From positions 1 to 32,919 of the forward strand of contig LNJC01000017.1 in the NCBI GenBank assembly GCA_001587575.1: a stretch of DNA of 32,919 nucleotides, in the 5' to 3' direction. This stretch comes from Candidatus Methanofastidiosum methylothiophilum. GTDB lineage: Archaea > Methanobacteriota_B > Thermococci > Methanofastidiosales > Methanofastidiosaceae. How positions within the stretch are numbered: the first letter of the stretch is position 1; each line of letters opens with the position of its first letter. Shown piece by piece: positions 1-32,919 of the stretch. The notes beneath the pieces were generated by a model. That model worked only from the letters and a program-made list of their open reading frames with translations. It ran no database searches and was not told where the DNA came from. The position numbers and the translations under genes were made by a program.

Positions 1-60
1 TTACTTGGAAACTTCATAGAACTTTTAGAAAAGGAGGTAGAAAACTATGAAGCGAAATAA
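1..60 (+). CDS. IS481-type transposase, C-terminal fragment (5' part outside window)
   Basis: The reading frame open from base 1 gives LLGNFIELLEKEVENYEAK and a TAA at 58-60. From GNFIELL onward it equals the last residues of the transposase of the full copy at 2901-3844. Two residues before that differ from the full copy, so the two copies are not identical throughout. Whether this copy encodes an intact enzyme cannot be judged here. Its tail contains an AAAGGAGGT ribosome-binding site (about 30-38) that lies 8 bases before the ATG of the downstream channel frame. Confidence 0.8.
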   Translation, partial: LLGNFIELLEKEVENYEAK

Positions 61-75
61 TTACCAGATAACACA
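1..75 (+). mobile_element. 3' end of an IS481-family element (copy 1, cut by window edge)
   Basis: Bases 10-75 are identical to the transposase-proximal end of the complete element at 2886-3901, read in the opposite orientation. The copy ends in ccagataacaca, the terminal inverted repeat (tgtgttatctgg when read inward). The rest lies before the window. The 15 bases after it (76-90) should recur just before its left end if it made a target duplication like copy 2. It faces copy 2, so 76-2885 is bracketed by inverted IS ends. Confidence 0.9.
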
Positions 76-1015
76 GATTGAATACCTTAAAAACAAATTT
101 AAATATATAAAAAGTAGAGAAGGGAAGATTCTTATAATAATCATTATTTTTTTTGTAATCGAAGTTTCTATTTTCTCTTATGTTGAAAAACTAAATATAA
201 TTGACTCTATTTATTTTACAATTGTTACTCTTGGAACTGTAGGATATGGAGATATCCACCCAACTTCATATTTGGGCAAGGTATTCGCTTCTTTGTTTAT
301 TGTTGTCAACATTATAATACTTGCATTTTTTATTGGACAAATAGGAGAACGTTTAATTAAACAAAAAATAGAAGAGGTATTGGGGATTGAGAGAATGGAA
401 GAAATTGAAGATCATATTATAATATGTGGTTATGGCAGAATTGGGAAGGTAATTGTTTCTGAGTTAAAAGAAATGGGCTCTAAATTTGTTATTGTAGAAA
501 TTAATGAAGCATTAACAAAAATAATTTCTGAAACAACAGATTATAATGTTATACTAGGCGATGCTAAAAAAGAAGATATATTAAAAAAAGCGGGAATAGA
601 AAAAGCAAAAACAATTATTATCTCTCTAAATGAAGATTCAGATAACGTATTTACTGCAATTACCGCAAAATCAATGAATGATAAAATAAGAATAATCTCC
701 ACTGCCGCTAATTTAGAAAACATGGACAAACTATACAAAATTGGAGTAAATCAAGTTGTTTCTCCACAAGTAGTTACAGGAAAGATACTCGCCCATTCAG
801 TAAACATGCCTGACTTTTTGACCCTTATTGATAGAATATTTCTCTCCAATACTGAAAATATATGCATGGTTGCATTAAAGGAAGACCTTTATGGAAAAAC
901 TGTTAAAGATGTAGGAGATGAAGTATTTGCAATTGTTAGAAATGAAAAAATTATAAAAAACCCAAATACCGAAGATACATTACAAAAAGGAGACAAACTC
1001 ATAATTGTTCACTAG
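47..1015 (+). CDS. Two-TM potassium channel with cytoplasmic RCK domain (start supplied by IS)
   Basis: Membrane K+ channel of the MthK type. Visible parts: TM1 about residues 28-46, pore helix and selectivity filter TVGYGD at 64-69, TM2 about 78-98, then an RCK/TrkA-N Rossmann domain beginning at IIICGYGRIG (about 125-133) with an acidic residue (E151) at the end of the second strand, and a TrkA-C-like domain from about residue 240. Family knowledge predicts gating by a ligand bound to the RCK ring. The only good start is the ATG at 47, which lies inside the IS end (1-75): residues 1-9 and part of residue 10 are IS-derived, and the strong AAAGGAGGT ribosome-binding site is also in the IS. 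No ATG or GTG lies between the IS border and TM1, so the native start was probably displaced. It converges on the membrane gene at 999-2138, overlapping its end by 17 bp. Confidence 0.88.
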   Translation: MKRNNYQITQIEYLKNKFKYIKSREGKILIIIIIFFVIEVSIFSYVEKLNIIDSIYFTIVTLGTVGYGDIHPTSYLGKVFASLFIVVNIIILAFFIGQIGERLIKQKIEEVLGIERMEEIEDHIIICGYGRIGKVIVSELKEMGSKFVIVEINEALTKIISETTDYNVILGDAKKEDILKKAGIEKAKTIIISLNEDSDNVFTAITAKSMNDKIRIISTAANLENMDKLYKIGVNQVVSPQVVTGKILAHSVNMPDFLTLIDRIFLSNTENICMVALKEDLYGKTVKDVGDEVFAIVRNEKIIKNPNTEDTLQKGDKLIIVH

Positions 1016-2138
1016 ATGAATTTAAACTAGAAATATAAATTGAGAGCGGAATTAGAAGTAAAATTAAGGGATAAGGGCTTATTTCTATTGAAACTATAAA
1101 TATTGATAATATCAGACTGTAATAAGGTATTAATAATTTATTAGTTTTTGTCTTATTATATAATTTAAAAAGCGATATTGATACAAATAAGGTAAATATC
1201 ATAACTTCAATAATACCTCCATCAAAAATTGGTGGCCCGAAAATTGTTGAAGTAATATTATGGGAATAATTTAGTATTTCTTGACTTATTATGTATCCTG
1301 TTGTAGTTTCTGTTAATAAGGAATAATTACCAAATAACTTTAATCCTATTGTTGCACATATTTTATCAAACACATCAAATGTAAATGTAACTCTGTACCA
1401 TAATAATTCAAAAGGATTTAGTTTCCAGTTTTGAGGAAGTAATAATATTGTAATATAACCTAGTACGATGGTTATTATTGAACCGACTAAGGCAAAATAC
1501 AGAGTTTTTTCTTTTTTGCCTAATAGATAAAACATGATCATAGTTGAAAGAATTAAAATGATGATATAAGTTCTAAATCCATATAGAATAAATAATAATA
1601 ATGAAACCATAGGAAAGATGAGGTAGTTGGGATACCTACTTTTTAATATCCCAAAGTTATTTGACACTAAAACAAAAGAGTATCCTAGGACAAATAAAGG
1701 TGTAAGGGATAATTCTCTAATTTCTGGATTTAATAATGGAAGCTTACCCAAAATTAATATATTCAAAAAACATAATAGCAATCCTAGAACATATGTTTCT
1801 CTATAATAAATGGAAAAATAATTTTTCTTTACCATAATAATAATCATTAGAGCTAACAAAGATAAAATAATAGAATAATACTCAAATCTTTTGAATGTAA
1901 GAAATATTACAAGAAATAAGATTATCCCTGTCAAATAATTTTCTTTAATATTTAGATTAAATTTACTTCCAACAATAAATACTAAACTAATCAAGAAGAT
2001 ATATCCCACAGTGGAAAAAGAGATTCCCGGATTATAATACTCCGTAAAGTAATTTTTTCCCATTAGTCCTATTATACAAAATATAATAAAACCAATAAGA
2101 AAAATATAGGGGGAAAAAAATTCATCTTTAAATTTCAA
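999..2138 (-). CDS. Polytopic membrane protein, possibly oligosaccharide repeat-unit polymerase-like
   Basis: A 379-residue protein made almost wholly of hydrophobic segments (roughly ten to eleven TM helices), with a longer polar extracytoplasmic stretch around residues 240-300 (LLWYRVTFTFDVFDKI, then GNYSLLTE). This layout, many helices with one large loop carrying an RVTFTFDVFDK-like motif, resembles Wzy/repeat-unit polymerase families that assemble surface glycans, but no signature is decisive. The start overlaps the last 11 bp of the upstream hydrolase gene (2128-2823), so the two are probably translated together. No other glycan genes adjoin it. Treat the function as unknown. Confidence 0.6.
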   Translation of the reverse strand: MKFKDEFFSPYIFLIGFIIFCIIGLMGKNYFTEYYNPGISFSTVGYIFLISLVFIVGSKFNLNIKENYLTGIILFLVIFLTFKRFEYYSIILSLLALMIIIMVKKNYFSIYYRETYVLGLLLCFLNILILGKLPLLNPEIRELSLTPLFVLGYSFVLVSNNFGILKSRYPNYLIFPMVSLLLFILYGFRTYIIILILSTMIMFYLLGKKEKTLYFALVGSIITIVLGYITILLLPQNWKLNPFELLWYRVTFTFDVFDKICATIGLKLFGNYSLLTETTTGYIISQEILNYSHNITSTIFGPPIFDGGIIEVMIFTLFVSISLFKLYNKTKTNKLLIPYYSLILSIFIVSIEISPYPLILLLIPLSIYISSLNSSSEQL

Positions 2139-2823
2139 AGTAGTCCCCAGGTTCTAAGATCTTCACCTCTGCATCTAATTCAAACTCGTTGACAAACATC
2201 TTTAATTCACTAGGATTTTGTCTTATCAGCGGCGTTGTATTATAATGCATTGGAACAATAATCTTTGATTTTAAATATTTGGCTGCATAAGCAGCTTCTC
2301 TTGGGCCCATAGTATACCTAGACCCTATTGGAAGTAAGGAAACATCAGGTTTGTAAAGCTCACCAATTAACTTCATATCTTTAAAAAGTCCAGTATCACC
2401 TGCATGATAGAATGCTCTATTTCCGTCCCTTACGACAAAACCAATCGGATTTCCCCCAGAATATCCCCCTTTATCAGTTACATTAATACAGCTAGAATGA
2501 TCCGCTCTTACTGCAGTTATTTGTATTCCATCGATTTCAATGGTACCCCCCATGTTCATCCCTTCAGTCTTTGTAATCCCATTTTCTTGGGCGTAAAGAG
2601 TTAATTCATGTATGGCTACAAACACTGCACCAGTATTCTTACATATCTCTATGGAATCTCCAAGGTGGTCCCCATGGCCGTGAGTCGCTAAAACAATATC
2701 TGCTTTTCTAATGTCACTTGCCTTCAAACAAGCTCTCGGATTTTTATTTAAAAACGGATCAACTATTATAGTTTTTGAACCCGTTATTCTAAAAGCCGAG
2801 TGGCCTAAATATTCAATTTTCAT
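2128..2823 (-). CDS. Metallo-beta-lactamase-fold hydrolase, UPF0173 family
   Basis: A soluble protein of 231 residues starting MKIEYLGHSAF. The metal-binding motif HGHGDH (H48, H50, D52, H53) is intact, followed by later ligands in RADHSS, HAGDTG and PMHYNT, the pattern of the UPF0173/YtkL-like metal-dependent hydrolases, which usually run 225-230 residues. The natural substrate of the family is not established. The ATG at 2823 is preferred over one 12 bases upstream because GGTG (2830-2833) sits 6 bases before it. A TATA-like ttttttatac (2855-2864, minus strand) lies just inside the IS insertion point, so the promoter seems spared by the element at 2886. It is followed by and overlaps the membrane gene at 999-2138. 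Confidence 0.88.
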   Translation of the reverse strand: MKIEYLGHSAFRITGSKTIIVDPFLNKNPRACLKASDIRKADIVLATHGHGDHLGDSIEICKNTGAVFVAIHELTLYAQENGITKTEGMNMGGTIEIDGIQITAVRADHSSCINVTDKGGYSGGNPIGFVVRDGNRAFYHAGDTGLFKDMKLIGELYKPDVSLLPIGSRYTMGPREAAYAAKYLKSKIIVPMHYNTTPLIRQNPSELKMFVNEFELDAEVKILEPGDYFEI

Positions 2824-2870
2824 ATTGAACACCATGTAAATATATTTTTAAGAGTATAAAAAATTTGTTA

Positions 2871-2885
2871 CTGGAATAATTGTTT
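2871..2885. repeat. Target-site duplication, left copy
   Basis: The sequence ctggaataattgttt is repeated exactly at 3902-3916, bracketing the IS. A 15-bp duplication is within the range known for IS481-family insertions. Confidence 0.92.
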
Positions 2886-2909
2886 TGTGTTATCTGGTAA
2901 TTATTTCGC
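2886..2909 (+). repeat. IS terminal inverted repeat (transposase 3' side)
   Basis: It begins tgtgttatctgg and pairs with 3878-3901. The first 11 bases are perfect. The transposase stop codon (2901-2903) lies within the repeat, as in copy 1. Confidence 0.88.
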
Positions 2910-3844
2910 TTCATAGTTTTCTACCTCCTTTTCTAAAAGTTCTATGAAGTTCCCCATTGACACTGGTTCGAGCTTTCGCCAGAAAGCTTGTTCTGGTGTT
3001 TCAAGGTTGTCCCAGTCTAGGCTCATATGCGGCCTTACGCAGTTGTACCAGTGGATGAAGTCATTAAACGATTTGAATTTCTCACGCTTTCTTTTGTAAA
3101 GGTCAAACCATTTCTCCACCTTGCCATTGGTCTGCGGATGCGCCCTTCCACATAGGATATGAGTTATGTCATTATCCTTGCAGAAATCCTCGAATGGATG
3201 AGTTGCATTTCCGTTCTTGTCTCTCCTGTTTGCATGAAACTCGCTCCCTCGATCAGTTATGACTTCCCGTATTTTCTTGATGCTAGCATATTTGTCTAAA
3301 GCTTCTTTTAGAAGCTTTACAGAAGTTTCTGCGCTTTGCCTTTCGAATTCTCCGCCAGAAAGGATTTTTCGGCTTGCATCATCTAAAACAACGCATAATG
3401 AGGTTCCTTTTACTCCAGTTGACCAGTCGAGTGAACTGCTGATAGGGGATATGTCCTCTCATACCTTACCCAGGGCCTTTTTCGTACTCTTTTATTCAGA
3501 CAAACTTCTGCCATGCCTTCCTCCAGGAGAATCCGTTGGACTAAATTAACATCAGCCCTAATCCCACGCTTTTTCCTCAGATGCATAGAGATGCCAGAGG
3601 CTGAAAGATCTAGAGTAAGTTTAGCTTGGATAATCTCTGTTCTCAAGGTGACTGGATATATTGCATAAGGCCTTCTTCCAAGCTGCTTGTGCTTGGGTAA
3701 TTCACCAGTTATCTTTGAAAGCCTGACTATCTGCTGTACTCGTCTCTGAGAGATTTTAAACTGCGAGGCAACGACTCTTGTCGGAAGTTTGTACTTTGTT
3801 ACCCTAAGTACAATCGCCTCAAGATCTGCATCCTTAAGCTTCAT
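2901..3844 (-). pseudogene. IS481-family transposase, frameshifted at the first catalytic Asp
   Basis: DDE transposase of the IS. From ATG 3844 the frame reads MKLKDADLEAIVLRV, a helix-turn-helix region (TRVVASQFKISQRRVQQIV) and RPWVRYERTYPLSAVHS, then runs out of frame and stops near 3410. The catalytic core resumes in another frame: LDWSTGVKGTSLCVVLDDAS, TDRGSEF (second Asp), HPQTNGKVEKWF (Glu) and the terminal ENYEAK. The join falls at about 3423-3428, where one missing base (tcgactgg where tcggactgg would read S-D-W) explains it. An ATG at 3937 in the first frame lies outside the element and is not the start. Restored length would be about 314 residues, normal for the family. This copy should be inactive unless the shift is a sequencing error or is bypassed. 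Enzyme in trans from other copies could still move it. Confidence 0.88.
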
Positions 3845-3877
3845 GCCATTTAAGGCAAAAGAACGATTTAAAGCTTG

Positions 3878-3901
3878 GCGAAATATTTGGCAGATAACAC
3901 A
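3878..3901 (-). repeat. IS terminal inverted repeat (transposase 5' side)
   Basis: Read on the minus strand it begins tgtgttatctgcc. It pairs with 2886-2909, with mismatches at positions 12, 13 and 16. Confidence 0.88.
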
Positions 3902-3916
3902 CTGGAATAATTGTTT
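3902..3916. repeat. Target-site duplication, right copy
   Basis: Exact 15-base match to 2871-2885, directly abutting the IS end. Confidence 0.92.
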
Positions 3917-3954
3917 AGCAAATTTATCGTATACCAAATTCCAATCCCATTATT

Positions 3955-4731
3955 TTAAGAGCTCAATTCTTGTATGTCTTCCAAGGGCAATGACTCCACC
4001 AATGCTATCTGTATCATCTTATCTAATATTTTACCTATTTCAAAGTTTCTAATTTCAAGGAATTTTATCTCTTCTTCTTCAGAATTCATATTTTCAGACA
4101 AAGGAGGGAGGACAATAAGTATATCCTTTCCATTAAAAAGAAATAACAGTACTTTTGGTGTAAAGGGCAGTACTCTGATATTGAATAGAGGCGGGATGCT
4201 TTTCAACTCTTTAATTAGTTCTTTATTTAGTATTTCACTTTTAACAAAAAGATTTTTTGGGAAATACTTATTATTTAATATCGAATTGATTTTTTCAAAA
4301 GAATTTAAATTAAAAAATCCAAAAACACATGTTAATTCTTTCGATCCATTGCTCAACTCTTCCAATTTCTTATAAAAATTATTCCAATTTCTTTCAACAT
4401 TTATTGTTGGTAAAAGTTCGTATCTATTTTTATCTGAGAGATTTTCTAACGTAAGTTTAATAGTTTCAGCCATTTTTTTATTCTCATTAATGTATTCATT
4501 TATTCTTTCATTGACATCTCCTAAAATGAATAGTGAAGGCCTTCCTTCTTTTTTCTTTATCCATTCTTTTTTTAATAATTCGTTAAGGGTATCATAAATT
4601 CTCGAATAGGGAACCCCTGAATCAATGGAAATATCTTTTGCCGATGATTCACTGTTCTTAATTATCGATACGATTACCTTTGATTCATATTCTTTTAATC
4701 CAATTTTCATTAATCTCTCTTCAATTTCCAT
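3955..4731 (-). CDS. TrmB-family transcriptional regulator
   Basis: 258 residues. The N-terminal winged helix (about 1-75) has the TrmB pattern: LMKIGLKEYESKVIVSII, AKDISIDSGVPYSRIYDTLNELLKKEWIKK. A coiled-coil-like segment follows (about 75-100), then an effector-type domain resembling the phospholipase-D-like ligand region of TrmB proteins (FGFFNL, ILIVLPPLSE). TrmB proteins are archaeal regulators of sugar transport and metabolism, and many paralogues have other or unknown ligands. It is transcribed divergently from the polyferredoxin-cupin-PAS genes at 4804-6203, sharing a 72-bp intergenic region, so it probably controls them and itself. The start at 4731 is about 26 bp from a TATA-like ctttaatatatg. 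Confidence 0.85.
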   Translation of the reverse strand: MEIEERLMKIGLKEYESKVIVSIIKNSESSAKDISIDSGVPYSRIYDTLNELLKKEWIKKKEGRPSLFILGDVNERINEYINENKKMAETIKLTLENLSDKNRYELLPTINVERNWNNFYKKLEELSNGSKELTCVFGFFNLNSFEKINSILNNKYFPKNLFVKSEILNKELIKELKSIPPLFNIRVLPFTPKVLLFLFNGKDILIVLPPLSENMNSEEEEIKFLEIRNFEIGKILDKMIQIALVESLPLEDIQELSS

Positions 4732-4750
4732 ATAAATAAATACTACTTTT

Positions 4751-4784
4751 CATATATTAAAGTTGTGGAAAAGTTTATATTTTA
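4751..4784. promoter_or_regulatory. Divergent archaeal promoters for trmB-like gene and polyferredoxin operon
   Basis: Minus-strand TATA-like ctttaatatatg (4751-4762) is centred about 26 bp before the ATG at 4731. Plus-strand gtttatatttta (4773-4784), preceded by an A-rich gtggaaaa BRE-like stretch, is centred about 26 bp before the ATG at 4804. Both spacings imply leaderless transcripts. The two boxes are so close that one bound regulator could control both. Confidence 0.6.
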
Positions 4785-4803
4785 AATCGAAATCTCGAAA
4801 AAT

Positions 4804-5424
4804 ATGAATATAAGACGAATTATTCAAGTTTTAACCTTAGCCATTTCTATAGTTGCTTTTATAGTATTTATAAAAAATAAAAAAGAGTCTATTTTGCTCT
4901 TGTGGATGTTAGGATTTTCTTTAGCTTCCTTAATATTTGGAAAGGTATTCTGTGGTTATTTTTGTCCTTTCCACGCATTTGATAAAGGATGGGGCTACAT
5001 ATTAAATAAACTAAACCTCAAAAAAATCAAAACACCGAAAGTATTAAAGAAAGGTCTTATTTATTACCCAATTTCGGCGATATTGCTGGCCCTAATAATA
5101 TTAAAAATCTCCAGTCTAGCAATACCAATTAAAATTAAGATCCCATTCTTAATAGTTGCATTTCCCTTACTGGCATTATTTTCTTCTGACTTGTGGCACA
5201 ATTATTTATGCCCATTTGGATTATTGATGAAATTGCCCTCTTTAAAGAGGCTATTAATGCCTATTATAGATAATCATTCATGCACTAACTGTAATTTATG
5301 CAAGAAAGCATGCCCCACAGAAGCAATAGAATTAAATAATAAAAAACTGAGGATAATAGGCAGCAAATGTATTTTATGCTATGAATGTGAAAAAACCTGT
5401 AAATTTGATTCTATAAAAGTATAA
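4804..5424 (+). CDS. Membrane 4Fe-4S polyferredoxin, NapH/CcoG-like
   Basis: 206 residues. About four TM helices carry two CxxxCP motifs near membrane ends (CGYFCPF about 50-56 and YLCPFG about 137-142), the hallmark of NapH/NosR/CcoG-type electron-transfer proteins. The C-terminus holds two 4Fe-4S ferredoxin motifs (CTNCNLCKKACP and CILCYECEKTC). Such proteins pass electrons between a membrane pool and soluble partners; the actual donor and acceptor here are unknown. It leads an apparent operon with the cupin (10-bp gap) and the PAS gene. The ATG at 4804 fits a leaderless start. Confidence 0.85.
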   Translation: MNIRRIIQVLTLAISIVAFIVFIKNKKESILLLWMLGFSLASLIFGKVFCGYFCPFHAFDKGWGYILNKLNLKKIKTPKVLKKGLIYYPISAILLALIILKISSLAIPIKIKIPFLIVAFPLLALFSSDLWHNYLCPFGLLMKLPSLKRLLMPIIDNHSCTNCNLCKKACPTEAIELNNKKLRIIGSKCILCYECEKTCKFDSIKV

Positions 5425-5434
5425 AGGCGATATA

Positions 5435-5773
5435 ATGAAAATAGTTAAAGTAAGTGAACAAAAAATTATTGAAACCCCCCATAAAGTAGATGTTAGAAAA
5501 TTGTACGATACAGAAAAAGCACAAGCTATCCATATAACCTTAAAGCCTGGAGAAGCTCTTTTAAAACACATAACCCCCGTCGATGTATTTTTTTATGTGC
5601 TTGAAGGAAAAGGAATTGTAGAAATTGGAGATGAAAAGGAAGAGGTATATCCAGATTTGCTTATTGAGAGCCCCGCAAAGATTCCACACAGATTAATTAA
5701 CCAAAGCGACAAAGTATTTCGTTTTCTCGTTGTTAAAGTTCCAAGGCCAACTGAACAAACAAAGGTACTATAA
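5435..5773 (+). CDS. Small cupin-domain protein
   Basis: A single-domain cupin of 112 residues. The beta-barrel motifs are visible as ITLKPGEALLKHITPVDVFFYVLEGKGIVEIGD and ESPAKIPHRLINQSD. Candidate metal ligands are H45 (KHITP) and a later His (PHRL), although the usual HxH pair is reduced here. Small cupins of this type often pair with redox or sensing genes, with no defined reaction. It lies 10 bp after the polyferredoxin and 14 bp before the PAS gene, so co-transcription is likely. Confidence 0.8.
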   Translation: MKIVKVSEQKIIETPHKVDVRKLYDTEKAQAIHITLKPGEALLKHITPVDVFFYVLEGKGIVEIGDEKEEVYPDLLIESPAKIPHRLINQSDKVFRFLVVKVPRPTEQTKVL

Positions 5774-5787
5774 TCTAATAGATACAT

Positions 5788-6203
5788 ATGGCAGATAATA
5801 TGATAGGAAAAATTGATGGTAAAATCCTTGAGGCAATTCTTGAAACAATCCCTATTGAATTTTCAGTTCTTGATGAAGGGGTAAGGTATTGGCTTGGAAT
5901 AAACATGAAACTAGAATATTTAAAAGACCTCAAGCTGCTTTAGGAAAGGATGTTAGACAGTGCCACCCTGAACGAAGTCTTGACAAAGTTGAGCAGATAA
6001 TTGGCGAAATGAAAGAAGGTATACGAGATAAGGCAAGATTTTGGATTGATCTGCCTATTGGGAAAAATGGCGAAAAAGAAAAGGTAATGATTGAATACTA
6101 TGCCTTGAGAGATAAAGAAGGAAATTTTTTGGGATGTCTTGAATCAAGTCAAAACATTGCCTCAATCCAAAAATTAGAAGGGCAGAAAAGACTACTCGAT
6201 TAA
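5788..6203 (+). pseudogene. PAS-domain protein (DUF438/PAS_10-like), frameshifted
   Basis: Starting at ATG 5788 the first frame gives MADNMIGKIDGKILEAILETIPIEFSVLDEGVRYW and then runs into a stop. A second frame continues exactly where the family does: NKHETRIFKRPQAALGKDVRQCHPERS, then ARFWIDLPIG, IEYYALRDKEG and FLGCLESSQNI. Removing the five bases cttgg at 5893-5897, a near copy of the preceding attgg, restores one protein of 136 residues. DUF438-type PAS modules normally read VLDENDxVRYWNKHE here, so residues also seem to be missing before VRYW. The domain would be a sensory or ligand-binding partner of the cupin and polyferredoxin upstream. It could be a recent pseudogene, a slipped sequence read, or two independent short products. 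Confidence 0.78.
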
Positions 6204-6222
6204 CTCCATTATAATTTTTATA

Positions 6223-7596
6223 TTATTTTTGCTTAGCAATATACTTTGATTCTAGGGTTCCCATAACAAAGAAAAGTCCGAAAGAAGCAATTAGTGTTGT
6301 TATAGATGTGGGAAGCCCAATTAAAGATACTTTAAAGAATGTAAGTAAGACTGCTATCAAAAATCCTCCGACTATTGTCACAGAACCAGTTAAATCCTTT
6401 CCAATATTATAATGGAATAATCCAAAAATTAGTGGCAATAAACAAAGTAGTATAGTTGAAGATAAAACAGACAATTCAACTATGTAACTTATCTTCTTTG
6501 CTGCAAAAAGTCCAATAAATATAGTCATAATAATAATTGAGATTCTTCCGTAAAAAATTCCCTTTTCTTTTATAATGTCTCTTGAAACCATTGAAGAAAG
6601 AGTAAGGACTATTGAATTTGCAGTAGTTATTGCAGCGGCCATTATGCTAAGTGCCAATAAAAGAGATAACCATTCAGGCATAAGCGAAAGTAAAGTCGGT
6701 GTTACATTATCCCTGTATTGAACAACTGGAAATAATCCTTGAAATGTAAGAACCCTAATTTGGATACCGATAAAACTAACAATAACTGTGTAAACTAAAC
6801 CAAATAATCCAAAATACACAATCATTTTTCTTAGAGCGGATAAATCCTTTGGAATAAATAATCTTTGAAATACTTGTGGATTAGTTAATGCAAAGAAAAA
6901 CCAAGGTACAGTTAATCCTAAGAAAAACTTTGGAGTCCAAATAGCATTAGGGACATACATTAACTCTCCCATTGAGGAAATTGCTGAAAAATCAAATCTG
7001 TAAGCTACCCAAATTAGGGCAAATATAGAAACTACTATCATCAAAATCCCTTGGATTGAATCTGTCAAAGCAACTCCCCTCAATCCACCTAGAAATGCCC
7101 ACAAGGCAATAAGAATTCCAACAATTAAAATACCTGTAACAAAACTCAAATTTGCATTAGTTTCAAGTATTAGGGCAACTCCTGTCAATTGAACTGATGT
7201 GTAGGGTATTAAAGCCAATAGAGATATTATGGCTGCTATCTTAGCTGTTTTTAGGCCATATCTTTTTTCAAGTAAGCCAGATGGTGACACAACTCCTTTT
7301 TCCTTTGCGATTTTCCATATCTTTGGCCCATAATATGATAAAAAGAATAACGTTCCAACTAGATAAGTTAATTCAAATCCTAAAGCCCCAACTCCAGTTG
7401 CGTATGATAATCCGACTAGCCCGACCATCATAAAAGCAGAATATGTTGTAGCCGCATAGGTAAGTGCTGAAACAACTCCACTAATATTCCTGTCTCCAAT
7501 AAAGAAACTTTCTTGTGTCTTGGTACCTTTGGAATACAAAGCAATAATCGTACCTATTATGGCATAAATACCGATTAATATCAATATGTTATTCAT
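6223..7596 (-). CDS. Sodium/solute symporter (SSS family)
   Basis: 457 residues with about 13 TM helices. The family signature region is clear: FFIGDRNISGVVSALTYAATTYSAFMMVG near the N-terminus, then GPKIWKIAKEKGVVSPSGLLEKRYG and FLGGLRGVALTDSIQG. It imports an organic solute (pantothenate, carboxylates or amino acids are typical) with Na+; the substrate cannot be read from sequence. The ATG at 7596 is chosen over one 45 bases upstream because GGTGG sits 4-5 bases before it. It overlaps by 8 bp the end of a 52-residue membrane protein gene (7589-7747), which looks like its small partner. Confidence 0.87.
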   Translation of the reverse strand: MNNILILIGIYAIIGTIIALYSKGTKTQESFFIGDRNISGVVSALTYAATTYSAFMMVGLVGLSYATGVGALGFELTYLVGTLFFLSYYGPKIWKIAKEKGVVSPSGLLEKRYGLKTAKIAAIISLLALIPYTSVQLTGVALILETNANLSFVTGILIVGILIALWAFLGGLRGVALTDSIQGILMIVVSIFALIWVAYRFDFSAISSMGELMYVPNAIWTPKFFLGLTVPWFFFALTNPQVFQRLFIPKDLSALRKMIVYFGLFGLVYTVIVSFIGIQIRVLTFQGLFPVVQYRDNVTPTLLSLMPEWLSLLLALSIMAAAITTANSIVLTLSSMVSRDIIKEKGIFYGRISIIIMTIFIGLFAAKKISYIVELSVLSSTILLCLLPLIFGLFHYNIGKDLTGSVTIVGGFLIAVLLTFFKVSLIGLPTSITTLIASFGLFFVMGTLESKYIAKQK

Positions 7597-7747
7597 TTGC
7601 CCACCTTTTTGTTGAAAAAACAATATAGAATAAGTAACCAATAGTTACAGCTGTCCAATAAATAAAAGTAGTAAAATCCTCCTTTTTGATTAGGAAGAAT
7701 GGAAGTGATATTATCACTACAATTACTAATACCTCTAAATTTTTCAT
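7589..7747 (-). CDS. Small two-TM protein, likely symporter small subunit (DUF997/YhdT-like)
   Basis: A 52-residue protein, MKNLEVLVIVVIISLPFF through STKRWANE, with two hydrophobic segments (about 5-20 and 28-45). SSS transporters of the PanF/YhdT type often have a two-TM partner encoded immediately upstream, and this one overlaps the symporter start by 8 bp. The C-terminal KRWANE codons contain the GGTGG ribosome-binding site of the symporter. A TATA-like tttataaata lies 25 bp before its ATG, so this is the first gene of the pair and is probably leaderless. Confidence 0.7.
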   Translation of the reverse strand: MKNLEVLVIVVIISLPFFLIKKEDFTTFIYWTAVTIGYLFYIVFSTKRWANE

Positions 7748-7767
7748 TAGCGTTCGTTTAGAAAAAG

Positions 7768-7777
7768 TATTTATAAA
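7768..7777 (-). promoter_or_regulatory. TATA box for small membrane protein/symporter pair
   Basis: Minus-strand tttataaata is centred about 25 bp upstream of the ATG at 7747, with an A-rich stretch before it. It implies a leaderless transcript. Confidence 0.55.
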
Positions 7778-7844
7778 CTTTGCGTTTGTCTACTGGCCTA
7801 AATTATTTTTGAACAATTATATTTTAGACCTATATCGTCATAAG

Positions 7845-7856
7845 ATATTTATATTA
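7845..7856 (+). promoter_or_regulatory. TATA box for DNA polymerase B
   Basis: atatttatatta is centred about 25 bp before the ATG at 7875, which supports that start and a leaderless mRNA. The 127-bp region 7748-7874 holds this and the divergent promoter at 7768-7777 and nothing else recognised. Confidence 0.6.
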
Positions 7857-7874
7857 AAAATAATAATTATTTTT

Positions 7875-10229
7875 ATGTTTGTCTTAGATTCCGATTACAA
7901 AACATTCAACGAAAAAGCATATGTTAGACTAATTCTTAAGAATGATTCAAAAATTGGGGCATTCTATAAAGACTTTGAGCCATATATTTGGGCAGTGTGC
8001 GATCAGAGAGAGATCGAATCTAAAAAGGAGCTTATAGAAGGAATAAGTAAAGAATCACATGGAAAATTCCTAACTATTAAAAAATGTATAATTGAAGAGA
8101 GATATATTTTTGGCAATAAAGTGCCTGTCCTAAAAGTTATTTTTAATCACCCCTCGGATGTGCCCAATCTTAGGAAAGAAATAGAGGATATTACAGACAT
8201 TTATGAATATGACATTCCCTTTGCTAGAAGGTTTCTTATTGATAAAAATCTTATCCCTGCTATACACTACAATTTTGAAATTGAAAAAGGGGGAGAAATT
8301 CCCATTATAAAAAATTTCCAAATAGAGGGAAATCTAAATTTATCTCTAAAAGTATTGGCATTTGATATAGAAGTATACTGCAAGGCAAAACCTGATGCCC
8401 AAAATGATCCCATCATCATGGTCGGTATTTCCACTAATGATTTTGATAAGGTAATTACCTATAAAAATGTCACGGCAGATTATATTGAGGTCGTTGATAA
8501 TGAAATATTAATGTTAAAGAAATTTTTTGATATTCTTTTGGAGTACAATCCTGACATAATTTATACTTACAACGGAGATACCTTTGATTTTCCTTACATA
8601 TATGAAAGGGCAAAAAAACTAAAAATAACACACCCCATACTAGAGGATATAAGAATTGATAGAAGAGGAATTAATGATAGTAGCAAGATCCCAGGTATGG
8701 TGCATATTGACCTTTATCCCTTAAGTAGAAAATTGCTGAGTTTAAACAAATATACTCTTGAAAATGTCTATCTCAATTTCTTGGGTAAAGAGAAAAGTAA
8801 AATCCAACTAGCTGAGATGGATCAGTTTTGGGAAGAAGGAACACAAGAAGGGCTATTAAAAGTTGCATTATACAATAAAGAGGATGCTATTGCAGCAAAG
8901 GAAATTGGGGCAGCTATAGGGCCTCTAGAAATAGAACTCTCGAGAATTGTGGGGCAGAATATTTTTGATATGTCACGAATGGCCTCCTCTAATATGGTTG
9001 AATATCTTTTAATGAAAAGGGCATTTGAAGAAAAAACAATAGTCCCTAATAAACCAAAAGGTAGTGAATACCTAGAAAGGTCTTCTGAAACTTATGAAGG
9101 CGGATTTGTTTTGGATCCTAAAAAAGGACTTCACGAGCACATAGCCGTTTTTGACTTTAGATCCCTATACCCCTCCATAATTATTGCACACAATATAGAC
9201 CCAAATACAATAGGTTGTGATTGTTGCGATAATACCTCTCCAGAAGGAGTTAATTTTTGTCTCAATAAAAAAGGATTCATTCCTGAAATACTAAAAGAGC
9301 TTATCGAAAGAAGGGTACAGATTAAGAAAAAATTAAAGGAAGCTTCTGATAAGAATGAGAAGACTATTTATCAATCTCAGCAATGGGCTCTTAAAATCCT
9401 TGCTAACTCTTTCTATGGCTATATGGGATACCCCCGTTCAAGATGGTATTCAAAAGAAGCGGCTTCAAGTATCGCTTCATGGGGAAGGGAGTATATCCAC
9501 AAAGCAATAAAAATTGCCGAAGAGATGGGATTGAATGTTCTTTATGGTGATACTGACAGTTTATTTGTAGGATTAGGATCAGAAGACATGGAAAAATCGA
9601 AATATTTTAGAGATAAAGTTAACTCTATCCTCCCTGATTTCATGGAACTGGAATTTCAAGGATATTACAGGCGTGGATTTTTCGTTTCTAAGAAAAGATA
9701 CGCAATCATCGATAAAGAAAACAATATTACAACAAAAGGCCTAGAAGTTGTAAGGAGGGATTGGGCCGATATCGCGAAGAAGACACAAGAGGAAGTTTTA
9801 AGAACTATATTAGAAGGCAAAGGACCAGAAAAAGCAGCTGAAATTGTTAGGAAAATTACTCAAGAGTTAATTGAAGGTAAAACTCCTTTAGATTCACTTA
9901 TTATATACACCCAATTAACAATGCCCTTATCAAGCTACAAACAAATAGGGCCTCACGTCATCGTAGCACAACGTATGAAAGAAAAAGGAGAAGAAGTAAA
10001 AGCAGGTTCAATGATTTCATTTATTGTAAAAAGTGGGGATGGAATGGTCAGGGATAGATCTTTTGACGTCGAATCATTCAAAAATGCAGGATATAAATAC
10101 GACGCCGATTATTATATTGATAATCAAGTATTGCCTGCAGTTATGAGAATTCTTAAAGGATTTGGGTACACTGAAGAAAACTTAAAGTATTCTAAAAATA
10201 AACAGATGACCCTTGGGGATTTCTTTTAA
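7875..10229 (+). CDS. polB: Family B DNA polymerase with 3'-5' exonuclease
   Basis: 784 residues, the usual archaeal PolB size. The exonuclease is intact: Exo I FDIE (D164, E166), Exo II YNGD (D235) and Exo III YNKED (Y333, D337). Polymerase motifs are intact: A DFRSLYPSI (D427), B KILANSFYGYMGYPRSRWY (from about 507) and C YGDTD (557-561). The last eight residues, QMTLGDFF, are a perfect PCNA-interacting box (QxxLxxFF). No intein is present. The ATG at 7875 is preferred because homology starts there (MFVLDSDYKTFNEKAY) and a TATA box is 25 bp upstream; the frame is open further upstream but encodes nothing recognisable. It acts in chromosomal replication or repair and is transcribed alone. 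Confidence 0.95.
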   Translation: MFVLDSDYKTFNEKAYVRLILKNDSKIGAFYKDFEPYIWAVCDQREIESKKELIEGISKESHGKFLTIKKCIIEERYIFGNKVPVLKVIFNHPSDVPNLRKEIEDITDIYEYDIPFARRFLIDKNLIPAIHYNFEIEKGGEIPIIKNFQIEGNLNLSLKVLAFDIEVYCKAKPDAQNDPIIMVGISTNDFDKVITYKNVTADYIEVVDNEILMLKKFFDILLEYNPDIIYTYNGDTFDFPYIYERAKKLKITHPILEDIRIDRRGINDSSKIPGMVHIDLYPLSRKLLSLNKYTLENVYLNFLGKEKSKIQLAEMDQFWEEGTQEGLLKVALYNKEDAIAAKEIGAAIGPLEIELSRIVGQNIFDMSRMASSNMVEYLLMKRAFEEKTIVPNKPKGSEYLERSSETYEGGFVLDPKKGLHEHIAVFDFRSLYPSIIIAHNIDPNTIGCDCCDNTSPEGVNFCLNKKGFIPEILKELIERRVQIKKKLKEASDKNEKTIYQSQQWALKILANSFYGYMGYPRSRWYSKEAASSIASWGREYIHKAIKIAEEMGLNVLYGDTDSLFVGLGSEDMEKSKYFRDKVNSILPDFMELEFQGYYRRGFFVSKKRYAIIDKENNITTKGLEVVRRDWADIAKKTQEEVLRTILEGKGPEKAAEIVRKITQELIEGKTPLDSLIIYTQLTMPLSSYKQIGPHVIVAQRMKEKGEEVKAGSMISFIVKSGDGMVRDRSFDVESFKNAGYKYDADYYIDNQVLPAVMRILKGFGYTEENLKYSKNKQMTLGDFF

Positions 10230-10286
10230 TCCTTATTTGTTTTACAATCTAACAAGAGTATATTTATTTGAATTCAATAGACGTTA

Positions 10287-10451
10287 TTAATACTTTCTAG
10301 CCCTTCTTTTTTTATAGCAATCCTTACAATAAACTGGCCTTATCCCGTCAGGTTTAAATGGAACTTTTGTCATATTGCCACACTCAGAACAGACAGCTTC
10401 GTGCATTTCCCGGAATTCTCCTCTAAAACCTTCCATTGTTTTTTCACTCAT
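10287..10451 (-). CDS. CxxC-x17-CxxC zinc-binding small protein
   Basis: A 54-residue protein, MSEKTMEGFRGEFREMHEAVC followed by CSECG (about 21-24) and a second CKDC pair about 17 residues later, then a basic tail KKRRARKY. This is the layout of the small CxxC-x17-CxxC proteins found in bacteria and archaea, of unknown function, probably a zinc ribbon that binds nucleic acid or protein. GGAAG lies 8 bases before the ATG. An AT-rich ttttaaatatatt further upstream may be its TATA box. It sits alone between polB and the radical SAM gene. Confidence 0.8.
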   Translation of the reverse strand: MSEKTMEGFRGEFREMHEAVCSECGNMTKVPFKPDGIRPVYCKDCYKKRRARKY

Positions 10452-10540
10452 TAATAAATACTTCCTTTTTTGATATTTTTATTCTATTACTATAGGCGAA
10501 TAATATATTTAAAATTTACTGATGAAGCATTGTAAGAAAT

Positions 10541-12109
10541 TTAACTACGAGATTTTTTGTTATCAATTTCTTGTAGTATTATGCGTTTTAATTTCTTTTT
10601 TGTTTTGTAGTCATGTATGACGTTAACTCTTTTCATGTTATTTGGATCTATCCCAGTCCAATAGACACATGTGGAATTTGTCATGGGCGTCGGTGTAAAA
10701 ACTTGAAAGCTTTCAATGTTTGACAGGTAACTTATTTTTTCCTTTAATTTCATTATTTCTTTCTCATCATCGCCTGGGTGGCAAATCATTAGATAATACT
10801 TAAGATACTGTTTTTTATCTTTGTTAATACTATCAAAGAAAGAAACAAATTCATCAAATCTCGAATTATCCTTATTCATAAGTGTCAAAACTTTTTCAGA
10901 AAAATGTTCAGGCGCTATTTTAAGACAGCCAGATATGTGGTGCTCTGAGAGTTCTTTGATGTATTCCTTACTTTCTATTGCAAGGTCATATCTTATGCCA
11001 CTTCTGACAAATATTTTCTTAACACCTTTAATCGCCCTAGCTTTTTTTAAAAGCGAGATTAATTTCATATGGCTTTTGTCTAGTTTATTACAGTTAATGC
11101 ATTCTTGATTGCATTTATCTGCACAATCCATCCCATACATATTTGCAGAAGGCCCACCAAGATCATCTATATATCCTTTAAAATCTGGATGAGATGTTAG
11201 TGATTCTATTTCTTTTAAGATTGAACGTTCACTCCTTGAAACTATTTTATCTCCTTGGTGGAGTTTAAGTGAGCAAAAATTACAATTACCTATACAACCT
11301 CTATGAGTAACAACTGAAAATTTTGCCATCTTTAAAAGAGAATTAGGATGAAGTCTCCTTGAATATGGTAGTGAGTATATCCAATCTAGGTCTTCTGTTG
11401 TGTATTCTGGATAAGAGTATTGAAGGAGATAGTTATTATCGTAGAACTGGGCTAAATTCTTCTTATTTGAAAGTAGTTTCTGCATTTCACAAAATTTTAG
11501 TGGATCTTCTTTTACTTCTTCAAACGAAGGAAGCAGTTCGAACCCTTCCTCCAAAGTTTTACTTATGACAAATGTCCCCGGAATTCCTTTAAGTTCGGTG
11601 CCTTTTCTTGATCTTTCTGCTATTTCAAGAATTTGTTTTTCTCCATTTCCATATACTAAAACGTTTGCTCGAGTATCAAAGATAATGCTCCTTCTGATAT
11701 CATTATTCCAGTAATCATAGTGGGCAAATCTCCTCATTGAAGCTTCTATTCCACCTATAACAATCACTGCCGACTTGAAGTATTCTCTAATCTTGTTACA
11801 GTATACTATCAAAGCCCTATCAGGCATCAAAGATAAGTTAGAGTGCGGGTCTTCTGATCTCTTTTTTTTTAATGGCGTATAGTTATGGAGCATGCTATCT
11901 ATAGATCCAGAAGTAACAGCAAAGAATAATTTCGGCGTTCCAAGTTTCAGGTAATCTTCTTTTGTTAAGGGTTTTTCTATAATCCCTATTTTGTAACCTT
12001 TACCTTCTAGGACTCTTGAGATAACTCCTGAAGGTGACAATGGGTGGTCATCGTAATACTCTGCCGTAATCAATATTATGTCAAAGTCCTTACCCGATTT
12101 AGATATCAC
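10541..12109 (-). CDS. YgiQ-family radical SAM protein (UPF0313)
   Basis: 522 residues if GTG 12109 is the start. The N-terminal domain has a cobalamin-binding-like fold without the B12 motif (DIILITAEYYDDHPLSPSGVISRVLEGKGYKI, GGIEASMRRFAHYDYW), as is normal for YgiQ. The radical SAM cluster motif is RGCIGNCNFCSL (CxxxCxxC, about 272-279). A second cluster of four cysteines (MDCADKCNQECINC, about 329-340) is typical of this family and may hold another metal centre. The reaction is unknown. The GTG is chosen because GGGGAT precedes it by 3 bases, as GGGGAT precedes the atwA ATG; a TTG at 12121 is the alternative start. It is divergent from atwA. Confidence 0.85.
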   Translation of the reverse strand: MISKSGKDFDIILITAEYYDDHPLSPSGVISRVLEGKGYKIGIIEKPLTKEDYLKLGTPKLFFAVTSGSIDSMLHNYTPLKKKRSEDPHSNLSLMPDRALIVYCNKIREYFKSAVIVIGGIEASMRRFAHYDYWNNDIRRSIIFDTRANVLVYGNGEKQILEIAERSRKGTELKGIPGTFVISKTLEEGFELLPSFEEVKEDPLKFCEMQKLLSNKKNLAQFYDNNYLLQYSYPEYTTEDLDWIYSLPYSRRLHPNSLLKMAKFSVVTHRGCIGNCNFCSLKLHQGDKIVSRSERSILKEIESLTSHPDFKGYIDDLGGPSANMYGMDCADKCNQECINCNKLDKSHMKLISLLKKARAIKGVKKIFVRSGIRYDLAIESKEYIKELSEHHISGCLKIAPEHFSEKVLTLMNKDNSRFDEFVSFFDSINKDKKQYLKYYLMICHPGDDEKEIMKLKEKISYLSNIESFQVFTPTPMTNSTCVYWTGIDPNNMKRVNVIHDYKTKKKLKRIILQEIDNKKSRS

Positions 12110-12121
12110 AAAATCCCCCAA

Positions 12122-12405
12122 CTATAATATAAGAGATTTAAGATATATTTAAAATCTATCTAAATACGGATTAATTTTTGAGTATAGAGTCTGGATCAGT
12201 CTAATTATAATTTCTTTAATTAGATAAAAAATATGCTAGGATAATAAACTTAGTAAAATTATAAAGCAATTCTTTCCCTATAATTTATATGCATTTTTAA
12301 ATATTTTAACTTCAAAAAAATGAGATTATATAATTTGCATGTCTATCAGAATCAAAATCTTTTTATTGACAGTTGCATAATTAATAATAATTCTTGGGGA
12401 TTAAA
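12122..12405. promoter_or_regulatory. Divergent intergenic region between ygiQ-like gene and atwA
   Basis: An AT-rich region with no coding sign. A minus-strand TATA-like tttaaatatatc lies about 12141-12152 for the radical SAM gene. On the plus strand, ctttttattgac (about 12359-12370) is a candidate TATA box for atwA, leaving a short leader that carries the GGGGAT ribosome-binding site (12397-12402) 4 bases before the ATG. No clear operator, hairpin or RNA gene was seen. Confidence 0.4.
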
Positions 12406-14064
12406 ATGAAGCACAATCTAATTCAAGTTGAAAATCTTTCATTTATTGTCGACGACGTAGTAATATTAGATAATATTTCTTTTTCAATTAAAGAAGGGGA
12501 TTCCTTAGGGTTATATGGCCCTACAGGTAGCGGAAAATCAGTTTTACTTAATATCTTACGAGGTACAAAGGGTTACGCCCCTTCAAAAGGGGATGTATAC
12601 TACTTTGTTTCATATTGTCCAAAATGTAAACATATCAATCTTCCAAGCTATGCAGGAAATAAATGCCTTAAATGTAATTCTGAATACGTTCACAAAAAAA
12701 TAAATTTTTGGAAAGACGCTGAATTTTTCAATATGCTGAAGAGAAGAACGGCGATAATGTTTCAGAGAACATTTGCACTTTTCGGGCAGAGATCTGTAAT
12801 TGAAAACATGTACGAAGTATTCTTAGATATGCAATTACCAGAAAAAGAAATCAATTCTAGAATAATTGAAATTCTTCAGAAAGTTAACTTGATACATAGG
12901 ATGACTCATGTTGCAAGAGACCTCTCCGGGGGAGAGAAGCAAAGACTTGTTTTAGCTAGGCAACTCGCATTAGATCCAATCGTATTGTTTGCTGATGAGC
13001 CAACAGAAACTCTTGATCCCGTTACTTCAGATATTATTGAAAAGACATTAATTAGTATTTTTAAGAATGATAGTAAAAGTCTAGTAGTTGCATCTCAAAA
13101 ATCTTCTATAATTAGCAAAGTCACTGAGAGGGCATTAGTTCTTGACAAAGGAAAAATAACTGAAGAATTAGATTCGTCCAAACTAATCGTAGAAGATATA
13201 ATCCCTACAGACGATGCTAAATTGATTTTTACAGAAACTGGAAAAGAGATGATATCACTAGTCAATGTAAAAAAATACTTTTATTCTATATCAAGAGGAG
13301 TAATTAAAGCCGTTGATAATTTCTCCCTTACTGTCAATGAGAAAGAGATCTTTGGCATTGTAGGTAAGAGTGGGGCTGGAAAAACTACCGTTTCTAAGAT
13401 TATAGGGGGGTTAATTCCTTTTAAAGAAGGAGAATTTAAACTTAGAATTGGCGATGAATGGATAAATATGAAAGAAGATGGCTCTTCAGGTAGAATAAGG
13501 GCAGCACCTTATATAGGAATTTTGCACCAGGAATACTCTCTCTATCCAAATAAAACTGTTTTTGACAATTTAACTGAGTCAATTGGATTAAAGCTCCCCA
13601 TAGAACTAGCAACAAAAAAAGTATCTGATGTCCTAGAGGCAGTAGGATTTAATAAAAATAAAATCGAAGAAATTATCCATAAAACACCTGAATCACTTTC
13701 TGAAGGTGAGCGGCATACAGTTGCTTTAGCGCAGATTTTGATAAAGGAACCAAATCTTGTTATTCTTGATGAGCCAAGGGGGACAAAAGAAATTGCAAAT
13801 GCAATAAGAAAATCAAGGGAATATTTAGACCAAACTTTCATTATAATAACTCATGACTCGGACTTTGTTGTCGATGCCTGTGACAGGTCTTGTTTCTTAC
13901 TTGAAGGAAACATAGTAGAAATTGGACCCCCAGAAAAAATAAAAGAAAAAATGATTTTCTCAGAGCTAGAAGAAATTAGAAAGGAAACAATAAAAATATC
14001 TGAAACCATGAAGAAGGATCAAACGACTTTTGAGACAACAGAGAGGCAAGATTCAGGTTACTAG
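12406..14064 (+). CDS. atwA: Methyl-coenzyme M reductase system component A2 (AtwA), with altered ATPase motifs
   Basis: A 552-residue tandem ABC ATPase. NBD1 has Walker A GPTGSGKS (38-45), an inserted zinc ribbon between Walker A and Q-loop (C71, C74, C87, C90), RRTAIMFQRTFALF, signature LSGGEKQ (173-179) and Walker B LFADEPT. NBD2 has GKSGAGKT (about 320-327), signature LSEGERH (431-437) and Walker B VILDEP. The zinc ribbon plus RTFALF motif are diagnostic for AtwA, which uses ATP to help reductively activate MCR. Oddities: the H-loop of NBD1 reads ASQKS with no His, and NBD2 reads DEPRGTKEIANAIRKS, about five or six residues shorter than the expected DEPTGTMDPIT-type D-loop, as if 15-18 bp were lost in frame. 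The ATG at 12406 follows GGGGAT. No mcr genes are nearby. Confidence 0.9.
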   Translation: MKHNLIQVENLSFIVDDVVILDNISFSIKEGDSLGLYGPTGSGKSVLLNILRGTKGYAPSKGDVYYFVSYCPKCKHINLPSYAGNKCLKCNSEYVHKKINFWKDAEFFNMLKRRTAIMFQRTFALFGQRSVIENMYEVFLDMQLPEKEINSRIIEILQKVNLIHRMTHVARDLSGGEKQRLVLARQLALDPIVLFADEPTETLDPVTSDIIEKTLISIFKNDSKSLVVASQKSSIISKVTERALVLDKGKITEELDSSKLIVEDIIPTDDAKLIFTETGKEMISLVNVKKYFYSISRGVIKAVDNFSLTVNEKEIFGIVGKSGAGKTTVSKIIGGLIPFKEGEFKLRIGDEWINMKEDGSSGRIRAAPYIGILHQEYSLYPNKTVFDNLTESIGLKLPIELATKKVSDVLEAVGFNKNKIEEIIHKTPESLSEGERHTVALAQILIKEPNLVILDEPRGTKEIANAIRKSREYLDQTFIIITHDSDFVVDACDRSCFLLEGNIVEIGPPEKIKEKMIFSELEEIRKETIKISETMKKDQTTFETTERQDSGY

Positions 14065-14067
14065 AAT

Positions 14068-14949
14068 TTATTTTCTTTCCCACTTTTCTTTGTATTCTTT
14101 GAATATTGGATTTTTAGTATATTGGTATAATGAATCTAATTGGGCAACATGCATTTCATGGTAGTGATCATTTGCTATATTCCCCATTGCATCGTAGTAA
14201 CTTTTTTTGTTTCCGGCTTCGTATTCTGGTAAATAATGTTCAAGAGAAATTAGACCTTCAAGATAAAGCCTCTCTGCTTTCTTATCAGTTGAAATAAGAT
14301 AATACTCTCTCAAACGAACAATCACTGTTATAAATCCATTAAGAACATAGGGGGGAATTTCTTTTGCATACTCTGGGTACCACACATAATACTTTCCTTC
14401 GTCTTCTCTAATGATCCTGAGCCCCCCATCCTTAACCTCAATTTCAAAAGCATTAAGGCCTAGGCCAATCATTTGTTTGTATTTTTCGTCCTTAGAATAT
14501 AAATGTGCAAATGAAAGGGCTTTTATTATTGTTGCTTGATTTAGGGATCCAGTCCACCCTTCTTTAAGGTCGTAGGGTGGCCAAGGATAATCGTATGTCC
14601 AAACTACAAAAGTTCCATTACCCCTATACTCGGCATTCTCCATAAGCCAGTCTGCTAGATATAATCCTCTATTTAGATAAGATTCGTTCCCAGTATCATG
14701 ATATCGATAAAAAGCCTCTAAAGATTTCATGGCAACATTGTGTGGCGCAATCTGGTATCCAAGCTCAACACCATCAATAGTCCCATAGTAAGTAAGGGGT
14801 ATATCAGATTCATCTATTGAATACTTTTTTGGCGGAATAATACTATTTTCTTTAACGCTATAATTTTTCTCATTCGTTTGATTTGGGGTAAATTGTACAC
14901 ATGCCGAAGAAATTATGATTAGTAATAAAAAAAATCCTATTTTTCTCAT
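14068..14949 (-). CDS. Lipoprotein with D-glucuronyl C5-epimerase-like C-terminal domain
   Basis: 293 residues. A signal peptide with lipobox ISSAC (Cys17) is followed by a linker and an (alpha/alpha) barrel-type domain. It carries the C5-epimerase C-terminal pattern: GWTGSLNQATIIKALSFAHLY, PPYVLNGFITVIVRL and the closing YHEMHVAQLDSLYQYTKNPIFKEYKEKW. In animals and bacteria this domain converts glucuronate to iduronate in polysaccharides. An outward-facing membrane-anchored version in an archaeon could act on surface or environmental glycans, which is inference. It converges on atwA with 3 bp between stops and is divergent from the methyltransferase at 15049. Confidence 0.82.
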   Translation of the reverse strand: MRKIGFFLLLIIISSACVQFTPNQTNEKNYSVKENSIIPPKKYSIDESDIPLTYYGTIDGVELGYQIAPHNVAMKSLEAFYRYHDTGNESYLNRGLYLADWLMENAEYRGNGTFVVWTYDYPWPPYDLKEGWTGSLNQATIIKALSFAHLYSKDEKYKQMIGLGLNAFEIEVKDGGLRIIREDEGKYYVWYPEYAKEIPPYVLNGFITVIVRLREYYLISTDKKAERLYLEGLISLEHYLPEYEAGNKKSYYDAMGNIANDHYHEMHVAQLDSLYQYTKNPIFKEYKEKWERK

Positions 14950-15048
14950 AATGGCAACTCTTTTACTGCTTCTAAAGGATTAGTTTATAAAATTTTATGA
15001 TAAACTTCTATAAAGACTATACCCAAAAATATATCAGGATAGGATTAA

Positions 15049-15729
15049 ATGGATAAGAAAAGTTTTTATGATTCCCTCTCTCAAGACTACGATTCAAGAT
15101 ATTCTGATAATTTAAATATAAAAATGAGAATGGAAGAAGAAAAGATTCTTTCAAATTTACCTTTAGGTCTGACTTTAGATATTGGGTGTGGAACAGGGTA
15201 TCATTCGAGATTATTGAAAAATAAAGGACACGAAGTAGTCTCTGCCGATATATCTTATGAGATGGTTAAAAAAGCAAAGAATTGCGAGAATGGGAACTAC
15301 TACATAGTAGCAGACATGGAAAAACTTCCATTTAAAGAGAATACTTTCGATAATATCATATCGGTTTTTGGTCCCTTGAATCATGCAAATATCTCAAATT
15401 TTAAAGTGTGCTCAGACTTCTGCTTAAAAAAAGAAGGTTATTTGGTATTTACAGTTGGCAATATCTATAATATTTCCTGGATAATGAAATCAGTTAAAGA
15501 AGGAAAAAATCCCATGAGAGCCATAAAAAAAAGGAAAGGAAAATTATCCGTATACTCTGGTGGAAAGAAAATATCTGTGAGGATAAGGTACTATTCAAAA
15601 AAGGAAATAGATGCCACATTCAAGGATTATACAAAAAGAATTGGTTCGTTGTATCCAAAGTTGACATTTCTACCGATAATAAATAGATTTGGGCGATATA
15701 TTGTCTTTATTGGAAGAAAGTCTTTTTAA
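15049..15729 (+). CDS. Class I SAM-dependent methyltransferase
   Basis: 226 residues with a Rossmann-like methyltransferase fold. The SAM motif is LTLDIGCGTGYHSR (about 42-53), followed by an acidic strand end SADIS (about 65-69), ADMEKLPF and the motif IISVFGPLNHANIS. These resemble UbiE/BioC-type enzymes (Methyltransf_11). The C-terminal 60 residues are basic (KKRKGKLSVYSGGKK). The substrate is unknown. GGATT lies 2-3 bases before the ATG, and a TATA-like acttctataaag lies around 15003-15014. The nitrilase-family gene follows after 22 bp in the same direction. Confidence 0.85.
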   Translation: MDKKSFYDSLSQDYDSRYSDNLNIKMRMEEEKILSNLPLGLTLDIGCGTGYHSRLLKNKGHEVVSADISYEMVKKAKNCENGNYYIVADMEKLPFKENTFDNIISVFGPLNHANISNFKVCSDFCLKKEGYLVFTVGNIYNISWIMKSVKEGKNPMRAIKKRKGKLSVYSGGKKISVRIRYYSKKEIDATFKDYTKRIGSLYPKLTFLPIINRFGRYIVFIGRKSF

Positions 15730-15751
15730 TTATTAATTCTAAAATAGCTTT

Positions 15752-16531
15752 ATGAAAGTAGGATTTATCCAGATGAGTATTGAACTACTTGATATTAAAA
15801 AGAATGTGGACAATGCAATCAAATTGATGGAAAAAAACGAGGCATCATTGATAGTTTTACCCGAACTTTTTAATACTGGCTATAATTTTAAAAATAAGAA
15901 GGAAGTCTTAGACGTTTCTGAAAATATCCCAGATGGCTATACAACAAAAACCTTGAAAGATTTTACAGAGGATACCAATAAAACAATTGTTTTTGGTTTA
16001 TCTGAAAAAACAGAAAAGGGATTATATAATTCTCTGGCCGTTGTTAGTAAGGGAGAATATATTGGAAAATACAGAAAAATCCATCTTTTCTTTGATGAGA
16101 AAAATTATTTCCTTCCTGGCGATTTAGGATTTAAAATATTTGAAGTGGAAGGAATTAAAATTGGCACAATAATCTGTTTTGATTGGTTTTTTCCTGAATC
16201 TACTAGAACTTTGTCACTCATGGGGGCAGATATACTATGCCATCCTGCTAATCTAGTTATGCCTTACTGCCCAGAAGCAATGAAAACTATATGCCTTCAA
16301 AACAGAGTTTACTCTATTACTTCAAATAGGATTGGTGAAGAAAGGGGATTAAAATTTATTGGGCAGAGCCAGATTGTAGGTCCAGATGGAAAGATTATTT
16401 TCAGAGCTTCAGAAGCTAAACAGGAGAGCTATGAAGTTGAAGTAGATCCACTAATAGCAAGAGATAAAAATCTTAATCCAAAAAACAATATATTTAATGA
16501 TAGAAAGCCTGAATTTTATAAGATAATCTAG
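15752..16531 (+). CDS. Carbon-nitrogen hydrolase (nitrilase superfamily)
   Basis: 259 residues, a single-domain amidase of the omega-amidase/carbamoylputrescine-amidase type. The catalytic triad is complete: Glu38 (LPELFNTGY), Lys109 (YRKIHLF) and Cys142 (ICFDWFFPES). It hydrolyses an amide or N-carbamoyl bond of a small molecule; the exact substrate is not evident. It is 22 bp downstream of the methyltransferase and probably shares its transcript. Confidence 0.88.
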   Translation: MKVGFIQMSIELLDIKKNVDNAIKLMEKNEASLIVLPELFNTGYNFKNKKEVLDVSENIPDGYTTKTLKDFTEDTNKTIVFGLSEKTEKGLYNSLAVVSKGEYIGKYRKIHLFFDEKNYFLPGDLGFKIFEVEGIKIGTIICFDWFFPESTRTLSLMGADILCHPANLVMPYCPEAMKTICLQNRVYSITSNRIGEERGLKFIGQSQIVGPDGKIIFRASEAKQESYEVEVDPLIARDKNLNPKNNIFNDRKPEFYKII

Positions 16532-16568
16532 ACAAATGAATTGTCCTAGGGAAAAAGTTTAAAAATAT
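16531..16568 (+). promoter_or_regulatory. Inverted repeat and TATA box before the RAM-domain gene
   Basis: gacaa (16531-16535) and ttgtc (16541-16545) form a short inverted repeat with a 5-base spacer. It is followed by the TATA-like gtttaaaaatat (16557-16568), then AAGGGAT and the ATG at 16595. The repeat could be a weak terminator of the upstream gene or an operator; it is short enough to be chance. Confidence 0.35.
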
Positions 16569-16594
16569 GTTAAATTTAAAAAAGAAGGGATAAA

Positions 16595-16816
16595 ATGATA
16601 GCATTTATACTCTGTGTTGTACAACCTGGAACTGAAGAAGATGTTATTGAAAAAATTTCTAACATGAAAAACGTCATTGAAGTTCATGAACTATATGGCG
16701 AATATGATATGATTGTGAAAGTCAATGTAAAAGAATTAGGCGAACTTGATATTCTCACCAGCTCTATTAGACGAGTCCCTGGTGTACAAATGTCTTCCAC
16801 AATGATCAAAAAATGA
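16595..16816 (+). CDS. Stand-alone Lrp/AsnC ligand-binding (RAM) domain protein
   Basis: 73 residues covering just the RAM domain of Lrp/AsnC proteins: AFILCVVQPGTEEDVIEKI, VIEVHELYGEYDMIVKVNV and IRRVPGVQMSSTMI. There is no DNA-binding helix-turn-helix. Such single-domain proteins form the usual beta-alpha-beta-beta-alpha-beta dimers and octamers, bind amino acids and may modulate full-length Lrp proteins or enzymes. AAGGGAT lies 4 bases before the ATG. Its last codons overlap the start of trm56 in an ATGA arrangement, so the two are translationally coupled. Confidence 0.88.
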   Translation: MIAFILCVVQPGTEEDVIEKISNMKNVIEVHELYGEYDMIVKVNVKELGELDILTSSIRRVPGVQMSSTMIKK

Positions 16817-17349
16817 GCATCACAGTTCTTCGAATTGGTCATAGGCCAGAACGCGATCATAGAATCACAACTCATGCCGCCTTAGTTTCTAGAGCTTTTG
16901 GCGCTGATTCAATTTCGATCTGGGAAAAAGATGAAAAAATAAAGAAAAGTATAGATAGCGTTTGCAAAAGATGGGGTGGCAACTTTTCTGTTTACTTTGA
17001 AACTTATAAACAAACTTTCAAAAAATTTGAAGGTGTTTCTGTCCACTTAACTATGTATGGAACACCCTTTGAAGATAAAATTGAAGAAATTAAAGATTTA
17101 GTTTTCAAACAAAATAAAAATCTAATGGTAGTTATAGGTGCGGAAAAAGTTCCAAAGGATATCTACGAGCTTTCTAGTTACAATCTTTCTGTTACTAATC
17201 AACCTCATTCTGAAATATCTGCACTTGCACTTTTTTTAGATAGACTTTTTGAGGGAAAAGAGATTAAAAAAGAATTTAAAAATGCAAAATTAAAAATAGT
17301 TCCTTGTGAAAAAGGTAAAAATATTATCACTGAGGAACCTGTGAAGTAG
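16813..17349 (+). CDS. trm56: tRNA (cytidine-56-2'-O)-methyltransferase aTrm56
   Basis: 178 residues, the normal length. The SPOUT-class archaeal enzyme 2'-O-methylates C56 in the T-loop of tRNAs. Family motifs are clear: LRIGHRPERDHRITTHAALVSRAFGA at the N-terminus, VHLTMYG in the middle, and MVVIGAEKVP with YNLSVTNQPHSEISALALFLDRLF forming the knotted SAM site. The start overlaps the RAM gene by 4 bp. The last 23 bp overlap the convergent gene at 17327-17908. Confidence 0.93.
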   Translation: MSITVLRIGHRPERDHRITTHAALVSRAFGADSISIWEKDEKIKKSIDSVCKRWGGNFSVYFETYKQTFKKFEGVSVHLTMYGTPFEDKIEEIKDLVFKQNKNLMVVIGAEKVPKDIYELSSYNLSVTNQPHSEISALALFLDRLFEGKEIKKEFKNAKLKIVPCEKGKNIITEEPVK

Positions 17350-17908
17350 CAGTGTCTTGCCACATTCTTTGTTCGTATTTCCACACGCCGTTTTCCTTTT
17401 TATAGAATTCAACGAAAGATCTTGTTTCAGACCCTTGTCTATTCCTTGCAATGATTACTCCTCGAGCTTCTGCATTGTCACCTTGAATTGTAATCTGGCT
17501 TATATTTACAATAGTAATATTTGTTCCATCAAATTCGGCTTTATTCAGTAGGTTAGAAATATCCTCCAATTTAATGTTATATCGGTCTTTTGAGTTCTGC
17601 GATACTAGATCATAGTACGCATCAATATTTCTAGTATTATAATATTCAATGTGAAGTCTAACTGCTTCTTCAACTTTTTTTTCGTCACTTTCTTGTGTTA
17701 AGTAAAATCCAGCTATGCCTGCAATTATTACCACTAGCGCAACTGCCCCAATAATTGCCATCTTCTTTGTATCTTTTAAGAAAGATTTGTCTATCTTACT
17801 CGTACTAACTTTTTTTTCTGTTTTTGCAGAAATAGATTTCTTAGCAGTAGCTTTAGTAGTTTTTGCTACCTTTTTCTCAGTAACATCCTTCTTTTTCTTA
17901 GTAGCTAT
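17327..17908 (-). CDS. Lys-rich, single-TM protein with NTF2-like extracytoplasmic domain; probable ATA start
   Basis: From the first in-frame ATG (17761) the protein is 144 residues: one TM helix (IGAVALVVIIAGIAGFYL) and a domain KKVEEAVRLHIEYYNTRNIDAYYDLVS with WKYEQRMWQD near the end, which looks like an NTF2/SnoaL-type cone fold (DUF4878-like). The frame stays open upstream for 49 more codons encoding a Lys/Thr-rich tail (ATKKKKDVTEKKVAKTTKA). That tail begins right after GGTGAT-AAA at codon ATA (17906-17908), where an ATG would be expected. A TATA-like ttttaaac lies about 35 bp before the ATA. This suggests a 193-residue protein with a basic cytoplasmic tail and either a rare ATA start or a mutated start. 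The function is unknown. Confidence 0.6.
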   Translation of the reverse strand: MATKKKKDVTEKKVAKTTKATAKKSISAKTEKKVSTSKIDKSFLKDTKKMAIIGAVALVVIIAGIAGFYLTQESDEKKVEEAVRLHIEYYNTRNIDAYYDLVSQNSKDRYNIKLEDISNLLNKAEFDGTNITIVNISQITIQGDNAEARGVIIARNRQGSETRSFVEFYKKENGVWKYEQRMWQDTATSQVPQ

Positions 17909-17971
17909 TTTATCACCCTGAAGTGAGAAAATTAAGTAAGTTTAAAAGACTTTTGTCAATTTTTTGTAAAT

Positions 17972-18832
17972 TCAACGCATTTTTGAGTCAATAAAAGTTT
18001 GTATTTGATTTGATTCTCTTTCTCTAAAGCATACTGGCTCTTTGTTATCTTTGTATGGTTCAATATTTTCTTCAAATGTATTTTTGTCATTAATATAAAA
18101 GATACCAAGAGGAAGTTTTTCAGTTTCGATAGATCTTTTAAATGCTTCAATTCTGTTATAGGGGTCATGTTTATCTTCTAGATAATAAGTATTCTTTTTG
18201 AACCATTCAAAGTTATTTATCTTATTAAAAGACGGGCACGGCTGGAATATATCTACTATTGCATATCCCTTATGATTTATTGCTTTCTTTAATATTTCTT
18301 TAGTCTGTTCAATATCGCCAACAAATGCACGAGCTACAAAGGAAGCATTTAGAGATATAGCAACGGCAATCGGATTGAAAGGTTCAAGTATAACGCCATC
18401 AACTTGTAAAGTAGTCTTAACCCCTAACATAGTAGTTGGCGAGGCCTGCCCTTTTGTTAGTCCGTAGACCATGTTATTGTGAATTATATTTGTAATATTT
18501 GGATTTCTCCTTATCGCATGAAGGATGTGGTTTCCACCTTCTCCATACATATCTCCATCTCCTCCTTCAGCAATCACTGTAAGATTTGGATTAACGGCCT
18601 TTACTGCAGTTGCTATAGGTATAGCTCTACCATGCAAAGTATGAAAAGTATTATTTTTAAAATAATGGGGCGTTTTAGCCGATTGGCCAATTCCTGAAAT
18701 AACTGCAAGATTTTCAGGTTTTATTTGAAGTTCTGCAAATGTTTCTTTAAGAACTCTAAGTAATGTAAAATTTCCACATCCGGGGCACCACGAAATTTCA
18801 ACATTCGGCAAATCAAAATCCTTAGCTTCCAT
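17972..18832 (-). CDS. 2-oxoacid:ferredoxin oxidoreductase, beta subunit (TPP-binding)
   Basis: 286 residues, the catalytic TPP subunit of a two-subunit 2-oxoacid:ferredoxin oxidoreductase. Visible: WCPGCGN (Cys16 and Cys19 of the 4Fe-4S site), [27 protein letters not shown] and the TPP/Mg motif [12 protein letters not shown], then [16 protein letters not shown]. Further cysteines occur at FQPCPSF and EPVCFRE. It oxidatively decarboxylates a 2-oxoacid and reduces ferredoxin, or runs in the CoA-carboxylating direction. The start is 1 bp after the stop of the alpha subunit gene. No separate delta ferredoxin subunit is present. Confidence 0.9.
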
Positions 18833-18833
18833 A

Positions 18834-20537
18834 TTATTCCTCCAATACTTCTTTTATCTTAGATACAACTTCTTCAACAGAAAAAGGTCTGCCATTGTAT
18901 TTTAAGATCTTATACTTAATATCAAAACCTGTTTCTCTTTTTATAAGATTTGAAAATTGTCCAGAAGCATTATTCTCTATTGCAATGACTTTTTGTGAGT
19001 TAATTAAATATCCCATCATCTCTCTAGGCAACGGATAAACTTGTTTGAAGTACAAGAATCCCAATCTAGGTTCTTTCAATTGTTTTAAAGCTTCTTCTAC
19101 AATATTCCTCGTTGAACCCCACCCTATTAAAAGAAATTTATAAGCCTTGGCTCCGAGTAATTCTGGGTAAATCACTTCATTTTTAAGTTGATTTAGTTTT
19201 TCGTTTAGTCTTTTCTCCACCATCTTTTTTCTTAAGATAGCATTTTCAGTTGTATGGCCCGTTTCATCGTGCTCATTTCCAGTCTGTATTATTAATCCTT
19301 CTCCAAATCCCGGTATTCCCCTAGGGGAAATTCCAGTCTTAGAAAACTGATATCTTTGATAATCTTTTTCAGTTTTTATTACATATCTTTTTATCGGGTA
19401 TTTATTATGATCTAAGGAAGGAATATTATATTTACAGTCTAATAGATATTGATCTGTAAGTATAAATACAGGTATCTGGAACTTATCTGCCATAGAAAAT
19501 GCATATTTTGATAGGTAAAAACAATCTTCTATACTACCGGGGGACAATATTAACCGTGCGAAATCGCCGTGGCCGGAATATAAAGAGAGTTCAAGATCTC
19601 CTTGTTCAGTCCTTGTTGGAAGTCCAGTAGCAGGACCAGGCCTTTGTCCGATATGGATAACAACCGGAGTTTCTGCCATGCCTGCTAGACTAACTCCTTC
19701 TTCCATTAGGGCAAATCCTCCACCTGAAGTTGTAGTCATACCTCTGCCACCAGCATACCAGGATCCTATTGCCATGTTAATTGCGCTTATTTCATCTTCA
19801 GATTGTTCCGCAATAATACCAAATTCTTTGGAATATTTGGACATAAAAGAGAGAACGCCTGTTGCAGGTGACATTGGGTAACCAGAGATAAAGTTGCACC
19901 CCCCTGCCAAAGCTCCAAGTGCAACTGCATCTTTACCTGACATTAATATATCTTTACCCAAATCTCTGGATAGTTCATCACTTTTCTTTGCTTTTATATT
20001 AACTCCGGATTCAATTATCTTATTTGCCAATTCGTACCCTTGACTTATAGCCTCAAGATTCTTTTTTAATATCTCTTCTCCTTTTTTATCAAAGTATTTT
20101 AAGATAAAATTTCTTAAATCATATTCTGAAACATTAAGCAATCTACAAATAACTCCCGCAGTTACGGTATTGGCATAGATTCCACTTCCTATTTTTTTAG
20201 CAGTTTTTGATAGTGGAAGATCTATAACATTTTGGACCTCACCTATTACTTCTTTATCCCCAAAAATTAAGGTAGAATCTGATATCCTATCCTTCAAATG
20301 GCTAATAGATTTATTGCTTAAAGCAAATAATAAATCAATTCTATCAACATAAGCTCTAACGGGTTTTGGGGATATTCTTATTTCTGTAGAATTTATTCCT
20401 CCTCTCACCCTGGACATGTATTCTCTTGCAGAGAATACATTATACCTTGATATTTTTAGTATTTTAGTTAAAATATCTTCAATAGTTTCTATACCTTGTC
20501 CTGCTTCACCACAAAGAACAATAGAGAAATCTTCCAT
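18834..20537 (-). CDS. 2-oxoacid:ferredoxin oxidoreductase, fused gamma-alpha subunit
   Basis: 567 residues. The N-terminal 190 residues are the gamma-type domain ([29 protein letters not shown]). The remainder is the alpha subunit, with the YPMSPATG motif (the YPITPST-type signature), [16 protein letters not shown] and [20 protein letters not shown]. This fused architecture is that of KorA-like subunits in Sulfolobus and many archaea. The substrate could be 2-oxoglutarate, pyruvate or others and cannot be fixed by eye. The ATG at 20537 follows GAGGTAA. With the beta gene it forms a two-gene operon. Confidence 0.9.
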
Positions 20538-20603
20538 ACAATTACCTCAATTTTATTGGAATATATACAAAGTTATTTTTAGTATCTAACTTACATACTT
20601 TTG

Positions 20604-20615
20604 AATATTTATAAG
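20604..20615 (-). promoter_or_regulatory. TATA box of the oxidoreductase operon
   Basis: Minus-strand cttataaatatt gives a predicted transcript start near 20585 and a leader of about 50 bases with GAGGTAA before the ATG. A second weaker TATA-like tttgtatatatt is nearer, at about 20561-20572. Confidence 0.45.
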
Positions 20616-20640
20616 TTTTCTTGGATTTTAGTAATATGCC

Positions 20641-21198
20641 TTAATCATGGTACTTATTCAAATAAATAATTCTATCAATGCCTAATCTTTCAGGTCTTTC
20701 TTTCTCTACTTCCTTCTGACTTTCAGTCATAAGTGGATTCATCTCAGAAGAGTGTTTTCCCACTATGACAAGTGTAATAACATTCATCTCTTCTGGTATT
20801 CCCAAAATCTCTCTAGTTTTTTTAGGACTATATCCTGCTATAGGATGTGCTACTAATCCCATTTCAGTTGCCCTAAGAATAATAAAGGCAGTTGCCATTC
20901 CCGTATCAAATAAGTAATACTCCCTATCTCTTATCAGGCAATCATTTTCTTTCTTAGAAAATACAACTATTATCATTGATGCAGCCTTTGCCCATTCATT
21001 ACCAGTTGAAAGAGCGGAATGCATATTTTTTAGAACTTCTGGGTCTGTTACAAAAATGTATCTCCAAGGTTGATTGTTAAAACAAGAAGGGGATAATCTT
21101 GCGCTTTCTGCTAATGAATTAATAATTCCTGGAGTTATCTCTACGTATTCTAGGGATCTATATGCCCGTCTTTTGTATATAGCTTCCTTAACTTCCAT
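20641..21198 (-). CDS. Nitroreductase-family FMN oxidoreductase
   Basis: 185 residues. Flavin-binding motifs of the small nitroreductases are present: KRRAYRSLEYVEITPG (YKRRSxR-type phosphate contact), SARLSPSCFNNQPWRYIFV, YYLFDTGMATAFIILRATEMGLVAHPIAGY and the closing ERLGIDRIIYLNK. It is a soluble NAD(P)H- or F420-type flavin reductase with unknown substrate. A strong GGAGGT lies 4 bases before the ATG. It is monocistronic, between the oxidoreductase operon and acetolactate decarboxylase, all on the minus strand. Confidence 0.88.
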   Translation of the reverse strand: MEVKEAIYKRRAYRSLEYVEITPGIINSLAESARLSPSCFNNQPWRYIFVTDPEVLKNMHSALSTGNEWAKAASMIIVVFSKKENDCLIRDREYYLFDTGMATAFIILRATEMGLVAHPIAGYSPKKTREILGIPEEMNVITLVIVGKHSSEMNPLMTESQKEVEKERPERLGIDRIIYLNKYHD

Positions 21199-21297
21199 AA
21201 TACCTCCTATTTATATTTAATAGTTATATTTTATTTTTAAGTTATCTGTATTTAAATTATAATAAAAACATAATTTTGGAGAAAATTTAAAAAGAGG

Positions 21298-22127
21298 TCA
21301 CTTTCCTTTTTCTACAATACTAATGTCTTGACCTCTAACCTTATTAGAATTTAATTTGTAGAACTCTTCACTATCTGGAGGCATCATAAAAAATTGATAG
21401 GTATAGTCTATATGTACTTTTTGATTCTGAATCCTTAAATCAAGAACATGCCCCCCAGCCTTGTTATCCTCTGTCAAAAAATGAAAATGATACCCGGGCA
21501 CATTCATATCTCCTACGTATTCAGGTATTCTAAATCCTACTAGAGTTCCACTAATATTATTAAATTCAAAAATACTCTGATCTTCTATAGCTTTAACTAG
21601 GGGGATGTAAGGCTTTTTTTGTATTGGCACACTTCTAGTTTTAATATAGTCAAACTTACCTTCAATAATTATGAGATAAAAAATATTTTTTGTATGAATG
21701 CTCTCATCAATGTATTCTGTGTATTGCTTGTAGTCAAGAGGCCCGTTTATTTCGATTGTTTTATCAGTTTCAAAAAATGAAACTACGGCAAAGGGCGTTT
21801 TCTGATTATTCTCAATTGGGTATGCAAATCCATCTGACTTTATTTGATAGAATTTGCCATTTACTTGTATCATTTCCCCATCTAACGCATTAACAGTGCC
21901 AAGTCCATAGTTTCCGTACTTACTAAGTTCTTGGAAAGTCATATTTCCATCATAAATTCCTTCCATTAGAGCTTCAATTGTCGAATATTGGAATAAAATG
22001 TCTTTATTTTCTAAAACACTTCTTTATTTTCTAAAACACTATTATATTCTTGATTAACACAACATAAAGTTAAGACTATAAAAATAAATAACAAGATTAA
22101 TATTAATTTAAATTTTTTATTTCCCAT
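21298..22127 (-). pseudogene. Alpha-acetolactate decarboxylase, lipoprotein form, frameshifted by a 20-bp tandem duplication
   Basis: The enzyme domain (21298-21966, MEGIYDGNMTFQELSKYGNYGLGTVNALDGE onward) matches acetolactate decarboxylase, including the zinc-binding GYHFHFLTEDNKAGGHVLD. It converts acetolactate to acetoin. The true start is the ATG at 22127, after GAGG with 5-base spacing, which encodes a signal peptide and lipobox (LILILLFIFIVLTLCCVNQ). That frame ends at a stop created where tctttattttctaaaacact (plus strand) is exactly doubled at 22001-22040. With one copy removed the frame runs on as NSVLENKDILFQYSTIEALMEGIYDG, giving a normal 269-residue lipoprotein. As it stands, only an N-terminally shortened form from ATG 21966 could be made. 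It may be a pseudogene, a reversible slippage switch or an assembly error. Confidence 0.85.
22001..22040. repeat. Perfect 2 x 20-bp tandem duplication inside the acetolactate decarboxylase gene
   Basis: 22001-22020 and 22021-22040 are identical (tctttattttctaaaacact). Twenty is not a multiple of three, so the second copy shifts the frame between the lipoprotein signal and the enzyme domain. Confidence 0.95.
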
Positions 22128-22150
22128 AATGCCTCAAAATAAAAAATTAA

Positions 22151-22942
22151 TTATAATATTTTTGAGATAAAAGCTTGAGTTCTTGGATTTTGAGGATTTT
22201 CGAAGAGCTCTTTTGGTTCATTCTCTTCGACTATATACCCTTCATCCATGAAAATAACTCTATCTGCGACTTCTTTTGCAAATCCCATTTCATGAGTTAC
22301 AACTATCATCGTCATTCCCATCTTTGCAAGTTCTTTCATAGTTTCAAGGACGCCCTTGACAAGTTCTGGATCTAAAGCAGATGTTACTTCGTCAAATAGC
22401 ATAACATCAGGATTCATAGCAAGAGCCCTTGCTATAGCAACTCTTTGTTGTTGTCCTCCTGAAAGTTCATGTGGATATGAATTATATTTGTCTCCAAGTC
22501 CTACTTTTTTAAGTAATTCCATTGCTTCCTGTTTTGCAGTATCTATAGAAACCTTCTTCACTTTAATTGGCGAAAGAGTCACATTATCAATTACCCTCAT
22601 ATGGGGAAACAGATTAAACTGTTGGAATACCATACCTACTTTTGTTCTGAGTTTGTGTATATCCATGTCTTGTGAGTAAATATTTGTTCCCTCTAGAATA
22701 ATTTCTCCTTCGTCTATTTTCTCTAATCTGTTAATACATCGAATCAAAGTACTTTTACCAGAACCAGAAGGTCCAAGAACAACTAATACTTCCCCTTTTT
22801 TAATTTCAAGATTAATATCTTTTAAAACGACTAAGTCTCCAAAAGATTTTTTGACATGAGTCATTTTGATCATGACATTTCCATTCGAGGTGTTTTCCAA
22901 TTTTTTTGATTTCTGTCTTTTAACAAGATTATTTTTAATCAT
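22151..22942 (-). CDS. Polar amino acid ABC transporter, ATP-binding protein (GlnQ/HisP type)
   Basis: 263 residues. Walker [10 protein letters not shown] (from about 57), Q-loop [11 protein letters not shown], signature LSGGQQQR, Walker [14 protein letters not shown] and H-loop VVTHEM are all intact, with the FQQFNLFPH motif typical of the PAAT family. Residues 1-23 are a basic extension not usual in GlnQ, so the internal ATG at 22873 ([12 protein letters not shown]) is an alternative start. The ATG at 22942 is supported by GGTGG 7 bases upstream and overlaps the permease end by 8 bp. It is the last gene of the operon. Confidence 0.92.
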
Positions 22943-23609
22943 GGATTTCCCACCTCTTTTCAATATAATTAACTGCTCTTGAGAGGGGTATAGTTATGCA
23001 TAGATATATTAATCCAACACCTAAGAGAGGAGTCCAAGCATCATAAGTTCTAGAGTATACTATCATTCCTCTTCTTAAAAGTTCAGAAATCGCAATTACT
23101 GATACTAGTGATGAATCTTTTAATAAAGCAATAAATTCATTCCCTAAAGCAGGGAGGATATTCCTAGTTGCTTGGGGCAAAATAACATACCTCATAGTTT
23201 GCATATAGTTTAGTCCAAGAGACATTGAAGCTTCAGTTTGTCCCTTTTTAATTGATTTAATTCCAGCTTTGAAAATTTCTGCAATATACGCTCCACTGTT
23301 AATTGACAAAGCGAGAATACCTGAAGTAAATTGATTTAGGTTTAAACCTAAGGAAGGCAAACCATAGTATACAATCATTATTTGGACCAAAAGTGGTGTT
23401 CCTCTAATGACTTCAACGTATAGAGTAGAGGGGATGTGAAAAATCTTGTAACGAGAGATTCTTGCCATACCCATAAATAATCCAATTAATGTTCCTATGG
23501 CTACAGAAAAAGCAGTCAATTGTATAGTTATTGACGCCCCTCTTAGTAATTCTGGGAGTATTCTCACGAATAAATCAAATTGAAATCCTAGTCCTACCAC
23601 TTTGGTCAC
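22935..23609 (-). CDS. Polar amino acid ABC transporter, permease (HisM/GlnP type)
   Basis: 224 residues with about five TM helices. It shows the PAAT permease start ([30 protein letters not shown]) and the EAA loop [43 protein letters not shown], which docks to the ATPase. A single permease suggests a homodimer. The start is GTG at 23609 or GTG at 23600; the latter has GGTG 6 bases upstream. It lies between the binding protein and the ATPase genes. Confidence 0.92.
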
Positions 23610-23620
23610 CTTTTGTTTTT

Positions 23621-24409
23621 TTATTTATCTGGATTCCAGTTTACTATATATTCATCATAGATTTGGTCGTAAGTTCCATTTTCTTTTAATTTTTTCAATG
23701 CTGCATTTATCCTTTGAAGTAGTAATTCATTGTCTTTTGGAACTGCTATACCATAATCTTCTTCTGTAAGTTTTGTCTGAACGATTTTATAGCTTCCAGG
23801 TTCACTGTCTACAATTGGCTTTGATACAGGGTAATCATTTATTACTGCATCGACGTTTCCATTTTTCATATCTAAGAAAGCTGTTGGTGCATGAGCGTAT
23901 CTTTTAATATATTTTTCTTCTATTCCTAGATCGTCAGTTACATAAAAGTCGCTTGTAGTTCCTAGTTGTACTGCAACGATTTTTCCTTTAAGTTCATCTA
24001 CAGTTGTAATAGTGCTTCCTACAGGAACAGCTAAACACAATTCTGATTTAAAGTAAGAGTCTGAGAAATTAATTGATTTCTTTCTTTCTTCTGTTATTGT
24101 CATTGCTGACATTGCAATATCAAACTTTCCTGCATTTAAGGAAGCAATGATAGATGCAAAGTCTGTATCTACAAATTTAGCTTTTAATCCTAGTTCCTTG
24201 GCAATGGCTTCACCCAAAGCAATGTCGAAACCGTAGAAACTGTCATCAGCTTTTCTTATTTCAAATGGGGGAAAGAAAGCTTCAGTACCAATAGTTAGAT
24301 ATCCATCTTCGACTAGTTTTCTAGTCTTTGGTCCCGTAGCACATCCACTCGATGCAACTAAGGCTAATATCAATAGTAATACAACGCTTATTTGTCCTAT
24401 TCTTTTCAT
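23621..24409 (-). CDS. Amino acid ABC transporter substrate-binding lipoprotein (SBP family 3)
   Basis: 262 residues. Signal peptide and lipobox VASSGC (Cys23), then the periplasmic-type amino acid-binding domain: GYLTIGTEAFFPPFEIRKADDSFYGFDIALGEAIAKELG, FDIAMSAMTITEERKKSINFSDSYF and LKGKIVAVQLGTTSDFY. The ligand is probably a polar amino acid. It is anchored on the outer face of the membrane to serve the permease and ATPase encoded downstream. GGAGGT lies 7 bases before the ATG. Confidence 0.93.
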   Translation of the reverse strand: MKRIGQISVVLLLILALVASSGCATGPKTRKLVEDGYLTIGTEAFFPPFEIRKADDSFYGFDIALGEAIAKELGLKAKFVDTDFASIIASLNAGKFDIAMSAMTITEERKKSINFSDSYFKSELCLAVPVGSTITTVDELKGKIVAVQLGTTSDFYVTDDLGIEEKYIKRYAHAPTAFLDMKNGNVDAVINDYPVSKPIVDSEPGSYKIVQTKLTEEDYGIAVPKDNELLLQRINAALKKLKENGTYDQIYDEYIVNWNPDK

Positions 24410-24429
24410 TCTTAATACCTCCGTTTTCG

Positions 24430-24447
24430 TACTCCCATGTGGAAGTA
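24430..24447. promoter_or_regulatory. Imperfect palindrome upstream of the amino acid transporter operon
   Basis: tactcccatgtggaagta forms a 7-bp stem with one wobble pair and a 4-base loop. It sits 20-37 bp before the start codon, between the predicted promoter region (TATA-like catttatt about 24470-24480 on the minus strand) and the ribosome-binding site. It could be an operator or leader hairpin. Confidence 0.3.
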
Positions 24448-24574
24448 TGTTAATACGTAATTTTAATCACTAATAAATGTTTCCCTTTACCTAATATTAT
24501 TAGTCACAATAATACGAAATTCGTTAATTACCTAAATAAGAATAAAATAGAAATTAAACTAAAATAAAAAGGAG

Positions 24575-25189
24575 TTAAATCTTATTTCCACAGTTAACAC
24601 AAAATGAAGTATCTTTCTTATTTTGATGTCCACATTGATTACAGAATTTAGTATTAGAAACGGATTCAGAATTGTGTGTACTTTGATTAGATCCTATTGG
24701 AACGCCAGTTGTTGTAACATTTTGTTGTTGATTAACAGAAACATTGATCTTGCTTTTATCCTTGTCAGGAGAAATTGCACCGCCGATTATGCATAGAATC
24801 GCACCAACCCAGCCCAAATAAAATCCAATTGCTAGAAATCCAAATATCAGAGCACCGGCATAAAGAAAACCTGCTATTGTTAGGACTATCATTCCTCCAG
24901 GCCCTGCTATAGACCCTCCAGATTTTTTGAGTATCGCTAGCAAACCCCCAATAGTAAGTAAGAGAAATCCAGCAACAATTAATGCCAAGATCATAGCAGC
25001 CATACCATAAGATGGATTTATCTGAAGTAAAAAATTCTGCATTGTTGAATTATCTGTGAAATTCATTAGCACCGCGTATGTAATCTCAAAAGTTGAATAG
25101 ACGCCATCAATAAAATAAAACAATGGCAAAAAAGCAGCTACAATAAGGATAATTCCGCCCAATAAACTAATAATACGACCCTTATCCAT
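24575..25189 (-). CDS. Four-TM protein with C-terminal zinc ribbon
   Basis: 204 residues. About four hydrophobic helices (about 7-28, 62-86, 98-120 and 123-142) are followed by a polar, Gln/Asn/Ser-rich linker and a zinc ribbon with CNQCG and CVNCG at the extreme C-terminus. This membrane-plus-zinc-ribbon architecture is widespread in archaea and of unknown function. It stands alone, about 165 bp from the transporter operon promoter and 34 bp from the next gene upstream. Confidence 0.72.
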   Translation of the reverse strand: MDKGRIISLLGGIILIVAAFLPLFYFIDGVYSTFEITYAVLMNFTDNSTMQNFLLQINPSYGMAAMILALIVAGFLLLTIGGLLAILKKSGGSIAGPGGMIVLTIAGFLYAGALIFGFLAIGFYLGWVGAILCIIGGAISPDKDKSKINVSVNQQQNVTTTGVPIGSNQSTHNSESVSNTKFCNQCGHQNKKDTSFCVNCGNKI

Positions 25190-25223
25190 GCATATAATTT
25201 TCGCTTTAATTTTATATACTTTT

Positions 25224-25418
25224 CTATTTATCCCTTTTTTTACCCATTATTTTTAGTAATAATTTAAATTTCTCGAGGAGGATTGGTTCATCTTTGAACA
25301 TTGAAGCTAAATCTTCAAAATCATCGATAGCAACTACCCTCTCGGGAGAAAAATTTTTATCAACAACATTCAATTTTTTTATCCTATTAATACGAGTTTC
25401 TGAAGACTTATCAATCAT
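25224..25418 (-). CDS. Small uncharacterised protein downstream of CDF transporter
   Basis: 64 residues: MIDKSSETRINRIKKLNVV, a middle FSPERVVAIDDFEDLASMF and a basic end LLLKIMGKKRDK. No family is recognised; it is charged and probably helical, without membrane segments. Support for being real: a good GAGGAT ribosome-binding site 5 bases before the ATG and a 26-bp gap after the CDF transporter gene in the same orientation, suggesting one transcript. It could be a regulator or partner of that transporter, which is inference only. Confidence 0.6.
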   Translation of the reverse strand: MIDKSSETRINRIKKLNVVDKNFSPERVVAIDDFEDLASMFKDEPILLEKFKLLLKIMGKKRDK

Positions 25419-25444
25419 TTAATATCCTCTAAAATCAATTAGAT

Positions 25445-26356
25445 TTATTCTTTATCGTATGGTTCAATATGAATTGTAATTATAGTTTCAGGACCAAGGT
25501 AATTTCTTATCTCTGATTCAAGAAGATCTGATATCTGGTGGGCTTCGACTATGTTTAGTGATTTCTCAACTAGAATATGGATACTCATGGAATAATAATG
25601 TCCTATATGTCTTATTCTTAGTTTATGATAATCTTTAACTCCTTTTACGTTTGAAATTAACTCTAATAATTCTTTTTTCTTTTCATCGTCTACTGAAGTT
25701 TCAATTAGTTCTTTAACGCTATCTCTTAATATTTCTACTGCAACTTTTATGATTAATACACTTACAAAGATGGCTGCAATAGGATCTAAAATTCTAAATT
25801 TTTCTCCTAAAAATATTGCGCCGCCAATACCTATCATTGTTCCTATTGAAGATAAAGCATCAGATCTGTGGTGCCAAGCATTTGCAACTATCAATGAGCT
25901 ATTTATTTTATTCCCTACTTTTATAGTATATCTGTACATTAATTCTTTAGATATAATAGATAGAATAGCAGCAAAAAGCGCAATATATTCAGGTTTAGGC
26001 AAAACTCCTCCTTTAAGAGATATTAAAAGTTTTTCAAAACCTGAAAATACAATAAATAAAGCTACAATTATTAACATTAACCCTACAATAGCAGTTGACA
26101 ATGTCTCTATTTTTCCATGCCCATAATTGTGAGAATCATCTATAGGTTTTTTTACATATTGAAATCCCAATAAAACGACAATATCCGATGCAGTATCGGA
26201 AATAGAGTGGACTGAATCAGCAATCATTGCTGTACTATGGCCCAGTATCCCTGCGATAAATTTGAATATTGTCAAGGCTATATTCACAAGAAGTCCGATA
26301 TATGTAACTTTTAAACCTTGTTCCGTTCTTTCTAATCTGGACAAAACTTCTTGCAT
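25445..26356 (-). CDS. Cation diffusion facilitator (CDF) metal efflux protein
   Basis: 303 residues. Six TM helices carry both metal-site motifs: HSISD in TM2 (H50, D54) and HHRSD in TM5 (about 165-170). The C-terminal cytoplasmic ZT-dimer domain is complete (VKGVKDYHKLRIRHIGHYYSMSIHILVEKSLNIVEAH). HNYGHGKIE, the conserved loop after TM2, is present. It exports Zn2+, Fe2+ or Mn2+ by proton exchange; His/Asp sites favour Zn. It is divergent from a second CDF-fold gene at 26499. Confidence 0.92.
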   Translation of the reverse strand: MQEVLSRLERTEQGLKVTYIGLLVNIALTIFKFIAGILGHSTAMIADSVHSISDTASDIVVLLGFQYVKKPIDDSHNYGHGKIETLSTAIVGLMLIIVALFIVFSGFEKLLISLKGGVLPKPEYIALFAAILSIISKELMYRYTIKVGNKINSSLIVANAWHHRSDALSSIGTMIGIGGAIFLGEKFRILDPIAAIFVSVLIIKVAVEILRDSVKELIETSVDDEKKKELLELISNVKGVKDYHKLRIRHIGHYYSMSIHILVEKSLNIVEAHQISDLLESEIRNYLGPETIITIHIEPYDKE

Positions 26357-26468
26357 ATCTTATTATTTGTATACTATTTTAAATATTTGTTGTTATGCCT
26401 CTAATAATCTCTCTTTTTTATTAATTATATTCTTTGTTATGATGTGATATTAAGACTCGATTAGATAA

Positions 26469-26478
26469 GTTTATATCG
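26469..26478 (+). promoter_or_regulatory. TATA box for the CDF-like gene
   Basis: gtttatatcg is centred about 26 bp before the ATG at 26499, implying a leaderless mRNA. It lies in the 142-bp gap between the two divergent CDF-type genes. Confidence 0.5.
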
Positions 26479-26498
26479 TTTTTAATGAGAAAAGACCC

Positions 26499-27101
26499 AT
26501 GGATGATTTGTACAAGAAAGGACTTGTTCTTGAATATTTTACAGTAATATATAATATATTTGAAGCAATCTTTTCGATAATTTTTGGTAGCCTTTCAAAT
26601 AGCATTGCTTTGATAGGATTTGGTCTAGATAGTATCGTTGAATCTTTGTCTGGCATCATTCTAATATGGAGACTTAAAAAGCATGGATTTGTAGACCAAA
26701 CCGAAGAGCTAGACATAGAAAAAAAAGCAACGAAATTAGTAGGATTAACTTTTTTTATATTAGGTTTTTATGTTTTAGTAGAATCTTTAAGAAAATTAAT
26801 TACTATAGAAAAACCAGATCCTTCAGCTGCTGGAATTATAATTGCAATAGCCTCACTTTTGATAATGCCATTCTTATTTTATCAAAAAAATATTACAGGA
26901 AACAAAATTGGAAGCAAAGCACTGATAGCCGATTCAAAAGAAACACTTGCATGTGCTTTCCTATCTTTGCCTCTTTTTTTTGGTTTGACTTTAAACTATT
27001 TTTTTGGATTCTGGCAAGCTGATCCTATAGTGGGAATAATAATATTTATATTTCTTGTTAAAGAGGGAATTGAAATCATAAAGGGAGTCGATGTCGATTA
27101 A
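26499..27101 (+). CDS. CDF-like membrane protein without cytoplasmic domain
   Basis: 200 residues, six TM helices with a CDF-type fold: SNSIALIGFGLDSIVESLSG resembles the TM2 metal-site segment (with Asp/Glu in place of the HxxxD pair), and ALIADSKETLACAFLS resembles TM5. It stops right after TM6 (VKEGIEIIKGVDVD), so the cytoplasmic ZT-dimer domain of CDF proteins is absent. Similar short CDF relatives are known and poorly characterised. It is divergent from the full CDF at 25445 and 21 bp upstream of the HEXXH protein gene. Confidence 0.75.
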   Translation: MDDLYKKGLVLEYFTVIYNIFEAIFSIIFGSLSNSIALIGFGLDSIVESLSGIILIWRLKKHGFVDQTEELDIEKKATKLVGLTFFILGFYVLVESLRKLITIEKPDPSAAGIIIAIASLLIMPFLFYQKNITGNKIGSKALIADSKETLACAFLSLPLFFGLTLNYFFGFWQADPIVGIIIFIFLVKEGIEIIKGVDVD

Positions 27102-27122
27102 TAATACTTGATGGGGGATTAA

Positions 27123-27890
27123 ATGAAACCTTTTCCTGAAAGTTACATAAGAAAAATGGCAGATGAGCCTACAATTAGAATAATTGATTTATGGAAAAAA
27201 CTATCTGAAGAAATTTTTGATTATTCAATTGAAATAATGATTGGAGATAGAAAAGATAATCCTGAATTAAGACATATCGCTGGTGAACTTAACAGTGCTT
27301 ACCCCGGAATAATTGATGGAAAAGTAGTATTACCAATATGGCTTGAAAATCCAAAATCCTTCGATCCATTGTTGATAAGTCATGAAATAGGGCATTGGAT
27401 TTTGATGATAAAGGGATTTAAAGGTTTGGTCAATAAATATAATAGGCAGATGGGAATAGATGTTAATATGAATTCTCTTGCCCAGCATCCACCACTTTAC
27501 AAGCTTCAAAGAGAAATCGGGCATGACCCACAAAAAATGATTGATATAAGAGCAAAATCCAATCTGAATAATATCACTAAAGGACCAGAAATAATGGTCG
27601 GAGATAGATGGGCAGAATTAGCACTTCTATTCGCGGATGATATTTTGAACTGTTCAGAAGAAATAAAAAATGACTTAATTGAACTTTTAAAAGAAGACTT
27701 TCCGGTTACATTCTCTTTTCTAGAAAAAATATTAAATCTAACCTCTAGATACGATCTTAATGATCCAAAATCAAATCTATTATTCTTAAAAAATTTAGTC
27801 AATACAATTTATTTAGGCGAAGGCTGGAAAGTTATTGATGAAGTTATTGAATTAAAAGAAATGATTAGGGAATGCAACAATACTATCTAA
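27123..27890 (+). CDS. Putative zinc metallopeptidase-like protein with HEXXH motif
   Basis: 255 residues. The motif SHEIGHWILMI (about 88-98) is a canonical zincin HExxH in a helix, preceded by a strand-like region (KVVLPIWLENPKSFDPLLI). Later candidate ligands include the DRWAELALLFADD helix. No signal peptide or TM is seen, so it is probably cytosolic. I do not recognise the family, and substrate and activity are unknown. GGGGGATT lies 2-3 bases before the ATG. It follows the CDF-like gene by 21 bp and probably shares its transcript. Confidence 0.65.
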   Translation: MKPFPESYIRKMADEPTIRIIDLWKKLSEEIFDYSIEIMIGDRKDNPELRHIAGELNSAYPGIIDGKVVLPIWLENPKSFDPLLISHEIGHWILMIKGFKGLVNKYNRQMGIDVNMNSLAQHPPLYKLQREIGHDPQKMIDIRAKSNLNNITKGPEIMVGDRWAELALLFADDILNCSEEIKNDLIELLKEDFPVTFSFLEKILNLTSRYDLNDPKSNLLFLKNLVNTIYLGEGWKVIDEVIELKEMIRECNNTI

Positions 27891-28145
27891 CTATTTGTAT
27901 TTTATTTTTAATCCTAATACTATTAATACTAAGAACAAAGATATGCCATTTGCCAAAATAATAGGAATATCATTCCTTAGAATGCCATATATTAACCAAA
28001 AGAATATCCCCAAAGAAAGGAAAGCCCACATCCAAAAGGAAATATCCCTTGTTTCTTTAAGCCTAATCGTCTTTATGACTTGTGGCAATGATGAAGCTGT
28101 TGTAAGGAATGCAGCAAGTAATCCTATTACATTAATAATCTCCAT
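27891..28145 (-). CDS. SemiSWEET (MtN3/PQ-loop) transporter
   Basis: 84 residues with three TM helices (about 4-20, 38-58 and 63-80). The PQ motif is in TM1 (SSLPQVIKTIR), followed by the family's RDISFWMWAFLSLGIFFWLIYGI and LANGISLFLVL. SemiSWEETs dimerise to move sugars such as sucrose or glucose. Its stop abuts the stop of the convergent HEXXH gene with no spacer. Confidence 0.88.
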   Translation of the reverse strand: MEIINVIGLLAAFLTTASSLPQVIKTIRLKETRDISFWMWAFLSLGIFFWLIYGILRNDIPIILANGISLFLVLIVLGLKIKYK

Positions 28146-28257
28146 ACTCTAGAAAATACAAAATGTAATCATATGCCTTTCGGTATCTTTAATATTTTTA
28201 AATAAATACTCAAAAAACTTAATAAACTTTATTAGAAAAAATAGATTAGGTGCTATA

Positions 28258-29565
28258 ATGATTCATCCAATTGATAATAGATATGGTTCTGTCGAGATGA
28301 GAAAAATATTTGATGAAGAAGAGAGGCTAAATAAGATGCTTTTAGTTGAAGGTGCAATAGCAAAAGCCCATTCAGAATTAGGCCATATACCTAAAAAGGC
28401 AGGCGATGAAATTTTCAAGAAAGCGAATACGAAATACGTATCTCTTGAAAGAATGAAACAGATTGAGTCTGAGATTAATCATGATATAATGGCGTTAGTA
28501 CTTTCACTTTCTGAACAGTGTGGTGAATATGGAAAATATGTACATTTGGGCGCAACTTCAAATGATATTAATGATTCTGCAACAGCTCTTCAATTTGTAG
28601 AGGCTTTCAAAATAGTATTCCTAGATTTGGATAAACTTGAAATCATACTTAGAGATTTATCCAAGAAATATAGGGATACAGTTTGTGTAGGTAGGACTCA
28701 TGGACAACATGCAATACCAACGACATATGGGATGAAATTTGCTATCTTTTTAGATGAAGTAAGAAGAGCAAGAGATAGAATTGAATTCTCATATAGCAAT
28801 GTTTGTGGTAAAATTTCTGGTGCAGTTGGAACTATGGCCTCATATAAAGATGGGCCTGAATTACAGAAAAAAGTTGGAAATATTCTTGGAATAAAAATGG
28901 CAAAAATATCAAATCAAGTTGTATCAAGAGACATATATGCAGACGTTATGTACGCTCTAGCTTCTTTGGCTTCAACCTTAGACAAACTTGCTTTAGAAAT
29001 AAGAAATCTTCAAAGAACAGAAATAATGGAAATTGCAGAAGGGTTCGGAAAAAAGCAAGTCGGATCTTCAACTATGCCAAATAAGAAAAATCCCGTTACT
29101 TGTGAAAAGATATGTGGACTTGCCAGAGTATTGTATTCTAATGTATTTCCTGCACTTTTAAATAATCCACTATGGCATGAAAGAGATCTTACTAATTCTT
29201 CTTGTGAGAGAGTTATCCACCCTGAATCATTTATTCTTATCGACGAGATGCTTAAAGGAACAATTAAAGTATTATCAAATTTAGTATTTTATGGGGCCAA
29301 CGTAAAAAAGAATTTAGAACTAACTGGATACTCAAATTTAGCAGAAGTTCTAATGTTAAAACTAGTTGAAAAGGGAATGGGAAGACAGGAAGCCCACGAA
29401 GTAATGAGAGTTGTATCAATGAAAGAAGGAAAGTTCATTGACAATGTTAAGAAGGAGTCTAAAATAAAAGACCTACTTACAGAATCAGAAATAAACGATG
29501 CATTAAATCCTGAGAACTACATTGGATATGCCAAAGAGATAGTGGATGATGTAATTGGAAAATAA
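28258..29565 (+). CDS. purB: Adenylosuccinate lyase
   Basis: 435 residues. PurB cleaves adenylosuccinate to AMP and SAICAR to AICAR in purine synthesis. Signatures of the fumarase/aspartase superfamily are intact: HLGATSNDINDSATALQ, GRTHGQHAIPTTYGMKF and the GSSTMPNKKNPV loop with catalytic Ser. The N-terminus MIHPIDNRYGS is typical. AGGTG lies 6 bases before the ATG. It leads an operon with arcS, whose TTG start overlaps its last 11 bp. Confidence 0.96.
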   Translation: MIHPIDNRYGSVEMRKIFDEEERLNKMLLVEGAIAKAHSELGHIPKKAGDEIFKKANTKYVSLERMKQIESEINHDIMALVLSLSEQCGEYGKYVHLGATSNDINDSATALQFVEAFKIVFLDLDKLEIILRDLSKKYRDTVCVGRTHGQHAIPTTYGMKFAIFLDEVRRARDRIEFSYSNVCGKISGAVGTMASYKDGPELQKKVGNILGIKMAKISNQVVSRDIYADVMYALASLASTLDKLALEIRNLQRTEIMEIAEGFGKKQVGSSTMPNKKNPVTCEKICGLARVLYSNVFPALLNNPLWHERDLTNSSCERVIHPESFILIDEMLKGTIKVLSNLVFYGANVKKNLELTGYSNLAEVLMLKLVEKGMGRQEAHEVMRVVSMKEGKFIDNVKKESKIKDLLTESEINDALNPENYIGYAKEIVDDVIGK

Positions 29566-31135
29566 TCTTTCATTTGAAATTCTATATGAAGATGGCCATA
29601 GAATAGGAAAAGTAAGTATAAATAATATTTTAGAAAATACTCCTTTTATTTTACAGAATAGAGGAGATTACTTCCAATTTGGTAATATAACTATAGAAAA
29701 ACCTATTTCCTATCTTGTCGCCGAAACTTATCCAAGAGAAAGATATGACTTAACTACAGTTCCACTGATTCAAATACCCTTTGACATACCTTTAAAAGAA
29801 GCAAAAAGAATATCTGCATTAAATTTATCAATAATTGAGGATAGTAGAGAGCATTGTCTTCCTGTCTATCTAACAAAGTATAAGGAAATAAATCAAGAAT
29901 TATTAGACTACATACCTGAAAAATTTATCTATTTCTTTAAAAGAATCCCAGATGAAAGAATTCTTCTAGACTTCTTTTTCAAGTTGAAATTTAAGTATCC
30001 ATCTTCTATCTTTTTCATTGACTGTAAGAATTATGAAATTCCAATATTTCTTTTCATTGGATTTGATTTATTCTTAAATGAAGAAAATAATGAAAGATTT
30101 TTCAAAGAATATATGTCTAATCCTGAACCAGAACTAGTCGAGATGTACTCAAATGGCTCTGTAGATTCAAGGAGATTATTAAGAATTTTATACAAAGAAT
30201 TTTACAAATCATTTGAACCCCATTTAAGAAGGGAATTCAAAAGATCTTATTACATTGATGATATTTCTTTGGAAAGACCACAAGTTGTAAGATGGAGAAA
30301 AGAAATAGAAGAATACTATAAGCCTCCAACAAATCTTATTTTGTTACTTCCGTGCAGTGCAAAAAAACCTTATAGAAACTCCAAGTCACATACAAAAATA
30401 ATCTCATTTCTAAGAGAATTTCTAAAAGATAAATATCCAAACTTATCACAATTGATTCTTACTTCGCCGTTAGGGGTAGTTCCCAGAGAACTTGAAGATT
30501 ATGCAGATTATGATATCCCTGTTACTGGACATTGGAGCCAAGAAGAGCTAGATTCTCTTTCTCAACTACTTTGTTCATTACTCTATAAATGCAGCAATCC
30601 TTTAATAATAGCGCATTTTAGTGATAATAGTCCATATTTAAATGCACTTAAGGATATGCCCTTTGAGATTTCTTATACCAATGGATCCCTTGATGAACTA
30701 AAGAAAATACTAGAATTTAATAGATCTCTATGGGACAAGGAGTCAATTAGTGAATATAAAACAAAAGCTCAAAAAATGTTTTCATTTCAATTCAAAAAAG
30801 AATATAATTTGCCTTTTGACTATATTGAAAGGAGAAAAAGCACTGACTTAATTTTTAATAAAAAAAATATTGGGATATTCCAGAATAAAATTAAAGTCAA
30901 TGTAACAGGCGGGGAGCAAATAAAAGATTCCTTGTGGGTGAATATCGATTTTGATTTGAGAGGAGATGTTTTTTCAAAAGGAGTAATAAGTAATTCTGAC
31001 AATATCAGACCCGGTGATGATGTTATAATCATAAGAAACAATAAATGTGTAGGTGTGGGGGAGGCAATAGTATCTAGTGACATTATGAAAAAGTTAAAAA
31101 GAGGAAAAGTTGTTAAAATTAGAATGAGAGGATAA
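29555..31135 (+). CDS. arcS: Archaeosine synthase ArcS (TgtA2)
   Basis: 526 residues. ArcS adds an amino group to the nitrile of preQ0 at tRNA position 15 to give archaeosine. The diagnostic PCSAKKPYRNSKSH motif (about 266-279, catalytic Cys267) is present, as are LTSPLGVVPRELEDY and YDIPVTGHWSQEE. The C-terminal about 75 residues form a PUA RNA-binding domain (IRPGDDVIIIRNNKCVGVGEA). The start is TTG at 29555, preceded by GGATGAT within the purB end. The partner transglycosylase TgtA is not in this window. Confidence 0.92.
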   Translation: MENNLSFEILYEDGHRIGKVSINNILENTPFILQNRGDYFQFGNITIEKPISYLVAETYPRERYDLTTVPLIQIPFDIPLKEAKRISALNLSIIEDSREHCLPVYLTKYKEINQELLDYIPEKFIYFFKRIPDERILLDFFFKLKFKYPSSIFFIDCKNYEIPIFLFIGFDLFLNEENNERFFKEYMSNPEPELVEMYSNGSVDSRRLLRILYKEFYKSFEPHLRREFKRSYYIDDISLERPQVVRWRKEIEEYYKPPTNLILLLPCSAKKPYRNSKSHTKIISFLREFLKDKYPNLSQLILTSPLGVVPRELEDYADYDIPVTGHWSQEELDSLSQLLCSLLYKCSNPLIIAHFSDNSPYLNALKDMPFEISYTNGSLDELKKILEFNRSLWDKESISEYKTKAQKMFSFQFKKEYNLPFDYIERRKSTDLIFNKKNIGIFQNKIKVNVTGGEQIKDSLWVNIDFDLRGDVFSKGVISNSDNIRPGDDVIIIRNNKCVGVGEAIVSSDIMKKLKRGKVVKIRMRG

Positions 31136-31136
31136 T

Positions 31137-31535
31137 TTGGATCAAACAATATATCTAAAAACTATAAAGAGAGTAGAGGCTATTGAAATAACAAAAGAAG
31201 TTAAAGATATTATTTCTAAATCTAAGCTATCTTCTGGAATCTGCTTAATTTACTCTCCCCATACTACCTCTGGAATAATGATTAACGAGAGCTACGATCC
31301 ATCTGTTGTAGAAGACATAAACAAATTTCTCTCAGAATTAGTTCCACATAATTTAAGATATAGACATCTTGAAGGGAATTCAGATGCACACATAAAATCT
31401 TCTATAGTTGGACACTCAAAAACAATCATAATTCAAGATGAAAAACTTGTTCTTGGAACATGGCAGGGAATATTTTTCATGGAGTTTGATGGCCCCAGAA
31501 CAAGAAAAATATTTGTAAAACTAATTAAAGGTTGA
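31137..31535 (+). CDS. YjbQ/UPF0047 family protein
   Basis: 132 residues, the usual length. Conserved features: GICLIYSPHTTSGIMINESYDPSV, then HNLRYRHLEGNSDAHIKSSIVG and LGTWQGIFFMEFDGPRTRKI, whose His residues form the putative metal or active site. Members can show weak thiamine-phosphate synthase activity, but the physiological role is unsettled. The start is TTG 31137, after GAGGAT, 1 bp downstream of the arcS stop. It is part of the purB-arcS operon. Confidence 0.9.
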   Translation: MDQTIYLKTIKRVEAIEITKEVKDIISKSKLSSGICLIYSPHTTSGIMINESYDPSVVEDINKFLSELVPHNLRYRHLEGNSDAHIKSSIVGHSKTIIIQDEKLVLGTWQGIFFMEFDGPRTRKIFVKLIKG

Positions 31536-31538
31536 ATC

Positions 31539-32303
31539 ATGCTTCAAACTGCTTTAAAAGCTGCAGTAGCTTCTGGCCGAATTATTAGAAAATACTATAG
31601 AAAAGATTGTGGAATTTATAAAAAAGGAGATTATGATCTAGTTACTGATGCAGATTATGAATCAGAAAAGAAAGCTATGGAAATAATAAGCTATGATTTT
31701 CCAGATCATTCTTTTTTATGTGAAGAATGCGGATTCTCTGGTCATAATGATTCAGAATATAAATGGTTAATCGATGCACTTGATGGAACTATTAACTTCT
31801 CTAGACGTATTCCCTTATTTTCTGTTTCTATCGCATTATTAAAAAATGAAGTCCCAACTCTTTCAGTAATTTATAATCCTATAACTGAAGATCTTTACTA
31901 TTCCGAAAAAGGAAAGGGTTCCTATCTGAATGATAAAAAGATTATTATTTCAAATAAAAACGAGCTAAATAATTCGATAGCAGTGACAGATTTAACGAAA
32001 GATAGGCATTACCATGAAGAATTCTTTAAGACAATCTCTTCTTTATCAAAAGATCTTCTTGGAATTCGTCTAACTCAATCGACTTCAATTAATTTGGCTT
32101 TTGTTGCAGAGGGAAAATATGACATATTTATTAAAAATAAAATCAACTATTATGATTTAATTGCCGGAACTTTGATGTGTGAAGAAGCCGGGGGAACTGC
32201 AATTGATTTTTCAGGAAACAATATTTCTAAATCTTCTAAGGGAATTATAGTTTCAAATAATTTATTGGCTATGAAAATCTTAGAAAGAATTCAATTAAAA
32301 TAA
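31539..32303 (+). CDS. Inositol monophosphatase/FBPase-family phosphatase
   Basis: 254 residues. The metal-dependent phosphatase motifs are LVTDADYESE, a Glu pair in FLCEECG (about 62-63), WLIDALDGTINF (Asp79, Asp82) and YYDLIAGTLMCEEAGG (Asp206), close to the IMPase signatures but with YYD in place of WD. Archaeal members typically act as bifunctional inositol-1-phosphatase/fructose-1,6-bisphosphatase. It starts 3 bp after yjbQ and ends the purB-arcS-yjbQ operon. Its stop abuts that of the convergent gene at 32304. Confidence 0.9.
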   Translation: MLQTALKAAVASGRIIRKYYRKDCGIYKKGDYDLVTDADYESEKKAMEIISYDFPDHSFLCEECGFSGHNDSEYKWLIDALDGTINFSRRIPLFSVSIALLKNEVPTLSVIYNPITEDLYYSEKGKGSYLNDKKIIISNKNELNNSIAVTDLTKDRHYHEEFFKTISSLSKDLLGIRLTQSTSINLAFVAEGKYDIFIKNKINYYDLIAGTLMCEEAGGTAIDFSGNNISKSSKGIIVSNNLLAMKILERIQLK

Positions 32304-32843
32304 TTATTTTATATTCTTGTCAAGCAACTCTATTGCATCAAGAACTTTAGATATATGGGCCCACATTTTACTCTGTTCCCATAATTCTATTAGATTATCT
32401 GCATATCCAGAAAATCTATAGTACATCTTTTCTCTGTTCCATATCTTAGATATATTTCTCTCTCTGTTAATAAGAAAAGTCATTGGAAGAATCTTCATAT
32501 TGCCATAGTTATCAAAATAAACTACTCCATAGTCTTCAGATACATTGTAATTAAGATCACTTAATAGTTTAATATCTATATTATGTTTTGAACAAAAATT
32601 ATTAATATCTTTTCCATTTACTGGACCAATACCAATTAATTCAGCTTTAATTTCAGTAAACTCATTTTGTGTTTTTGAATAATATATTATCTCAGAATTT
32701 TCAGATTCGAAACTATTCTTGTCAAAAAAGAAAAGAACTATCCATTTACTTTTCAATTCATCCAAACAAATTTTCTTATTCTCTTTATCTTTTAAGCAGA
32801 AATTGATGGCCCGTTCACCTTCTATTAGTTTTTTATATTGCAT
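32304..32843 (-). CDS. Peroxiredoxin-fold protein lacking the peroxidatic cysteine
   Basis: 179 residues with a thioredoxin/AhpC-BCP-type fold: AINFCLKDKENKKICLDELKSKWIVLFFFDKN, AELIGIGPVNGKDINNFCSKHNIDIKLLSDLNYNVSEDYGVV and MTFLINRERNISKIW. The normal active site after the first strand (PxxxTxxC) reads DKNSFESENSEI, with no Cys. Three cysteines occur elsewhere (INFC, KIC and NNFC). It may be a non-catalytic or redirected relative. The ATG at 32843 is in an AT-rich promoter-like region running to the window end, where no further gene is seen. Confidence 0.78.
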   Translation of the reverse strand: MQYKKLIEGERAINFCLKDKENKKICLDELKSKWIVLFFFDKNSFESENSEIIYYSKTQNEFTEIKAELIGIGPVNGKDINNFCSKHNIDIKLLSDLNYNVSEDYGVVYFDNYGNMKILPMTFLINRERNISKIWNREKMYYRFSGYADNLIELWEQSKMWAHISKVLDAIELLDKNIK

Positions 32844-32919
32844 AAATAAAAATAAGATTTTTTTTATTTATCTCTTTTGTAAATAAACTCTAATTCATAC
32901 TAAGAATTATTGCTGCTTT

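Follow-up and report, generated by a model that had tools for sequence, protein, structure and literature searches.

A frame-breaking 20-bp tandem duplication in the acetolactate decarboxylase gene of a Candidatus Methanofastidiosum genome, probably a private loss-of-function allele

The alpha-acetolactate decarboxylase (ALDC) structure 4BT2, which we take to be the Brevibacillus brevis enzyme, served as the reference for the protein described here. Among archaea, Ca. Nitrosotalea devanaterra has an ALDC that was proposed to aid pH homeostasis through proton consumption (PMC4836417). The detection of repeat-based switches rests on hypermutable repeat numbers that are not expected from genome composition, as set out in a review of phase variation (PMC11868660). 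In the fission yeast S. pombe, reversible, microhomology-mediated tandem duplications break the ssp1 gene (PMC13207564). The locus compared with these systems lies in a window of 32,919 nucleotides, the whole stretch of DNA that was analysed, from a MAG of 1.56 Mb in 61 contigs. The nearest named relatives of this genome are Candidatus Methanofastidiosum, and nine other genomes of the genus (G001 to G009) were available for comparison.

The duplication and the frames it separates

The minus-strand ALDC gene, read from 22127 to 21298, holds two identical head-to-tail copies of TCTTTATTTTCTAAAACACT, at 22001-22020 and 22021-22040. The features of the gene are:

22001..22040, minus strand: exact 2 x 20-bp tandem duplication, frame-shifting; coding-strand unit AGTGTTTTAGAAAATAAAGA, single copy in 5/5 ALDC-bearing congeners
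22011..22127, minus strand: truncated leader ORF, 38 codons plus TAG; signal peptide with a lipobox-like Cys (VLTLCC), TGAGG Shine-Dalgarno-like motif 5' of the ATG
21298..22023, minus strand: ALDC frame, 241 open codons plus stop; PF03306 E 4.8e-80, phmmer against 4BT2 2e-61
21298..21966, minus strand: the sole remaining ATG/GTG/TTG-initiated enzyme ORF, 222 aa; starts inside the domain, no clear Shine-Dalgarno motif

The leader frame (22127-22011) translates as MGNKKFKLILILLFIFIVLTLCCVNQEYNSVLENKEVF and then meets the TAG. In the enzyme frame, the open stretch follows a TAA immediately upstream of 22023, runs to 21298 and contains no ATG, GTG or TTG before the ATG at 21966. Its match to the PF03306 profile (268 bits) covers positions 1-215 of 219, and the phmmer alignment with 4BT2 spans residues 4-226. 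The HFHF, GGHVL, LDGEM and TRSVP motifs, whose residues presumably have metal-site or active-site roles, align with 4BT2; the alignment stops short of the C-terminal Glu. When one copy of the repeat was removed in silico, a continuous 269-aa frame for a putative lipoprotein was obtained. The initial annotation had described an ALDC gene in which an exact 20-bp duplication separates leader from enzyme and in which one copy would give 269 continuous residues, and each of these points was reproduced.

The frame was modelled with 0 to 5 copies of the unit. It was open with n=1 only; 0, 2, 3, 4 and 5 copies were all off, and two or more copies all ended at the same TAG. At lag 20 the match breaks off after exactly two units (extension 0), and neither flank, aaaatg nor attata, matches an end of the unit; thus, the borders of the duplicated unit have no microhomology. 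Furthermore, no DNA hairpin was found at the repeat (z 0.36).

Exact tandems of period at least 13 were sought in 1.19 Mb of the genome, sampled as stretches. Three were found, the 20-bp repeat at 22001-22040 and two 15-bp repeats that are in frame, leaving the former as the sole out-of-frame example in the sampled sequence. Congener sequence totalling 563 kb contained none, and two order-3 Markov simulations of 1.18 Mb each produced 0 and 1, the single one being of 13 bp. Since simulations and congeners are nearly devoid of such tandems, the repeat records a duplication event, real or assembly-made, and not a coincidence. An IMG/VR search for the exact one-copy and two-copy junctions gave no match. 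A search of the genus for a stretch resembling the one-copy form, with up to 3 mismatches, found this genome only, the relatives being too divergent.

An assembly-made event would mean that contig pieces overlapping by 20 bp were joined unmerged, so that the overlap was written twice, and that the gene in the organism itself is intact, with a single copy. Perfect identity of the copies together with zero border microhomology is what an unmerged overlap yields, and the intact, constrained remainder of the gene and the single copy in all ALDC-bearing relatives are in keeping with it. However, an assembler that made such joins systematically should leave a recurrent signature, and no other period-20 exact tandem, nor any other out-of-frame one of at least 13 bp, was present in the 1.19 Mb sampled. 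Frameshift-like breaks elsewhere in the assembly are also few, 1 vs 303 full-length matches. This low count speaks against a poor consensus, although it is compatible with a single bad join, and an artefact is considered possible but rather unlikely. The other frameshift-like break lies at about 3081 of stretch L020, relative to congener G007.

Single-copy relatives and a dispensable gene

The ALDC gene stands between conserved neighbours:

22151..24409, minus strand: polar amino-acid type ABC transporter, conserved upstream; same order in G006, G002 and G008
23621-24409, minus strand: ABC solute-binding protein, upstream of ALDC
22935-23609, minus strand: ABC permease, upstream of ALDC
22151-22963, minus strand: ABC ATPase, upstream of ALDC
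20641-21198, minus strand: nitroreductase, conserved downstream neighbour, in block 17972..21198
18834-20537 and 17972-18832, minus strand: 2-oxoacid:ferredoxin oxidoreductase subunits, conserved downstream, in the same block

The stretches from G002 and G008 share the order zinc-ribbon membrane protein, solute-binding protein, permease, ATPase, ALDC, nitroreductase and 2-oxoacid:ferredoxin oxidoreductase. Elsewhere in the window, overlapping ORFs occupy 3259-3937, the minus-strand one resembling by eye a fragment of a helix-turn-helix transposase (its sole Pfam match, Bot1p, is marginal). A short PAS-domain ORF at 5889-6203 (PF13596) has a TTG start inside the domain and appears to be the remnant of a longer protein, and a putative lipoprotein at 14068-14949 (ISSACVQ) carries a D-glucuronyl C5-epimerase C-terminal domain (PF06662).

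ALDC is present in five of the nine congeners (G001, G002, G005, G008, G009), each carrying the homologous stretch once (as AACAACAATTTAGAAAATAAAGATATAC in G008 and as AGCAGCAATTTAGAAAATAAAGACATATTG in G009, for instance) within an unbroken leader-enzyme frame; the G009 sequence ends at a contig end. No repeat occurs at the equivalent position in any of the five, which indicates a derived duplication restricted to this genome. The joined leader-enzyme form that the initial annotation had reconstructed is thereby the ancestral one. The remaining four congeners (G003, G004, G006, G007) lack ALDC. In G006 the nitroreductase comes straight after the ABC ATPase, and G003, G004 and G007 (99, 87 and 87% complete) have neither ALDC nor a close match to the ATPase. 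Because four of nine congeners do without the gene, one of them by clean absence between conserved flanks, ALDC is dispensable. At the G006 locus (L127 2290-2480), the short intergenic stretch between transporter and nitroreductase contains no obvious remnant. A second ALDC, looked for as possible compensation, was not found elsewhere in the MAG, so the gene is single.

Apart from the duplication, the enzyme frame has no stops or frameshifts and retains the HFHF...GGH metal-site motif. The dN/dS was about 0.11 vs G008 and 0.20 vs G005, as against 0.07-0.17 for pairs of intact genes, with dS saturated in several comparisons. At positions invariant in four relatives the gene differs at 13/130; the same leave-one-out count gave 7/124 for G008 and 27/144 for G005. 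With the frame intact elsewhere, its motifs kept and dN/dS low, the lesion is either recent or not real, and the absence of other lesions is also expected of an artefact.

The most likely explanation, to which we assign a probability of roughly 0.6, is that a recent duplication private to this genome created a loss-of-function allele of a dispensable, apparently exported ALDC; an assembly error is less likely and a maintained switch is unsupported. The 20-bp duplication would have arisen just after the signal peptide, in this genome only, and would shift the frame so that the product of the assembled allele is a leader peptide of 38 residues in place of the normal enzyme. It is known from one consensus MAG, the sole genome available for its species, and we infer that the cells truly carry it and do not make the enzyme. 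If the repeat contracted, as may happen at some low rate, the gene would be intact again. The two-copy allele can fairly be called a "revertible null", since one copy could still be lost and the reading frame thereby repaired. The footprint of an excised transposon, a leftover target-site duplication, was also considered and rejected; 20 bp is longer than usual for such a duplication, and the idea found no support. The two fallback readings of the initial annotation, a fresh null allele or an assembly artefact, are both supported. A private broken allele has little importance beyond annotation, where gene callers will report a misleading short "cytosolic" ALDC of 222 aa from 21966.

Start codon, leader and export

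The two-copy DNA might still yield a cytosolic enzyme, by a restart at the ATG at 21966 or from an unusual start codon. The leader stop (22011) and this ATG are less than 50 bases apart, and the enzyme frame is under constraint. However, the Pfam domain starts upstream of the ATG, at LFQYST, and a protein begun there drops LFQYSTIEAL, the first ~10 Pfam positions. In the structure model (mean pLDDT 80, with only 54-58 for the first 20 residues) it would lose the first predicted strand, at 7-9, and most of the first helix, at 13-17. Moreover, the ATG at 21966 lacks a Shine-Dalgarno-like motif, unlike the leader ATG, whose TGAGG is spaced as in other genes of the window, and inspection by eye of the overlap between the frames showed no slippery site. 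The leader is present in every relative whose sequence includes the 5' end and none starts at 21966, so the suggestion that this ATG might be a genuine start was not upheld. Overall, residual production of the enzyme appears improbable, and loss of function is the preferred reading.

A Cys column in the leader is conserved by eye, with VLTLCC here and SLGC, TLGC, TLCC and LACC in congeners. A hydrophobic segment also precedes the ALDC domain in more distant members of the order (G015, G017, G019). From these sequences, a hydrophobic leader of the export type precedes ALDC across the order and is not peculiar to this genome, and export is probably an old feature of the lineage to which the duplication is a new addition. 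The initial annotation had considered a surface-anchored archaeal ALDC noteworthy; an exported form is indeed likely by homology, but it is order-wide and not special to this organism. The ALDC of B. brevis is also exported. In Methanofastidiosum and its relatives, an apparently exported, membrane-anchored ALDC lies beside an amino-acid ABC transporter and is repeatedly absent. A literature search for ALDC in Methanofastidiosum gave one paper in which both words occur, and no other. Acetolactate synthase is encoded in 10/10 genus genomes, so the cells presumably contain acetolactate as an intermediate of branched-chain amino acid synthesis; the substrate of an exported ALDC would be acetolactate on the outer side of the membrane. 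An additional acetolactate-synthase-like gene (TIGR00118, ~400-437 bits) occurs in eight congeners, with fragments of it in G003; it was not found in this MAG, which may reflect incompleteness.

Comparison with reversible switches and other known systems

The initial annotation had suggested that the repeat could be an ON/OFF switch. In the version weighed here, two copies are OFF and one is ON, and the states alternate by slippage or recombination and by re-duplication, as in the ssp1 alleles. Loss of a unit from the perfect 20-bp direct repeat is possible and restores the 269-aa frame, and fission yeast provides a precedent for reversible gene-breaking duplications (PMC13207564). Repeat-based switches, however, depend on repeat numbers that are hypermutable and exceed expectation (PMC11868660). 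Here there are two copies, n=1 alone is ON, the congeners carry no repeat at the site, the sampled genome has no similar tandem elsewhere, and no border microhomology is available to drive re-duplication. A switch that counts repeats is excluded because only one copy opens the frame and all higher counts stop at the same TAG; adding units never reopens the frame, and a gene in the ON state offers no repeat for slippage. The assumption that the repeat is easily gained or lost by slippage holds for loss, from two copies to one, but not for gain from a single copy without flanking homology. Consequently the switch proposal was abandoned as very improbable. Equally improbable is its population form, a reversible ON/OFF allele of an exported metabolic enzyme kept at intermediate frequency in a methanogenic archaeon.

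The protein resembles 4BT2 in that the whole domain aligns, with the HxH...GGH metal-site motif and the LDGEM and R-[ST]-VP segments; it differs in being an archaeal domain that belongs behind a lipoprotein-like leader, which in the assembly is out of frame. Like contingency loci (simple-sequence-repeat phase variation), the gene has its frame set by a tandem repeat within its 5' part. In contrast to such loci, the repeat has two copies only, the ON state is repeat-free, every count except 1 is OFF, so that copy number does not alternate between frames, and the tract is neither conserved nor variable in related genomes. With S. pombe ssp1 the allele shares a short frame-breaking tandem duplication that is reversible in principle by losing one copy, but border microhomology is absent and, in an assembled sequence only, reversion was not observed. 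Finally, the private lesion, dispensable gene and intact relatives are those of an ordinary frameshift null allele, a young pseudogene, from which the present allele differs only in that precise reversion is possible.
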